Shown here: in pieces, positions 1 to 64,000 of the stretch
Numbering within the stretch: the stretch's first letter is position 1
Layout: the number at the start of each line of letters is the position of its first letter
Assembly: GCA_021773055.1 (NCBI GenBank)
Contig: JAJFKV010000064.1
Span: 1-64,000 of the forward strand
DNA length: 64,000 nt
Origin: Woeseiaceae bacterium
GTDB lineage: Bacteria > Pseudomonadota > Gammaproteobacteria > Steroidobacterales > Woeseiaceae
Reading direction: 5' to 3'
The notes under the pieces: model-generated
Databases searched by the model: none
Told to the model about the DNA's origin: nothing
Seen by the model: only the letters and a program-made list of their open reading frames with translations
Translations under genes and position numbers: made by a program

Positions 1-184
1 TACGACGGACGTAACAGGCGCCTGTGAGTTGCCGGAAGGCACCGAGATGGTAATGCCGGGCGATAACGTGCAGATGGTTGTAGAGCTGATTGCACCGATT
101 GCTATGGAAGACGGTCTCAGGTTCGCTATTCGCGAAGGTGGTCGCACTGTCGGCGCCGGCGTTGTAGCGAAAGTAATAGAGTAA
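1..184 (+). CDS. tuf: Elongation factor Tu, C-terminal end (partial)
   Basis: The open frame enters from the left edge (first full codon at base 2) and stops at TAA 182-184. The 60 residues read as the end of EF-Tu domain 3, with the signature stretches EMVMPGDNV and [20 protein letters not shown]-Tu is the GTPase that brings aminoacyl-tRNA to the ribosome. Its position directly before rpsJ matches the common proteobacterial order rpsL-rpsG-fusA-tuf-rpsJ, so tuf and rpsJ are probably read from the upstream str operon promoter. Only the C-terminus is in the window, and it is missing from the ORF track because it has no start here. Confidence 0.97.
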
Positions 185-190
185 TAAGCA

Positions 191-228
191 GGGGCCAGAG
201 CCCTTTTTTAAAAAAGGGGTCTGACCTC
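191..228. repeat. Palindromic element T1 in the tuf-rpsJ gap
   Basis: The left arm GGGGCCAGAGCCCTTTTTT is followed with no loop by AAAAAAGGGGTCTGACCTC. The arms pair over most of 19 positions, with one G-G and one C-A mismatch. It shares GGYCAGAGCCCTT with T2 (1138-1165) and AAAAAGGGGTCTGACC with T3 (14114-14128), so it is one of three related copies in this cluster. It could act as a weak terminator or attenuator between tuf and rpsJ, but it most resembles a REP-type mobile palindrome. Confidence 0.7.
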
Positions 229-243
229 TTTTAGGGAAAACAT

Positions 244-558
244 ATGACAGCTAATCAAAATATACGTATTCGCCTGAAGGCATTTGATCACCGTTTGATC
301 GACAAGTCGGCGCGTGAAATTGTTGATACCGCCAAGCGAACAGGCGCTACGGTCAAGGGTCCTATTCCATTGCCGATGAGGAAGGAACGTTTCACGATCC
401 TGATTTCTCCGCACGTGAATAAAGATGCTCGTGACCAGTACGAGATTCGAACGCACAAGCGTTTGATGGACATCGTGGACCCTACTGACAAGACTGTCGA
501 TGCGCTCATGAAGCTGGAGTTACCGGCTGGTGTAGACGTTCAGATCAAGTTGAATTAG
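244..558 (+). CDS. rpsJ: 30S ribosomal protein S10 (uS10)
   Basis: The 104-residue protein matches uS10 (about 103 aa in E. coli), with [14 protein letters not shown] near the start and [28 protein letters not shown] at the end, read here as overlapping short motifs. S10 sits in the head of the small subunit and also serves as NusE in antitermination complexes. The ATG at 244 follows a purine stretch (AGGG, about 7 bases upstream). In most gammaproteobacteria rplC follows within tens of bases. Here the next gene starts 710 bp later, so rpsJ appears to have been left with the str/tuf transcript. Confidence 0.98.
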
Positions 559-595
559 GCGCTCTAATAACGATCGGCCCGTCGCCGACATACGT

Positions 596-640
596 GTGAC
601 CAGGAATGGCTCGCTACGCTGCTTTTATTTCCTGTCACAC
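596..640 (+). repeat. Variable-arm palindrome E1 (GGAATGGCTCGCT core)
   Basis: Arms GTGTGAC (594-600) and GTCACAC (634-640) enclose inner arms AGGAA/TTCCT with one bulged C. The core reads AATGGCTCGCTACGCTGC followed by TTTTATTT. It is the shortest and least perfect of four copies (E2 746-816, E3 42091-42205, E4 52450-52532). Confidence 0.75.
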
Positions 641-745
641 CTATCTCGCCGATGTGCCTGACAATTAGTCAGGACGCTTAGCCAGCACCTCAGGTTTGGC
701 ACGACGTTCGTGAAGATCCTAAATCACTTTCCGAAGCTGAACGGG

Positions 746-816
746 CGGTCTGGAGAGTGTTTACAGGAAGTAAAGCGGACCGGAGGGAGCCATTCCAGTA
801 AACACTCTCCAGACCG
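746..816 (-). repeat. Variable-arm palindrome E2, perfect 19 bp arms
   Basis: CGGTCTGGAGAGTGTTTAC (746-764) is repeated exactly in inverse orientation at 798-816. The 33-base interior, read on the minus strand, is the family core TGGAATGGCTCCCTCCGGTC then CGCTTTACTTCCT. The core is similar to the other copies but the arms are unrelated to theirs. There is no T-run, so it is not a classic rho-independent terminator, although a very stable RNA hairpin would form here. Confidence 0.85.
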
Positions 817-869
817 ACCTAAATCTGTCCGGCTAAGTCATTGATTTTAATGGTATCGACTTGAAGTAG

Positions 870-926
870 AAAAACCTGCAAAAAAGTCCGAATACCGCTT
901 GTAATAAGGGTTAGGAGTCGTATAAT
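870..926 (+). promoter_or_regulatory. Sigma-70 promoter for rplC operon, with A-rich upstream element
   Basis: TTGTAA (899-904) and a consensus TATAAT (921-926) are separated by 16 bp. Just upstream, 870-886 is rich in A tracts, as in UP elements. Initiation near 933 would give a leader of about 335 nt before rplC. It would let rplC onward be transcribed independently of tuf-rpsJ. Confidence 0.7.
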
Positions 927-942
927 TGCGGGCTCGCTTGAT

Positions 943-1096
943 TTGGCCGGACCGGGAGTCGGCCAAAAGCTAAGAAAGCGAAATATCAGTCGCCAGGAAA
1001 TTGAGGGTGACACGGCAAATCCCGGAACTGCCGAGCCAGCTGTATGGCTGGATCGGAGCTTGGGTCAGCCCCAGAGCAATGAGGACACGATCCTCA
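943..1096 (+). promoter_or_regulatory. Structured leader: run of hairpins upstream of rplC
   Basis: Four hairpins follow the promoter in the presumed transcript: TTGGCCG/CGGCCAA (943-966), CCGA-CCAGC/GCTGG-TCGG with one mismatch (1031-1056), GCTTGGG/CCCA-AGC with a bulge (1058-1077), and TGAGGA/TCCTCA (1080-1096). In E. coli the S10 operon leader upstream of rpsJ binds L4 (rplD) to control transcription and translation. A displaced version in front of rplC-rplD is a reasonable inference, but I did not recognise the L4-binding motif itself. Confidence 0.5.
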
Positions 1097-1137
1097 GCGA
1101 TGGCTGGCCCTTTCGCATGTCTGGAAAGAATGAAAAT

Positions 1138-1165
1138 GGTCAGAGCCCTTATTAGGACTCTGACC
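1138..1165. repeat. Palindromic element T2
   Basis: GGTCAGAG (1138-1145) pairs with CTCTGACC (1158-1165), and inside them CCT/AGG extends the stem after one mismatch, closing a TATT loop. The left arm matches T1 (191-228). It sits about 100 bases before rplC and could also work as a leader hairpin. Confidence 0.7.
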
Positions 1166-1268
1166 TTGCTTAAGAAGAATCAGCAGTCGCCAATCGAAGT
1201 GATTGTGTTGAAAATTTTGAAATTAAAGATTGTCACTGACCAAACGAAGTCGGTGCGAGGTTTTGAAA

Positions 1269-1913
1269 ATGACAATGGGTATTGTTGGCCGCAAATGCGG
1301 CATGACACGTGTCTTTACGGATGATGGAGTTTCGATTCCAGTCACCGTAATCGAGGCACAGCCAAACCGAATCACTCAGGTGAAAACCGTTGAGACTGAT
1401 GGCTATCGCGCGCTGCAAGTTGCGTCCGGCAGCCGTCGTGCTTCTCGTGTACGGAAACCTGCAGCCGGCCACTTCGCAGCAGCGAAGGTAGAAGCCGGCG
1501 ACCTTATGATGGAGTTTCGACTCGAAGACACCGACGACGGTGATTTCGAGAAAGGGAATGAACTCAAGGTTGACCTCTTTGAGGAAGGCCAGAAGGTCGA
1601 TGTTATCGGGACGTCAATTGGTAAAGGCTTTGCCGGCGCCATCAAGCGCTGGAACTTCAGCATGCAGGACGCGACGCACGGCAACTCGCTGGCGCATCGT
1701 GCTCCCGGTTCTATTGGTCAGAACCAAACGCCTGGTCGCGTTTTCAAAGGTAAGAAAATGGCCGGCCATATGGGTAACGTTCAACGTACCGTACAAAATC
1801 TCGAAGTTGTACGTGTTGATGCCGAGCGCAACCTTCTCCTGATCAAGGGTGCTGTCCCGGGTCACCGTGGCGGCAGCGTAGTTGTTCGTCCCGCCATTAA
1901 GACCAAGAAGTAA
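1269..1913 (+). CDS. rplC: 50S ribosomal protein L3 (uL3)
   Basis: The product is 214 aa from the ATG at 1269, close to the 209 aa of E. coli L3. This start has GAGG eight bases upstream; the ORF track extends to 1230 without support, and ATG 1275 is an alternative. The signature [20 protein letters not shown] contains the glutamine that PrmB methylates in enterics. L3 is an early assembly protein that reaches toward the peptidyl transferase centre. It is the first gene after the structured gap, so here it heads the remaining S10 operon. Confidence 0.97.
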
Positions 1914-1923
1914 GGGCGATCCG

Positions 1924-2526
1924 ATGAAATTGAAACTTCAGGACAAGGGTTCGGTTGACGTTGCAGAAGCAGCGTTTGGTGTGGACTTTAACGAGGCGCT
2001 GATTCACCAGGTGGTGACGGCCTATCTCGCAGGTAGTCGTGCCGGAACGAAAGCACAAAAGAACCGCGCAGCCGTTCGCGGTGGTGGCGCGAAGCCCTGG
2101 AATCAGAAGGGAACTGGCCGTGCACGTGCCGGTACTATTCGCAGCCCGATCTGGGTCGGTGGCGGTCGTACATTTGCTGCGCAGCCGCGAAACCACGATC
2201 AAAAAGTAAACAAGAAGATGTACCGCGCGGCGATTCGCTCGGTATTTTCAGAATTGATTCGTCAGGACCGACTGGTCATCGTCTCCGAGCTTACTCTCGA
2301 AGCACCGAAAACCAGGTTACTGGCTGCAAAGCTTAAGGAATACGATCTGAACAACGTGTTGATCCTCAACGAGGCGTTCGACGAAAAGGTATTCATGGCT
2401 GCTCGCAACCTGCCAAATGTTGGTATCTGCGATGTTGCGTCCATGGATCCGGTTGTTCTGATTCGCTTTGACAAGGTTCTGGTTACCGTGCCAGCACTGA
2501 AACTGATTGAGGAGCGTCTGTCATGA
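1924..2526 (+). CDS. rplD: 50S ribosomal protein L4 (uL4)
   Basis: The product is 200 aa from ATG 1924, ten bases after the rplC stop. The track start at 1882 lies inside rplC. The long basic loop [13 protein letters not shown] lines the exit tunnel in known ribosomes. In E. coli L4 represses its own operon through the S10 leader, which makes the hairpins upstream of rplC of interest. It overlaps rplW by 4 bp (ATGA), a sign of coupled translation. Confidence 0.97.
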
Positions 2527-2831
2527 GCCGCGTACTGCATCAGGAAAGATTGTTGACGGTTATTCAAGGTCCGCACATGTCTGAGAAGGCACATATTGCG
2601 GCCGAGAATAATCAGGTTGTCCTGAAGGTTCGTACCGACGCGACCAAGAAAGAGATAGCGCAGGCAGTTGAGCTGCTCTTCGAGGTCAAGGCGGATTCTG
2701 TACAGGTTGTAAACGTAAAGGGCAAAGCCAAGCGTTTCCAGCAGACAAAAGGTCGCCGTCCGAGCTGGAAAAAAGCATACGTGAAGCTCCCCGATGGAAC
2801 ATCCATCGAAGAGCTCTTCGGCACTGAATAG
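2523..2831 (+). CDS. rplW: 50S ribosomal protein L23 (uL23)
   Basis: The 102-residue product has the family start ([16 protein letters not shown]) and the conserved [10 protein letters not shown] segment. L23 lies at the tunnel exit and is the docking site for trigger factor and SRP. The start codon overlaps the rplD stop. Length and sequence are ordinary for the family. Confidence 0.97.
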
Positions 2832-2842
2832 GGGTATCCGTC

Positions 2843-3676
<834 letters not shown>

Positions 3677-3688
3677 AGGATTTCGATA

Positions 3689-3961
3689 ATGCCGCGTAGT
3701 GTAAGAAAAGGCCCATTCGTCGATAACCACCTGGCGAAGAAGGTTGGTGTAGCAGCGAAAGCGAACGACCGCCGCCCGATCAAGACATGGTCTCGTCGAT
3801 CAATGGTATTGCCGAACATGGTTGGTTTGACAATAGCTGTACATAACGGTCGTCAGCACATACCTGTGTTGATATCTGAAAACATGGTTGGTCACAAACT
3901 CGGTGAGTTTGCGATGACTCGTACATTTCGCGGTCACTCCGGTGATCGGAAAACCAAGTAG
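3689..3961 (+). CDS. rpsS: 30S ribosomal protein S19 (uS19)
   Basis: The 90-residue product starts [12 protein letters not shown] and contains HNGRQHIPV and [10 protein letters not shown], all typical of S19 (92 aa in E. coli). It sits in the 30S head and contacts the A-site tRNA region and S13. The gene is preceded by a good AAGGA signal and followed closely by rplV. Confidence 0.97.
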
Positions 3962-3973
3962 AGGAGCTGGGTG

Positions 3974-4309
3974 ATGCAAGTTGCAGCAACACTTAGATAC
4001 GCACGTATTTCACCGCAGAAATGCCGCCTGGTGGCTGATGTCATTCGTGGCAAATCTGTTGATGATGCGCTGCGTGTTCTGACCTTCTCGCCAAAGAAGA
4101 GCGCTCGTATTGTGAAGAAAATTCTGGAGTCGGCAGTTGCCAACGCAGAACACAATCACGGTGCGGATATCGATGAATTGAAAGTTGCGACCATTGAAGT
4201 AAACGAGGCACCGACGTTTAGACGTTTCCGTGCTCGTGCCAAGGGTCGTGGCGCACGGATTATAAAGCGGAATAGTCACATCACTATCCGCGTTGCGGAC
4301 GAGAAGTAA
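3974..4309 (+). CDS. rplV: 50S ribosomal protein L22 (uL22)
   Basis: The product is 111 aa from ATG 3974, chosen over the GTG at 3971 because GAGGAG (3961-3966) lies seven bases upstream of the ATG. Motifs include [17 protein letters not shown] and the C-terminal hairpin [13 protein letters not shown], which reaches into the exit tunnel in known structures and is a classic site of macrolide-resistance changes. Confidence 0.97.
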
Positions 4310-4310
4310 T

Positions 4311-5003
4311 ATGGGCCAGAAAGTACATCCAACAGGAATACGCCTCGGCATCGTCAAGGACTGGGCATCGAAGTGGTATGCCGACTCCAAGACTTTCCCG
4401 GAGTACATTCGCGCGGATCATCAGGTGCGTGTCTACATCAAGAAAAAGTTGAAAGACGCATCGGTGAGCCGTATCGGGATTGAGCGTCCGTCAAACAAGA
4501 TCAACATTACGATCCATACGGCACGTCCGGGTATCGTAATTGGCAAGAAGGGCGAAGACATTGAAAAGCTTCGCGCCGAAGTGGCAAAGCTGATCGGTAT
4601 GAACATTGGTGAAGTTCGTATCAATATTAACGAAGTCAGAAAGCCTGAGCTTGATGCACAGCTGGTTGCTGAAGGCATCGCGCAGCAGCTCGAACGTCGC
4701 GTAATGTTTCGTCGCGCGATGAAGCGGGCGGTAACCAACACGATGCGTGTTGGCGCTGAAGGCGTCAAAGTTAAGGTTGGTGGTCGTTTGAACGGCGCAG
4801 AAATTGCCCGTTCGGAGTGGTACCGCGAAGGTCGGGTTCCGCTGCATACGTTGCGTGCGGATATCGATTACGGTACAGCCGAAGCTAATACTACTTACGG
4901 CCTGATCGGCGTGAAGGTATGGATATTCAAGGGTGAAGTTTTTGATAAGCCCGAAGTAATTCCGGCAGGGCCGGTAGACGCTAAAGCAGGCGCGCGTTCT
5001 TAA
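4311..5003 (+). CDS. rpsC: 30S ribosomal protein S3 (uS3)
   Basis: The product is 230 aa from ATG 4311, one base after the rplV stop; the track start at 4293 lies inside rplV. The KH domain is visible in [18 protein letters not shown]3 lines the mRNA entry tunnel and, with S4 and S5, has helicase activity. The final codons and TAA stop fall inside a REP-like palindrome (4991-5015), so the C-terminal residues may have been set by that insertion. Confidence 0.97.
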
Positions 5004-5015
5004 GAACGCTCCTAC
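4991..5015 (-). repeat. GTAGGAGC REP-like element R1 overlapping the rpsC stop
   Basis: Read on the minus strand it begins GTAGGAGCG and continues into the perfect 16 bp palindrome GCGTTCTTAAGAACGC (4994-5009). The rpsC stop codon (5001-5003) is in the middle of that palindrome. It is one of eight copies in the window. Confidence 0.85.
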
Positions 5016-5036
5016 AGAAGAACTGGATATACAAAA

Positions 5037-5450
5037 ATGTTACAGCCAAAACGAACAAAATTTCGCAAGCAGTTCAAGGGGCGCAATCGCGGCCTCGCAC
5101 TGCGCGGAAGTAATGTTTCGTTCGGCGAGTTCGGACTCAAAGCGACCGGTCGCGGTCGCCTGACAGCTCGTCAGATTGAGGCAGCTCGTCGTGCAATGAC
5201 GCGTTACATCAAGCGTGGTGGAAAGATCTGGATCCGGGTTTTCCCGGACAAGCCGATTTCCAAGAAACCGCTTGAAGTACGACAGGGTAAGGGTAAAGGC
5301 AACGTTGAATACTGGGTATGCCAGGTTCAACCGGGTCGTGTCCTCTATGAAATGGAAGGTGTTACCGAAGAGATTGCTCGTGAAGCATTTCGTTTGGCTG
5401 CTGCGAAGCTGCCTTTTGGTACCACGTTTGTTAGACGGCAGGTGATGTGA
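5037..5450 (+). CDS. rplP: 50S ribosomal protein L16 (uL16)
   Basis: The 137-residue product begins [12 protein letters not shown] and contains [21 protein letters not shown] in overlapping pieces, the L16 signature. L16 joins late in 50S assembly and helps position A-site tRNA; its arginine near residue 81 is hydroxylated by RoxA/YcfD in E. coli. Upstream lies the R1 repeat instead of a tight junction with rpsC. The stop overlaps the start of rpmC. Confidence 0.97.
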
Positions 5451-5656
5451 TGAAGGCAGCTGATCTCCGCGGTAAGTCGGTAGAAGAGCTCAACGAAGAA
5501 CTCGTTGCGCTGCGTCGCGAGCAATTCAACCTGCGTATGCACCAGGCAACGGGTGAGCTGGCTCAAGTACACCAGCATGGCCGTGTAAGAAAAGATATCG
5601 CGCGCGTCAAGACTGTTATTAGTGAGCTGTCGCGTGCAGCGGGTGAAGACAAATGA
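5450..5656 (+). CDS. rpmC: 50S ribosomal protein L29 (uL29)
   Basis: The product is 68 aa from ATG 5450, whose A is the last base of the rplP TGA. The GTG at 5447 in the track would only add one residue. The helical hairpin protein has [10 protein letters not shown]-type sequence ([19 protein letters not shown]). L29 is at the tunnel exit beside L23. Its end overlaps rpsQ by 4 bp. Confidence 0.95.
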
Positions 5657-5919
5657 GTGAAGAAAAGAAAGCACAGCGCACGATCACTGGTCGTGTAGTA
5701 AGCGACAAGATGGACAAGAGCGTTTCTGTTGCTATCGAGCGCCTGATCAAGCACCCGGTTTACGGCAAGTACATCCGCCGCACAACCAAGGTGATGGCAC
5801 ACGATGCGACAAATGAGTGCAAAGCGGGCGACCGCGTTGCAATTTCGGAATGTCGTCCGATTTCGAAAAATAAATCCTGGTCGGTCGTCAGCGTTGTTGA
5901 ACGCGCGGCGGACAAGTAA
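5653..5919 (+). CDS. rpsQ: 30S ribosomal protein S17 (uS17)
   Basis: The 88-residue OB-fold protein has the expected [13 protein letters not shown] and [14 protein letters not shown] blocks. S17 binds 16S helix 11 and is an early assembly protein. It starts within the rpmC stop (ATGA overlap) and ends 18 bp before rplN. Confidence 0.96.
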
Positions 5920-5937
5920 TTTAAATAGGATGCAGTC

Positions 5938-6306
5938 ATGATTCAGATGCAGACAGTTCTGGATGCGGCGGACAACTCGGGTGCCCGCCGTGTGCAGTGC
6001 ATCAAAGTACTCGGTGGCTCCAAGCGCCGGTATGCCGGTGTAGGCGATGTCATTAAGGTCAGCGTCAAAGACGCTATCCCGCGCGGCAAGGTCAAGAAGG
6101 GCGAGGTCTACAACGCCGTTGTGGTTCGCACCCGTAAGGGCGTACGCCGCAAAGATGGTTCGTTGATTCGCTTCGACGGCAATGCGGCAGTCTTGCTGAA
6201 TGCACGTCTCGAGCCCATTGGTACACGTATTTTTGGACCGGTTACACGTGAACTACGTACCAACCAGTTCATGAAGATTATTTCGCTCGCACCTGAAGTG
6301 CTGTAG
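5938..6306 (+). CDS. rplN: 50S ribosomal protein L14 (uL14)
   Basis: The 122-residue product starts [17 protein letters not shown] and matches uL14 in length exactly. L14 sits at the subunit interface, contacts 16S helix 14, and is the binding site of the silencing factor RsfS, which is also encoded in this window (58243-58596). An AGGATG signal precedes the ATG. A REP-like element separates it from rplX. Confidence 0.97.
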
Positions 6307-6317
6307 CTAGAAAAACA

Positions 6318-6340
6318 GTAGGAGCGCGCCCTGCGCGCGA
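6318..6340 (+). repeat. GTAGGAGC REP-like element R2
   Basis: GTAGGA is followed by stem GCGCG (6324-6328), a five-base loop and CGCGC (6334-6338), ending GA. It fills the rplN-rplX gap. When folded, its GGA lies about 11 bases from the rplX ATG, so it might add a Shine-Dalgarno across the hairpin. Confidence 0.85.
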
Positions 6341-6349
6341 ATAGAGAAT

Positions 6350-6661
6350 ATGAACAAGATAAGAAAAGGCGACGAAGTCATAGTAACGGCCGGCAAGGAC
6401 AAGGGCCGCCGTGGCACTGTGCTTGAAGTGTTTACTGATGATCGCGTGCTGATCGAGGGAGTTAACCTCGCCAAGAAGCACGTGAAGCCGAACCCGAACG
6501 TTGGTGAAGCTGGTGGCATTAAAGACCACGCGATGCCGATGGACATTTCGAACGTACTCGTTTTCAACGCGAAAGCGAAAAAGGGTGAGCGAGTTGGTTT
6601 CCGAGTCGAAGATGGCAAGAAAGTCCGCGTCTTCAAAAGCGGCGACGTAGTAGACATATAA
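6350..6661 (+). CDS. rplX: 50S ribosomal protein L24 (uL24)
   Basis: The 103-residue product has the KOW motif [20 protein letters not shown] near its start. L24 is an assembly initiator that binds the 5' end of 23S rRNA. Both flanking gaps hold REP-like elements (R2 before, R3 after). The recognisable SD upstream is only GAGA, which is weak for a ribosomal protein. Confidence 0.97.
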
Positions 6662-6663
6662 CC

Positions 6664-6686
6664 GTAGGAGCGTGCACTGCGCGCGA
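6664..6686 (+). repeat. GTAGGAGC REP-like element R3
   Basis: GTAGGAGC with stem GCGTGC/GCGCGC (one G-T pair) directly after the rplX stop and before rplE. Its spacing and orientation are the same as R2 and R4. Confidence 0.85.
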
Positions 6687-6703
6687 TTACTGAGATAAAT
6701 AGA

Positions 6704-7243
6704 ATGGCCAGATTACACGAAAAATTTCAGAACGAACTCGCTGGAGAGATCCAGAAGAAGCTCGGTCTCGAGAATCCGATGGAAGTACCGAAGATTACCA
6801 AGATCACCATCAACATGGGTGTGGGTGAAGCGGTTGCTGACAAGAAGATCATGGAGAAAGCGCGCGCCGATATGGAGAAGATCGCGGGCCAGAAGCCAGT
6901 TACGACGATTGCTCGTAAGTCTGTCGCTGGTTTCAAGATCCGTGATGGCATGCCGATCGGTTGCAAGGTCACATTGCGTCGCGAGCGCATGTATGAGTTT
7001 CTCGATCGTCTCGTCAATATCGCAATCCCGCGTATTCGTGATTTTCGTGGTTTGAACCCGAAGTCGTTTGATCGACAGGGAAATTACAGCATGGGTGTCC
7101 AGGAACAGATTATTTTCCCGGAGATCAACTACGACGAAATTGATGTACTGCGTGGAATGGACATCATCATTACCACGACGGCGCGCAACCCCGAGGAAGG
7201 CAAGGCGCTTCTCGAAGCGTTCAACTTCCCCTTCAAGAAATAA
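6704..7243 (+). CDS. rplE: 50S ribosomal protein L5 (uL5)
   Basis: The product is 179 aa, identical in length to E. coli L5, with [16 protein letters not shown] and [19 protein letters not shown]5 binds 5S rRNA and contacts P-site tRNA and S13 across the subunits. The gene is flanked by REP-like elements R3 and R4. Confidence 0.97.
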
Positions 7244-7245
7244 CA

Positions 7246-7268
7246 GTAGGAGCGCGCCTTGCGCGCGA
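7246..7268 (+). repeat. GTAGGAGC REP-like element R4
   Basis: GTAGGAGCGCGCC with the matching GCGCGCGA half closes a GC-rich hairpin two bases after the rplE stop. A separate AGGAAA signal for rpsN follows it, so here the repeat is not needed for initiation. Confidence 0.85.
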
Positions 7269-7281
7269 AACAGGAAACAAC

Positions 7282-7587
7282 ATGGCAAAGAAGTCGATGA
7301 TCATGCGTGAAGCAAAGCGAACCAAGCTCGTTGCTCGGCACGCTGAAAAGCGCAAGGCACTCAAGGCGATCGTTCGCAGCATCCACAGCTCCGATGATGA
7401 GCGTGCTGTTGCCCAGGCGAAGCTGAATAGTTTGCCACGTGATGGCAGCCCGACTCGGCAGCGAAATCGTTGTGCGATCACGGGACGTCCGCACGGCGTT
7501 TATCGAAAATTTGGCCTTGGCCGAAACAAGCTGCGTGAAGCCGCCATGAATGGCGAAATCCCCGGCCTGACAAAAGCCAGCTGGTAG
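7282..7587 (+). CDS. rpsN: 30S ribosomal protein S14 (uS14), zinc-free type
   Basis: The 101-residue product is the long form without the CxxC zinc ribbon; it has a single cysteine in [19 protein letters not shown]14 is in the 30S head. The short zinc-binding paralogue used under zinc repletion in other bacteria is not in this window. AGGAAA lies five bases before the ATG. Confidence 0.97.
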
Positions 7588-7600
7588 GCGGAGACAGAAC

Positions 7601-7996
7601 ATGAGTATGACCGACCCAATTGCAGACATGCTGACCCGAATTCGTAACGGACAGGGCGCACGCAAAGTAAGTGTGTCAATGCCCGCTTCGAAAGCGAAAG
7701 AAGCGGTCGCCAAAGTATTGCAGGACGAGGGCTACATCACAGGTTTCGCGACCGAGGGTGTTGGCGCCGAGAAAGAGCTCACAGTTGAGCTCAAGTATTT
7801 CGAAGGCACGCCCGTAATTGAGAATATCCAGCGCTCCAGCAAGCCGGGTTTGCGGATTTACCGCAGCAAGGACGAGTTGCCGAAAGTACTGGGTGGCCTC
7901 GGCGTGGCAATCGTTTCAACGTCGGCTGGCGTTATGAGCGATCGTCAGGCTCGAGCAAAAGGTATTGGTGGTGAGGTTATCTGCGTCGTTTCCTAG
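7601..7996 (+). CDS. rpsH: 30S ribosomal protein S8 (uS8)
   Basis: The 131-residue product starts [18 protein letters not shown] and ends with the [12 protein letters not shown]-type tail of S8. S8 binds the central domain of 16S rRNA; in E. coli it represses the spc operon by binding mRNA at rplE. I saw no clear copy of that site here because R3 occupies the gap before rplE. Confidence 0.97.
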
Positions 7997-8028
7997 ACGC
8001 TTAGACCCCATTAAGAAGAGACAGGACT

Positions 8029-8562
8029 ATGTCAAGAATTGCAAAAACACCGGTTGAATTGCCAAAAGGCGTCGAATTCAAGCAAGACGGCAACGTTGTC
8101 ACACTGAAAGGTGGCAAGGGCGAATTGTCGATGGAACTGAATTCCGAAGTTGCGCTGACCCAGGAAGAAGACGGGCTGAAATTGTCGCCACGCTCTGGCT
8201 CGCGTTTTGCGATGGCCGTAACGGGCACGATGCGTTCGCTGCTCGCCAACATGGCGCAAGGCGTATCGGAAGGATTCGAACGCAAGCTCGAACTGGTTGG
8301 CGTTGGTTATCGCGCACAGGTACAAGGCACGAATCTGAATCTGACACTTGGCTTCTCGCACCCGGTTGTGTATGCAGCACCGGAAGGCATCAGCATTGAG
8401 GCGCCAAGCCAGACCGAAGTCATCATCAAAGGCACTGACAAGCAGAAAGTTGGTCAGGTTGCTGCTGAAATTCGCCGCTTCCGACCGCCAGAGCCCTACA
8501 AGGGCAAGGGTGTTCGATACGCCGGCGAGCGTGTCATTCTGAAAGAAGCGAAGAAGAAATAA
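8029..8562 (+). CDS. rplF: 50S ribosomal protein L6 (uL6)
   Basis: The 177-residue product starts [16 protein letters not shown] and has the C-terminal motif [13 protein letters not shown]6 lies near the sarcin-ricin loop. The gene follows rpsH after 32 bp and has a normal start region. Confidence 0.97.
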
Positions 8563-8576
8563 TTAGGTAAGTCAAA

Positions 8577-8936
8577 ATGAAGTTGAACAAAAAAGACAAT
8601 CGTCTACGTCGTGCCCGCAGGGGTCGCTCGAAGATTCGTGAGCTAGAGGCCACTCGCCTTAGCGTTCATCGTACGCCTCAGCATATTTATGCGCAGGTCA
8701 TCGGTGCTGTTGGCAACAAGGTTCTGGCATCTGCCTCAACGCTTGAAGCTGAGGTTCGCAAAGGAATCAAGAATGGCGGCAACGTAGAAGCGGCAGCTAT
8801 CGTAGGTGCGCGTATCGCCGAGAAAGCAAAAGCGGCAGGTATCGACACCGTTGCATTCGATCGCTCCGGTTTCCGTTACCACGGACGTGTAAAGGCATTG
8901 GCTGATGCGGCTCGCGAAGCCGGACTGAAGTTTTAG
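8577..8936 (+). CDS. rplR: 50S ribosomal protein L18 (uL18)
   Basis: The 119-residue product has [16 protein letters not shown] and the C-terminal [22 protein letters not shown] segment (given in part). L18 binds 5S rRNA together with L5. The length is 2 residues over E. coli L18. Confidence 0.96.
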
Positions 8937-8949
8937 AGAGAAACACAAC

Positions 8950-9456
8950 ATGGCTAGAAACGATCACAATCAACCGAACGATGACCTTATTGAAAAGCTG
9001 GTCACCGTCAATCGCGTCGCCAAAGTAGTTAAGGGTGGCCGTCAATTTGGATTCACAGCGCTCACCGTTGTTGGTGATGGTGCGGGCCAGGTTGGATTTG
9101 GGTATGGCAAGGCGCGTGAAGTGCCGATCGCTATTCAAAAAGCGATGCAGTCTGCCCGCAAGAATATGATCAACATAAACCTGAATAACGACACGCTCGT
9201 GTATGCCAAAAAGGGCCGCCACGGTGCAACACTGGTTTACATGCAACCGGCATCCGAAGGTACCGGTGTAATTGCTGGTGGAGCGATGCGCGCGGTATTC
9301 GAGGCAGCTGGTGTGCGTAACGTACTCGCCAAGAGTTACGGTTCGCGTAACCCGATCAATGTCGTTCGCGCGACGATCAAGGGCTTGTCGGAGATTCATT
9401 CTCCACAGTCGATCGCAGCGAAGCGCGGCAAAAAAGTTAAGGAAATCCTCGCCTAA
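8950..9456 (+). CDS. rpsE: 30S ribosomal protein S5 (uS5)
   Basis: The 168-residue product has the N-terminal dsRBD-like motif [19 protein letters not shown] and the S5 fold continuing to GRRG-type segments. S5 is involved in decoding fidelity and mRNA unwinding at the entry site. The N-terminus ([12 protein letters not shown]) is slightly different from the enteric version but of normal length. Confidence 0.97.
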
Positions 9457-9500
9457 GTTAGTGCGCGGATGATTGAACAAAGAATTTAAGAGACAAGATC

Positions 9501-9689
9501 ATGGCGAAGTCCAAAGAGTTAAAGGTCACGCTGCTGAAGAGCAAATACGGGCGGCTCAAGAGCCACAGAGCCTGTGTTGCGGGATTGGGTTTACGGAAGA
9601 TCCGTCACACAGTGACGGTAATCGATACACCTGAGAATCGCGGCATGATTAACAAAATTTCGTACATGGTATCGGTTGAGGAAGTTTGA
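9501..9689 (+). CDS. rpmD: 50S ribosomal protein L30 (uL30)
   Basis: The 62-residue product contains [20 protein letters not shown] followed by the [16 protein letters not shown] block, as in bacterial L30. It is a small one-domain protein on the solvent side of 50S and is absent from some phyla. It ends 1 bp before rplO. Confidence 0.95.
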
Positions 9690-9690
9690 C

Positions 9691-10125
9691 ATGCGTCTGA
9701 ACGATCTATCACCTGGTAAGGGTGCGAAAAAAGTAGGCAAGCGTCTGGGTCGTGGGCATTCCGCGGGACAGGGCAAGACCAGTGGTCGGGGCCAGAAAGG
9801 GCAGAAAGCCCGTTCCGGTGGTTTCCACAAGGTTGGTTTTGAGGGTGGCCAGATGCCACTGCAACGTCGCCTTCCGAAGGTTGGCTTCCGTTCACGTATG
9901 GCACGCCTGACAGCAGAGCTGCGCTTGCATGAGCTGGATATTCCGACGGCTGACGTCATCGACATGGATGTACTGAAAGCGCTGAATCTCGTGCCGGCAT
10001 TTGTGACCAAAGTTAAGGTCATCAAATCCGGTGAAGTTAAGAAAGCGGTCAAGCTGAAAGGTCTCAAGGTCACCAAAGGTGCCCGCGTAGAGATCGAGAA
10101 AGCTGGCGGCTCAATAGAAGAATAG
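9691..10125 (+). CDS. rplO: 50S ribosomal protein L15 (uL15)
   Basis: The product is 144 aa from ATG 9691, identical in length to E. coli L15. GAGGAAG (9679-9685) in the end of rpmD is its SD; the track start at 9676 would lie on that SD and is rejected. The glycine and lysine rich N-terminus ([19 protein letters not shown]) threads into rRNA. R5 separates it from secY. Confidence 0.97.
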
Positions 10126-10134
10126 GAAAGCATC

Positions 10135-10157
10135 GTAGGAGCGCGTCTGACGCGCGA
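10135..10157 (+). repeat. GTAGGAGC REP-like element R5
   Basis: GTAGGA followed by a perfect GCGCGT-CTG-ACGCGC hairpin and a final GA, between rplO and secY. secY has its own AGGA signal after it. Confidence 0.85.
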
Positions 10158-10177
10158 CAAACGAAGACAGGAAGAAC

Positions 10178-11539
10178 ATGGCAAAGAAGCCCCAACAAAG
10201 TCCGGCAGATATAGCGAAGCAAGCGAGCAAATTGGGCGAACTCAAAATTCGCATCCTTTTCCTCATTGGCGCGCTGATTGTCTATCGCTGTGGTACCTAT
10301 ATTCCGGTACCAGGCGTGAACCCGGTTGCGTTGAATGACTTCTTCCAGCAGCAGTCAGGCGGCTTGTTGGCGACGTTTAACCTGTTCTCCGGCGGCGCAC
10401 TGTCTCGATTCGGAATTTTCGCTCTCGGCATCGTGCCGTACATTTCGTCATCCATCATTATGCAGATGGCGAGTCGTATCGTGCCGAGTCTTGAGCAGCT
10501 TCGAAAAGAAGGTGAGCAGGGCCGACGCCAGATCGTTAAGTACACGCGCTACGGCACAGTGGCTCTGGCCAGCTTCCAGTCCATAGCGGCGGCGTCCTGG
10601 CTGCAAGGTCAACCGGGACTCGTGATTATCTCCGGCCCGTCGTTCCTGATTACGGCGTGCATAACGCTGGTCACTGGTACGGTTTTCCTGATGTGGCTCG
10701 GGGAGCAGATCACCGAACGCGGTATCGGTAACGGTATTTCGATGATCATTTTGTCCGGTATCGTTGCTGGTTTGCCGGGAACCATCGCCGGTACAGCTGA
10801 ACTGGTGCGAACGGGTGAAATGTCTTCGATCACAGCTATCATGATGTTGCTCGGCGGTATCGCAGCAATCATCTTCGTTGTCTATATGGAGCGTGCGCAG
10901 CGCCGTATTACGGTCAATTACGCAAGGCGCCAGCAGGGCCGCAAGATGATGCAGGCACAGAGCACGCACTTACCATTCAAGATCAACATGGCGGGTGTTA
11001 TTCCGCCGATCTTCGCCTCGAGCATCCTGATGTTCCCGGCAACGATTGCACAGTTTTTCGGCCAGGCAGCTGAACCGACTATTGTACAACGTGCGTTACA
11101 GACGATTGGTGCCAACCTCGGCCCCGGTCAGCCTGTTTATGTGCTGATGTACGGCGCTTTGATTATTTTCTTCTGCTTCTTCTACACAGCACTGCAGTAC
11201 AACTCGAAAGAGACGGCTGATCAGCTGAAGAAGGGTGGCGCGTTTCTGCCGGGTATTCGGCCGGGTGCGCACACGGCAGATTACATTGACCGGGTCCTGA
11301 CTCGACTGACTTTCTGGGGCGCACTGTACATCGCGGGTGTATGTCTTCTGCCTGAGTTTGTTCGCATGTTCTACCCGAGCATGCCGTTCAGTTTTGGTGG
11401 CACGTCGCTGCTGATCCTGGTCGTTGTCACGATGGACTTCATGTCACAGTTGCAGGCACATGCCATGAGTCACCAGTATGACGGCATGATGCAGAAAGCC
11501 AACCTGCGCAATTATGGCAAGGGTGGACAAGCACGCTGA
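10178..11539 (+). CDS. secY: Protein translocase subunit SecY
   Basis: The 453-residue polytopic membrane protein has the ten hydrophobic helices of the SecYEG channel. Recognisable segments include the plug and TM2 region [20 protein letters not shown] and the cytoplasmic loop ending [11 protein letters not shown]. It is essential for export of unfolded proteins and insertion of membrane proteins. Its place between rplO and rpmJ is the conserved spc operon position. Length is 10 residues over E. coli SecY. Confidence 0.98.
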
Positions 11540-11564
11540 TGAGTCAGCGTTTTGGAGAAAGCTC

Positions 11565-11678
11565 ATGAAAGTAAGAGCATCAGTTAAAAAGATCTGCAGA
11601 AATTGCAAGATTGTTCGTCGCAACGGTGTTGTGCGAGTGATCTGCACCGATGCACGACATAAGCAGCGCCAGGGCTAG
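11565..11678 (+). CDS. rpmJ: 50S ribosomal protein L36 (bL36), zinc-binding type
   Basis: This gene is too short for the ORF track. The 37-residue product starts [15 protein letters not shown] and ends HKQRQG. Cys11, Cys14, Cys27 and His32 form the zinc ribbon, so it is the zinc-dependent form. GGAGA lies 8 bases upstream of ATG 11565. Genomes with this form often carry a cysteine-free paralogue elsewhere for zinc starvation; none is seen here. Confidence 0.96.
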
Positions 11679-11707
11679 TCCCGGGTCTATTGATAAGGAT
11701 AGGTTAA

Positions 11708-12064
11708 GTGGCACGTATAGCAGGCATAAACATTCCATTGGCGAAACACGTCGTGATTGCACTGACGTCGATCTTCGGTATTGGGGATACGCGCGCGAAG
11801 CAGATTTGCGAAGCGGCTGGCGTTGCTCCAGACACGAAGGTGAAGGATCTGGCTGAGCCGGAAGTCGCAAAACTGCGTACCGCAGTTGCCATCTTCACGG
11901 TTGAAGGTGATCTTCGTCGTGAGACGTCAATGAATATCAAGCGTTTGATGGATCTCGGTTCGTACCGAGGCATTCGTCACAGACGTGGTTTGCCGCTTCG
12001 CGGTCAACGCACTCGCACGAACGCCCGGACCCGTAAAGGTCCGCGTCGTCCGATTAAGAGGTAG
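11708..12064 (+). CDS. rpsM: 30S ribosomal protein S13 (uS13)
   Basis: The 118-residue product starts at GTG 11708 ([14 protein letters not shown]) and has the C-terminal [19 protein letters not shown] tail that contacts tRNA. In E. coli rpsM also uses GTG, inside the pseudoknot that S4 binds to repress the alpha operon. The gap to rpmJ is only 29 bases, so any such structure here would have to include rpmJ sequence. Confidence 0.97.
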
Positions 12065-12071
12065 GTCTTAA

Positions 12072-12452
12072 ATGGCTGAAGTAAAGAAGAAGAAGGTCAA
12101 AAAGCACGTGGTTGATGCAATCGCGCACATCCATGCTTCCTTCAACAACACGATCATCACGATTACCGATCGTCAGGGCAATGCTCTTTCCTGGGCAACG
12201 GCTGGCGGCTGTGGTTTTCGTGGATCTCGTAAATCCACCCCGTTCGCAGCACAGGTTGCGTCGGACAAAGCGGGCCGTGTGGCTCTCGAGTTCGGCGTGA
12301 AGAATGTCGATGTGCGTGTTCGTGGGCCGGGCCCAGGTCGCGAGTCTGCAGTACGCGCTCTGAATGCTCTGGGATTCCGTATTCAAAATATTGAGGATGT
12401 CACTCCGATTCCTCACAACGGCTGTCGCCCGCCCAAAAAGCGTCGCGTGTAG
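12072..12452 (+). CDS. rpsK: 30S ribosomal protein S11 (uS11)
   Basis: The 126-residue product contains [20 protein letters not shown] and ends CRPPKKRRV, both diagnostic for S11. It sits on the 30S platform near the E site. The gene follows rpsM after 7 bases and precedes rpsD after 10. Confidence 0.97.
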
Positions 12453-12462
12453 AGGCTGAACA

Positions 12463-13083
12463 ATGGCAAGATATTTAGGACCAAAATGTAAACTGTCCCG
12501 CCGCGAAGGCACGGATCTGTTTCTAAAAAGTGGCGTAAGGCCGCTTGAATCAAAGTGCAAGCTGGATGTTCCTCCAGGCGGTGCGGCTCAACGTCGCCCA
12601 CGTCTGTCGGAATACGGCATGCAGTTACGTGAGAAGCAGAAGTTGCGTCGTATGTACGGCGTGCTCGAAAGACAGTTTCGTAATTACTACAAGCGTTCGG
12701 CACAGCTGAAAGGCTCAACGGGTGAAAATCTGCTGCGTCTACTCGAAGGTCGTCTGGATAATGTTGTTTATCGCATGGGCTTCGCGTCAACGCGCGCCGA
12801 AGCACGCCAGCTTGTGAGTCACAAGAGCATCGAAGTTAACGGCAAGGTCGTTAATATCCCGTCCGCTCAGCTCAAAGCCGGTGATGGGATCACTATTCGC
12901 GAGAAAGCGAAGAAACAACTGCGGATCCAGAGCGCATTGGAAATTGCAGGACAGGTCGGCATGCCTGAGTGGGTCAATGTCGATACGAAGAAGATGGCGG
13001 GTGTTTTGACGTCGTTGCCGGATCGGGAAGACATTCTCCCCGATATCAACGAAAACCTAGTTGTCGAGCTGTACTCGAAGTAG
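12463..13083 (+). CDS. rpsD: 30S ribosomal protein S4 (uS4)
   Basis: The 206-residue product starts [19 protein letters not shown] and contains the S4 RNA-binding domain ([20 protein letters not shown]). S4 starts 5' domain assembly, helps unwind mRNA, and in E. coli is the translational repressor of this operon. It is followed by rpoA in the conserved order. Confidence 0.97.
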
Positions 13084-13101
13084 TCAGGAGGGTTAATTCC
13101 C

Positions 13102-14103
13102 ATGCAGGAATCAGTACACGAATTTCTAAAGCCGCGCGTTGTAAAAGTAACGCCGGTAAACGATCTGCAAGCCAAAGTAACCATCGAGCCGTTCGAACGC
13201 GGGTTCGGTCACACGCTTGGCAATGCGCTGCGTCGAATCTTGCTGTCGTCTATGCCAGGCGCCGCAATTACAGAAGCCGAGATCGAAGGCGTACTTCACG
13301 AGTACACCAGCATTGAAGGCGTTCAGGAAGATGTTGTCGACATTCTTCTGAGCCTGAAGCTGGTGGCAGTCACGATGAATACTCGCGACACGGCTGAGCT
13401 GCGTGTGTCGAAGAAAGGTCCGGGTCCGGTCACGGCTGGCGACATTCAGCTCGATCACGACGTTGAGGTCATGAATCCCGATCTCGTGATCGCGAATCTG
13501 ACCAAAGCCGGCGAGTTGAACATGATTCTGAAAGTTGAGCGCGGTCGTGGTTACCGCCCGGCGACACAGCGTCCGTCGTTTGAAGAGCAGGGTGGACCAA
13601 TTGGTCGCCTGCAACTCGACGCATCGTTCAGCCCGATTGTCCGAGTAACCTACAACGTTGAGTCAGCGCGCGTAGAACAACGCACTGACCTCGACAAATT
13701 GCTCATTGAACTCGAGACAAATGGCACGATTGATCCTGAAGAAGCTATTCGCCGTGCGGGCAGCATCCTTAAAGATCAATTGTCCGTTTTCGTTGACCTG
13801 CAGGGTCAGGAAGAAGGCGTTGGCGCACAAGCTGAGAACCAGGTTGATCCGATTCTGTTGCGTCCGGTTGACGAACTTGAACTAACTGTACGTTCTGCAA
13901 ACTGCCTTAAGGCCGAAAATATCATGTATATCGGTGATCTGGTGCAGCGAACCGAAGTCGAACTTCTGCGTACGCCGAATCTCGGTAAGAAGTCATTGAC
14001 TGAGATCAAGGAAGTTCTGGAAGGTCACGGCCTCGGTCTGGGTATGCACCTGGATAACTGGCCACCGGCCTCCTTGCGTCCCGAACACGAACTCGTGATG
14101 TAA
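13102..14103 (+). CDS. rpoA: RNA polymerase alpha subunit
   Basis: The 333-residue product has the N-terminal dimerisation domain ([19 protein letters not shown], about residues 30-50) and the C-terminal domain (roughly 250-320, with [19 protein letters not shown]), which binds UP elements and activators. A strong CAGGAGGG signal precedes the ATG. Its gap to rplQ holds palindrome T3. The A-rich tract upstream of the rplC promoter is a plausible target of this subunit's C-terminal domain. Confidence 0.98.
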
Positions 14104-14113
14104 TACTGCAAAA

Positions 14114-14128
14114 AGGGGTCTGACCCCT
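14114..14128. repeat. Palindromic element T3 in the rpoA-rplQ gap
   Basis: AGGGGTCTGACCCCT is a perfect palindrome around one central T, preceded by five A. It shares AAAAAGGGGTCTGACC with T1. It is the shortest of the three related copies. Confidence 0.7.
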
Positions 14129-14157
14129 AAGAATGCTAAGAATGAAGGTAGAGAAAA

Positions 14158-14538
14158 ATGCGCCATAGAAAATCCGGTCGTAAACTGGGTCGTAACAGCT
14201 CTCATCGCAAGGCTATGTTTCGCAACATGGCTGCGTCGATGATCAAGCACGAAACGATCCGGACGACAGTACCCAAAGCAAAAGAATTGCGCCGCGTCGT
14301 AGAACCTTTGATTACGCTGGCCAAGGAAGATAGTGTGGCGAACCGCCGCCTGGCTTTTGATCGCCTTCGCGATAAAGAAGTTGTTGGCAAGCTGTTCACA
14401 GAGATCGGCCCACGATGCAAAGAACGTCCGGGTGGCTATTTACGAATTCTGAAGACCGGGCCTCGGCCAGGTGATAACGCACCGATGGCGATCGTCATGC
14501 TGACTGATCAGGCACCAGAGGCGGTTGCAGACGAATAG
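14158..14538 (+). CDS. rplQ: 50S ribosomal protein L17 (bL17)
   Basis: The 126-residue product starts [20 protein letters not shown], the L17 signature. It lies near the tunnel exit. It is the last gene of the ribosomal cluster and is followed by REP-like R6 and a terminator. Confidence 0.97.
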
Positions 14539-14540
14539 AA

Positions 14541-14563
14541 GTAGGAGCTCGTCTGGCGAGCGA
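14541..14563 (+). repeat. GTAGGAGC REP-like element R6
   Basis: GTAGGA followed by stem GCTCG, loop TCTGG and CGAGC, then GA. The arms differ from the GCGCG arms of R2-R5 but the head and length are the same. It lies two bases after the rplQ stop. Confidence 0.85.
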
Positions 14564-14591
14564 CCACACGCTTTATTCGTACTCCTGCACC

Positions 14592-14620
14592 AAAAAAACC
14601 GGGCAATGCCCGGTTTTTTT
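14592..14620 (+). terminator. Rho-independent terminator of the ribosomal protein cluster
   Basis: Stem CCGGGC-AAT-GCCCGG (14599-14613) is preceded by seven A and followed by seven T, so the A and T runs extend the stem. It ends transcription after rplQ and, with its symmetric flanks, could also work on the minus strand. Confidence 0.92.
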
Positions 14621-14684
14621 ATGTCTGCTGCATCGAACAAGGCGTAATGCGTTGAAAATTAACGATAAAGCGAAATCGTGCAAT

Positions 14685-14700
14685 TGTGAATCTGCTCACA
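14685..14700. promoter_or_regulatory. CRP-like binding site
   Basis: TGTGA-ATCTGC-TCACA is a perfect match to the core TGTGA-N6-TCACA of the CRP/Vfr family. Its centre is about 42 bases upstream of the ATG at 14735. That is close enough for repression, or for activation if the transcript is nearly leaderless. No gene for a CRP-family protein is in the window. Confidence 0.6.
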
Positions 14701-14734
14701 GCGATTTTTGACCAATGCTTCTAAGGTTGGCCAC

Positions 14735-15070
14735 ATGACAGCTTCGAAAAACAAAACCGACGTTGGCGATAGAAGCATGGATGAATGTGTCGTCCTGAAT
14801 AAAGAGGCGTTCGATCCGGACTTGGTTTTCCTTGATGATATTGTCGACGATGAAGTTCTGCCTTACTTGAGCCTGGCGGTCGATGGATTGACCGAAGCTG
14901 GTGAGAGTAAGGAAGGCAAGCTCGAGTTGCGCCCTGAAGACGTTGCGGCAAATGAGGTCATTGAGGCCGACACTACAATGCCAGTCGCAATACTCGACCC
15001 CGACGAGCTTGATGTCTACGGCTGGGAGACCAGCTGGTGGAAGAAAATAAAGGGCTATCTGGGCTTCTGA
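14735..15070 (+). CDS. Small acidic protein of unknown function
   Basis: ATG 14735 follows AAGGTTGG and gives 111 residues; the track start is a TTG at 14708 with no SD. The protein is very acidic in its middle (many Asp/Glu, as in FLDDIVDDEVLPYLS) and ends with a short basic, aromatic tail (WETSWWKKIKGYLGF). I do not recognise a family and see no signal peptide or membrane helix. It stands alone between the ribosomal terminator and an SDR gene, behind a CRP-like site, so it is probably an independent, regulated unit. Confidence 0.7.
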   Translation: MTASKNKTDVGDRSMDECVVLNKEAFDPDLVFLDDIVDDEVLPYLSLAVDGLTEAGESKEGKLELRPEDVAANEVIEADTTMPVAILDPDELDVYGWETSWWKKIKGYLGF

Positions 15071-15113
15071 TCGCGCGCAGGCGCTACGTGCCCTTGGAGT
15101 AGCGCGCTCCTAC
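15071..15113 (-). repeat. Composite GTAGGAGC REP-like element R7
   Basis: On the minus strand it begins GTAGGAGCGCGCTAC and ends with GCGCGCGA. An internal stem GCGCTAC/GTAGCGC (15081-15087 with 15099-15105) makes it almost twice as long as R2-R6. It may be two REP units facing each other with an extra inner arm. Confidence 0.75.
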
Positions 15114-15129
15114 GGTGGTAAACTCCACC
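15114..15129 (+). promoter_or_regulatory. Hairpin directly before the SDR start codon
   Basis: GGTGG (15114-15118) pairs with CCACC (15125-15129) around TAAACT, ending one base before ATG 15131. There is no Shine-Dalgarno in its place, so translation initiation of the next gene should be weak or depend on melting this hairpin. Confidence 0.5.
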
Positions 15130-15130
15130 A

Positions 15131-15973
15131 ATGATATTCAATAACAAGACCGTGATCATCACGGGCGGGTCCGAGGGCGTAGGCGCGGCTACTGCGCGCA
15201 TGTTTGCCGAAGCTGGCGCCAACCTGATGCTGGTCGCGCGCAACAAAAAGAACCTCGATACGGTTGCCGAGGAACTTCGGTCCAGGACCAAAGTTGAAGT
15301 ATTTGCCATGGACGTGTCGGATGCAGAGGCTTGTGTTGACCTGTTCAAGAAGGCGGCATTCGAATTCGGGAGCGTTGATGTTCTCGTCAACAACGCTGGC
15401 TATCACAAGCGCGGTCCGGTTGAGGATATAGACCCAACCGACCTTGGCAAGATGATCGACGTGAACCTCAAGGCACCGCTCATACTCAGCCGTATCGCTT
15501 TACCCTATTTGCGCGAAGCAGGTGGTGGCGCGATTATTAATGTTGGTTCATTGGCTGGTCGGGCACCGATACCGGGCAGTGCCTGTTACGCTGCCAGCAA
15601 AGCAGGCCTGAGATCACTCACTTATGCATTGGGAGTAGAGTTGGCCGACAGTAATATTAAGCTCGCCGTTGTGTCACCAGGACCTATCGATACCGGTTTC
15701 ATCATGGCCGACATTGATGCGACGTCAGACCTGACATTTTCGCAGCCCATCAGTACAGCGGAGGAGGTCGCTCAAGCCGTTCTTGACTTGTGCGGCAATA
15801 ATTTGCGCGAACAGTCAATGCCGAAGCTCAGCGGTTTTCTGACCACGTTAGTGTATTTGTTCCCCGGTCTGAATCGACTGGTTCGGCCAACGCTGGAACG
15901 TAAGGGCGCAAAAGTCAAAGCAAAGCTCAAAGCAGAGCAAAAGCGTCGCGAGTCAGATTCTCCTGATCATTAA
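15131..15973 (+). CDS. SDR-family NAD(P)-dependent oxidoreductase
   Basis: The 280-residue protein is a classical short-chain dehydrogenase. The Rossmann motif TGGSEGVG is at about residues 11-18, NNAG near 87, a catalytic Ser in INVGSLAG and the YxxxK pair in YAASK near 156-160. A C-terminal extension after residue 230 is hydrophobic then strongly basic (AKVKAKLKAEQKRR), as in membrane-associated sphinganine reductase-like SDRs. The substrate cannot be told from sequence. The end overlaps convergent pepQ by 47 bp. The start lacks an SD (see hairpin 15114-15129). Confidence 0.88.
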   Translation: MIFNNKTVIITGGSEGVGAATARMFAEAGANLMLVARNKKNLDTVAEELRSRTKVEVFAMDVSDAEACVDLFKKAAFEFGSVDVLVNNAGYHKRGPVEDIDPTDLGKMIDVNLKAPLILSRIALPYLREAGGGAIINVGSLAGRAPIPGSACYAASKAGLRSLTYALGVELADSNIKLAVVSPGPIDTGFIMADIDATSDLTFSQPISTAEEVAQAVLDLCGNNLREQSMPKLSGFLTTLVYLFPGLNRLVRPTLERKGAKVKAKLKAEQKRRESDSPDH

Positions 15974-17273
15974 GTAGAACGCGAATATTGTCTTCGATGC
16001 GGATGCCGCCGAAGGGGCGTAGCCAGTCGACACTGTCCCAGTTCACATGGGACTCAGCAGGCGTGCCGCGCAGATTCTCCAGCAGCATGTCGATCGCGTA
16101 CAGGCCGGGTTCGATGGTAAGTACCATGTTTTCTTCAAGTACGCGCGTCAATCTCAAGAAAGGATGACCGCTGGGCGGATCGATAGTGGTGCCGGACTCG
16201 TTTTCCATGAAGCCACCGACATCGTGCACCTGAATACCGAGTAAGTGTCCAAGGCCGTGCGGGAAAAATGCAGACGTAACACCGGTCTCCAGTAAAGTGT
16301 CGGGAGCACCACTGGCCAGCTCAGCGTCAACCAGCACGCCCGCCAGCATCTTGTGAGTGGCCACGTGCAGATCGCGGTAATCAAGACCGGCGCGGACCTC
16401 TGCAACGATATCCAGCTGCATCGTATCCATTCGATCAATGAGTGCGCGGAAGCGCTCGTCGCGATTTGAATATGTACGGGTGATGTCAGACGCATAACCG
16501 TGTACCTGCGCGCCTGCATCTATAAGGAAAGATCGCGATTCGGCGGGTGGCTGCCGATCGAGGTCGGTGTAGTGTAGGACGGCGCCGTGTTTGTTCAGCG
16601 CGACAATGTTCCCGTAAGGCAACTCCGAATCTGTGTGACTGACCGCCTCACAATATGCGCGGTGAATTTCAAACTCAGGCTGGCCGTCACGATACGCCGC
16701 CTCTGCCGCAATGTGACCCCGTGCACCGCGCTGGGACGCAAGACGCATGATTGCGAGTTCGTACTCCGTCTTCACGCCGCGTGCGTAGTGGAGGATATTC
16801 ATAGCCGTATTCGGGTTCACCCGTTCGATTCCGAACGTCAGGGCATCGTCGTCGATCTCACCGATAACAATGCACTTTTCCCGATCAACAGGAATGTGCT
16901 CAGCGACACCCTCGACGCTATGCACGACGCGAATATCGAATCTGCTGGTCCAATAGCCGGCCGGTGTGCCCGGAACGACATGCCAGTAGTCATGCGGCTG
17001 GAAGTAGACCAGGATCGGTGTCTCACCGGGTGTATAAATGATGTAGGAATAAGGCAGACACGTGAGTGGTACCCAGTTGACGAAATGCGGATTCGGCTTG
17101 AATGGCATCTGGTAGTCATCAAGAAACGCGTTTTTCGGGTTCCCTGAATAAATGACAGCATGGCTTGCGCCAGCCTGCTCAAGCGCGTGATCGTGGCGCG
17201 CGGCAATCGTTTCAATGTGCTTGGCGTAAAGCGCACCAAGGGCGGGATTGGAGTCTGTGTAGTCGCTATTCAT
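15927..17273 (-). CDS. pepQ: Xaa-Pro dipeptidase
   Basis: The 448-residue protein (E. coli PepQ 443 aa) has the creatinase-like N-domain and the metal-binding C-domain of M24B peptidases. Visible ligand motifs are IDAGAQVHGYASDITRTY (two Asp), FFPHGLGHLLGIQVHD (His), TIEPGLY (Glu) and GGIRIEDN (Glu). It hydrolyses dipeptides with C-terminal proline in the cytoplasm; relatives also act on organophosphates. ATG 17273 is preferred over TTG 17279. It is divergent from ggt and overlaps the end of the SDR gene. Confidence 0.95.
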   Translation of the reverse strand: MNSDYTDSNPALGALYAKHIETIAARHDHALEQAGASHAVIYSGNPKNAFLDDYQMPFKPNPHFVNWVPLTCLPYSYIIYTPGETPILVYFQPHDYWHVVPGTPAGYWTSRFDIRVVHSVEGVAEHIPVDREKCIVIGEIDDDALTFGIERVNPNTAMNILHYARGVKTEYELAIMRLASQRGARGHIAAEAAYRDGQPEFEIHRAYCEAVSHTDSELPYGNIVALNKHGAVLHYTDLDRQPPAESRSFLIDAGAQVHGYASDITRTYSNRDERFRALIDRMDTMQLDIVAEVRAGLDYRDLHVATHKMLAGVLVDAELASGAPDTLLETGVTSAFFPHGLGHLLGIQVHDVGGFMENESGTTIDPPSGHPFLRLTRVLEENMVLTIEPGLYAIDMLLENLRGTPAESHVNWDSVDWLRPFGGIRIEDNIRVLLNDQENLTRDAFALL

Positions 17274-17327
17274 AAGCAAATCATACCCTGTTGCCGCGGT
17301 CGACGGCGAGTGCCATCATAAGCGGCT

Positions 17328-17340
17328 CCCGGAATCCGGG
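17328..17340. repeat. Palindrome in the pepQ-ggt divergent gap
   Basis: CCCGGAATCCGGG is a perfect 13-base palindrome about 30 bases upstream of the ggt ATG and 55 upstream of pepQ. It could be an operator or a hairpin of either transcript; no protein can be assigned. Confidence 0.35.
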
Positions 17341-17370
17341 TCCAGGATTCGCCCAGTATCGGAGCAGAGG

Positions 17371-19086
17371 ATGCAACAGGCAATATGGGTAGCAAGTATC
17401 GCAGTTCTAGTCACAGGAGCCGTAGCAGTGGCCGCGTCTGACCCCGGCTATGACCGGGTTGCGGGTCGCGCCCATGCGTCCCGTTCGGAGGTTATCGCCC
17501 CGCACGCGATGGCAGCGACGAGTCAGCCGCTGGCAACCCAGGTCGCGCTCGATATCCTGAAGGCCGGTGGCAGTGCCGTGGACGCAGCAATTGCAGCCAA
17601 CGCCACGTTGGGGCTGATGGAACCAACCGGTAATGGCATTGGCGGTGACCTGTTCGCGATTATCTGGGATGCTGAGAAGAAGGAACTCGTCGGGTTGAAC
17701 GCATCGGGGCGTGCGCCGAGAGCAATGACGCTCGAATACTTCCAGAAGAACGGCATCGACAAGATTCCACCGTTTGGTCCGTTGCCGGTGAGTGTCCCGG
17801 GCGCTGTCGATGGCTGGTTCCAGTTGCACGGTCGTTACGGACGCCTCGACATCAAGGCAGTCCTGGCGCCGGCGATCGCCTACGCCCGCGAGGGGTTTCC
17901 GGTCTCTGAAGTGATCGCCCATTACTTCAAGTCCAACAAGGCACGCATCAGCCACTACCCCGGATTCGCCGAAACCTACATGCCAAACGGTGATGTGCCG
18001 AAAAAAGGCGAGATGTTCAAGAACCCGCGCCTGGCCGATACGCTTGAGGCAATTGCATTGAAAGGCCGCGACGAGTTCTACAAAGGTGACATCGCGAAGC
18101 GTATCGATGCCTACATGGCCGAACAGGGTGGCCTGCTGAACTATGATGACCTGGCGGCGCACGAGTCGGAGTGGGTAACACCAGTGTCTACCAACTACCG
18201 TGGTTGGGATGTTTACGAATTGCCACCTAATGGACAGGGTATTGCTGCACTGCAAATTCTGAATGTGCTCGAGGGCTATGATCTGGCCGCGATGGGTTTC
18301 GGTAGCGCGGAGTACATTCACACCTTCGTCGAAGCAAAGAAACTGGCGTTTGAAGATCGAGCGAAATACTACGCGGATATGGATTTCGTGGATGTGCCAG
18401 TCGAGACACTCATTTCGAAAAATTACGCCGACAAACGTCGCAAATTCATAGATGAGAGCAGGGCATCAAATTCACTGCCGGCCGGTGACGCGAAGCTTGA
18501 TAACGGAGACACTATTTATCTCACGATTGCGGACGCAGACGGCAACATGGTGTCGTTGATTCAGAGCAATTACCGGGGCATGGGTTCAGGTATGACGCCG
18601 GGCGACCTTGGTTTCATTTTGCAGGATCGGGCGGAGTTATTTGCACTCGACGCCAATCACGCAAATGTAGTTGAAGGCGGTAAGCGCCCGTTTCATACCA
18701 TTATTCCCGCGTTCGTCATGAAGGATGGCGAACCACTGATCAGTTTCGGGTTGATGGGCGGCGCCATGCAGCCGCAGGGACACGCACAGATCGTTGTTAA
18801 CATGATCGACTTTGGCATGAATCTTCAGGAAGCGGGCGATGCGGCTCGCATCAATCACACGGGCTCATCGCAACCGACGGGTTCCACAATGACAGACGGT
18901 GGCGTTGTGCATCTTGAAACCACCTTCAGTACAGAAACCCGCGAGGCTCTCGAAGCAATGGGGCATACGCTGGGCGATAGTAATGGCAGCTTTGGTGGTT
19001 ATCAGGCAATCATGTGGGATAAGGAGCAAGGCGTGTACTATGGCGCCTCGGAAGTCAGGAAAGACGGGCAGGCAGCAGGTTATTAG
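17371..19086 (+). CDS. ggt: Gamma-glutamyltransferase, exported
   Basis: The 571-residue precursor has a signal peptide (about residues 1-22, hydrophobic core AIWVASIAVLVTGAVAVAA). Ggt enzymes cut themselves at a threonine to form two subunits; here the best candidate is Thr381 in NGDTIYLTIADADGN, which aligns with the catalytic Thr391 of E. coli. GNGIGGDLF and the oxyanion region GSGMTPGD are also present. It transfers or hydrolyses gamma-glutamyl groups of glutathione in the periplasm. The lid loop region looks short, as in some cephalosporin acylase-like members, so substrate range is uncertain. Confidence 0.93.
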   Translation: MQQAIWVASIAVLVTGAVAVAASDPGYDRVAGRAHASRSEVIAPHAMAATSQPLATQVALDILKAGGSAVDAAIAANATLGLMEPTGNGIGGDLFAIIWDAEKKELVGLNASGRAPRAMTLEYFQKNGIDKIPPFGPLPVSVPGAVDGWFQLHGRYGRLDIKAVLAPAIAYAREGFPVSEVIAHYFKSNKARISHYPGFAETYMPNGDVPKKGEMFKNPRLADTLEAIALKGRDEFYKGDIAKRIDAYMAEQGGLLNYDDLAAHESEWVTPVSTNYRGWDVYELPPNGQGIAALQILNVLEGYDLAAMGFGSAEYIHTFVEAKKLAFEDRAKYYADMDFVDVPVETLISKNYADKRRKFIDESRASNSLPAGDAKLDNGDTIYLTIADADGNMVSLIQSNYRGMGSGMTPGDLGFILQDRAELFALDANHANVVEGGKRPFHTIIPAFVMKDGEPLISFGLMGGAMQPQGHAQIVVNMIDFGMNLQEAGDAARINHTGSSQPTGSTMTDGGVVHLETTFSTETREALEAMGHTLGDSNGSFGGYQAIMWDKEQGVYYGASEVRKDGQAAGY

Positions 19087-19106
19087 TGCCTTGAAGGACC
19101 ACTAGA

Positions 19107-20117
19107 ATGACGCAAGAAATTTATCTCACGGGCATTACCACGACGGGCACGCCACACATTGGAAACTATGTGGGTGCGATTCGCCCGAGTATCGCTGCGA
19201 GCAAGGACCCGGACAAGAAGAACTACTACTTCCTGGCCGACTTTCACGCGCTGGCTAAAAACGAAGATCCTGACAAGATAAGCCAATCAACGCTGGAGAT
19301 CGCGGCGGCATGGCTGGCGCTTGGCATGGACACACAAAACTCTGTGTTCTATCGGCAGTCGGATATTCCGGAAATCCCTGAGCTGACCTGGATTCTCACC
19401 AGCATGACGGCGAAGGGACTGATGAATCGTGCGCATTCTTACAAAGCTACGGTGCAGGCTAACGTTGAAGGAGACAATAAGGATCCGGACAAGGGCATAA
19501 CAATGGCCTTGTATAGCTACCCGATCCTGATGGCGGCGGATATCCTGATGTTCAAAGCGACCAAAGTTCCAGTTGGCAGAGACCAGAAGCAGCACGTTGA
19601 GATGGCGCGGGATATCGCGCAGCGATTCAATCATCACTACGGTGATGTTCTGGTGCTTCCGGATCCGGCTATCGATGACCACACGGCGGTACTCGCAGGA
19701 CTCGATGGTCGAAAGATGTCCAAGAGCTACAACAACACGATTCCGTTGTTTGCGCCGGAGAAGCAATTTCGCAAGCTCATCATGAAGATCAAGACCAACA
19801 GTCTTGAACCTGGCGAGCCGAAAGATATCGAGGGCAGCACGCTGTATGATATCTACAAGGCATTCGCGACGCCCGAAGAAACCGCAGCCGTCGAAAAGCA
19901 GTATGCCGAGGGTATTGCCTGGGGTGCGATGAAGCAGCAGTTGTTCGAATACATCAATGATCACATTGGGCCTGCGCGAGACGAATACGGTCGATTGATG
20001 GCCGATCCATCAATTGTGGAAGCGGAACTTCAAAAGGGTGCAATCAGGGCGCGAGAAGTTGCCGTGCCGTATCTGCAGCAGATTCGGCACGCGATCGGAA
20101 TCCGCAAGCTTGGTTGA
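19107..20117 (+). CDS. trpS: Tryptophanyl-tRNA synthetase
   Basis: The 336-residue class I synthetase has the HIGN motif at residues 17-20 (TTTGTPHIGNYVGA) and KMSKS in DGRKMSKSYNN. It charges tRNA-Trp. The gene starts 20 bases after ggt stops. The N-terminal half resembles the single-domain bacterial type with the GxDQxxH-like segment PVGRDQKQHVE. The following hydrolase gene begins 10 bases downstream. Confidence 0.97.
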   Translation: MTQEIYLTGITTTGTPHIGNYVGAIRPSIAASKDPDKKNYYFLADFHALAKNEDPDKISQSTLEIAAAWLALGMDTQNSVFYRQSDIPEIPELTWILTSMTAKGLMNRAHSYKATVQANVEGDNKDPDKGITMALYSYPILMAADILMFKATKVPVGRDQKQHVEMARDIAQRFNHHYGDVLVLPDPAIDDHTAVLAGLDGRKMSKSYNNTIPLFAPEKQFRKLIMKIKTNSLEPGEPKDIEGSTLYDIYKAFATPEETAAVEKQYAEGIAWGAMKQQLFEYINDHIGPARDEYGRLMADPSIVEAELQKGAIRAREVAVPYLQQIRHAIGIRKLG

Positions 20118-20127
20118 GTTTCTATCA

Positions 20128-20748
20128 GTGACTAACAAAGCACTCATCGTCATATGCTCTTTGCTCTTCAGCGACCTTGCTATCGCTGAAACAGTTTTCT
20201 ATTTGCACGGCCGAATTATTGAAGTCGAAGGCGTGCAACCTGTTCACGAGCGATTCGGATTGTACGACTATCTCGGTACGCTCGAGGCACTGCGAGCGAA
20301 TGGCGCGACTGTCATTGCGGAAGTGCGACCTGCCGACACAAATGTCGTGGAGTACGCAGGGAGGGTCGTCGAGCAAATCGAAGATCTCATCGCATCTGGC
20401 GAAGCGGCTGGCAATGTCACCGTCGTTGGTTTTTCGAAGGGTGGTGCGATAGCCATCTACGTATCCAGTCTGCTCAAGAACCCAGAGGTAAATTTCGTTT
20501 TTCTGGCGTCGTGCAGTGAGTGGATATCATCAGCTCCAGGGTTGTCCGTAAACGGGAACATTCTCTCCATCTTCGAAAAATCAGATACGCTGGCAGGCTC
20601 TTGCAAGCAGTTGGTGCAGCGGAATAGCGAGATCAGCTCTTTTCATGAGATCAAGCTTTCTACGGGTAGGGGCCATGGCGCATTCTATTTGCCGCGGAAG
20701 GCCTGGGTCGAACCTCTCTTGAGCTGGGTAAAGGGTGATCAGGAATGA
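20128..20748 (+). CDS. Exported alpha/beta-hydrolase-like protein
   Basis: GTG 20128, just after trpS, gives 206 residues beginning with a signal peptide (NKALIVICSLLFSDLAIAE). The track start at 20014 runs inside trpS and is rejected. Mature sequence starts with a beta-strand and FYLHGRIIE, and the nucleophile elbow is GFSKGG (about residue 100). A late His in GRGHGAFYL could complete the triad. I infer a periplasmic hydrolase; the substrate is unknown. Its stop overlaps the next ATG by 4 bp. Confidence 0.72.
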   Translation: MTNKALIVICSLLFSDLAIAETVFYLHGRIIEVEGVQPVHERFGLYDYLGTLEALRANGATVIAEVRPADTNVVEYAGRVVEQIEDLIASGEAAGNVTVVGFSKGGAIAIYVSSLLKNPEVNFVFLASCSEWISSAPGLSVNGNILSIFEKSDTLAGSCKQLVQRNSEISSFHEIKLSTGRGHGAFYLPRKAWVEPLLSWVKGDQE

Positions 20749-21113
20749 TTGAAGGCTCCTGTCATTGCGGTGCGGTCAGCTTTACGTATCCAAAGCAGCC
20801 GGAATGGCTAACATCTTGTAATTGTTCGGTTTGTCGTCGCTACAGTGCACTTTGGGCGTACGCACAAGTGAGTGAAATTTCGTTGCGAGCGGCGCAGGAT
20901 GCAACGATTGCCTATATTCACGGTGACAAGACACTGGCGATGCATTCCTGCAATAAATGTGGATGCACCACACACTGGATCGGACTCGATTCCGATGAGT
21001 CAGCCAAAATGGCGGTTAACTTTCGGATGTGCAGTTCCGACTTAATCACGAATATCAGAATCAGGAATTTCGACGGAGCGGATACCTGGGAATTTCTGGA
21101 TCAGGAGCAATGA
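20745..21113 (+). CDS. GFA/CENP-V family zinc protein
   Basis: The 122-residue protein has the family cysteine pattern: CHCG (residues 6-9), CNCSVC (25-30) and CNKCG near 70. These bind zinc in glutathione-dependent formaldehyde-activating enzyme (Gfa) relatives, most of which have no known substrate. It starts within the stop of the exported hydrolase and ends at the start of the acetyltransferase, so it is co-transcribed with both. Confidence 0.85.
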   Translation: MIEGSCHCGAVSFTYPKQPEWLTSCNCSVCRRYSALWAYAQVSEISLRAAQDATIAYIHGDKTLAMHSCNKCGCTTHWIGLDSDESAKMAVNFRMCSSDLITNIRIRNFDGADTWEFLDQEQ

Positions 21114-21655
21114 TGCACGAAAACCGAAAGTCTGACGTAAACTGGCTTATAGAAACCGAAAGGCTGCGTCTGCGGCCCGTGACTGTTAGGGATACGGAAT
21201 TGATGCTGGCAGTCTGGAACGATCCCGCGTTTATACGCAACGTATCGGACCGTGGTATACGTACCGTCGAGCAGGCCCGGGAGGCAATAGAATCCGGTGC
21301 TCAAAAGCTGTTCGAGGATTATGGCTACGGGCCGTACTGCATGTCATTGAAGTCCGACGAGACCATGATCGGTATTTGCGGATTATTTAAACGCGAGAAC
21401 CTTGATGATCCAGATATCGGTTTCGGCGTGTTGCCAGACTACTGTGGCAAGGGCTATGCGGTTGAGGCTGCGAAAGCGGTCGTTGAGTACGCGCGAAATG
21501 ACCTCGGAATAGGTGTTCTCACGGCGATCGTTTCTCCGACAAACGCGCCTTCGATTGGTCTTATCCAAAAACTTGGCCTGACATTCGACCAAATGATTAC
21601 AATGCCGGGCGAAGAAAAAGCCATCTGCCTCTATAGTATGGCGCTGACGGATTAG
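21113..21655 (+). CDS. GNAT N-acetyltransferase, RimJ/RimL-like
   Basis: ATG 21113 has AGGAG five bases upstream and gives 180 residues; the track start at 21029 lies inside the GFA gene. ETERLRLRPVTVRDTELM at the N-terminus and the acetyl-CoA loop region DYCGKGYAVEAAKAVVEYA are typical of the Acetyltransf_3 branch, which acetylates protein N-termini or small amines. The target is unknown. Confidence 0.88.
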   Translation: MHENRKSDVNWLIETERLRLRPVTVRDTELMLAVWNDPAFIRNVSDRGIRTVEQAREAIESGAQKLFEDYGYGPYCMSLKSDETMIGICGLFKRENLDDPDIGFGVLPDYCGKGYAVEAAKAVVEYARNDLGIGVLTAIVSPTNAPSIGLIQKLGLTFDQMITMPGEEKAICLYSMALTD

Positions 21656-21666
21656 AGAAAAATACG

Positions 21667-22155
21667 ATGGAATATTTTAAGAGCGACGGTGCACGTACCG
21701 GACTTTTCTTTGGTGCGACTTCAGGTGTTATCACGACGCTTGGACTGATAACAGGACTGAATGCCGGAACGCAGTCGATCACTGCTGTACTGGGTGGCAT
21801 TCTCGTCATCGCCGTTGCGGATTCCATGTCTGATGCGCTTGGTATCCATCTGGCCGAAGAGGCAGATCCCCAAACCGATCACGAACATGTCTGGCAGGCT
21901 ACTATTACGACTTTCCTGACGAAGTTCGTTTTTGCTTTGAGCTTCGCGATACCGTTATTGCTGCTGCCGCTCGGGCCCGCTGTACTGGCCTCGATCGCCT
22001 GGGGCATGTCGGTCATAGTCGTGTTGAGCTACTTTCTGGCGAGGTCGCAAAACGAGTCGCCTTGGTTAATCATCCTTGAACATCTCGGAATAGCAGTTCT
22101 CGTTGTCGTTCTGTCGCACTTTATCGGCGTCTGGGTCGCCAATACATTCGGTTGA
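21667..22155 (+). CDS. VIT1/CCC1-family membrane protein
   Basis: The 162-residue protein has about five hydrophobic helices and the VIT-type N-terminus GATSGVITTLGLITGL, followed by a segment with acidic residues (ADSMSDALGIHLAEEAD). Yeast CCC1 and plant VIT1 move Fe2+ or Mn2+; this copy is shorter than typical (about 230 aa) and lacks the ferritin-like domain. A metal transport role is an inference. Confidence 0.75.
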   Translation: MEYFKSDGARTGLFFGATSGVITTLGLITGLNAGTQSITAVLGGILVIAVADSMSDALGIHLAEEADPQTDHEHVWQATITTFLTKFVFALSFAIPLLLLPLGPAVLASIAWGMSVIVVLSYFLARSQNESPWLIILEHLGIAVLVVVLSHFIGVWVANTFG

Positions 22156-22207
22156 GCTATACTCGCTGAACGTGAAATGTCGTTGGCCAAAACGAAACAA
22201 GCGGCGA

Positions 22208-22269
22208 GTTTGGTACGGTGTTCGTGACTTCTGAGCGACCGTTGTTACGGTTGAAGGGGTCGTAGTCAC
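22208..22269 (+). promoter_or_regulatory. Structured element upstream of the VOC gene
   Basis: Nested arms GTGACT/AGTCAC (22224-22229, 22264-22269) and CGACC/GGTCG (22236-22240, 22258-22262) compete with ACCGT/ACGGT (22238-22242, 22247-22251). The 20 bases at 22208-22227 match 17 of 20 bases at 694-713 in the rpsJ-rplC gap, so part of this may be a dispersed repeat. Confidence 0.4.
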
Positions 22270-22291
22270 CGAAGGCAAGCGAGGAAAGATA

Positions 22292-22639
22292 ATGAGAGCG
22301 GAGAATCGTATCGATTACGTCGAAATTCCGGTTACGGATCTCGGCAAAGCCAGAGAATTTTTTACCGCCCTGTTCGGTTGGTCGTTCCAGGAATGGGGCG
22401 ACGACTACATGAGTTTTAACGACGGCAGGATCGAGGGCGGCTTTCGTCACGCGCACGAACCCGCGCCTCCGACCGGAGTGCTGATTGTCTTTTTTAGCAC
22501 GGATCTCGAACGCGATTTTGCCCGAGTGCAGGAACTCGGAGCGACGATATCCGAACCCGTTTTTTCGTTCCCTGGTGGCCGACGGTTTCACTTCGTTGAT
22601 CCAACAGGTACCGAATTCGCAATCTGGTCAGCCGTTTAG
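22292..22639 (+). CDS. VOC-family protein (glyoxalase/bleomycin-resistance fold)
   Basis: The 115-residue product starts with NRIDYVEIPVTDLGKAREFF, the usual beta-alpha-beta start of a vicinal oxygen chelate unit, and ends PTGTEFAIW with a candidate metal Glu. GAGGAA lies six bases upstream. It is a single two-module unit that would form a dimer. Substrate cannot be predicted. Confidence 0.85.
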   Translation: MRAENRIDYVEIPVTDLGKAREFFTALFGWSFQEWGDDYMSFNDGRIEGGFRHAHEPAPPTGVLIVFFSTDLERDFARVQELGATISEPVFSFPGGRRFHFVDPTGTEFAIWSAV

Positions 22640-22663
22640 TAGCTGACACATGGAGAACAGGTA

Positions 22664-23287
22664 ATGGCGGAACTGATTGACCACCCCTGCGTACAACATA
22701 AACTCGCGATCATTCGCGACGTTGATACCGGGCACAAACGTTTTCGTGAACTGGCAACTGAGATCACAAAGTTCATATGCTACGAAGCGCTCAAAAACAT
22801 CGAAACCAAAGCCGTCACGGTACAAACACCGGTCGCCGAGGCTACCTGCCGCAAGCTGGATACCGATCTCGTCGTTGTGCCCATACTTCGTGCCGGTGTC
22901 GGCATGCTGGAGGGCATACTGGAGCTGGTACCGACCGCTCGGGTTGGCTTCGTTGGTCTGTACAGAGACGAAGAAACGAAACAGCCAGTGACCTACTACG
23001 AACGGTTTCCGTCCCAGATCAGGGGAGGGACATGCATCATCATCGACCCGATGATCGCAACCGGTGGCTCAACGGCGGCAGCTATCGATAAGCTCAAGGA
23101 AAGCGGCGCTGGAAGAATCGTCGTTGTTTGCATCGTTACATGCCCGGAGGGCATCGCGCTGGTTGAGTCTGAGCATCCGGATGTCCCGATCTATGCGGCG
23201 GCGATTGATGAAAAACTCAATGAAAATAAGTATATCGTGCCGGGCTTGGGTGATGCCGGAGACCGATTGTTCGGAACGTCGCATTAG
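22664..23287 (+). CDS. upp: Uracil phosphoribosyltransferase
   Basis: The 207-residue protein (E. coli 208 aa) has the PRPP loop MIATGGSTAAAI and the uracil-binding C-terminal region YIVPGLGDAGDRLFGT. It converts uracil and PRPP to UMP in pyrimidine salvage. It is usually beside uraA or purA-type genes; here it sits among accessory genes, with no uracil permease adjacent. Confidence 0.97.
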   Translation: MAELIDHPCVQHKLAIIRDVDTGHKRFRELATEITKFICYEALKNIETKAVTVQTPVAEATCRKLDTDLVVVPILRAGVGMLEGILELVPTARVGFVGLYRDEETKQPVTYYERFPSQIRGGTCIIIDPMIATGGSTAAAIDKLKESGAGRIVVVCIVTCPEGIALVESEHPDVPIYAAAIDEKLNENKYIVPGLGDAGDRLFGTSH

Positions 23288-23298
23288 CAGAACCGGAT

Positions 23299-23721
23299 AT
23301 GACGGAAAACAAGACCAAACCCACAAGGCAGAGCGTCACGGCGTTCGTCAACGGCGTCGAAGACAAACAGAAACGCGCCGATATCAAGAAAGTGGCGGCC
23401 ATGATGCGAAGTGCGACTGGCGCAAGAGCCACGATGTGCGGCGCCAGTATTGTTGGCTATGGCCAGTATCACTATAAGTACGCCAGCGGCAGGGAAGGTG
23501 ATTGCTTTTTGACGGGGTTTTCGCCACGAAAACAGGCATTGACGATATACATCATGTCCGGATTCTCGAAATTCAACCCACTGATGCAGAAGCTGGGAAA
23601 ATACAAGACCGGGAAGTCATGTCTCTATATCAAGCGTTTGTCAGATGTCGATGAAAAGGTGCTGGAACGGCTGATTGTTGGAGCCGTAGAATACATGCGA
23701 AAGAATTACGAGACAAAGTGA
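23299..23721 (+). CDS. DUF1801 (YdhG-like) protein
   Basis: The 140-residue protein has the DUF1801 features: an N-terminal helix pair (MMRSATGARATMCGASIVGYG), then GFSPRKQALTIYIMSGF and a C-terminal LYIKRLSDVDEKVL segment. This fold binds unknown ligands and no enzyme activity is established for the family. It begins 11 bases after upp. Confidence 0.8.
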   Translation: MTENKTKPTRQSVTAFVNGVEDKQKRADIKKVAAMMRSATGARATMCGASIVGYGQYHYKYASGREGDCFLTGFSPRKQALTIYIMSGFSKFNPLMQKLGKYKTGKSCLYIKRLSDVDEKVLERLIVGAVEYMRKNYETK

Positions 23722-23728
23722 GGCAGAC

Positions 23729-24211
23729 ATGAGTGAAGACATCATCAAATCTCGGGTCGAGGACGGCAAGCTCATCGTCGAAACCGCTGCAGGCACTGAA
23801 GAGTATGGCTCACAATTTTTGGTAGCCGCATTGCTTGTGTATATAGCCCGGACTGGTGGCGAAATCGCGCCGGCAGAGTCTGCTCGGATGATTGACCTGA
23901 TCGAAGAGCATTTTCAGTTGCAGGGGGCGGAATCTCTGGAACTGATTACGAGCGCCATGAACGAGACAGTAGACAAGCCTGAACTCGGATTATTGCTGAC
24001 CAATCTCGCACCGTCGCTCGCGGAAGCGGAGAAAGAAGATATTGCTGTCATGGCGTTAAAGGTTGTGGCGGCAGACGGACGTCGGGAATTCGCCGAAATG
24101 GAGCAGTTTAATCGTGCGATGGAGGCCGCTGGCGTTTCGCCGGAAACCGTCCACCGGGCATTCGACAGGTATTTTTCCGAAACGATGCCAGGCACGTTGG
24201 GCGAGAAGTAA
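23729..24211 (+). CDS. TerB-like protein
   Basis: The 160-residue all-helical protein has two acidic repeats, ALLVYIARTGGEIAPAE and MALKVVAADGRREFAEME, the EF-hand-like TerB pattern (DG..H/E). TerB domains bind metals and are linked to tellurite and stress responses; the fuller terZABCDE cluster is absent here, so a tellurite role is not supported. Its stop overlaps the next ATG. Confidence 0.75.
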   Translation: MSEDIIKSRVEDGKLIVETAAGTEEYGSQFLVAALLVYIARTGGEIAPAESARMIDLIEEHFQLQGAESLELITSAMNETVDKPELGLLLTNLAPSLAEAEKEDIAVMALKVVAADGRREFAEMEQFNRAMEAAGVSPETVHRAFDRYFSETMPGTLGEK

Positions 24212-24561
24212 TGAAGGTGTTGGGTATTCGATTTTGCGCGGTCGCAGAAGAAGCGATTCCGATGTCCGAGTTTTTCACCGAGGGCCTCGGTCTGGCCGAG
24301 CGCGACCTTGGCGAAGGTGAGGGGTTTCAGGGATGTATTATTCCGGCCGGTGATTCGAGTTGGGTCGAGATTTGGCAAAAGGGTGAGAACATGCCGGCGG
24401 GACTTATGTTGCAGATTGTTGTGGATGATGCAGATGCCGTCGCTGCCAACGCGAAAGATAACGGTGTTGAAGTGCAGGGGCCAATGGAAGCGCACGGCGA
24501 AAAGATCTATTTTGCTGTAGCTCCGGGTGGTCTGCGCGTCAGCTTTCAACAAGTACTCTAG
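24211..24561 (+). CDS. VOC-family protein
   Basis: The 116-residue product (KVLGIRFCAVAEEAIPMSEFFTEGLGL at the start) is a second glyoxalase-fold protein, not closely similar to the one at 22292. The final segment IYFAVAPGGLRVSFQQ lacks the usual DPxGN/E ending. It is translationally coupled to the TerB-like gene and directly abuts nhaA. Confidence 0.78.
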   Translation: MKVLGIRFCAVAEEAIPMSEFFTEGLGLAERDLGEGEGFQGCIIPAGDSSWVEIWQKGENMPAGLMLQIVVDDADAVAANAKDNGVEVQGPMEAHGEKIYFAVAPGGLRVSFQQVL

Positions 24562-25740
24562 ATGCAGGCAACAATTCGAAATTTTCTGCGGATGGAGTCC
24601 GCCGGCGGAATAGTCCTCATGGGTGCCGCAGTACTGGCGATGATAGCTGCGAATTCCCCGGCTGCTCATCTGTACGCCTATTTCCTCGAGACTCCTGTCG
24701 AGGTACGGGTCGGTGCGCTACAAATCGCCAAGCCTTTGTTTTTGTGGGTAAATGATGGCCTTATGGCGATATTCTTTTTCCTGGTTGGGCTGGAACTCAA
24801 GCGGGAATTCCTGGAAGGAGAGTTGTCGCGCCCCGCAAACGTATTGCTCCCCGCAGTCGGTGCGGTTGGCGGAATGGCCGCGCCCGTGGCGGTTTTTGTC
24901 TGGTTCAACAGCGGTAACCCGCAGGCGATGCAGGGCTGGGCTATACCGGCCGCAACTGATATCGCTTTTGCGCTGGGTATCCTTATGTTACTCGGCAGCC
25001 GGGTACCCGTCGCGCTCAAGATATTCCTGGTATCGCTGGCAATTTTTGATGATCTTGGCGCTATCATCATTATCGCCATTTTTTATTCGACGGATCTATC
25101 AACCGCGGCATTAATCATTAGCGCGATATGTCTAGCAATTCTCGGCGTGTTGAGCTGGCGTGGTGTCAGCACCATTTCGCCTTACATTTTGGTCGGCACC
25201 ATCATGTGGATAGCGGTGCTGAAATCCGGCGTACACGCAACGCTTGCGGGGGTTGCGCTTGCAGCTTTTATTCCGATGCGAGATTTAAACGACAAAGCGC
25301 ATTCGCCGTTACGCGAACTGGAGCACGACTTGCACTCGGTCGTCGCATTCGCCGTGTTGCCATTATTCGCTTTCGTAAATGCTGGTATCAGTCTGGAGGG
25401 CGTCAGTTTTTCAGATCTGTTGCACACGGTACCGCTGGGCATTGCCGCCGGTTTATTTGCTGGCAAGCAGATAGGGATTTTTCTGTTGTGTTTTCTGGCG
25501 ATCAAAACGGGCGTTGCCCGGTTGCCTGAAGGCGCCAACTGGGGATCGCTGTACGGCATTTCGGTGTTGTGCGGAGTCGGCTTTACTATGAGTCTGTTCG
25601 TTGGCTCGCTTGCGTTCGAAAATGTGGCCTTTGATCCGGCAGATATATTCGATGAGCGGCTCGGGATTATTCTCGGCTCCTTATTATCTGGCGTAGTCGG
25701 CTATATCGTCTTGCATGTGACCCTGCCGAAGTCCGCATAA
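24562..25740 (+). CDS. nhaA: Na+/H+ antiporter NhaA
   Basis: The 392-residue membrane protein (E. coli 388 aa) has twelve hydrophobic segments. The Asp pair that carries the ions is in [11 protein letters not shown] (TM5), with [11 protein letters not shown] in TM4. It expels Na+ in exchange for H+ at alkaline pH, which suits a marine or saline habitat. The start codon directly follows the VOC stop, and the stop overlaps the next GNAT start. Confidence 0.97.
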
Positions 25741-26210
25741 TGCCGTGGTCGCTGGATACTGCTTGTGAAGCTGATATCGACGAGCTCATGACGTGGTTTC
25801 CAGACGCCCATTCGGTTGATATCTGGGGTGGGCCGAATTTTCGTTTTCCTTTTACCCGCGAGACATTCTTCTCAGATTGCCGATGGCGGGATTTTTCGTC
25901 GTTCTGTTTGAGAAATTCGGATAGCGAGCTCGCCGCGTTCGGTCAGTTGGGTGAACGCTACGGGCGCTCACACCTGGCACGCCTCATCGCGAATCCTCGT
26001 ATGCGCGGTCAGGGCATTGGCAAGAAATTGGTGGAAATGACTATCGCCGCAGCGCGCACCGAACAGGATCACGCTGAAATTGCATTGTTCGTTTACAAGG
26101 ATAATGAGCCCGCCTATCAGTGTTATCTGGCCGTGGGGTTCGAGGAGCACGACTATCCGGACGGCGCGCCGATGCAGGAAAAGTGCTTTTACCTGGTACG
26201 GTCTCTTTAA
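25740..26210 (+). CDS. GNAT N-acetyltransferase
   Basis: The 156-residue protein has the acetyl-CoA motif region MRGQGIGKKLVEMTIAAAR and a late YLAVGFEEHDYP segment typical of Acetyltransf_1. Its ATG shares the last A of the nhaA stop. It ends the plus-strand run that started at trpS. The substrate is unknown. Confidence 0.88.
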   Translation: MPWSLDTACEADIDELMTWFPDAHSVDIWGGPNFRFPFTRETFFSDCRWRDFSSFCLRNSDSELAAFGQLGERYGRSHLARLIANPRMRGQGIGKKLVEMTIAAARTEQDHAEIALFVYKDNEPAYQCYLAVGFEEHDYPDGAPMQEKCFYLVRSL

Positions 26211-26314
26211 GGCTACGAACGGCGGCTTTCTCCGAGAGCGGCCATTCAGTGACCAAAGACGGAGCGAGTGACTGTCGCGTTCCGGCCAGAAGCCGAGTCT
26301 ACTTCCGGGCCAAT
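26211..26314. other. Gap with degenerate imperfect palindromes
   Basis: GGCGGCT and GAGCGGCC pair imperfectly around a short loop (near 26221-26243), and CGGC-CAGAA-GCCG forms another hairpin near 26283. These look like old repeat remnants. I see no gene or promoter here. Confidence 0.35.
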
Positions 26315-26349
26315 AAAAAAAGGGCCAGGCCTAGAGGCCCCGCCCTTTT
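26315..26349 (-). terminator. Terminator downstream of the cold-shock gene (possibly bidirectional)
   Basis: AAAAGGGC (26318-26325) pairs with GCCCTTTT (26342-26349), and inside GGCC-TAGA-GGCC adds a second stem. On the minus strand the hairpin ends in a run of T (seven A on the plus strand, 26315-26321), fitting termination of the csp transcript. The T4 on the plus strand gives weaker termination for the GNAT gene. Confidence 0.8.
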
Positions 26350-26379
26350 ATGCCTCAACTCCCACGGAGTGTGAGGCTG

Positions 26380-26403
26380 GCCAGCAATTACTGCATTGCT
26401 GGC
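26380..26403 (-). other. 3' hairpin after the cold-shock gene
   Basis: GCCAGCAAT (26380-26388) pairs perfectly with ATTGCTGGC (26395-26403) around TACTGC. It lies 15 bases after the csp stop without a T-run, so it may protect the mRNA 3' end rather than terminate. Confidence 0.5.
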
Positions 26404-26417
26404 GCAAATTGCGCTAA

Positions 26418-26621
26418 TTAAATCGCTACGATGTTCTCTGCCTGCGGACCTTTCTGGCCTTCAGTAAGAGTGAATTCGACTTTTTGACCCTCAGCCAGCG
26501 TTTTGTGTCCATCGCCTGTAATCGCGCTGAAATGGGCAAACACGTCGGGGCCAGATTCTTGCTCGATGAAGCCAAACCCTTTGGCATCATTGAACCATTT
26601 AACAGTTCCAGTAGTAGACAT
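26418..26621 (-). CDS. Cold-shock protein, CspA family
   Basis: The 67-residue OB-fold protein has RNP1 KGFGFIE and RNP2-like DVFAHFSAI motifs and binds single-stranded nucleic acid. The ATG at 26621 is chosen over 26627 because AGGA lies eight bases upstream of it. A long untranslated leader of about 150 nt with hairpins precedes it, as in cold-inducible csp genes. Which Csp paralogue it is cannot be told. Confidence 0.95.
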
Positions 26622-26654
26622 AGTCATAATCCTATTTATTCAAGAGTAATCGGA

Positions 26655-26804
26655 GCCTTCTTGTGAAGGCCAAGTCGCTGAAAGCGTTGCTATTACTTAT
26701 GAAAACAGGACGAGGTAGTGAAGAAGGAACTTCGAAATCGTGGCCATAAATATCAGACGTACATTCAAGCTGTGCGAAGTGTAACAGCTTGACCCCGTAG
26801 TCAA
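26655..26804 (-). promoter_or_regulatory. Putative csp promoter and structured leader
   Basis: On the minus strand TTGACT (rc of 26799-26804) and TACACT (rc of 26778-26783) are 15 bp apart, a short spacer. An 8 bp inverted repeat CAAGCTGT/ACAGCTTG (26766-26791) encloses the -10. Nearer the gene, GCCTTC-TTGT-GAAGGC (26655-26670) forms a tight hairpin. The leader would be about 150 nt. Confidence 0.4.
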
Positions 26805-26862
26805 AGTTTATTCCTCTTATTTGCGGCCACACACAGCGATCAAAATGAAGGCCAAAATCGAT

Positions 26863-27345
26863 TTAGCGCGTCACCCTGGCGGTGGAAGTGAATTCAGGCG
26901 GAATCATGACTCCGTCGCGCTCATCGTCCCAGATAACTGACGATATCCTCCAGCCGTCATCGGTTTTGACAAGTTGGATAGACTTCATTCCCATCGCGTC
27001 GAACCGATCACCGCAATGATCCCCAGACTTTTCATATGAACAAAAACGTTGAGCGATACTGCCAAAAATCTGCGTATTTTCCCAAACCTCGGCCTCGGAG
27101 AAATTTGCAAGTTTTCCGGAGCTCAAAAGGTCCTGTCGTGGCGCGATGAAATCGGCAAGACAATTCACGGTCGGGGTCTCTCCACACGTTTTTACGATAA
27201 CGCAGCCGGGCACGCACAAGGTATGAAGAATACTCAAATCGGCTTCTTTGCCGTCCGTATTGGTGAACGTAGTAAAAAACTTGCGCACCACGGCATCTAT
27301 CGCCGACTTCTCCGTCGCCTCATTGAACTTGTGCGGGTCGTTCAT
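26863..27345 (-). CDS. NTF2/SnoaL-like protein of unknown function
   Basis: The 160-residue product starts with a helix (ATEKSAIDAVVRKFFTTFTNTDG) and ends in the strand-rich GMKSIQLVKTDDGWRISSVIWDDE, the pattern of the SnoaL/DUF4440 cone fold. Such proteins act as small enzymes or ligand binders. Three cysteines are unusual for the fold. It lies 40 bp downstream of the AhpD-like gene and probably belongs to the same LysR-linked unit. Confidence 0.65.
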   Translation of the reverse strand: MNDPHKFNEATEKSAIDAVVRKFFTTFTNTDGKEADLSILHTLCVPGCVIVKTCGETPTVNCLADFIAPRQDLLSSGKLANFSEAEVWENTQIFGSIAQRFCSYEKSGDHCGDRFDAMGMKSIQLVKTDDGWRISSVIWDDERDGVMIPPEFTSTARVTR

Positions 27346-27384
27346 CGACCAGGGCCTGCGATAATTCGTACGATATTCGTTAAC

Positions 27385-27963
27385 TCATTCGGTCTGGCCG
27401 ACTTCATAAGCCGCGAAAGCCTCGTCGACATCGGTGTCAAAAAGATGGTTACTGTAGTTGCTCAGCACCTTAACTGATACGGCAAGAATAATCGCGAGCA
27501 GATGGGTCTCTGTATAACCGGCCTCTAGAAACGTCTTCACTCGATCGGACTCAGGTCGACCTCGACTATCGTTAACCTCAACAGCCATTTCATACAAAGC
27601 TCTGATCTTGCTATCGCCAATTACGCCTCCGGAACGGATGGCACTCAATACCTCTTCAGGAACACCGGAAAAGTTGGCAGCTAATGTACTGTGTGCGGCC
27701 ATGCAATAGTGGCAGTCATTAGCTTTACTGATAGCCAGGAAGACCACTTCCTGCTCGGCTGGGCTTAAGTCGCTTTGCTCACGAAATAAACCGTAACCGT
27801 GTAGATAGCTTTCAAGAAAGGCTGGCAGATTGGCCATATTGCTGTACATGTTTGGTATAAAGCCGACCTGCTTTTTCGCCTGATTCAATATGGATGCTTG
27901 CGTCTCGGACGCAGAGTCCAGTGTCACCGCTTGCAAGTCTTTAATTAGGTAATGTGATGTCAT
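27385..27963 (-). CDS. AhpD/carboxymuconolactone decarboxylase-like protein
   Basis: The 192-residue protein has the AhpD core motif in EVVFLAISKANDCHYCMAAH: Glu, then CxxC and a His three residues later. This set supports peroxidase activity in AhpD. The wider family also includes decarboxylases without redox cysteines. With the DUF1330 gene and divergent LysR regulator it forms a typical small stress cassette. Confidence 0.85.
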   Translation of the reverse strand: MTSHYLIKDLQAVTLDSASETQASILNQAKKQVGFIPNMYSNMANLPAFLESYLHGYGLFREQSDLSPAEQEVVFLAISKANDCHYCMAAHSTLAANFSGVPEEVLSAIRSGGVIGDSKIRALYEMAVEVNDSRGRPESDRVKTFLEAGYTETHLLAIILAVSVKVLSNYSNHLFDTDVDEAFAAYEVGQTE

Positions 27964-27986
27964 GGTCTTATCTCTCGTGAAGGGGT

Positions 27987-28265
27987 TTAAGCAACCAGGT
28001 GAAACTGACTGTTCATGCCCTGATTGCGCGTTGGAATAATTGCCTGGTAAGCCTCTGACCGATACCAGTTTTCTGCGCTTTCCCGATCAGGAAACTGAAT
28101 AACCACTTTGGTGCTGAAAGCGGCGTCACCGTGCAGCGCCTCGATTGGGCCTTTGGCGATAAACTCGCCGGAAAATGGAACCAGGGTTTCTGCGGCTAAT
28201 GCACTGTAAGTGCTTAGTCGATCTTTATCGGTCGGTGTCAGGTCGACAATAATCAGTGCGCTCAT
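27987..28265 (-). CDS. DUF1330-like dimeric alpha/beta barrel protein
   Basis: ATG 28265 gives 92 residues (MSALIIVDLTPTDKDRL); the track start is a GTG at 28298 inside the promoter region. The fold fits DUF1330, with the conserved VVIQFPDRESAENWYRSEAYQ segment. Members resemble small mono-oxygenases or stress proteins of unknown substrate. It is the first gene behind the divergent promoter, 23 bp before the AhpD-like gene. Confidence 0.82.
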   Translation of the reverse strand: MSALIIVDLTPTDKDRLSTYSALAAETLVPFSGEFIAKGPIEALHGDAAFSTKVVIQFPDRESAENWYRSEAYQAIIPTRNQGMNSQFHLVA

Positions 28266-28291
28266 AAGAATGTGTCCGTTGTTTGCTAGTG

Positions 28292-28327
28292 TTGACACAT
28301 CTTATGGGCTAAGTGAAAATACGACAA
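28292..28327. promoter_or_regulatory. Overlapping divergent promoters with a LysR-type box
   Basis: Plus strand: TTGACA (28292-28297), 17 bp, GAAAAT (28315-28320), toward the LysR gene. Minus strand: TTGTCG (rc of 28322-28327), 17 bp, TAAGAT (rc of 28299-28304), toward DUF1330. The palindrome CTTATGGGCTAAG (28301-28313) lies between them and fits the T-N11-A form of LysR boxes. This is the classic layout for a regulator that represses itself and controls its neighbour. Confidence 0.55.
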
Positions 28328-28358
28328 TAGACGAAAACTTAACTGATTGTTTAAAAAT

Positions 28359-29264
28359 ATGAACAATATAAAGACACTTCCATCGTTGCTGATGTTTGCC
28401 GAGGTCGCCAAGCAGCAATCATTCACACTGGCAGCCAGGCAACTGGGTATGAGTAAGTCTGCGGTGAGCCAGCAGGTGAAACGTCTGGAAGCGCATATTG
28501 GTCAGCAGTTGTTGTCCCGTCATACGCGAGGTATGTCGCTGACCGCTGCGGGTGAAAACCTGCTAACCCGTTGTGAGCTGTTACAAGATCAGGTGAACCT
28601 CGCCTTTGCCGAAATAGACAGCGTCAAAGAAGCGCCCTCAGGGACATTTGCGATCACCATTCCACATTCACTGGAAAGACAGGTGGTGATTCCCGCTTTG
28701 AATCAACTGTGTATCGAGTTTCCGAACATTGAGCCAAGATTGCTTGTCAGCGATGAGTTGCAAGACCTGATCAAGAATAAACTTGATGTCGCACTTTCGT
28801 TTGGCGAACTGAAAGACAGTCATTATCGCGCGTTGCCGGTAGGTTCTGTCGGCGAAATTATCTGTGCGAGTTCAGTTTATGCGCAAATGCACAAACCTGC
28901 CAAAACGATAGAAGATCTGCAAGAGCATCGCTGGGTTGCCGCGCCCTGGCAAAAGCAAAGCGTCTCTATCTGTAAGAATAATGCCATATCGGAAATGATC
29001 GACGTTCAGGTCAAGTTTGTGGCAACGACCAATACCTTGTCTGCTGCACTCGAAATGGTCCTCAATGATATGGGAATGGCATTAATGCCCGAATTTGTTT
29101 TGCACTCGGAGCTTGCAGCAGGGCGTTTGGTCAGAGTTTTGCCAACGTATCAGGGCAGGCGGTGGCCATTTTATATGGTGCACCGTTTTCAAGCCGAGAA
29201 ACCGATTCACGTCACGCGCTTCTACGAGTTAGTGAAGCATTTCTTTGCCAAAGCTTGTGTTTAA
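28359..29264 (+). CDS. LysR-family transcriptional regulator
   Basis: ATG 28359 gives 301 residues. The N-terminal helix-turn-helix is in QSFTLAARQLGMSKSAVSQQVKRLE, followed by the linker helix and a substrate-binding domain of the CrgA/AaeR branch (ITIPHSLERQVVIPAL). No cysteine pair of the OxyR type is evident. It most likely controls the divergent DUF1330 and AhpD-like genes in response to a small ligand. Its end overlaps the convergent CPBP gene by 4 bp. Confidence 0.93.
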   Translation: MNNIKTLPSLLMFAEVAKQQSFTLAARQLGMSKSAVSQQVKRLEAHIGQQLLSRHTRGMSLTAAGENLLTRCELLQDQVNLAFAEIDSVKEAPSGTFAITIPHSLERQVVIPALNQLCIEFPNIEPRLLVSDELQDLIKNKLDVALSFGELKDSHYRALPVGSVGEIICASSVYAQMHKPAKTIEDLQEHRWVAAPWQKQSVSICKNNAISEMIDVQVKFVATTNTLSAALEMVLNDMGMALMPEFVLHSELAAGRLVRVLPTYQGRRWPFYMVHRFQAEKPIHVTRFYELVKHFFAKACV

Positions 29265-30205
29265 CGCCCTATTTTGGAATCGCTGGTCGGCTCATCGGAC
29301 TGTGGGTCAGACGTTCGCCGCTTCCGCAGCATTACCACACACGCAATTACAAGAACCAGCAACGTCATAATGCTGCCTTCTGGTCCGGTAGTGCCTCCGG
29401 TTAACCACTCCGCCTTGCCGGCAACCGGGGTGAGATCCGCTATCAAAGGAGATAAGCCGAGTTCGATGCCAGTGGTGGGCAGACCAAACCAGGTAATGAA
29501 TATCCAGTTCCAGGCGGCATGCCAGGCACTCGCACCGATGACCGATTTCTGTCGAATGGTGAGGAGACTCAAGAAAATCGAAAACAGCAGGGTCATTGCG
29601 GTGAACAGAGCAAGCATGAGCGGAGGCGTACCTGCCAGGCTGTCGACCTCGACGTGGACCAACGTAAACAGCAATGAATTCCCGATAATACCCGCCCAGA
29701 TGCCGTAGCGTTCTGCGATGCGCCCCATCATCCAGCCGCGGAATACCATCTCTTCGGTTCCCGACTGCAAAATGAAAGCAAACATTAGTATGACTATCGG
29801 TACCAGGTCCAGCGATCTGTCGGCTGACGCTGATTCCAGGGCATAACCACCGAGTACGAAAACGCCACAAACAACCGCTGCTCCCATCAGCAGTCCGTTG
29901 GCGTAGCCGGTAATGAAGATTTTCTTTGAGCGGCGACCCAGCATCAAGCCGACACTCGCCATACTGCGGCCCTCGAATAGCTTGATCCAAAGCGTGAATA
30001 ACAGGGCAATCATCGCGAAGCTACCAATAATTAGTATCAACACGGTGGGATATGTTTCCACGTTTTCGCGAGTCGCGATGCCCAGGACCTTGGCGGGGAA
30101 AAGCACAAGAAGCTGGCCAGCAATAATTACAAAAAGCACCAGGAATGGTATTGCCCATACCCATGTACGGCGATAGTCAGTGCGCTCTTCCGGGAATATA
30201 TTCAT
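29261..30205 (-). CDS. CPBP-family intramembrane metalloprotease
   Basis: The 314-residue protein has about eight hydrophobic helices. The ABI/CPBP signature is complete: EE at 151-152 and FRG at 155-157 (TEEMVFRGW), His184 in FTLVHVE and His229 in WHAAWN. Relatives cleave or modify membrane proteins (Rce1, bacteriocin immunity). It is a standalone gene between the LysR gene and uup; the substrate is unknown. Confidence 0.88.
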   Translation of the reverse strand: MNIFPEERTDYRRTWVWAIPFLVLFVIIAGQLLVLFPAKVLGIATRENVETYPTVLILIIGSFAMIALLFTLWIKLFEGRSMASVGLMLGRRSKKIFITGYANGLLMGAAVVCGVFVLGGYALESASADRSLDLVPIVILMFAFILQSGTEEMVFRGWMMGRIAERYGIWAGIIGNSLLFTLVHVEVDSLAGTPPLMLALFTAMTLLFSIFLSLLTIRQKSVIGASAWHAAWNWIFITWFGLPTTGIELGLSPLIADLTPVAGKAEWLTGGTTGPEGSIMTLLVLVIACVVMLRKRRTSDPQSDEPTSDSKIGR

Positions 30206-30320
30206 TGTCAGTTGGGTCCAGATCGTGATTCTAAAGTTCAGCTACCCAGCCAGATGAGCGTCAGTGGCAATTGGATGCAAGAAAGACGAATTTTCTTTGG
30301 GTTGATATATCGAAGCATTG

Positions 30321-32225
30321 TTACGTCGACTGCAGCGAGTCCTGCATGCTTTCGAGTTCGCCCCAGCGTTCGATGCGCTGTTCCAGTAACGACTCTGCTT
30401 TACGCAGTTCTTGCAAGGTATTCTGTACCGCCTCGTTTTCCTGAGCATAAAAATCACTGCCGGCGATCTTTGTCTGTAACGCCGAAATTTCCGATTCCAG
30501 TAATTCGATTTCCGCTGGAAGCTTATCGAGTTCACGTTGATCATTGTAACTGAGCTTCGTTTTGTTCCTGTTCTTGCGACGCTCCGCCGTTTCGCGTTTT
30601 CTTGCTTCGGCGGCCGCGATATTTTCTGTTTCAGCCAGTTGATGTCCGTGTCGTACCCAGTCAGAGTAGCCACCGACATATTCCTTCGCGCGACCATCGG
30701 CCTCAAACACAACCGTGCTGGTGACGACGTTGTCGAGGAACTCACGATCATGGCTGACAACGATCAAAGTCCCGGCGTAGTCACAGAGCCGTCTCTCCAG
30801 GACCTCCAGAGTTTCAATATCGAGGTCATTGGTCGGCTCGTCGAGTACCAGCAGATTGGCCGGACGCGTGAACAGTTTGGCGAGAATGACACGATTGCGC
30901 TCGCCACCAGACAAAGCCTTCACAGGCATACCCGATCGCTTGGGTGTAAACAGGAAGCCTTTCAGGTAACCGACGATATGCCGTTCCTTGCCATTGAGAT
31001 TGATGTATGTGCGACCTTCACCCACGTTGTAGGCTACCGACTTTTCGAGATCGAGTGTCTGGCGCAATTGATCGAAGTAGCCGACTTCGATGTTGGTGCC
31101 GCGTTTGATAGTTCCACTTTGGGGTTCGAGTTTTCCGAGCAGTAAGCGCAGCAGTGTGGTTTTTCCAACACCGTTATTGCCGATCAAGCCGATGCGGTTG
31201 CCGCGCATGATCTTGATTGAAAAATCCTGAATGACTTTTTCATCACCGTAGCTGTAAGCAATGTTCTTCGCGCGAATGACTTTGCGGCCTGACTGCTCGG
31301 CCTCTTCAATGTGGATACGCGCTTTGTCATCCTGCTTGATGCGCCCGGCGGACTCCTCGCGCATTTTTTCAAGTGAGCGAACACGGCCTTCGTTCCGGGT
31401 ACGTCGCGCCTTGATACCCTGCCGGACCCAAACCTCCTCCTGGCCGAGTTTCTTGTCAAAGCGGGCATTGGCGGCGTCTTCGTCCTCCAGCGCTTTTTCT
31501 TTTCGTTTCAGGAAGTTGCTGTAGTCGCCAGGCCAGCTCGTCAGCTTGCCGCGGTCGATTTCAACGATGCGAGTTGCGAGTCGCTGCAGGAATGCGCGGT
31601 CATGCGTAATGAATAAAACGGCGCCGGAGAAAGAGTAGATACGATCTTCAAGCCACTTGATAGTTGCTATGTCGAGATGGTTGGTGGGTTCGTCGAGCAG
31701 TAGCAGATCGGGTTTTTGAACCAGCGCTCGCGCCAGTGCGACGCGCCGGCGCCATCCACCCGACAGTTCGCTCATTTTCTTATCGGTCGGTAAACTAAGG
31801 TCGGTCATCGTTGCGTCGACTCGCTGGTCAATATGCCAGCCGTCATGTGCATCAATTTTAGCGTGCAGTGCTTCGAGCTCAGTCAGCCCGTGCTTGTCGA
31901 GATTCTGGCTCGACATCTCCTTGTATCGCTGCAGAAGCTGGTCGATTTTTTTCAAGCCTGAAAGAATGACATCGCGTACGGGCAAGTCTATTCCGTCAGG
32001 AAGATTCTGACGCAGCTGGCTGACTATCATGCCGGCCTTCGGAATAATCTCGCCCTGGTCCGGCTCCATTTCGCCCATGATTAGCTTCAGTGTGGTGGAC
32101 TTGCCCGCGCCGTTACGACCGATCAGGCAGATGCGCTCACCCGGCTCGATGGAAAATTCGGCGTCGCGCAGTATGACCTGCTCGCCAAAATCCAGCCTGA
32201 TATCCTCAAATCGAAGTAATGACAC
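30321..32225 (-). CDS. uup: ABC-F ATPase Uup
   Basis: The 634-residue protein (E. coli Uup 635 aa) has two ABC domains without membrane segments: Walker A GRNGAGKS at 36-43 and GNNGVGKT near 350, each with LSGG and DEPTNHLD or DEPTNDLD. A C-terminal coiled coil (about 550-634, rich in Lys/Glu) is the Uup DNA-binding tail. ABC-F proteins act on ribosomes; Uup also limits precise transposon excision. That is of interest in a repeat-rich genome. Confidence 0.93.
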   Translation of the reverse strand: MSLLRFEDIRLDFGEQVILRDAEFSIEPGERICLIGRNGAGKSTTLKLIMGEMEPDQGEIIPKAGMIVSQLRQNLPDGIDLPVRDVILSGLKKIDQLLQRYKEMSSQNLDKHGLTELEALHAKIDAHDGWHIDQRVDATMTDLSLPTDKKMSELSGGWRRRVALARALVQKPDLLLLDEPTNHLDIATIKWLEDRIYSFSGAVLFITHDRAFLQRLATRIVEIDRGKLTSWPGDYSNFLKRKEKALEDEDAANARFDKKLGQEEVWVRQGIKARRTRNEGRVRSLEKMREESAGRIKQDDKARIHIEEAEQSGRKVIRAKNIAYSYGDEKVIQDFSIKIMRGNRIGLIGNNGVGKTTLLRLLLGKLEPQSGTIKRGTNIEVGYFDQLRQTLDLEKSVAYNVGEGRTYINLNGKERHIVGYLKGFLFTPKRSGMPVKALSGGERNRVILAKLFTRPANLLVLDEPTNDLDIETLEVLERRLCDYAGTLIVVSHDREFLDNVVTSTVVFEADGRAKEYVGGYSDWVRHGHQLAETENIAAAEARKRETAERRKNRNKTKLSYNDQRELDKLPAEIELLESEISALQTKIAGSDFYAQENEAVQNTLQELRKAESLLEQRIERWGELESMQDSLQST

Positions 32226-32291
32226 TAAGTATTCCTGTGTAGTAACCCGTGTATCCTATTACGAATAGCAACCATGGCGCAGGAGATGTGC

Positions 32292-32498
32292 ATGAGTGAC
32301 GAACGTTTTATCGATATGGAGAGCCGGCTGGCGCACCAGGATCAGCTGTTAAACGAGCTCAATGACGTTGTAACTGAGCAGCAGGCGAGGCTCATGCAGC
32401 TCGAAGAGTTATGCAAGGCACTGGTACAACGCCTGCGATCGGTGGGCGAGAGCATGTCGGAAGCTAGCCCGGGCGACGAACGCCCGCCACATTATTAG
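32292..32498 (+). CDS. slyX: SlyX family protein
   Basis: ATG 32292 with AGGAG six bases upstream gives 68 residues (E. coli SlyX 72 aa). The product is one long coiled coil (ESRLAHQDQLLNELNDVV) ending in the family's PPHY tail. Function is unknown; it is named for its neighbour slyD in E. coli. The track start at 32274 is upstream of the SD and rejected. Confidence 0.88.
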   Translation: MSDERFIDMESRLAHQDQLLNELNDVVTEQQARLMQLEELCKALVQRLRSVGESMSEASPGDERPPHY

Positions 32499-32509
32499 GG
32501 TCTCGGGCG

Positions 32510-33109
32510 ATGCGATTGGTCTGGATAAGTATTTTCACAATGGTGCTCATTTGGTCGGGTATTGCGCCGAAGGACTTCATGACCTGGTGTCTCGAAGTGT
32601 TTCCGGCGGTTATCGGCGCATCGGTGCTGTGGTTCACGCGCGAGCGATTCCCGCTGACCAGCCTGGTGTATGTTCTGATTCTGATTCACTGCGTGATTCT
32701 GATGGTTGGCGGTCACTACACCTACGCGGAGGTACCTGTCGGTGACTGGTTGCGCGACGCGTTTGACGGCACACGTAACAACTACGACAAGCTCGGCCAT
32801 TTCGCACAAGGATTTATCCCGGCAATGATCGCCCGCGAACTCGTCATCCGGCTGCAGGTTTTCAATTCGGCTCGTTGGCGAGATTTTTTCATCGTCTGTT
32901 TTTGCCTCGGATTCAGCGCCTTTTACGAACTCATCGAATGGTGGGTCGCGTTGCTGTCGGACGAGGCAGCCGATTCTTTCCTTGGCACCCAGGGCTATAT
33001 CTGGGACACACAATCGGATATGGGTATGGCGTTACTGGGTACGATCATCGCGCTTGCGGTGTTGAGCAAATTCCACGATCGACAAATGCGTGAACGTGGT
33101 TTCGTCTGA
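32510..33109 (+). CDS. YjdF/DUF2238 membrane protein
   Basis: The 199-residue protein has about five helices and the family motifs GGHYTYAEVP, RNNYDKLGHFAQGF and ELIEWWVAL, with TQGYIWDTQSDMGMALLG near the end. Conserved His, Asp and Glu in the membrane suggest an enzyme or metal site, but no activity is known. It starts 11 bases after slyX. Confidence 0.85.
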   Translation: MRLVWISIFTMVLIWSGIAPKDFMTWCLEVFPAVIGASVLWFTRERFPLTSLVYVLILIHCVILMVGGHYTYAEVPVGDWLRDAFDGTRNNYDKLGHFAQGFIPAMIARELVIRLQVFNSARWRDFFIVCFCLGFSAFYELIEWWVALLSDEAADSFLGTQGYIWDTQSDMGMALLGTIIALAVLSKFHDRQMRERGFV

Positions 33110-33841
33110 ATGGTCCAATCCATCATGAAGCGAGTTTCGGTCTCTGTCACCTTGTGCCTGCTGCTAACGAGTGGTTTGGCGTCGGCGGCGGAATGCGTGG
33201 TGCTGCTGCATGGCTTGGCGAGGTCGTCCACGTCACTCAACAAGATGCAGGATGCGCTGGAAGAAGACGGATATAGCACGGCGAATGTAGACTATCCATC
33301 GCGCGAGCATGAGATAGCGGAACTCGCCAGCATAGCCATTGAAGACGGACTGGCGACTTGCCGGGCTGGAGAAGATATTGAGAAGATCCATTTCGTCACG
33401 CATTCGCTGGGTGGCATTCTGGTACGCCAGTACCTGAGTACTGAGTCAATCGATGAACTGGGGCGCGTGGTCATGCTTGGCCCACCAAACCAGGGCAGTA
33501 GTGCAGTTGATAATCTGGACGGAATTCCTGGATTTGACTGGATCAATGGCCCGGCAGGGCACCAGCTGGGCAAAGGCAAGGCCAGCGTGCCGTTGGCCCT
33601 CGGAGCAGTGGAATTCGAACTGGGCGTTATCGCAGGTAATCGCAGCATAGACCCGATTACATCGGCCGTGCTGGAGAATCCGGACGATGGTCGGGTGTCC
33701 GTTGCAGATACAAAGGTCGAAGGAATGGATGACTTCGTCGTCGTTAAGCATTCGCACGCTTTTATGATGCGCATGCAGCGGCCGATAGATCTCACAAAGA
33801 AATTTCTGCGCACCGGTAGTTTTTCAGGACGGGCTGACTAA
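33110..33841 (+). CDS. Exported lipase-like alpha/beta hydrolase
   Basis: Translation starts at ATG 33110 (directly after the previous stop) or 33125; both lead into the signal peptide VSVTLCLLLTSGLASAAE. The mature protein begins VVLLHGLARSS (oxyanion loop), has the nucleophile elbow THSLGG near residue 105, and a C-terminal KHSHAFMM that can supply the catalytic His. It resembles periplasmic lipase/palmitoyl esterase-like proteins. Substrate unknown. Confidence 0.83.
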   Translation: MVQSIMKRVSVSVTLCLLLTSGLASAAECVVLLHGLARSSTSLNKMQDALEEDGYSTANVDYPSREHEIAELASIAIEDGLATCRAGEDIEKIHFVTHSLGGILVRQYLSTESIDELGRVVMLGPPNQGSSAVDNLDGIPGFDWINGPAGHQLGKGKASVPLALGAVEFELGVIAGNRSIDPITSAVLENPDDGRVSVADTKVEGMDDFVVVKHSHAFMMRMQRPIDLTKKFLRTGSFSGRAD

Positions 33842-33844
33842 ACC

Positions 33845-36223
33845 CTAATTCTTTCCGTCTTCTATGCGGGCTCGATACTGTGCCAGCGTCGCGGCGTCCT
33901 CATCATTCCAGCTTTCACCTGAGTTGGTTCGAGCACGCCCCATTAACCGGGCAGCAGCCTCGATGTCGCCTCGCATCGATTCGAAATGCGCCTGGACCTT
34001 CAGGCTGTCGGCGTCCTCCGGACGGAGCGTGGCTGCCGCATCGACATGTGACGCTGCAGCATCCGAATTGTCGGTAGCCAGATAGGCCTCGGCAAGTCGA
34101 ATATGCAGGGATGCCTGAACAACGCTGTCATCAATGTTGTCGGCGATGGCGAAAGCGTCCTCAAGAACCTGGATGGCTTCCTGATGTCTGTCGAGCTGAG
34201 TGTAAACCCGGGCGAACACCCTCATCGCGGCGGTCTCGTCCCGTTGACGGTTCTTGTCTCGGGCCTCGTCCAGCAACTCGGTGGCGATTGCCAGCGCGTC
34301 GTTGTACCGCCCTGATTCGATCTTCGTTTCTGCGATGCCAAGCCGCGCTCGAAATACGTTGTGCGGGTCGTCCGTATTTCTCGCAATCGCCTCCACTGTG
34401 GCGTAGCGCTCAGCGGCGCTGTCCGGATCGCCAAGCCTTGTTTCCGCCCTGGCGATACGAATCAACGCTGGCACAGTGATACGCGTTGAGTCTATGTCGA
34501 TGCCAATATCATGGGCTTGCAACGCGTGCTGCATCGCGCGCGTGTAATTTCCCTGTTGAGCAGCGATGTCTGCAATACTGATGAAACTGGACGCGATACC
34601 GAACTGATCATCCAGTTCACGTCGCACAGAGAGCGAGTTTTCCGCCGCTTCAAAAGCCTGGTCATAAAATCGCTGCTTCGCGTAGATATTTGATAGCCGA
34701 CTCATTGCCGTCGCCTCGTTACGGCGCTCCCCGGTCAGACGAAAACTTTCGATCGCCCGGTTTGAATAGTCCTCAGCCTCTTCGAAGTGACCCATCTGAA
34801 TCAGTACGCCTGACATGTTGTTGAGTAGTGCTCCCGGCAACATCTGGATGTCCATGTCGTTGTAGGTTTGCTCGGCTTGCCGCATGTATGAAAGCGCCTT
34901 GGGAGTATTGCCGACGTTCTTCTCAACGAGCCCGAGGTTCTGATAACCCGTTGCTGCGCGCAAGTCGTTGCCAGATAGCAGTGACAAGTCGACCATTTTC
35001 TGGAACGCAATACGCGCTTCGTCATGTCGTCGTTTGGACCAGTAAATGACGCCGAGCGCGTTCTCGGTACTCGCCTGCTCTTTTTCCATGCCGGGCTTTG
35101 AGACTTCCTCACGCAGCACGATGAGATCACGTTCGGCATCTTCAAAGTTGCGAAGATTGCGAATGGTCAGGGCAAGTTCGTAGCGTGGCCAGAAGAGTTG
35201 CGGCTCTTGTTCGACGATGAGCTCGAACAGGCTCTTGGCCTCTTTATATTGACCTTCGTGAAAGAGCGCCATTCCCCTTGCGTATGCTTCGTTAAGGAAT
35301 TCGTCATTGCTGACGGATGACTGATCTACCGATGGCGGCGCACTCTTGACGATTAACGCAGTTACCGTGTTGACGACATCCTTTACCAGTTTTGTGGGTT
35401 CCTGGCCGACCATAGTACGGCGTGTAGGTCGCCGGCCCGCACCGGCGAGTGTATAGGTCAGCCGGTAAAGCCCGTTGTTGTCTTCGAGTTTTGCACCGAT
35501 AACGTGAGTGACTGCCGCTGTCTTCGCCAGCGTGTCGCGAAACTCGCTACCCGATGCAATTAGTTCGGCTAATGGCGCGTCACCTGCGAGCCCCGATACG
35601 TCACGGGAACTCGCTGTTTCGATGCCGCTGTCCTGCAGCATGCGACTCATCAATTCCATTAGTCCGAATGACACCCAATCCATGTCCGTGTCGCCAGTCG
35701 CGTTTTCGATCGGCAATACGGCCAAACGAACAGGACCGCTCAACGCGGGGGGTGACAGTAACAGCCAGGCAATGACAACTGCGGCGATCAGTCCCGCAGT
35801 GACGCCAAAGACTTTGAACACCTGCAAATTAAAGGCACGGCGTAGTCGCGGTCGGGGTAGTTTTTTCGCATCGGGCTCATGCACTGTCGCGGCGTCGATC
35901 GTTGCGATGAATCGATAGCCGTGGCCATGCACGGTCTTGATTAGCGCCTGTTTATCGGCGTCGTCACCGACAGCTCGGCGAGCCTTCATGACGCAGCGGG
36001 TGAGCGCGGTTTCTGTGACGATACTGCGTGGCCACAAAGCATCCTGCAATTCATCTTTGCTCACCGCACGGTGGTGATTGCGGATCAGGTACAGGAGTAA
36101 CTCGAAGGCCTTGGGCTGCGTCGTAACCGGGTCGCCCACAATCGTAAGTTCACGTCTGTCAGCATCGACAACGCAATCACCGAACTTGTAAACCTCTGTT
36201 TCTTGGTCTTTTTCTGTGGTCAT
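33845..36223 (-). CDS. ToxR/CadC-type membrane transcriptional regulator with TPR domain
   Basis: ATG 36223 gives 792 residues (the track uses TTG 36250). Residues about 10-108 are an OmpR/PhoB winged helix (QPKAFELLLYLIRNHHRAVS, then KTVHGHGYRFIA). One transmembrane helix follows (about 138-157), then a TolB-like segment (VRLAVLPIENATGDTDMDW) and some twelve TPRs to the end. This layout senses outside or periplasmic signals and binds promoters without a phosphorelay. A palindrome in its divergent promoter region (36251-36293) is a possible own site. Confidence 0.9.
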   Translation of the reverse strand: MTTEKDQETEVYKFGDCVVDADRRELTIVGDPVTTQPKAFELLLYLIRNHHRAVSKDELQDALWPRSIVTETALTRCVMKARRAVGDDADKQALIKTVHGHGYRFIATIDAATVHEPDAKKLPRPRLRRAFNLQVFKVFGVTAGLIAAVVIAWLLLSPPALSGPVRLAVLPIENATGDTDMDWVSFGLMELMSRMLQDSGIETASSRDVSGLAGDAPLAELIASGSEFRDTLAKTAAVTHVIGAKLEDNNGLYRLTYTLAGAGRRPTRRTMVGQEPTKLVKDVVNTVTALIVKSAPPSVDQSSVSNDEFLNEAYARGMALFHEGQYKEAKSLFELIVEQEPQLFWPRYELALTIRNLRNFEDAERDLIVLREEVSKPGMEKEQASTENALGVIYWSKRRHDEARIAFQKMVDLSLLSGNDLRAATGYQNLGLVEKNVGNTPKALSYMRQAEQTYNDMDIQMLPGALLNNMSGVLIQMGHFEEAEDYSNRAIESFRLTGERRNEATAMSRLSNIYAKQRFYDQAFEAAENSLSVRRELDDQFGIASSFISIADIAAQQGNYTRAMQHALQAHDIGIDIDSTRITVPALIRIARAETRLGDPDSAAERYATVEAIARNTDDPHNVFRARLGIAETKIESGRYNDALAIATELLDEARDKNRQRDETAAMRVFARVYTQLDRHQEAIQVLEDAFAIADNIDDSVVQASLHIRLAEAYLATDNSDAAASHVDAAATLRPEDADSLKVQAHFESMRGDIEAAARLMGRARTNSGESWNDEDAATLAQYRARIEDGKN

Positions 36224-36250
36224 TGCCGCTAAATCCGAGCGCGTCAGCAA

Positions 36251-36293
36251 ATGGTCAGGGTTTAGTCCCCAGGTGGTCAGGACCCTGAACCAT
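36251..36293. promoter_or_regulatory. Long inverted repeat between the ToxR-type regulator and the hydrolase
   Basis: ATGGTCAGGGT (36251-36261) and ACCCTGAACCAT (36282-36293) pair over 11 bp with one bulged base. It lies 28 bases before the regulator ATG and 57 before the hydrolase ATG, a position suited to an operator acting on both. Confidence 0.5.
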
Positions 36294-36349
36294 GATACGC
36301 GCAGAGTGCAGATCAGGCCATAAGCGGATTTGTTGAGGAGACAAGGTCA

Positions 36350-37150
36350 ATGAGCAACAAGAATGACACGGATAATCGTCCCATCGTTGTGTGTGTGCAC
36401 GGCAGTGCCAGCAACGGTGGTCAATGGCGAGCATTCAGACAGGCGGTTCGCGGCCGCTGTCGGGTATTTACGCCGGATCTCGTGGGTTACGGATCAAGGC
36501 GCTATCGTGCCAACAGCGGGTTCAGCCTGCAGAACGAGGTTGATGCGATTATCGAACAAATCGGTGACATCACGGAGCCGTTTCATCTTATCGGGCACTC
36601 CTACGGTGGAGCAGTCGCGACGTACTTCGCGAAGAAGTATCCGGAGAGAATCAAGAGTCTGATTCTGTATGAGCCGGCGAACTTCGCCGTGCTATTCAAG
36701 GAGGGTCTGCACACTGGTGCGGCGAATGAAATTCACGCAGTGCGCGCAAGGTTTGCGAACGGCGCGGGAAATGCAATATCCCGATGGCGCGCTGCTCGTA
36801 GCTTTATCACCTATTGGTCTGGGGCGAAGGCGTGGCGAAACTTCAAGTTGGCGCAACGTAGCTGGTTTGCGGCGATGTCGCCAAAGGTCGCCGCAGAGTT
36901 CGATGCGATCGCGGCTGCACACGACACGTTGAGTGACGTAAGTGATCTCGAGATGCCAGTAAAAATTGTTTGTGGTACCGCTACCCGGGACGCCGCCAAA
37001 CAAGTCTGTGAGCTTATGGCCGTACAAATCAAGAGCTCGCGGCTCCTGCGGCTTGTCAATCTACGGCACATGGCACCTCTCACCGATCCTGATAGCGTAA
37101 ATCCGTTGCTAATCGACTACGTCATTCCGGCATGGCCAAGGAGTGCGTAA
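36350..37150 (+). CDS. Cytoplasmic alpha/beta hydrolase
   Basis: The 266-residue protein has the hydrolase signature VVCVHGSASNGGQWR (oxyanion), GHSYGG nucleophile near residue 84 and a late His (LRHMAPL). There is no signal peptide. It overlaps the MddA-like gene (TAATG), so both are co-translated, and it is divergent from the ToxR-type regulator. It may be an esterase or haloalkane/epoxide-type hydrolase; the sequence does not decide. Confidence 0.85.
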   Translation: MSNKNDTDNRPIVVCVHGSASNGGQWRAFRQAVRGRCRVFTPDLVGYGSRRYRANSGFSLQNEVDAIIEQIGDITEPFHLIGHSYGGAVATYFAKKYPERIKSLILYEPANFAVLFKEGLHTGAANEIHAVRARFANGAGNAISRWRAARSFITYWSGAKAWRNFKLAQRSWFAAMSPKVAAEFDAIAAAHDTLSDVSDLEMPVKIVCGTATRDAAKQVCELMAVQIKSSRLLRLVNLRHMAPLTDPDSVNPLLIDYVIPAWPRSA

Positions 37151-37872
37151 TGAGACGAGTCCCGGTCCTGGGGTACGCGATCCTTGCTTACCTGGCATTC
37201 ATTCTTACGATCATCTATAGCATCGCGTTCATCGGCAATTTTTTCGTCGCCAGAACAATCGATTCAGCGGCAGTCGTGCCCTTCGGTGAGGCACTAGCCG
37301 TCAATCTTGGTCTGTTGCTGCTGTTCGCTCTTCAACACAGCGGCATGGCACGGAAGTCTTTCAAGAACTGGCTGCAAACTCACTTGAGTCACGGTCTTGA
37401 CCGCAGTACCTACGTATTGGCATCAAGTATCACCATCCTTCTGGTCATGGCGCTTTGGCAACCGATGGGTGGTGTCGTCTGGTCCGTTTCCGGACTTGTC
37501 ACTTCGAAGGTGATCGTCGCGATCTTCTTTGCGGGTTGGGGCCTAATGATCTACGCGACCTTCCTGATTAATCACCTTGAATTGTTTGGTCTGCGCCCGG
37601 AGAGGAAAGCGGAATTTCAGACGCCCGGTGTGTATCGCCACGTCCGTCACCCGATCTACCTTGGCTGGCTACTGGTCATGTGGGCCTCGCCGATCATGAC
37701 GGTAGCGCACCTGGTGTTTGCTGCCGGCATGACGATCTATATGCTTATTGGCATAGAATTCGAAGAGCGTGATCTGGCAGCCGAACTGCCGGACTACCCG
37801 CAATATCAGCGCAAGGTACCCATGCTGTTTCCATCGTGGCGGAAGCGCTTGCTGCGAAAGCCCGATAACTAG
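37150..37872 (+). CDS. MddA/NnrU-like membrane S-methyltransferase
   Basis: ATG 37150 with AAGGAG six bases upstream gives 240 residues; the track start at 37132 precedes the SD. Five to six membrane helices are followed by the isoprenylcysteine methyltransferase-like motif GVYRHVRHPIYLGWLLV and EFEERDL. MddA makes dimethylsulfide from methanethiol and SAM; QHSGMARKSFKNW also fits that group. The family contains other uncharacterised methyltransferases, so the substrate is inferred. Confidence 0.68.
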   Translation: MRRVPVLGYAILAYLAFILTIIYSIAFIGNFFVARTIDSAAVVPFGEALAVNLGLLLLFALQHSGMARKSFKNWLQTHLSHGLDRSTYVLASSITILLVMALWQPMGGVVWSVSGLVTSKVIVAIFFAGWGLMIYATFLINHLELFGLRPERKAEFQTPGVYRHVRHPIYLGWLLVMWASPIMTVAHLVFAAGMTIYMLIGIEFEERDLAAELPDYPQYQRKVPMLFPSWRKRLLRKPDN

Positions 37873-37978
37873 CGGACGAGAGTGACAGGAAAAAGAGTCG
37901 TGTACCGACGACGGAGGATCAACGTGATTTCGTCACCGATGTAATCACTGGGCTGGGATGTTGAAACCGTCACTTTAT

Positions 37979-40840
37979 CTAAGTACCGACAGCAACTCCG
38001 CGGCGCGATTTGCTCGTGCGTTCGACCAGCGGTTTGAGGAACTCGCCCGTGAATGAACCCTTGGCAGTGGCAACCTGTTCCGGGGTACCCGTCGCGACAA
38101 TCTGACCGCCTCCGTCGCCGCCTTCCGGGCCGAGATCAATAACCCAGTCTGCCGTCTTGATCACATCCAGATTGTGCTCGATGACAACGACCGTGTTGCC
38201 GCGATCGCGCAAGCGATGTAGTACATGCAGCAGGTGCTCAATGTCGAAAAAATGCAGGCCGGTCGTGGGTTCATCAAGAATGTATAACGTGCTACCCGTA
38301 TCGCGCTTTGAGAGTTCTTTCGCGAGCTTGACGCGCTGTGCTTCGCCGCCGGACAAAGTTGTGGCGTTCTGGCCCAGTCGTACATAGCTCAGGCCGACGT
38401 CGACCAGCGTTGTGAGCTTCCTTGCGACCACCGGTACATTCTTGAAAAATTCGGCGGCATCCTCAACGGTCATGTCGAGAACCTCGTGGATATTCCTGCC
38501 TTTGTAGCGAATCTCGAGTGTCTCGCGGTTGTAGCGTTTGCCGCGACAGGTGTCGCAGGGGACGTAAACATCGGGCAGGAAATGCATCTCGACCTTGATA
38601 ACGCCGTCACCCTGGCAGGGCTCACAGCGACCGCCCTTGACGTTAAAACTGAAGCGTCCCGGCATGTAGCCGCGAGAGCGTGCTTCCTGTGTACCAGCGA
38701 ACAGTTCGCGAATCGGCGTAAACAGCCCGCTGTACGTTGCCGGGTTGGAACGTGGTGTGCGACCGATTGGGCTTTGGCTGATATCGATGACACGATCGAT
38801 ATTCTCGAGGCCCGTAATTTTCTCATGTGGCGCCGGATTGCGATTGGACCGATTCAGCTCGTCCGCAACGGCTTTGTACAAAGTGTCGTTAACGAGTGTG
38901 GATTTACCCGAACCTGACACGCCGGTAATACAGGTCATGAGGCCAATGGGAATCGATGCGCTTACGTTTTGCAGGTTATTGCCGTTCGCGCCAATAATTT
39001 CCAGCTGGTGGTCAGGGTCATTCGGGGTGCGCTTGTCTGGCAAAGCGATAGCCCGCTTGCCTGACAGGTACTGCCCGGTCAATGACTGCGGATCGTTTTT
39101 CACTTCGTCCGGAGTACCCTGGGAAACGATCTTGCCACCGTGTACACCGGCACCGGGGCCAAGGTCGACAACATGGTCGGCGGCGAGAATTGCCTCTTCA
39201 TCGTGTTCGACGACGATCACCGTGTTGCCGATATCGCGAAGGTGAACGAGTGTGCTAAGCAGGCGCTGGTTGTCACGCTGGTGCAGCCCAATCGATGGTT
39301 CATCCAGGATGTACATGACACCCACAAGCCCGGAGCCGATTTGACTGGCGAGACGAATACGCTGCGCTTCGCCGCCGGACAGGGTATCGGCACTACGGTC
39401 GAGGGACAGGTAGTCGAGACCGACATCTGAAAGAAAGCTGAGACGATCGCCTATTTCCTTGACGATCTTGTCGGCAACCGCCGCACGCCAACCGTCGACT
39501 TTCATGTTTTCGAAAAACTCGCGCGCGTGGCCGACAGACAGATGGGTGATTTCCGGCAAAGAGCGGTCGCATATGAACACATGCCGGGCAGCACGATTTA
39601 AGCGCGTTCCCTGGCAATCCGGGCAGGCCTGACTGTTCAGGAACTTGGTCAGCTCCTCGCGAACCGCGTTCGATTCAGTCTCGTGATAACGCCGCTCAAG
39701 ATTTGGCAACACGCCCTCAAAGCGATGCAGTTTTTTGATCTGCATGCCTCGCGTGTTCTCATAGAAAAACTCGATCTTCTCCTTACCGCTGCCGTGCAGG
39801 ACCACATTTCGCAGTTTTGCTGGCAATTCGTCGAACGGCGTCTCGATATCGAAGCCGTAGTGCGAGGCCAGACTTTGAATCATCTGGTAGTAATACGTTG
39901 TCTTACGGTCCCAGCCGCGAATTGCACCGCCTGCCAGTGACAGACCGGCGTTTACGACCACGCGGTCGGGATCGAAGAACTGTTTCACGCCGAGGCCATC
40001 ACAAGTGGGGCAGGCACCGGTTGGATTGTTAAACGAAAACAGGCGTGGTTCGAGCTCTATCAGGCTGTAGCCGCAAAGATTGCAGGCAAAGCGATCAGAG
40101 AAAATGATCTCGTCGGCGTCCTTGTCGTCCATGAATGCGATGCGGGCCGTGCCGTCTGCAAGACGTAATGCAGTTTCGAACGACTCCGCAAGGCGTAGCC
40201 GAAGGTCCTCTTTGACTTTAATGCGGTCTACGATAGCGTCAATGTTATGTTTTTTGCGTAGGTCGAGAGCCGGCGGCTGGTCGAGTTCGTAAATTTCACC
40301 ATCAATACGGGCGCGTATGAAACCTTGCGCCTGCAGGTCGGCCATCAGCTGCACGTGCTCACCCTTGCGGTCGGATACGACCGGCGCGAGCAACATGAGT
40401 TTGCTGCCCTGGGGTAAGGCCATTACCTGATCGACCATTTGCGCAACGGTCTGTGCTTCAAGTGGCAGGTCGTGATCCGGGCACTGCGGTGTGCCAGCAC
40501 GAGCATAAAGAAGCCGCAGGTAGTCGTAGATCTCCGTTACCGTACCGACAGTGGAGCGCGGATTGTGAGAGGTCGATTTTTGCTCGATCGAGATGGCAGG
40601 CGACAGACCTTCGATGTGGTCAATGTCGGGCTTTTCCATCATCGACAGGAACTGCCGCGCGTAGGCCGACAGGGACTCAACGTAACGTCGCTGGCCCTCG
40701 GCATAAATGGTATCGAAGGCAAGCGAGGATTTGCCTGAGCCGGACAATCCAGTAAATACGATTAACTGGTCTCGCGGCAGATCAAGGTCAATATTGCGCA
40801 GGTTGTGCGTTCTCGCGCCACGGATGCTTATGGTTTTCAT
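37979..40840 (-). CDS. uvrA: Excinuclease ABC subunit A
   Basis: ATG 40840 ([19 protein letters not shown]) gives 953 residues; the ORF start at 40939 is in the divergent gap. Two ABC ATPase units carry GLSGSGKSS and GVSGSGKST, with zinc fingers of CxxC type ([12 protein letters not shown]...CDTC). UvrA finds bulky lesions for nucleotide excision repair. I see no LexA box in the short divergent gap, although this locus is SOS-controlled in E. coli. Confidence 0.98.
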
Positions 40841-40882
40841 ATGTAAGGTGCAGTCATTTCCGGCCAACCTGCTAATATACGC

Positions 40883-40900
40883 CGCCGCACATCTGCGGCG
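40883..40900. other. Hairpin in the uvrA-MFS divergent gap
   Basis: CGCCGC-ACATCT-GCGGCG lies between TAATAT (40873-40878, a possible -10) and the GTG start of the MFS gene. It would be in the 5' end of the MFS transcript. Regulatory role unproven. Confidence 0.35.
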
Positions 40901-40916
40901 CAAAGGAACAACACGC

Positions 40917-42095
40917 GTGAGCTTAGAAAACCCAGACACAGCCGTCCCGATGAGCGCTTTCGAGCGTCGTTCGGTGGGCGTCGTTGCGCTGATTTCGATG
41001 ATTCGGATGTTCGGGCTGTTCGCGCTGCTGCCGGTGCTGTCGCTATATGCAACCGATCTTGAGCACGCGACACCGTTGCTGGTTGGGTTGGCCGTCGGTG
41101 CCTACGGGCTGACACAGGCGGGGTTTCAAATACCACTGGGTGCATTGTCAGACCGGGTCGGCCGAATTCCCGTCATTCTGCTGGGATTGGGGATATTCGC
41201 AGCCGGCAGTGTACTGGCGGCCGTCAGCGACTCCATTTACGGAATTATCGCTGGGCGTCTATTGCAGGGTGCCGGCGCGATCTCGGCAACATTAACCGCG
41301 TTGATCAGTGACGCGACCCGCGAAGAGGTACGTACGAAGTCGATGGCTATTTTCGGCGTCGGTTTTGGCCTGTCATTCATGATCGCTATGGTCGGTGGAC
41401 CGCTAATCGCAGCGAAGTTCGGTGTGCAGTCGCTGTTTTGGGTGGCGGCGCTACTCGCGGTGGTGGCCGGGTTCTTGCTGTTGCTGTTGCCCAAAATTCC
41501 GCGGGTGCGAAAAAACGAAAGCTGGAGCCTGCTGCCAGCCCTTCGCCCGGACCTGTTGCGGGTCGATTTCTACGTGTTCCTCCTGCATACGATCATGACC
41601 GCAACATTTGTGGCGTTGCCGTTCTTGTTGACCCGGCGCCTTGAGATGACGCTAACCGATCACTGGAAAATGTACATCGGTGCGTTGCTATTGTCATTGG
41701 TCATCGCCGTCCCGATGATTATGAAGGACCACCGGCAGGGACAGGGCCGGCTTATCGGTATTGCGGTGAGCATGATACTGGTTGCACAACTGTCGCTGAC
41801 GTTCTTCAGTTTCTCCGTAATTCCGGTGTTTCTCTCACTCGTAGTCTATTTCGGTGGCTTCAACTTCCTCGAGGCCGGACTACCGGCCAGGCTGTCGGTG
41901 CTGGCGGACAGCGACCTCCGCGGCGCTTCACTAGGCGTGTTCTCAAGCGCCCAGTTCCTGGGAGCCTTCATTGGCGGCCTCATAGGCGGCCGATTCCTGG
42001 GCCAGGGCCGACCGACCGACGTCTTTTTCGTCTGCGCCTTACTAGCTGGAATCTGGCTGGCACTGCAGAGTTTCGGCCGATTCCGCAAATCGTAG
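40917..42095 (+). CDS. MFS transporter (multidrug-efflux-like)
   Basis: The GTG at 40917 with AAGGAA about 8 bases upstream gives 392 residues; the track extends into uvrA. There are twelve hydrophobic helices and the antiporter motif A sequence [14 protein letters not shown]. The order uvrA-MFS-ssb is common in gammaproteobacteria (for example Pseudomonas). It lacks the extra C-terminal domain of YajR. Substrate unknown. Confidence 0.88.
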
Positions 42096-42205
42096 CGGTC
42101 TGGGGGTCTGATCCGGCAAATCGAATCGGTCCGGAAGGCCGTAACTGCAATGGCTCGCTACGCTGCGCTTTATTTGCTGTAACGGCCTTCCGGACCGCTA
42201 CGATT
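42091..42205 (+). repeat. Variable-arm palindrome E3 with nested arms
   Basis: Perfect 16 bp arms CGGTCCGGAAGGCCGT (42127-42142) and their inverse (42182-42197) enclose the core AATGGCTCGCTACGCTGCG then CTTTATTT. The inner arms here are GCAA/TTGC where other copies have GGAA/TTCC, a compensating change. An outer CGTAGCGGTC (42091-42100) also matches GACCGCTACG (42193-42202), so a second arm is nested. Confidence 0.85.
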
Positions 42206-42283
42206 GTCATGAGATCTGAATCCGGCGTTGTATTGAAGAAATCGGGCTAGCAATTCGCCAACCAGTCACTACAATAGTCCCCC

Positions 42284-42302
42284 CTCGCCGCACCGCGGCG
42301 AG
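42284..42302 (+). promoter_or_regulatory. Hairpin and promoter region upstream of ssb
   Basis: CTCGCCGC-ACC-GCGGCGAG is a perfect 8 bp stem 35 bases before the ssb ATG. A possible -10 (TACAAT, 42270-42275) lies just upstream with no convincing -35. The hairpin would be near the 5' end of the ssb mRNA. Confidence 0.45.
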
Positions 42303-42337
42303 TCACATCAACCACATACATAAGACAGGGGATCCGT

Positions 42338-42814
42338 ATGGCCCGCGGAATAAATAAAGTTATCATTGTCGGAAACGTCGGCGGAGATCCGGAGACACGT
42401 TATATGCCGAGCGGCTCGGCCGTGACAAATCTGACGGTTGCGACCAACGAGTCGTGGAAAGACAAGCAAACCGGTGAACAAAAAGAGCGCACCGAGTGGC
42501 ATCGCGTGGCGATGTTCAATCGTCTGGCTGAAATAGCGGCAGAGTATCTACGCAAGGGCTCACAGGTCTACATCGAGGGCAAACTGCGCACCCGCAAATG
42601 GCAGGACAAGGGTGGTCAGGATCGCTACACAACTGAGATCATTGCTGACGAAATGCAAATGCTCGGCGGCCGTGGTGGCAGCGGCGGTGGCGGCAACTTC
42701 GGCGGTGGCAGCCAGGGTGGCGGTCAAGGCGGCGGTCAAGGCGGCGACCAGGGCGGCGGTAATGCACCTCCGCAGCCGGGTCCGGACGATTTCGACGACG
42801 ATATTCCTTTCTAG
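42338..42814 (+). CDS. ssb: Single-stranded DNA-binding protein
   Basis: The 158-residue protein has the OB fold N-terminus [19 protein letters not shown], a linker of Gly/Gln/Ser repeats (about 112-145) and the acidic tip DDFDDDIPF that recruits partner proteins. It protects ssDNA in replication, repair and recombination. AGGGG lies upstream of the ATG. Confidence 0.97.
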
Positions 42815-42826
42815 CAAGCCCGCATT

Positions 42827-44158
42827 TTGAAGCTGTACATCAAAACGATGGGCTGCCAGATGAACGAGTATGACTCGGACAAGATGGCAGATGTGTTGCG
42901 TGAGTCGCACGGTTACGAGTTGACCGATACGCCTGACGACGCCGACCTGTTGCTGGTAAATACGTGTTCGATTCGAGAAAAAGCCCAGGAAAAAGTTTTT
43001 TCTGAACTCGGGCGCTGGCGCAAACTCAAGGATTTGAATCCGAACGTCAAGATTGGCGTCGGGGGGTGTGTCGCGAGCCAGGAGGGCGAAGGCATCATCA
43101 AGCGAGCGCCATTTGTTGACGTGGTCTTCGGACCGCAAACCTTGCATCGTTTACCTGAATTGCTTGATAGCACAGAGAAGAAAAAGTCCGTTGTCGATAT
43201 TTCATTCCCTGAAATCGAAAAGTTCGATCGATTACCCGAGCCTCGTGCGGAGGGACCAACTGCCTTCGTATCGGTCATGGAAGGTTGCAGCAAATTTTGC
43301 AGTTTCTGTGTCGTTCCGTATACGCGCGGCGAGGAAATAAGTCGACCGTTCGATGACGTGATAGCTGAAGTTGCGAGTCTTGCTGATCAGGGTGTGCGTG
43401 AGGTCAATTTGCTGGGGCAGAACGTCAACGCCTATCGCGGGCCGATGCACGACGGACAAATCGCAGATCTGGCGACGCTCATTTATTACGTTGCTGAAAT
43501 TGACGGTATCGATCGAATTCGCTTTACGACCTCGCATCCGGTCGAATTTACCGATAGCCTGATTCAGGCCTATGCGGAGGTGCCGAAACTGGTAGGGTAT
43601 TTACACTTGCCGGTACAACATGGTTCGGACAGGATACTGGCAGGGATGAAACGTGGTCATACGATTCTTGAGTACAAGCAAAAGATTCGTAAATTGCGTG
43701 CAGCGCGGCCCGGCCTGTCGCTGTCATCGGACTTCATCATTGGTTTTCCCGGCGAGACGGACCGAGACTTTGAAGCACTGATGAACCTGATCGCCGAAAT
43801 GGGTTTCGATCAGTCGTTTAGTTTTATTTACAGCGCACGCCCTGGTACACCGGCCGCAAGCCTTGCGGACGACACGTCGATGGAAGTCAAGAAAAAACGA
43901 CTGCAGCTCTTGCAAACACGCATCAATCAGCAGGCGATGGATATCAGTCGGGCGATGGTTGGGACGACGCAAAGTGTGCTGGTTGAGAAACTCTCGAAGA
44001 AAAGCGCCAACCAGGTATCCGGACGCACCGAGAATAATCGCTGGGTCAATTTCGACGCCGATGCGACCTCAATAGGGCAATTTGTCGACGTTGTTATAAC
44101 CGAGGCGTTACCAAATTCATTGCGCGGACGCCTTGCGAACGAATCAGCTGCGGCGTAG
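42827..44158 (+). CDS. miaB: tRNA-2-methylthio-N6-dimethylallyladenosine synthase
   Basis: The start is probably TTG 42827, because the conserved [17 protein letters not shown] begins immediately and the next Met would remove it. The 443-residue protein has the N-terminal cysteine cluster, the radical SAM motif CSKFCSFC and a C-terminal TRAM domain. It methylthiolates A37 of tRNA. It is 12 bp downstream of ssb, and starts the block miaB-phoH-ybeY-corC-lnt. Confidence 0.96.
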
Positions 44159-44172
44159 TCTATAACGCAATG

Positions 44173-44195
44173 ATCTATTGCCTTAATAGATTTTT
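44173..44195 (+). terminator. Weak terminator-like hairpin after miaB
   Basis: ATCTATT-GCCTT-AATAGAT is followed by TTTT. The stem is short and AT-rich, so termination would be partial at most. Confidence 0.35.
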
Positions 44196-44276
44196 CGTCA
44201 TCGTCTGTTACAGACATGACATTGCCCCTGTCTTCCTGACGGGCGGCTTCCTACGCAGAGGTTTTAAATACAGATC

Positions 44277-45260
44277 TTGAATGCTGTCCAGATTTTTCGG
44301 GACGTGGTTCTCGAACCCGCCGACAACAACCGCCTGGCCAATCTTTGCGGCCAGTTTGATGAACACTTACGACAGATCGAACGCCGCCTGGAAGTTGAAA
44401 TCGCCAGTCGCGGCCATCGCTTTCGTGTCACGGGGCGCCCGGGTGCCGCGGAGGTTGGTGGCGACGTCTTGTTGTCGCTGTTTGCGATGACGGATCAGGA
44501 GCGACTGGATCCCGAACGCGTTCACATGATGTTGCAGGAGTCGTTTATGGACAATGCTGAAACAAGTGCAGCTGATGGTGCGTCGGAAGTGTCGAATGAC
44601 GAGATTGTAAGCATTCAAACTCGACGCAAACTAATTCGTCCGCGCGGTGCGAATCAGACCGCGTACCTGCGCAGAATTCGTGACCATGATTTGGCCTTCG
44701 GTATTGGTCCTGCCGGAACCGGCAAAACCTACCTGGCAGTCGCGAGCGCGGTGGATGCTCTGGAAAACGAGCAAGTTCGTCGAATTGTGCTGGTGCGGCC
44801 AGCGGTCGAGGCGGGCGAAAGACTTGGTTTCCTGCCTGGAGATCTGTCGCAGAAAGTCGATCCTTACCTGCGACCGATGTACGACGCGCTGTATGACATG
44901 ATCGGTGCAGAACGCGTGACACAATTGATCGAGCGTAACGTCATAGAGGTAGCGCCACTGGCATTCATGCGCGGTCGATCGCTAAATGAGTCGGTTGTTA
45001 TTCTGGATGAAGCACAGAACACAAGCAACGAACAGATGAAAATGTTCCTGACGCGTATCGGTTTCGGATCACGCGCTGTAGTGACAGGTGATATCACGCA
45101 AATCGATTTGCCCTCAGGCCAGATGTCCGGACTCAGGAACGCGGCTGAAGTCTTGAAGGACGTAAGAGGTGTTTCCTTCACTTATTTCTCACCAAAGGAT
45201 GTCGTTCGTCACGAACTTGTACAGCGCATCGTCGAAGCCTACGAAAAAGATGACCGTTGA
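44277..45260 (+). CDS. ybeZ: PhoH-like ATPase (YbeZ)
   Basis: The 327-residue protein has the N-terminal segment LEPADNNRLANLCGQFDEHL shared with YbeZ and the Walker A GPAGTGKT, then Walker B SVVILDEAQN. The TTG at 44277 is the likely start, since no ATG precedes the conserved region; a GTG 24 bases later is an alternative. YbeZ partners YbeY in rRNA handling, and it overlaps ybeY by 11 bp. Confidence 0.93.
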   Translation: MNAVQIFRDVVLEPADNNRLANLCGQFDEHLRQIERRLEVEIASRGHRFRVTGRPGAAEVGGDVLLSLFAMTDQERLDPERVHMMLQESFMDNAETSAADGASEVSNDEIVSIQTRRKLIRPRGANQTAYLRRIRDHDLAFGIGPAGTGKTYLAVASAVDALENEQVRRIVLVRPAVEAGERLGFLPGDLSQKVDPYLRPMYDALYDMIGAERVTQLIERNVIEVAPLAFMRGRSLNESVVILDEAQNTSNEQMKMFLTRIGFGSRAVVTGDITQIDLPSGQMSGLRNAAEVLKDVRGVSFTYFSPKDVVRHELVQRIVEAYEKDDR

Positions 45261-45726
45261 CGTTCAATTTGCATCCGAAAAAGAAAACGCACCTGCATCG
45301 ATTGACATCGTCACCTGGGTCGGTCGCACCCTTGAAGCCGCGGGGCACGCAAGTGCAGTAGAAATATCGGTGCGTGTAGTCGACGCGGCCGAGATGCAGC
45401 TCCTTAACAAGGAGTTTCGTGAGCAAGACAAACCGACCAATGTATTGTCTTTTCCGGTGGGTGTTTTCGACGGCTTGCCGGGGGACGCAGATGTGCCGCT
45501 GGGTGACATCGTTATTTGCGCGGCAGTTGTGGCTGATGAGGCTGAGCAACAAGGCAAGGCGATCGCTGACCACTGGGCCCACATGGTCGTCCACGGGACC
45601 CTGCATTTGCTGGGTTTCGACCACGAAAGAGACGACGATGCCGCGAAGATGGAAAAACTGGAAATACAAATCATGACTGCCCATGGGGTTGCGAATCCCT
45701 ATGGAGAGTCTCCTCAAGAGAACTGA
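45250..45726 (+). CDS. ybeY: Endoribonuclease YbeY
   Basis: ATG 45250 gives 158 residues; the longer track frame lies in phoH. The zinc-binding motif HGTLHLLGFDH is intact. YbeY matures the 3' end of 16S rRNA and takes part in late 70S quality control. It overlaps phoH and is followed after 35 bp by corC. Confidence 0.96.
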   Translation: MTVDVQFASEKENAPASIDIVTWVGRTLEAAGHASAVEISVRVVDAAEMQLLNKEFREQDKPTNVLSFPVGVFDGLPGDADVPLGDIVICAAVVADEAEQQGKAIADHWAHMVVHGTLHLLGFDHERDDDAAKMEKLEIQIMTAHGVANPYGESPQEN

Positions 45727-45761
45727 TACACTTATTGTCAAACAGGTTGGACCACTCCCTT

Positions 45762-46613
45762 ATGAACGAAAAACCTCCAAGTACCAGCGGCTTGGGTACG
45801 CCCGGACTGGTTGCACGCGTGCTGCGGGCGATCAGGGGTGAACCCTGGAGCCGCGATGAAATTCAGACCTTTATCCAATCCGACGTCGAACTCGATGCTG
45901 AAGAGAAAAGCATGCTCTCCGGTGTGCTCGAGGTGTCCGAAATTCAGGCTCGCGAGGTCATGGTGCCGCGATCACAAATGGTCGTCATCGATATTGAAGA
46001 CGAGTTCGAAGATACGCTGAAACTAATCGTCGAATCAGGCCACTCTCGTTTCCCGGTCATCGGTGAAGATCGCGATGAGGTGCTCGGCATCTTGCTTGCC
46101 AAAGACCTGCTCCGTTACTACGGCAGCGACGAAGCCAAAGAGCTCACGATCAAGAAACTATTGCGGCCGGCGACGGTAATTCCTGAGTCGAAGCGCCTCA
46201 ACGCATTGCTGAAAGAATTTCGCGATAGCCACAATCATATGGCGATCGTCGTCGATGAATACGGTGGCGTCGCCGGGCTGTTGACCATCGAAGATGTTCT
46301 CGAAGAAATCGTCGGAGAAATCGACGACGAACATGATCGCGAGGAAGCCGAGTTTATCCGGCCGGACGGAGACCGTGATGGTAAGCCGAGTTTTGCCGTT
46401 CGTGCTCTGACTCGAATCGAGGATTTTAACGAGTACTTCGAATGCCAGCTGGACGATGAAGAATACGATACGCTCGGCGGTCTTGTGTTGCATGAGTTGG
46501 GACGACTGCCGCGCCGCGGTGAGAAAATCGAGTTTGGCGGGTTCTGTTTTTCGGTCATAAAAGTCGACGATCGGCGAATCGATTCTTTGCAGGTGCAACG
46601 TGAAGGTAGCTGA
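45762..46613 (+). CDS. corC: Magnesium/cobalt efflux protein CorC (YbeX)
   Basis: ATG 45762 gives 283 residues; the track uses TTG 45735, which is possible too. Two CBS domains (about 65-180) and a C-terminal CorC_HlyC domain (RRGEKIEFGGFCFSVIKVDDRR) are present. It works with CorA-type transport and, in the YbeX form, with ribosome metabolism. No membrane domain is fused, as expected for YbeX. Confidence 0.93.
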   Translation: MNEKPPSTSGLGTPGLVARVLRAIRGEPWSRDEIQTFIQSDVELDAEEKSMLSGVLEVSEIQAREVMVPRSQMVVIDIEDEFEDTLKLIVESGHSRFPVIGEDRDEVLGILLAKDLLRYYGSDEAKELTIKKLLRPATVIPESKRLNALLKEFRDSHNHMAIVVDEYGGVAGLLTIEDVLEEIVGEIDDEHDREEAEFIRPDGDRDGKPSFAVRALTRIEDFNEYFECQLDDEEYDTLGGLVLHELGRLPRRGEKIEFGGFCFSVIKVDDRRIDSLQVQREGS

Positions 46614-46618
46614 TTTCT

Positions 46619-48157
46619 GTGGCTAATAAGAATGATCAGAGTTTCCTGTTTTCTCTGGCGGCCGATCAGCCGCTAATGAGCCGAGGTCTTGCGTTCATAA
46701 TCGGTTGCGCGACGACACTTGTTTTTGCGCCGGCTGAGTGGTGGATTCTCGCGCCATTACTTACTTTGCCGCTGCTGTTTGTCGCGCTCACCAGGTCCCC
46801 AAGAGATGCGGCTGCACACTTTTTCTGGTTTGGCTTCGGACTATTTTTGACCGGCACCTATTGGATCTACATATCTGTGCACGTATTCGGTCATGCCGAA
46901 GTATGGGTCGCATTGCTGTTGATGGTTGGGCTGTCGCTCATCATGTCGATGTTCCTGTGGTCAGCCGGTTGGCTTACATCTCACCTGTCGCATGGTGAGC
47001 CGTGGCGCCTGTTCTTCATTGGTCCGGCGGCGTGGGTGCTGATTGAATGGGTACGGGGCTGGATTCTGACCGGATTTCCGTGGCTGGCACATGGCTACGG
47101 GCAAATAGATACTTCGCTCGCAGGATGGGCACCCGTGCTCGGTATCTACGGCATGTCGTTCATGTTGCTGTTGAGTACTGCGGCGATCCTCGTCGCGATC
47201 ATGACCGCCGGAAAAGAGCGTCTGATTGCGATCACCTTGGTCCTCGTACCATGGATTATTGGTGGCATGTTGTCTGTCATTGATTGGACGGAGCCGTACG
47301 GTAAGTCAATTCGCACCACCATTGTCCAGGCCGGGCTTTCGCAGGATCAAAAATGGCTGACCTCGCATCGACAACCAACACTCGACTTCTACCGGGGCGC
47401 GACCTTGAGTGTGCCGGAAAGCGAACTCGTCATCTGGCCGGAAGTCGCGATACCTGCGCTGCACACACAGGTTTCTGAATATCTGGATATCATCGACAGG
47501 GACGCCGAACGCAATCGCCAAACAGTGTTACTGGGCATCCTTGAAAACAACACAGAACGCAGTACCGAAGCTCGAATATTCAACAGCGTTTTGATGCTCG
47601 GTGGAGAGCAACGACAGTTCTACCGTAAACGGCACCTGGTGCCCTTTGGTGAGTACTTTCCGGTTCCGGCCAGTGTCCGGGAGTGGATGAAGATGCAGAA
47701 TCTTCCCTATTCTGACCTGGCGGCTGGCGAGGATATTCAACCGCTGCTGGTGGCTGCCAACGGCGCGAAACTTTCGGTCGCTGTGTGTTACGAAGACGCC
47801 TTTGGTGCGGAACAACTGTACGCATTTCCCGACGCAGATATTCTCATCAACGTCAGCAACGATGCCTGGTTTGGTGAGTCGATCGCTCCATTCCAGCACT
47901 TGCAGATTGCTCGTATGCGGGCGCTGGAAGTCGGTCGATTTTCCGTTAGATCGACCAATACCGGAATCAGTGCGTTCATTGGACCAGATGGTGAGCTTCT
48001 GAAGATAGCCGAGCAATTTGAAGAGGTCATCATGACGGCCGACATTCGATTGCATCGGGGTACAACCGCCTACTCAAATTGGGGCAATGGGCCTATCCTG
48101 GGGATCTGCTTCGCGATACTCGGTTTCTTCTGGGTTCGGAGCCGTGCGGGAATCTAG
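46619..48157 (+). CDS. lnt: Apolipoprotein N-acyltransferase
   Basis: The 512-residue protein has about six N-terminal membrane helices and a nitrilase domain. The catalytic Glu (WPEVAIPA), Lys (RKRHLVPFGEY) and Cys (VAVCYEDAFG) are all present. It adds the third acyl chain to lipoproteins such as LptE nearby. The start is GTG 46619; ATG 46676 would cut the first helix. Confidence 0.96.
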   Translation: MANKNDQSFLFSLAADQPLMSRGLAFIIGCATTLVFAPAEWWILAPLLTLPLLFVALTRSPRDAAAHFFWFGFGLFLTGTYWIYISVHVFGHAEVWVALLLMVGLSLIMSMFLWSAGWLTSHLSHGEPWRLFFIGPAAWVLIEWVRGWILTGFPWLAHGYGQIDTSLAGWAPVLGIYGMSFMLLLSTAAILVAIMTAGKERLIAITLVLVPWIIGGMLSVIDWTEPYGKSIRTTIVQAGLSQDQKWLTSHRQPTLDFYRGATLSVPESELVIWPEVAIPALHTQVSEYLDIIDRDAERNRQTVLLGILENNTERSTEARIFNSVLMLGGEQRQFYRKRHLVPFGEYFPVPASVREWMKMQNLPYSDLAAGEDIQPLLVAANGAKLSVAVCYEDAFGAEQLYAFPDADILINVSNDAWFGESIAPFQHLQIARMRALEVGRFSVRSTNTGISAFIGPDGELLKIAEQFEEVIMTADIRLHRGTTAYSNWGNGPILGICFAILGFFWVRSRAGI

Positions 48158-48174
48158 TGTGGTGTAACGAATAA

Positions 48175-51205
<3,031 letters not shown>

Positions 51206-51211
51206 CGCAAG

Positions 51212-51694
51212 ATGTTATTTGTTGCTGATGTAACGCATGCAGCTGTTGAAGCATTGTTGCGGCGATACGGGCTCAAACTTATTCTGCAAACAGACGGTTC
51301 CTCAATAACAGGCAGTTTCTGGGGTGATTCGGAAGCGGGCATCGTCGGCCGCAGCGTCTATGTCCGCAGCGACACACCAATACATTCCTTGCTGCACGAA
51401 ACCTGCCACGTCATTTGTATGACGGAGGATCGCCGTGCCGGCCTTGATCGCGATGCTGGTGGCGATGACCTGGAAGAGGCGGCTGTTTGCTACCTGCAGA
51501 TTATCCTGGCCGACTATATCAATGGTGTCGGCCGCGACTGGCTGATGCTGGATATGGACGCATGGGGCTATAGTTTTCGCCTCGGAAATACGCGTGCCTG
51601 GTTCGAGCAGGACGCCGAAGATGCCGCAGAGTTTCTTACGAATCATGGACTTCTGGATACGGCCGGCGCACCAATGTTCAATCTGCGCCTATAG
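51212..51694 (+). CDS. Putative HExxH metalloprotein of unknown function
   Basis: The 160-residue protein has HETCH at residues 62-66 (LLHETCHVICM), the zinc-metallopeptidase motif, with EE at 88-89 (DLEEAAVCYLQ) as a possible third ligand 22 residues later, gluzincin-like. AGxD repeats (RRAGLDRDAGGDD) lie between. I see no signal peptide. I recall similar uncharacterised proteins near lptE or holA in related bacteria. It starts 6 bases after lptE, so it is probably co-transcribed. Confidence 0.7.
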   Translation: MLFVADVTHAAVEALLRRYGLKLILQTDGSSITGSFWGDSEAGIVGRSVYVRSDTPIHSLLHETCHVICMTEDRRAGLDRDAGGDDLEEAAVCYLQIILADYINGVGRDWLMLDMDAWGYSFRLGNTRAWFEQDAEDAAEFLTNHGLLDTAGAPMFNLRL

Positions 51695-51718
51695 CTCAAC
51701 CGCAGTGTATAGTTTGGT

Positions 51719-52417
51719 ATGCCCTGGCCCCGCTACCTGCTGCATTTTGTCGTTATCGCGTTCATAACGTGGGCGCTGACGCAGATGGAAATCGCGTCCC
51801 CCGGCAGCCTGAAAATGCACATACTGCTGAGCGAGACTGATCGCTTCGGTACCAGCGAATTTTCCCCCGTCGAAATTATTCAGGCTATTATTCTCGCCGT
51901 TTGCGGCTTGATCATGGTTTGGGTGGCACGCCACTGCCCGACACAACGGCCCGTGGCCATATCGTTCGCGGGTATGGCGTCGGTATTCCTGATACGCGAG
52001 CTGGATTATTTTTTTGATCACTTAATTGCTGATAACCTGTGGCAGGTGCTGATTGTCATCATTGGCTCGCTCGTGATCGTCTACACGGTCAGGAATACAC
52101 GACGACTGCAGGTGGCACTCGCACGAATTTGGCCATCTCCGGGACTAACATTATTATTTGCAGGCGCTGTGATCCTGTTCGCTTTCGTGCGCTTCGTTGG
52201 CCATGAACCACTTTGGATGTCGATACTGGGCGATGACTACCAACGAATCATCAAGCTCGCGGTCGAGGAGTTCATTGAGCTGATCGGCTACTTCCTGTGG
52301 ATGATTGGCACCATCGAGTATGCGTTTCAGGCCAGAGCTTTAGCGATGGCGGAACCGCAACCAGCGGCACGAAGACGAAGAGACAAACGCCGGCATGATG
52401 CCGAAGGGCAATTCTGA
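51719..52417 (+). CDS. Polytopic membrane protein of unknown function
   Basis: The 232-residue protein has about six hydrophobic helices. An acidic motif lies in the membrane-proximal region (VEEFIELIGYFLWMIG), and IRELDYFFDHLI in the middle has charged residues in a helix. It ends in a very basic tail (AARRRRDKRRH). I do not recognise the family. It shares the transcript direction of lptE and the HExxH gene and is followed by repeats E4 and R8. Confidence 0.75.
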   Translation: MPWPRYLLHFVVIAFITWALTQMEIASPGSLKMHILLSETDRFGTSEFSPVEIIQAIILAVCGLIMVWVARHCPTQRPVAISFAGMASVFLIRELDYFFDHLIADNLWQVLIVIIGSLVIVYTVRNTRRLQVALARIWPSPGLTLLFAGAVILFAFVRFVGHEPLWMSILGDDYQRIIKLAVEEFIELIGYFLWMIGTIEYAFQARALAMAEPQPAARRRRDKRRHDAEGQF

Positions 52418-52449
52418 CTGGCGACCGAGTCTGATTACGTTGGTCACAG

Positions 52450-52532
52450 GGTCGTTGGCCAGGAAACTGTTTTCTGGAATGGCTCGCTGCGCTGCGCTTT
52501 ATTTCCTGTAAACAGTTTCCTGGCCAACAACC
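52450..52532 (+). repeat. Variable-arm palindrome E4
   Basis: Arms of 24 bases (GGTCGTTGGCCAGGAAACTG plus TTTT, 52450-52473, and inverse at 52509-52532) pair with only two mismatches. The core is GGAATGGCTCGCTGCGCTGC then GCTTTATTTCC. It lies between the ends of convergent genes. Its right flank has GACATCCGGCG, similar to AATCCGGCG beyond E3. Confidence 0.85.
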
Positions 52533-52593
52533 TTAAGAACACGGTAATGACATCCGGCGACGGGTATGGATCCGACCACCCGAGATCGGCTGG

Positions 52594-52618
52594 GCGACAT
52601 ATCAGGTCGCGCTCCTAC
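52594..52618 (-). repeat. GTAGGAGC REP-like element R8 giving the hisI stop
   Basis: On the minus strand GTAGGAGC precedes a GCGAC/GTCGC hairpin. The TAG in its head (rc of 52615-52617) is the stop codon of hisI. R1 likewise contains the rpsC stop. Confidence 0.8.
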
Positions 52619-53112
52619 AGGACCGTGGGGTTTGGCGCGTTTCCGTAGACTTCTTGCGGATCGAAGACTTTTTCAGTTTCGGTCCATTCGAGTTCTACCT
52701 GTCCGTCCGTTTGCTTGCGCGCGAAGTCTGCGCCGACCGGAACCTTGCGATAAAAGCAACTGCGGTAGCCAACATGGCAGCTGGCGCCGCCGCTGACACT
52801 TACTCGTAACCAGATGCAGTCCTGGTCGTCATCCACCAGCAGTTCGCGGACTGTTTGTACAAGTCCGCTGGTCGCGCCCTTGTGCCACAGAACCTGTCGG
52901 CTACGGCTGTAGTAGTGCGCTTCACCGATTGAAATGGTGAGTTGCAGTGCTTCCGCGTTCATATAGCCCTGCATTAGCAGCTCGCCGCTCTCGGCGTCGG
53001 TCGTTACGACGGTGATGAGGCCGCGGTCGTCGAACTTGGGCGCGAGGTCGTTGCCTTCCTCAACCTGCTCGATCGTTTCGCGAGCTGAAAATCTGACGAA
53101 CGGGACTGACAT
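52615..53112 (-). CDS. hisI: Phosphoribosyl-AMP cyclohydrolase
   Basis: ATG 53112 gives 165 residues, which is only the last quarter of the 645-residue track frame; the rest of that frame is antisense to cysS. Metal ligand cysteines are in [15 protein letters not shown], and [13 protein letters not shown] is the family signature. It opens the ring of PR-AMP in histidine synthesis. HisE is not fused and the rest of the his operon is absent. C-terminal residues APNPTVL end in the R8 repeat. Confidence 0.93.
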
Positions 53113-53180
53113 TGCGGGTCCTTGGTAAAAGAGTTTTCGGGTCGAAAGAGTACCGGGCGTGGCGGTCAGCAGCAATATGT

Positions 53181-53225
53181 AGCGGCCAGCCGCTATATTG
53201 TTATTATTGGGTCCTTTGAAAGGAC
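53181..53225. promoter_or_regulatory. Paired palindromes in the hisI-cysS divergent gap
   Basis: AGCGG-CCAG-CCGCT (53181-53194) and GTCCTTTGAAAGGAC (53211-53225) flank TATATT (possible -10). The second would fold in the cysS leader next to the AGGA that may serve as SD. Both genes could be controlled from here. Confidence 0.4.
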
Positions 53226-53238
53226 GAGCCGCAAGACC

Positions 53239-54615
53239 ATGACCATACAGCTTCACGACACGCTTCAGGGCAAGAAAGTCCCCTTCGTACCGCAGAAAGA
53301 AGGCGAGGTGACGATGTACCTGTGTGGACCAACCGTCTATAACTTCGCGCACATTGGCAATGCCAGGCCAGCTGTTGTTTTCGACCTGCTCGCGCGCTTG
53401 CTGCGGCGGAGCTACAAATTGACGTTTGCCCGCAATATCACCGACGTCGACGACAGGATCAATGCTGCATCTGTCGAAACCGGTAAGCCCATCGAAGAGA
53501 TCACCGCGCGCTATATCAAAGCATACAACGATGACGTCGCCGCTCTCGGCGTGCGCCCGCCCGACGTCGAGCCGCGCGCGACGCGGCATATCGAAGAGAT
53601 GATTGCCATGATCGAAACTCTCATTGAGAAGGGTTTCGCCTATGAAGCCGAGGGCCATGTACTGTTCGATGTGTCGTCGAACGCGAGTTACGGCTCGCTT
53701 TCCAAACGCGACCTCAGAGAAATGATCGCCGGAGCACGTGTCGAAGTTGCTCCCTACAAGAAGGCGGCCCACGATTTCGTATTGTGGAAGCCATCGACAC
53801 CCGAATTGCCAGGCTGGGATTCTCCCTGGGGACGCGGACGACCCGGTTGGCACATCGAGTGTTCGGCGATGGCCGAAAAGCATTTGGGCACGACGATCGA
53901 TATTCATGCCGGTGGCCGCGACCTCGTTTTCCCACATCATGAAAATGAGATGGCACAAAGTTGTTGCGCCCATGATGGTGCACCGTTTGCGCGCTACTGG
54001 TTGCACAACGGATTTCTCAGCATGGACGAGACCAAAATGTCGAAGTCGCTCGGCAACGTCCTGCTGGTGCATGAATTGATCAAGACCATTCCGGGTGAGG
54101 TGATTCGCCTGGCATTGCTCGGTGCTCACTACAAGCAGCCGCTCGAGTGGTCGGCCGAGACAATCGAGTCGGCACGCCGCATGCTTGATCGCCTGTATGG
54201 GGCTGTGCAGGGGGTTGAGGTTCCGGAGGCTGCGCGTGCAGCGGCAGAGGTGCCAGAAGCATTGATTGCGGCCCTTGAGGACGACCTGAATTCGCCCAAG
54301 GCAATGGCCGCATTTTTCAGTCTGGCAAAGGATCTCAACAAAGCCACAGACGATGAAGTGAGGGTATCTCTCGCGGCACAAATGTACGCGAGCGGTGAGC
54401 TGATGGGACTGCTGGGTAACGATCCGGATGAGTGGTTTTCCGGACATGTTGAGGGTGATTTGTCGTCTGACGACATCGAGGCACTGATCGAAAAACGCAA
54501 CGCGGCGAAAGCGGCGCGCGACTTCGAAATGGCTGACGCCATTCGCGATCAACTTGGCGATGCCGGCGTCACGATTCAGGACAGCCGCGACGGAACGAGC
54601 TGGCGTCGGAGCTGA
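53239..54615 (+). CDS. cysS: Cysteinyl-tRNA synthetase
   Basis: ATG 53239 gives 458 residues (E. coli 461). Zinc-binding Cys29 begins [16 protein letters not shown] with HIGN at 38-41, and KMSKS is in [10 protein letters not shown]. It charges tRNA-Cys. It is divergent from hisI and followed after 2 bp by sufE. Confidence 0.97.
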
Positions 54616-54617
54616 TC

Positions 54618-55043
54618 ATGGGCAACGAAATACAAGTCGCACAGCAAGAACTCATCGAAGACTTCGAGCTGTTCGAGGATTGGATGGATCGTTATCAATA
54701 CCTGATCGACATGGGTCGTCGCCTGCCCGACTTTCCCGACGCACTGCGGACGGATGAAAATCGGATCCGGGGTTGTCAGTCGCAGGTCTGGTTTGTTGCC
54801 AAAGAGCAAGATGGGCGCCTGCATTTTGAAGCAATCAGCGATGCCGCTATTGTTTCGGGTCTTATCGCCTTATTGCTGCGCCTGTACAGCGGTCGCAATC
54901 CTCAGGACATTCTTGATACGCCGCCAGACTTCGTTGCCGCGCTGCAGCTCGAAAGCCACCTGAGTCCCACGCGCAGCACGGGCCTGTCTTCCATGCTGGT
55001 CGCTATTCGCCGCTTCGCCGCAGACGCTTTGCAGGCAGCCTGA
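54618..55043 (+). CDS. sufE: Cysteine desulfuration protein SufE
   Basis: The 141-residue protein carries the active Cys in GCQSQVWFV (about residue 53). SufE takes sulfur from SufS for iron-sulfur clusters. The suf operon is not in the window. Being next to cysS links two cysteine-related genes. Its stop overlaps the yidD ATG. Confidence 0.93.
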
Positions 55044-55303
55044 TGGCGAACGCCGTGAGCAAGGCGCTCGCGTGGCCGTTAATCCAGTTGCTGCGGTTCT
55101 ACAGAGTCGCGATCTCGCCGTGGCTGGGCGACAACTGCCGCTACGACCCGACCTGCTCCAGCTACGCGATAGAAGCGTTGGAGGTTCACGGGGTTATTCG
55201 AGGAACATGGCTGGCCGCCCGGCGCATAGGGCGCTGCCATCCCTGGGGTGGGTCGGGTTACGATCCAGTTCCAAAGAACGACAAGAATGCCGATGAAACC
55301 TAG
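55043..55303 (+). CDS. yidD: Membrane protein insertion efficiency factor YidD
   Basis: The 86-residue protein has an amphipathic N-terminal helix and the YidD signature [15 protein letters not shown], then [15 protein letters not shown]. It assists YidC. It is normally between rnpA and yidC at the dnaA locus, so this place is unusual. Confidence 0.95.
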
Positions 55304-56327
55304 CGAGTTACTGCAAACGGCCGTTGTGCCGATCACCAATCTCGGTGTGTTGCTGGCGTTGCTGATGTTCTGGCTAATGTTGATTCTGGCCTCGGCTGCC
55401 GGGATGTTGGGAATCTGGCTTGGCATAATCATCGTACCTGCGTTGTTTCGTTACCTAACGAATCTCGTGGAGACAATCGGAAGTAATCGAACGCCCGAGC
55501 CTCCCGGCAGCGAATTTTTTCGTTGGGTGGGCGAGTTCTGGAGTTTGTTCCCGTTTCTGATCGTGATCGCGCTGGCCCTGGCGAGCCAGATGCTTCATAG
55601 CGCCTCGGCCGATGCTCTGATGATCCTGTTGCTCGTCGTCGCAGGTTTGCTGTACCCGGCAATGCTGGGGGTGTTGTCGGTGACGCATTCACCGCTGCAA
55701 TCAATAAACCCGGTGGCTCTTAAGCATTTCATCCAACGCGTCGGTATCCAGTATCTGATCGCACCCGCATTTCTGCTTGTCATCATATATCTTAGTACTG
55801 TCGCGCAGGATCTCCCTTACAAGACTGATTTGCTGTTCGATTTGCTGCTGATTTTTTCCCTGCACGCGGTCATTGGCGGCATCATTTCGCCGCACGACAT
55901 TTTTGCCGACGTGTATATTCCGGATGCGGTTGAGGTTGGCGTCGGCGAAATTGACGAGCAAACAGAGAAATCCCGAAATGCGGCTTTGAGTCATGCCTAC
56001 GGATTCGTTAGCCGCGGCAATCGCGAGGGTGGTTTCCGGCACATTTTAGATGCCATTGATCGCGACCCGGATACGGTTGGCGCCTGGGCATGGTATTTCG
56101 ACCGAATGATTGGCTGGGAACAGAACGAGCACGCGCTGTTTTTTGCGCAACATTACATTCACGATATGCTACGGCACGGCGAGAATATCCCGGCGTTGAA
56201 GGTAATCATGCGATGTCGACTGCTTAATATGGACTTCAGGCCGTTGCGGGAAGACATCCCGGCGGCCATCGAGGCGGCGGAAAGTAGCGGAAATATCGAG
56301 CTAGCGGCTGTCCTGAAACGTGTGTGA
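55293..56327 (+). CDS. Membrane protein with C-terminal TPR-like part, unknown
   Basis: ATG 55293 gives 344 residues (55287 is an alternative; neither has a strong SD). It has about six helices in the first 200 residues with segments such as [12 protein letters not shown], then a soluble helical region ([33 protein letters not shown]) like a TPR. I cannot name a family. It overlaps yidD and ends 17 bp before the Trm112-like gene. Confidence 0.75.
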
Positions 56328-56344
56328 AGCGCTACAATAGCCGC

Positions 56345-56599
56345 ATGGACAAGCGATTACTGACAATTCTGCGTTGCCCGATTTCCCACAAGGGTCTATC
56401 GGTGCTCAAAAAGGACCAGCTGGCAAGAGTCAACGCCGCTATCAAGGCCGGTGAACTCGTCAATCACGAAGGGACGGCAGTAGCCAATGCACTGGTCGAG
56501 GCCCTGGTGACTGACGACGGCAAACGCATATACCCTGTTGACGACGGTATCCCTGTTCTGCTGGAAGACGAATCGATAAGCATGGAGCAGCTTGCTTGA
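56345..56599 (+). CDS. Trm112-like protein lacking zinc cysteines
   Basis: ATG 56345 gives 84 residues. The family frame LLTILRCPISHKGLSVL and GKRIYPVDDGIPVLLEDE is clear, but the second Cys of the usual CPxC pair and the second pair are missing, so zinc binding is probably lost. E. coli YcaR is 60 aa; the extra middle (about 30 aa) is also seen in cysteine-poor relatives I remember from Xanthomonas. Its stop overlaps the holA start. Confidence 0.85.
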   Translation: MDKRLLTILRCPISHKGLSVLKKDQLARVNAAIKAGELVNHEGTAVANALVEALVTDDGKRIYPVDDGIPVLLEDESISMEQLA

Positions 56600-57597
56600 A
56601 GATTCAGGCTAACCAGCTCTCGTCACACCTCATCAAATCGCTAGCCCCTTGTTACCTCGTTACAGGTGATGAGTTTTTGCTTGTTGATGAAGCGCTGGCC
56701 GCGATTCGTGGCAAAGCTCGCGAACGCGGATTTACGTCCCGCGAACTGCACGTCGCAACCGTTGGTTTTGACTGGAATGCTTTGGCGGCTTCAACCGCTA
56801 ATCTGTCGCTGTTCGCGGAACAGCGCATCATTGAATTGCGCCTCCCCACCGGCAAACCCGGCAAGACGGGCAGTGCCGCGATCATCGACCTCGTTGAGCA
56901 GTCCGGTCCTGAGCTCATGTTCATTGTTACCGGCCCCAAGCTCGACAAGAGCAGCAGTGCTTCCAAATGGGCCAAGACCATCGACAAGAAAGGCGTGTCG
57001 TTGCCACTGTGGCCGATCGGTGTACGCGAGCTACCGGGTTGGATAGCCAACAGAATGCGTGCAGCGGGACTGCAACCTGACAGGGATGCGGTGACACTGA
57101 TTGCCGATCGGGTCGAGGGCAATCTGCTCGCAGCACAACAGGAGATTGAAAAGCTGCGCCTGATCCTGGGTGAAGGAAAAGTCAGCGCGGAAGCGGTCAA
57201 TGACGCGGTCGCGAACAGCAGTCGATACGACGTGTACAAGTTGACCGATGCGGCGCTTGCGGGTGATGCCAACCGTTCGGTAAAAATTCTCGGTGGTTTG
57301 CGTGCTGAGGGCGTGGAGCCGGTCATAGTGATGTGGGCTTTGGCGCGCGAGCTGCGGACGCTTGCCACGCTGGACGATGTGATTAGGCAAGGCGGTGATC
57401 TCGGTGGGGCAATGCAGAAGTCCGGCGTTTGGCGTAATCGACAAGGTCTGGTGCGCAGCTGCATCAGCCGTCATCAGCACGGTGATTTTCATAGAATGCT
57501 CAAAGCCACAGGTCGCGCGGACGCCGCAGCCAAGGGACAGCGGGCTGGTAATCCCTGGCATATGGCTACCGATGTCGTAGTGAGTCTGTCGCAATGA
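56596..57597 (+). CDS. holA: DNA polymerase III subunit delta
   Basis: The start is TTG 56596, inside the previous stop; KIQANQLSSHLIKSL begins the product. The 333-residue protein has the degenerate AAA+ fold of clamp loader delta (PCYLVTGDEFLLVDEAL) and opens the sliding clamp. Overlap with nadD (ATG within its TGA) shows coupled translation. Confidence 0.93.
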   Translation: MKIQANQLSSHLIKSLAPCYLVTGDEFLLVDEALAAIRGKARERGFTSRELHVATVGFDWNALAASTANLSLFAEQRIIELRLPTGKPGKTGSAAIIDLVEQSGPELMFIVTGPKLDKSSSASKWAKTIDKKGVSLPLWPIGVRELPGWIANRMRAAGLQPDRDAVTLIADRVEGNLLAAQQEIEKLRLILGEGKVSAEAVNDAVANSSRYDVYKLTDAALAGDANRSVKILGGLRAEGVEPVIVMWALARELRTLATLDDVIRQGGDLGGAMQKSGVWRNRQGLVRSCISRHQHGDFHRMLKATGRADAAAKGQRAGNPWHMATDVVVSLSQ

Positions 57598-58250
57598 CGC
57601 CAAGTGCCCCAATTGGTATTTTTGGTGGCACCTTTGATCCCATTCATTACGGACACCTGAGAACCGCATTCGAAATGCTGCAGGCGTTGCGTTTTTATGA
57701 AGTGCGTTTTATTCCCTGTGGTGACCCACCGCACCGCGGCACCACCTTCGCCGACGCGGAGCTGCGCTTTCGGATGGTTGACGTCGCGATTGCGGAGCAA
57801 AACGGCTTCGTCAGCGATGATCGGGAATTGCGCCGCGGCGGTTTGTCGTACTCGATAGATACGTTGATTGGTCTGCGCGAGGAATTTCCGGACCGTTCAC
57901 TGGGTCTGATAGTAGGAATGGACGCATTCCTGGGATTGCAGCAGTGGCACAGATGGGATGAAATTCTCGATGTTGCCCATATTGTCGTTGCGCACCGGCC
58001 GGGCTGGAAGGCTCCGGACATAGGGCCGCTAGGGGAGCTGATTTCCGAGAACGGTACGCACCGGGTCGATGATCTGCACGAGGCTACCCACGGGCGCATA
58101 CATATTCATGCGGTGACGCAGCTTGAAATAGCGTCGACCGAGATTCGGGATTTGGTCGCGGCAGGCAGAGACCCGCGATTCCTGATGCCGGACGCGGTGA
58201 GAGATGTCATTGAGGAGACTGGAATATATATGGGACAAACGAATGAATAG
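57594..58250 (+). CDS. nadD: Nicotinate-nucleotide adenylyltransferase
   Basis: The 218-residue enzyme has GIFGGTFDPIHYGHL with the HxGH motif and the late ISSTEIR-like stretch EIASTEIRDLVAAG. It makes nicotinate adenine dinucleotide from NaMN and ATP in NAD synthesis. It is in the conserved order holA-nadD-rsfS-rlmH. Confidence 0.96.
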   Translation: MTPSAPIGIFGGTFDPIHYGHLRTAFEMLQALRFYEVRFIPCGDPPHRGTTFADAELRFRMVDVAIAEQNGFVSDDRELRRGGLSYSIDTLIGLREEFPDRSLGLIVGMDAFLGLQQWHRWDEILDVAHIVVAHRPGWKAPDIGPLGELISENGTHRVDDLHEATHGRIHIHAVTQLEIASTEIRDLVAAGRDPRFLMPDAVRDVIEETGIYMGQTNE

Positions 58251-58596
58251 TGAAGAACTCGCCGACCTGGCTGTCGATGCGCTGGAGGAAATTAAAGGGC
58301 TGGATATCATCAAACTCGATGTCAGCAATATGACGACGGTAACTGACTGGATGATCGTGGCCAGCGGTACTTCGAGCCGGCATGTGCAGGCGCTGGTGGA
58401 CAATGTTGCCGAGAAAGCCAAAGCAGCTGGTCACCGGCCGTCCGGTATCGAAGGCGAAAGCGGTGGTGAGTGGGTATTACTCGACCTGCAGGATGCGTTG
58501 ATCCACGTGATGCTGCCGAAGGTGCGTGAGTTCTACAATCTGGAGAAACTCTGGTCGATCAGTCCGTCTGGAGATGCGGCGGCCACCGACGGTTAG
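58243..58596 (+). CDS. rsfS: Ribosome silencing factor RsfS
   Basis: ATG 58243 overlaps the nadD end and gives 117 residues; the track start is in nadD. DVSNMTTVTDWMIVASGTSSRHVQ and IEGESGGEWVLLD are diagnostic. RsfS binds L14 (rplN, this window) and blocks subunit joining in starvation. Confidence 0.95.
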   Translation: MNSEELADLAVDALEEIKGLDIIKLDVSNMTTVTDWMIVASGTSSRHVQALVDNVAEKAKAAGHRPSGIEGESGGEWVLLDLQDALIHVMLPKVREFYNLEKLWSISPSGDAAATDG

Positions 58597-58599
58597 GTC

Positions 58600-59070
58600 G
58601 TGCATATTCGATTGCTAGCTGTTGGAGATCGCCAACCGTCCTGGGTGGACGATGCCTTCGGCACCTACTCCGAACGTTTTCCGCGCGAGTGGAAGTTTCG
58701 TCTTGATACTATCCCCACCGTTCGTCGCAACAAGAACGACAAGTCGCGCCAGGCGATGGAGGCTGAAGGCGAACTGATCAATGCGAAACTCAGCTCGACC
58801 GAACAGGTCGTGTTACTCGACGAGCGAGGCAAGCAACTGAGCAGCAAGTTACTCGCCTCGAAACTCAGCGAATGGCAATCTGACGGCCGAGATTTGTGTT
58901 TTATTATCGGCGGCCCGGATGGCGTATCCGATGCGGTGCGACAGCGGGCTGACATGATGTGGTCTTTGTCACAACTGACCTTACCGCATGGTATGGCACG
59001 CGCGTTGTTGTCAGAGCAGCTTTATCGGGCCTGGACTTTGCAAACAGGTCATCCTTACCACCGTTCCTGA
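58600..59070 (+). CDS. rlmH: 23S rRNA pseudouridine-1915 N3-methyltransferase RlmH
   Basis: GTG 58600 gives 156 residues (E. coli 155). The SPOUT knot includes FIIGGPDGVSDAVRQRA and LPHGMARALLSEQLYRA. It methylates pseudouridine 1915 in helix 69 of mature 70S. The next gene in many gammaproteobacteria is mrdA; here it is maf. Confidence 0.96.
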   Translation: MHIRLLAVGDRQPSWVDDAFGTYSERFPREWKFRLDTIPTVRRNKNDKSRQAMEAEGELINAKLSSTEQVVLLDERGKQLSSKLLASKLSEWQSDGRDLCFIIGGPDGVSDAVRQRADMMWSLSQLTLPHGMARALLSEQLYRAWTLQTGHPYHRS

Positions 59071-59079
59071 GACTAATTT

Positions 59080-59655
59080 GTGACTTCCATCCTGTATCTG
59101 GCCTCTACCTCACCCCGACGTCGTGAACTACTGGCGACGCTGGGCATCAAATTTGACGTTATTCCAGTTGTGACGGATGAGAGCCCACTGGACGGTGAAA
59201 AACCGGGCGACATGGTCTTACGATTGGCGACCGCCAAGGCGGAAGCCGCGGCCCAACGCGACTGCGTGCTGGGGGCAGATACGGTGGTCGTGCTGGGCGA
59301 CCGCGTGCTCGGTAAACCTCGCGATGCTGAAGAGGCTGTCGAGATGTTGCTGGCTCTGTCAGGACGTCGCCATGCGGTGATGACCGGAGTTGCGCTCAAA
59401 ACGGCCTCTGCAACCCATGCCGTGCTCTCCACTACTATGGTGCAGTTTCGCGAAATAGGTCGGGACGAAGCGTATCGTTACTGGCAAAGTGGGGAGCCTT
59501 GTGACAAAGCCGGCGCGTACGGCATCCAGGGGCTTGGTGGCATGTTCGTGAAAGCCATCGAAGGCAGTTATTCCGGCGTTATGGGCTTGCCGGTTTTTGA
59601 AACCGTTGAGCTATTGAAATTAGCGGGAATTGACGTACTTGTAGATCAGAAATGA
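59080..59655 (+). CDS. maf: Maf-like nucleotide pyrophosphatase (YhdE type)
   Basis: GTG 59080 gives 191 residues. LASTSPRRRELLATLG and the GADTVV and KAGAYGIQG motifs are those of Maf dTTP/UTP pyrophosphatases. It hydrolyses non-canonical or pyrimidine nucleotides. Order maf-rng-yhdP is that of the E. coli mreBCD-maf-rng locus. Its stop overlaps rng. Confidence 0.94.
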   Translation: MTSILYLASTSPRRRELLATLGIKFDVIPVVTDESPLDGEKPGDMVLRLATAKAEAAAQRDCVLGADTVVVLGDRVLGKPRDAEEAVEMLLALSGRRHAVMTGVALKTASATHAVLSTTMVQFREIGRDEAYRYWQSGEPCDKAGAYGIQGLGGMFVKAIEGSYSGVMGLPVFETVELLKLAGIDVLVDQK

Positions 59656-61130
59656 CGGACGAATCACCCAAAGAGGAAATCCTGGTTAACGTCACACCGA
59701 GTGAGGTGCGGGCCGCTTTGATTGAAAATGGCGTGCTGCAGGAAATCTACATTGATCGCGCGGCGCGGCGTGGGATCATCAGCAATATCTACAAAGGCCG
59801 GGTGTCACGAGTCCTGCCCGGCATGCAGGCCGCATTCATCGATATTGGGCTGGATCGAACTGCCTTTCTGCACGCCTCCGATATAGCGTCCCCGACCGTT
59901 GCCGAGAATGGCGATGAGGTGCCGGACATCAAGACGCTGGTCCGTGAAGGCGATGGCATCATGGTGCAGGTCGCCAAGGATCCCCTGGGGAACAAGGGCG
60001 CACGCCTCACAACCTACATTACTCTGCCGTCCAGACACGTTGTGCTGCTGCCGCACAGCAAAACTGTCGGTATTTCTGCTCGCATCGGGGATGATGACGT
60101 GCGCGCAAGGCTCCGCAGCATGGTCGAAGGCCTGCTCGAGGAGCATGGGCTCAGTTGTGGCGCCATCGTCAGAACTGTCGCCGAGGGTGCCGCAGAGGAA
60201 GCAGTGGCCGCGGATCTGCGCTACACCTTGAAGCTCTGGAAGGTTGTTCAGGAGCGGTGCAGCCTGGCTAATGTAAAAACACTGGTACATGAGGATCTTT
60301 CATTGCCATTGCGCGTGCTGCGTGACCTGGTAACGACGGATGTGGAGAATATTCTGGTTGATTCCGAGCCCGATTACCGGGCGATGCAGGAGTTCACAAG
60401 TACCTATTTGCCGGATGCGGCGCCGAAGTTGGAGTATTACAAAAGGCGTCGTCCGATCTTTGATTTACACGGTATCGAAGATGAAATCCGGAAGTCACTG
60501 GATAGAAATATCCCTTTGAAATCGGGTGGTTATGTGATTTTCGATCAAACTGAAGCAATGACGACAGTTGACGTAAATACGGGCGGCTATGTGGGCCACC
60601 GAAACCTGGAAGAGACTATCTACCGCACCAATCTCGAGGCTGCGGTCGCAATTGCCCGGCAGCTTCGACTGCGCAATCTCGGTGGCATAATCATCATCGA
60701 CTTCATCGATATGGAGGAAGAGGACCACCGCAGCAACGTGCTGCAGGTGCTGGACAAATCGTTGTCGCGAGATCATGCGCGGCACCAGATCACACCCGTC
60801 TCGCCCCTGGGTTTGGTGGAGATGACCCGCAAGCGCACGCGTGAGAGTCTGCAACACATTCTGGGCGAAGATTGCCCTGGCTGTAGCGGCCGTGGATTCG
60901 TCATGACAGCCGAGACCGTGTGTTTCGAAGTTTTTCGCGAAGTGATTCGCCAGTCACGGCAATTCGAGTTTGAGGAAGTGCTGGTTCTCGCGCATCAGGA
61001 TGTCATCGAGTTGTTGCTGGACGAGCAGGCGAGTAGTCTCGCCGATCTCGAGGAGCAAACCGGTAAATCGATCCGCTTACAAACTGAGTCACTGTATCTT
61101 CAGGATCAGTTTGACGTTGTCCTGATGTGA
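59652..61130 (+). CDS. rng: Ribonuclease G
   Basis: The 492-residue protein (E. coli 489) has an S1 domain (about 40-130, with GRVSRVLPGMQAAFIDIG), catalytic Asp in TVDVNTGGY and IIIIDFIDM, and the zinc link CPGCSGRG. It matures the 5' end of 16S rRNA and decays some mRNAs. It lacks the long RNase E C-terminal scaffold. Confidence 0.97.
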   Translation: MTDESPKEEILVNVTPSEVRAALIENGVLQEIYIDRAARRGIISNIYKGRVSRVLPGMQAAFIDIGLDRTAFLHASDIASPTVAENGDEVPDIKTLVREGDGIMVQVAKDPLGNKGARLTTYITLPSRHVVLLPHSKTVGISARIGDDDVRARLRSMVEGLLEEHGLSCGAIVRTVAEGAAEEAVAADLRYTLKLWKVVQERCSLANVKTLVHEDLSLPLRVLRDLVTTDVENILVDSEPDYRAMQEFTSTYLPDAAPKLEYYKRRRPIFDLHGIEDEIRKSLDRNIPLKSGGYVIFDQTEAMTTVDVNTGGYVGHRNLEETIYRTNLEAAVAIARQLRLRNLGGIIIIDFIDMEEEDHRSNVLQVLDKSLSRDHARHQITPVSPLGLVEMTRKRTRESLQHILGEDCPGCSGRGFVMTAETVCFEVFREVIRQSRQFEFEEVLVLAHQDVIELLLDEQASSLADLEEQTGKSIRLQTESLYLQDQFDVVLM

Positions 61131-61148
61131 TGCGGAGCTAACAAGTTA

Positions 61149-64000
61149 ATGCAGAGTTTTCTCAGTCGCCTGATCAAGATCCTCGCCTATTCGGCGGCGG
61201 TTCTCGTGATATTGCTGGCAATTGCTGTGGGCCTGTTCAGATTGTTTCTGCCTCGAGTACCCGAGTACCAGGACGAGATCAAAAGCCGCGCCAGCGAAGC
61301 GATCGGCATGCAGGTGGAGTTTTCCGGTATGGATGCGCGCTGGGGACTTAGCGGGCCGGAACTCGAATTCTACGATGCCGAGTTGATACGTGAGGATAGC
61401 GGCGCACGCGTAGTGGCAGCCGAAGAAGTGCGGGTCGGTGTGGGTTTGATGCGCTTATTGTTCGAGCAGTCACTTGTCGTCGATCTCCTGGTCGTGCGTG
61501 ATACGAGCGTCGACATTCGGCAAAATGAGGACGGCAGTTATCGAATTCAGGGAATACCTCTGGACGAGCTGCTGAGGACCGATCAGGCAGAGCAAAAACC
61601 GCTGATGAATATCGAGATCATCGGCGAAGACATCGAATTGCGATTCATGCAACCTGGGGATGAGCGCCCACATTTCTTCGCGGTTCCGCAATTACGCGTA
61701 AGCATCGACGAGAATCGAATTGCCGCCGATGCCGATATCCGTTTACCACGCGACTTTGGGCGGCAACTAAGCCTGTCCGCGACGCAGGTTCTGGCAGACC
61801 CTGCTGAAGAGCCAGGCTGGAACATCACAATCGATGCCGACGATATCGATCTGTCGGGCTGGTCGAAATTGTTACCCGGAGATCGACAATTTCAGTCCGG
61901 TGTTGGAGATATGGAACTCGCTTTGTCTCTTGCCAACGGTCGTATCTCAAACGCGGCGGCGGAGATTGATTTCGTTGATATTGGGCTCGTGGATAATGCG
62001 CTGTTCGATGTTAGTGGCCGCGTCGAAGTGGATGTTTCAGCTAATGACTGGCTCGTTGCTGCCAATGATTTTGTCATTTCCGTGCAGGACCATGAATGGC
62101 CTGAAGCAACGCTGCGGATCGAGGCCAGCGCCGACGAGGACGGCCGCGTTGTGATGCTGGATGCGCGCGCCTCCTACCTGAATCTTGACGACCTGCGAGT
62201 GCTGAGGCCGTGGTTCGCGGCAGACCAGAAGGATATTCTCACCGACCTTGAGCCGTCGGGCGTCATCAGAAACCTGGTTGCTACGGTATCCGACATCGAT
62301 AGTGAAGCGCCGCGCTTCAACGTTTCGGCGGAGCTGGATCGGGTTGGTGTTGCCGGCTCGCCGACCCGTCCCGGTATGCGCGGATTTTCTGGACTGGTAA
62401 GGGCTAATCGATCGGGTGGGCGGCTCGAAATCAGGTCCACAGACCTCGAAGTGAATGCGCCTGAATACTTGCCGGAGATCATTGCGGTTGACCGGGCGGA
62501 CGGAACGGTGATTTGGCGCAGCAGCAATAGCCGTACGACCATACTCTCGGACAGCATTGCCATCGCCAGTGAGTTTTTCCAGAGCCAGAGTAACGTGCAG
62601 TTGGTTCTGCACAAAGACGGCACATCGCCCGAGATTGATCTGGCGAGCAGCTGGAGCATCTCCGACCTTGCAGAGGCCAAACGCTTCATTCCGCAAAAGG
62701 GACTGCAGTCCAAACTTTACGAGTGGTTTCAAATGGCGCTGGTCAGCGGCTCGATCACGCGCGGCACTACGACGCTGAACGGCCCGCTTGACAAGTTCCC
62801 GTTCGATGGCGGCGAAGGGCGTTTGTTGGTGGAAGCATCAGTTCGCAACATGACGTTCAAATACCATGACAAGTGGCCGGCGACGGAACAGTCGGATATG
62901 GAAGTCGTACTCGACAACGCCAGGCTGTACACGACACAGAATCGTTCGGTCAGTGCAGGTATCCCAGTCATCGATGCCGACATCGATATTCCGGATTTGC
63001 GAGATCCCGTATTGAGTATTGAGTCGTTTTCCGCCAGTTCGCTCGAAGCGATCCGGGAATTTTCCCTACGCAGCCCGATCGCAGACGTGTTCGGTGGGCA
63101 ACTTGATCGAGTATCTGTATCCGGCGACGCGTCCTTCACGCTAAATCTGATGGTACCTCTGAAGCGGGAACGCATACATGAGTTTGAGTTCGTCGCCCGC
63201 GTACGCAGCAACAGTGGCACCCTGGCTATCGAAGGCTTTGACCCGCCGATTACTGATCTGATCGGCGAAGTGACGATTGAGCGCGAGCAAATTTCCAGCG
63301 AAGGTCTTGGCGCGAGTTTTCTCGGGGAAGAAATCAGCATCGCGCTGACGCGTTCGGAGGATCCGCAATTCACCGTCGTTGCAACCGTACTCGGTGAAGC
63401 TACGGCGATGGGGATCGTTAACGATTTGGGTGCGCCGCTCGAAGGCGTGGTGAGTGGCTCTACGCCCTACCAGGCCCGCATCCTGTTTCCGGGCAGCAAT
63501 ACAGAAATACAGCCGCCTTTGACCATTCAGATCGATAGCGATCTCATGGGGCTCGGATTCGAATTGCCGGAGCCGCTTGGCAAGCCAGCGGATACTGTGC
63601 TGCAAATGTCCGGCGATATCCGCTTCCTGCCAGGTGGAGAGATAATCGAAAGTGCGGGTTTCGCCGAAGATCGATTGGCATGGCAATTGGCGTTTAATCA
63701 TCCCGAGGACAGTTGGGACTTCGACCGCGGCGTCGTAACGCTCGGTGGCGACGCCATGGAGGACGCTGATACTCGCGGTCTGCATATACGCGGTAAGACC
63801 GACACCGTACGACTGGAGGATTGGCTGAGCCTGTCTCGCAGTGGCGAAAAGAAGGTGGGTGCGGCGGAGCGAATTCGATCGATCGATCTTGTTATCGACG
63901 ATCTGTATCTGATCGGACAGCAGCTGAAAGGACATCACATTCGAGTTGATCGGAGCGCGCTCGATTGGCTGGTGCAGTTCAGCGGCGATGATGTGTTTGG
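61149..64000 (+). CDS. yhdP: AsmA-like protein YhdP, N-terminal part (partial)
   Basis: ATG 61149 opens a frame that runs off the right edge (950 codons), so it is missing from the ORF track. One N-terminal membrane helix (about residues 9-35, ILAYSAAVLVILLAIAVGLF) is followed by a large periplasmic beta-rich region with the AsmA/YhdP start EYQDEIKSRASEAIGMQVEF. YhdP-family bridges (with TamB and YdbH) carry phospholipids to the outer membrane. E. coli YhdP is about 1,266 aa. Confidence 0.92.
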   Translation, partial: MQSFLSRLIKILAYSAAVLVILLAIAVGLFRLFLPRVPEYQDEIKSRASEAIGMQVEFSGMDARWGLSGPELEFYDAELIREDSGARVVAAEEVRVGVGLMRLLFEQSLVVDLLVVRDTSVDIRQNEDGSYRIQGIPLDELLRTDQAEQKPLMNIEIIGEDIELRFMQPGDERPHFFAVPQLRVSIDENRIAADADIRLPRDFGRQLSLSATQVLADPAEEPGWNITIDADDIDLSGWSKLLPGDRQFQSGVGDMELALSLANGRISNAAAEIDFVDIGLVDNALFDVSGRVEVDVSANDWLVAANDFVISVQDHEWPEATLRIEASADEDGRVVMLDARASYLNLDDLRVLRPWFAADQKDILTDLEPSGVIRNLVATVSDIDSEAPRFNVSAELDRVGVAGSPTRPGMRGFSGLVRANRSGGRLEIRSTDLEVNAPEYLPEIIAVDRADGTVIWRSSNSRTTILSDSIAIASEFFQSQSNVQLVLHKDGTSPEIDLASSWSISDLAEAKRFIPQKGLQSKLYEWFQMALVSGSITRGTTTLNGPLDKFPFDGGEGRLLVEASVRNMTFKYHDKWPATEQSDMEVVLDNARLYTTQNRSVSAGIPVIDADIDIPDLRDPVLSIESFSASSLEAIREFSLRSPIADVFGGQLDRVSVSGDASFTLNLMVPLKRERIHEFEFVARVRSNSGTLAIEGFDPPITDLIGEVTIEREQISSEGLGASFLGEEISIALTRSEDPQFTVVATVLGEATAMGIVNDLGAPLEGVVSGSTPYQARILFPGSNTEIQPPLTIQIDSDLMGLGFELPEPLGKPADTVLQMSGDIRFLPGGEIIESAGFAEDRLAWQLAFNHPEDSWDFDRGVVTLGGDAMEDADTRGLHIRGKTDTVRLEDWLSLSRSGEKKVGAAERIRSIDLVIDDLYLIGQQLKGHHIRVDRSALDWLVQFSGDDVF

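Follow-up and report, generated by a model that had tools for sequence, protein, structure and literature searches.

Four short palindromes, E1 to E4, in a stretch of 64,000 nucleotides of a Woeseiaceae bacterium (contig JAJFKV010000064.1; the whole stretch is called the window below) are part of a large family of short DNA hairpins, so far undescribed, that is found at gene ends in marine-sediment gammaproteobacteria. The family resembles the dispersed hairpins of the REP type, yet it lies outside the described REP families. The best explanation, to which a probability of roughly 0.6 was assigned, is that E1 to E4 are dispersed, REP-like non-coding hairpins that were very probably spread by mobility and whose arms are recopied from each other. 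The elements, and the ribosomal protein genes beside the first two, are located in the window as follows.

250..558, plus strand: rpsJ (ribosomal protein S10; PF00338, E=4.9e-37), upstream of E1
576..658, minus strand: E1, 83-nt hairpin 3' of rpsJ; core on the plus strand at 605-627, folding strand minus
740..822, plus strand: E2, 83-nt hairpin between rpsJ and rplC, inverted relative to E1; TAAAGCGGACCGGAGGGAGCCAT on the plus strand
1230..1913, plus strand: rplC (ribosomal protein L3; PF00297, E=8.6e-21), downstream of E2
42121..42203, minus strand: E3, 83-nt hairpin with an MFS-transporter gene on one side and ssb on the other; core on the plus strand at 42149-42171
52450..52532, minus strand: E4, 83-nt hairpin flanked by a convergent pair, an ORF without a Pfam match (plus) and a PRA-CH-domain ORF (minus); core on the plus strand at 52478-52500

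The four palindromes had been reported in an earlier note on this DNA, and all of them were confirmed at their positions, with E2 lying on the opposite strand. In the 83-nt frame, the arms of E1 to E4 are paired at 20 to 24 of 27 positions, which was equalled in 0 of 20,000 shuffles per element. The fold of E2 to E4, calculated as DNA or as RNA, beats that of dinucleotide shuffles by 8 to 10 standard deviations; E1 is weaker than the other three (z of -2 to -5), and its arm register is off by one. The arms had been described as 12 to 24 bp long, and this was corrected to about 27 bp in a constant register. The shared interior described as a constant core is real, but E2 carries a coordinated core variant (GGCTCCCTCCGGTCCGC), the core of E3 reads GCAATGG...TTTGC, and that of E1 has small changes near its 3' end. 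Likewise, the arms are variable between copies, as had been stated, but they are not all unrelated, since arm subfamilies with shared motifs such as CGGGAGACTGTTTACT exist among several copies of the same genome.

The core GGAATGGCTCGCTNCGCTGCGCTTTATTTCC was matched 11 times in the genome of origin with up to three mismatches, compared with 0 matches for the reversed control pattern, and a covariance model made from 73 diverse copies placed about 14 copies in this genome. Using this model, the hairpin family was detected in 61 of 73 genomes of the genus (0-61 copies per genome), patchily in the order (39 of 196 genomes and 12 of 60 genera), and in a few more distant gammaproteobacteria; most of these genomes are draft metagenome assemblies, which makes the absences soft. 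A scan with the core pattern was positive in 25 of 60 relatives, all from the same genus. Among the matches listed from a scan of species genomes, the titles were mostly Woeseiaceae or Gammaproteobacteria, with a few Coxiellaceae or Myxococcota. Viral contigs, plasmids, and phages, scanned for the element with regard to a phage or plasmid origin, gave 0 matches. The window has no match to any RNA family in Rfam 15, the hairpins at five other loci gave only weak Rfam 15 matches, well below gathering scores and mostly to microRNA precursors, and no description of the hairpin family was found in the papers searched for such anatomy, motif, or host family. The earlier note had likewise recognised no named family. 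It had also considered that only four copies might exist without any excess over expectation, or that the arms might turn out to be conserved once more copies were collected; the copies far exceed four, and the arms stay variable among them.

The unit of about 83 nt consists of two complementary arms of about 27 bp with a near-invariant tip of 23-27 bases between them. In the alignment of 73 copies, each of the 27 arm pairs is altered on both sides in at least some of the copies, and 89.2% of the cells in the arms are paired (55.9% in shuffles). The covariation score of 0.836 compares with 0.206 after shuffling and at most 0.18 for slid partners. Covariation of all 27 pairs strongly supports one of two alternatives that had been proposed, namely that selection acts on the structure and leaves the arm sequence free; the proposal can be sharpened in that the fold is kept on one strand, the complement of the one originally quoted, and in that the tip is itself structured. 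Read on the folding strand, the tip is GARTAAAGCGCA-[GC-GNA-GC]-GAGCCAT, in which an asymmetric internal loop, itself conserved, is closed off by a small inner hairpin with a GNA triloop. In DNA, small hairpins of the type C-GNA-G have an unusually high stability. Variation of the tip is limited to one free position, the N of the GNA triloop, and one coordinated triple variant, in which the closing stem changes from GC/GC to CC/GG; the inner tip pair covaries, with GC, CG, AU, and GU versions. Relatives of the element in other gammaproteobacterial families have longer tips. A distant gammaproteobacterium with 9 matches has mostly a four-pair inner stem, GGCC-GAA-GGCC, with the constant flanks TAAAGCGCAG and GAGCCAT unchanged on either side.

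Additional sequence was observed inside some tips. The orthologue of E1 after rpsJ in one genome (L209) has about 76 nt inside the tip, holding three small hairpins, and a mini-hairpin of about 20 nt, CCCGTCAAGCGGGATCGAG, recurs within the tip of the element (L157, L198, L255, L057, L124, and L128), in different species, in either orientation, and at an insertion point that differs. Two sister species (L096 and L121) differ by a swap of the E1 and E2 core variants, with the arms still matched, which suggests tip conversion between neighbouring copies.

The folding strand was identified from arm mismatches. Whichever arm it hits, a mutation has the same chance of showing up as G.T or as A.C on a given strand, and an excess of either marks the strand on which wobble pairs are tolerated. 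On the strand that reads the core, isolated mismatches comprised 177 A.C, 26 G.T, 175 pyrimidine-pyrimidine, and 24 purine-purine; on its complement, G.T and purine mismatches dominate. The A.C excess was also obtained with one copy per arm group (86 versus 13) and when elements were counted (41 versus 7, p=6e-7), and it is therefore the complementary strand that folds. The ratio of A.C to G.T was 46:4 with genes running with the core strand (>E>), 21:4 with genes running against it (<E<), and 75:15 with convergent genes. That the asymmetry is the same for every direction of the flanking genes argues for a property of the element itself and against selection in the transcript of a neighbour. 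The joint change of the two arm sides suggests that it is the folded shape of a single strand that counts. In 27 similar copies from a related genome of another family (G488), wobble versus A.C among isolated mismatches amounted to only 11 versus 3 (p=0.06). No relation to replication-strand orientation was detected from GC skew in element orientation (0.0004, p=0.93).

No copies were located inside predicted genes. The gaps that hold an element were convergent in 66 of 113 cases, compared with 36 of 354 element-free gaps at the same loci (p=3e-24), and divergent in 2 of 113, compared with 103 of 354. The hairpins often begin at a stop codon, and some occupy all of the space from one convergent stop to the other; among solo elements in convergent gaps, no significant preference for the nearest stop was seen (23 versus 18). 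Two copies no more than 173 bp apart were present at 20 loci, mostly as inverted pairs in one arrangement. No transposase or other recurrent gene was found beside the elements, the neighbours all being ordinary genes. Persistence past stop codons and between convergent genes may reflect the loss of insertions elsewhere, which would break genes or promoters.

Occupancy was compared at matched sites across species. After rpsJ, where orthologous copies of E1 occur at the same position in many species, the element or a recognisable derivative is present in 13 of 27 genomes of the genus and others are empty; in one sister genome (L206), a hairpin with a T-run that resembles an intrinsic terminator takes the place of the element. 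Among 15 species at this site, the arms differ at 30-33%, the core at 12.7%, and the downstream DNA at 48% of positions. Retention there is long and the core is less diverged than its surroundings, and the element could have a host function at this site instead. E3, located before ssb, was found only in its own genome among those with a readable upstream region, and the ssb site of the relatives either is unoccupied or holds a GTAGGAGCGC repeat or other hairpins. Other matched sites vary between sister species: some hold the element with compensated arms, some hold it inverted, and some lack it. In one such comparison (L007 versus L255), the inverted segment seems to reach past the arms, and inversion of the whole element and of the tip are inseparable there. 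The flanks of recent copies and the empty sites revealed no clear target-site duplication, and the boundaries are imprecise. On the basis of lineage-specific occupancy and copy number, the hairpin family is very probably mobile.

Other repeats were recorded in and around these gaps. GTAGGAGCGCG repeats, typical of RAYT-type REPs, are present in the window at 6318, 6664, 7246, 8802, 10135, and 14541 (plus strand) and at 52608, 29215, and 15103 (minus strand), and in relatives they occur in the same gaps as E elements. A palindrome family with GGTGACAGTGACC / GGTCACTGTCACC is present at 33139 in the window and fills E-type gaps in some relatives (L228, L261, L262, and L266). A separate, larger imperfect palindrome, GGGTATTTGCTCGCGCTTAA..., adjoins E elements in some species (L047, L053, L107, L124, and L154).

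The manner in which the arms change was best seen in G488, which has 58 matches, many of them similar. Comparison of 27 copies of one type gave 1755 compensated differences, of which 817 (47%) were transversions, and 166 one-sided differences (104 G.T, 24 A.C, and 38 other); these counts are pairwise and do not represent independent events. Divergence among the same copies was 0.3% in the core, 14% in the inner arms, 25% in the outer arms, and 18-25% in the adjacent flank, so the arms diverge as fast as adjacent flank and yet stay matched. Independent point mutations followed by selection should leave many unpaired intermediates, above all for transversions. Copying of an arm from its partner in a single event explains the pattern. 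Template switching between inverted repeats is reported both to homogenise arms and to invert the spacer (PMC8604942). We infer that arm-to-arm copying of this kind accounts for the compensated changes better than slow selection does.

Four other explanations were weighed against this one. Pure selection on a structured single-stranded DNA or RNA, with compensatory point mutations and no arm copying, is unlikely. Covariation of all pairs, a bias of the mismatches towards wobble, and an invariant tip are what a selected fold classically produces, and at the rpsJ site one genome (L192) has A.C, a wobble on the folding strand, where its sister (L193) has A-T; however, transversions such as make up nearly half of the compensated changes in the 27 similar copies are impossible via a wobble intermediate, non-wobble one-sided states are rare, and the arms remain paired while diverging at the speed of the flank. 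It is rather improbable that the hairpins are RNA elements used by the host, i.e. bidirectional terminators or 3'-end mRNA-stabilising hairpins, with the stem under selection in a neighbour's transcript. The abutment of the hairpins on stop codons, the frequent filling of a convergent gap, the terminator-like replacement at the rpsJ site, and the long retention there are in keeping with such a role. Against it, the wobble-tolerant strand is independent of neighbour direction and is antisense in >E> gaps, the column consensus has no T-run or T enrichment after either arm, and the orientation is inverted at some matched sites.

Mobilisation as a REP/BIME element by a RAYT (Y1) transposase was already disfavoured and is regarded as very unlikely. 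Size, extragenic position at 3' ends, inverted doublets, and variable copy number are all REP-like, and RAYT-type genes are present in 26 of 41 genomes of the genus. However, at the base of the hairpin GTAG was found in 19 of 168 copies compared with 9 of 168 background positions (partly TAG stop codons), CGTC was found in 16 compared with 21, and arms of 27 bp in which every pair varies contrast with the stems of 5-13 bp known for REPs (PMC3733652). Two element-rich genomes, G034 and G001 (95 and 97% complete), have no Y1 match whereas element-free genomes have Y1, no element was found at 30 Y1 loci, and ordinary GTAGGAGCGC repeats occur separately in the same gaps. Least probable, and hardly to be expected as a general mechanism, is the other alternative of the earlier note, in which insertion copies the adjacent host DNA in inverse orientation and each arm would thus duplicate the target site. 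When the adjacent 120 nt were searched for a third copy of every arm, the mean score was 7.4, compared with 7.0 for the arms of other copies, which is no general excess, and arm subfamilies are common to unrelated sites. The opposite arm, and not the flank, seems to be the copied template. The observation in its favour comes from E3 (window 42088-42101 and 42190-42205), where the right arm contains an exact inverted copy of AATCGTAGCGGTC, with which the upstream MFS gene ends, stop codon included. This match is better than that between the right arm and the left arm of E3, which is a diverged version. Unlike the other copies, E3 looks locally templated and is a possible exception.

Under the preferred explanation, a mobile hairpin family with arms recopied from each other, the tip would serve as the recognition module for the agent that propagates or uses the element, and pairing would be the sole requirement on the arms. 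One arm would be repeatedly re-synthesised from the other, through template switching in replication or during propagation of the element itself, and a mutation in a single arm would be either erased or written into both. Arms would differ between copies and match within a copy because one is re-made from the other. Template switching alone predicts no strand asymmetry, and an added stability requirement is therefore needed; selection for stability of the fold on one strand would decide which mismatches survive. Against this explanation, no mobilising enzyme was found, and Y1 transposases fail to track the element. Tentatively, the family may represent a previously undescribed class of mobile single-stranded DNA (or RNA) hairpins that is defined by a structured, GNA-capped tip and not by its ends, rebuilds one arm from the other during propagation, and has its own putative mobilising or binding protein.

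Palindromic repeats in bacteria are usually identified through conserved stems or through tags at their ends, and a family with variable stems would escape repeat finders. With many similar copies per genome and hundreds of compensated differences, the hairpin family constitutes a natural record of arm-to-arm copying, and the mismatch asymmetry provides a simple, general test for the folding strand of a palindrome. If a protein binds the constant tip, abundant sediment bacteria would possess a new system, either a mobile element or one that organises the chromosome.

Several known systems share features with the E family. The attC sites of integrons act as a folded single strand of one polarity, are located just after stop codons, and have a conserved stem base. 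The one-polarity folded strand and the post-stop position are alike in the E family, which conserves the tip whereas attC conserves the stem base. MITEs are similar in being small, non-coding inverted-repeat elements without a gene and with lineage-specific occupancy; in the E family, by contrast, the terminal arms vary between copies, and no parent transposon was found. The GTAG and CGTC super-families of REP/BIME elements and their RAYTs (PMC3733652, PMC2817692) likewise consist of short palindromes outside genes, at 3' ends and in convergent gaps, in many copies and as inverted doublets, but the E family lacks the GTAG/CGTC tag, has 27-bp arms, keeps the tip and not the stem constant, and showed no association with RAYTs. 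REPINs (PMC3116915) share the inverted doublets, the compensatory changes in the variable part, and the predicted single-stranded DNA hairpin, and their organisation is the opposite, with conserved ends and a variable middle where the E family has a conserved centre and variable arms. Finally, quasipalindrome correction by template switching (PMC8604942) involves the copying of an arm from its partner as well as spacer inversion, and both were seen here; it is, however, a mutational process of any inverted repeat, whereas the E family is a dispersed family with an invariant, structured tip.
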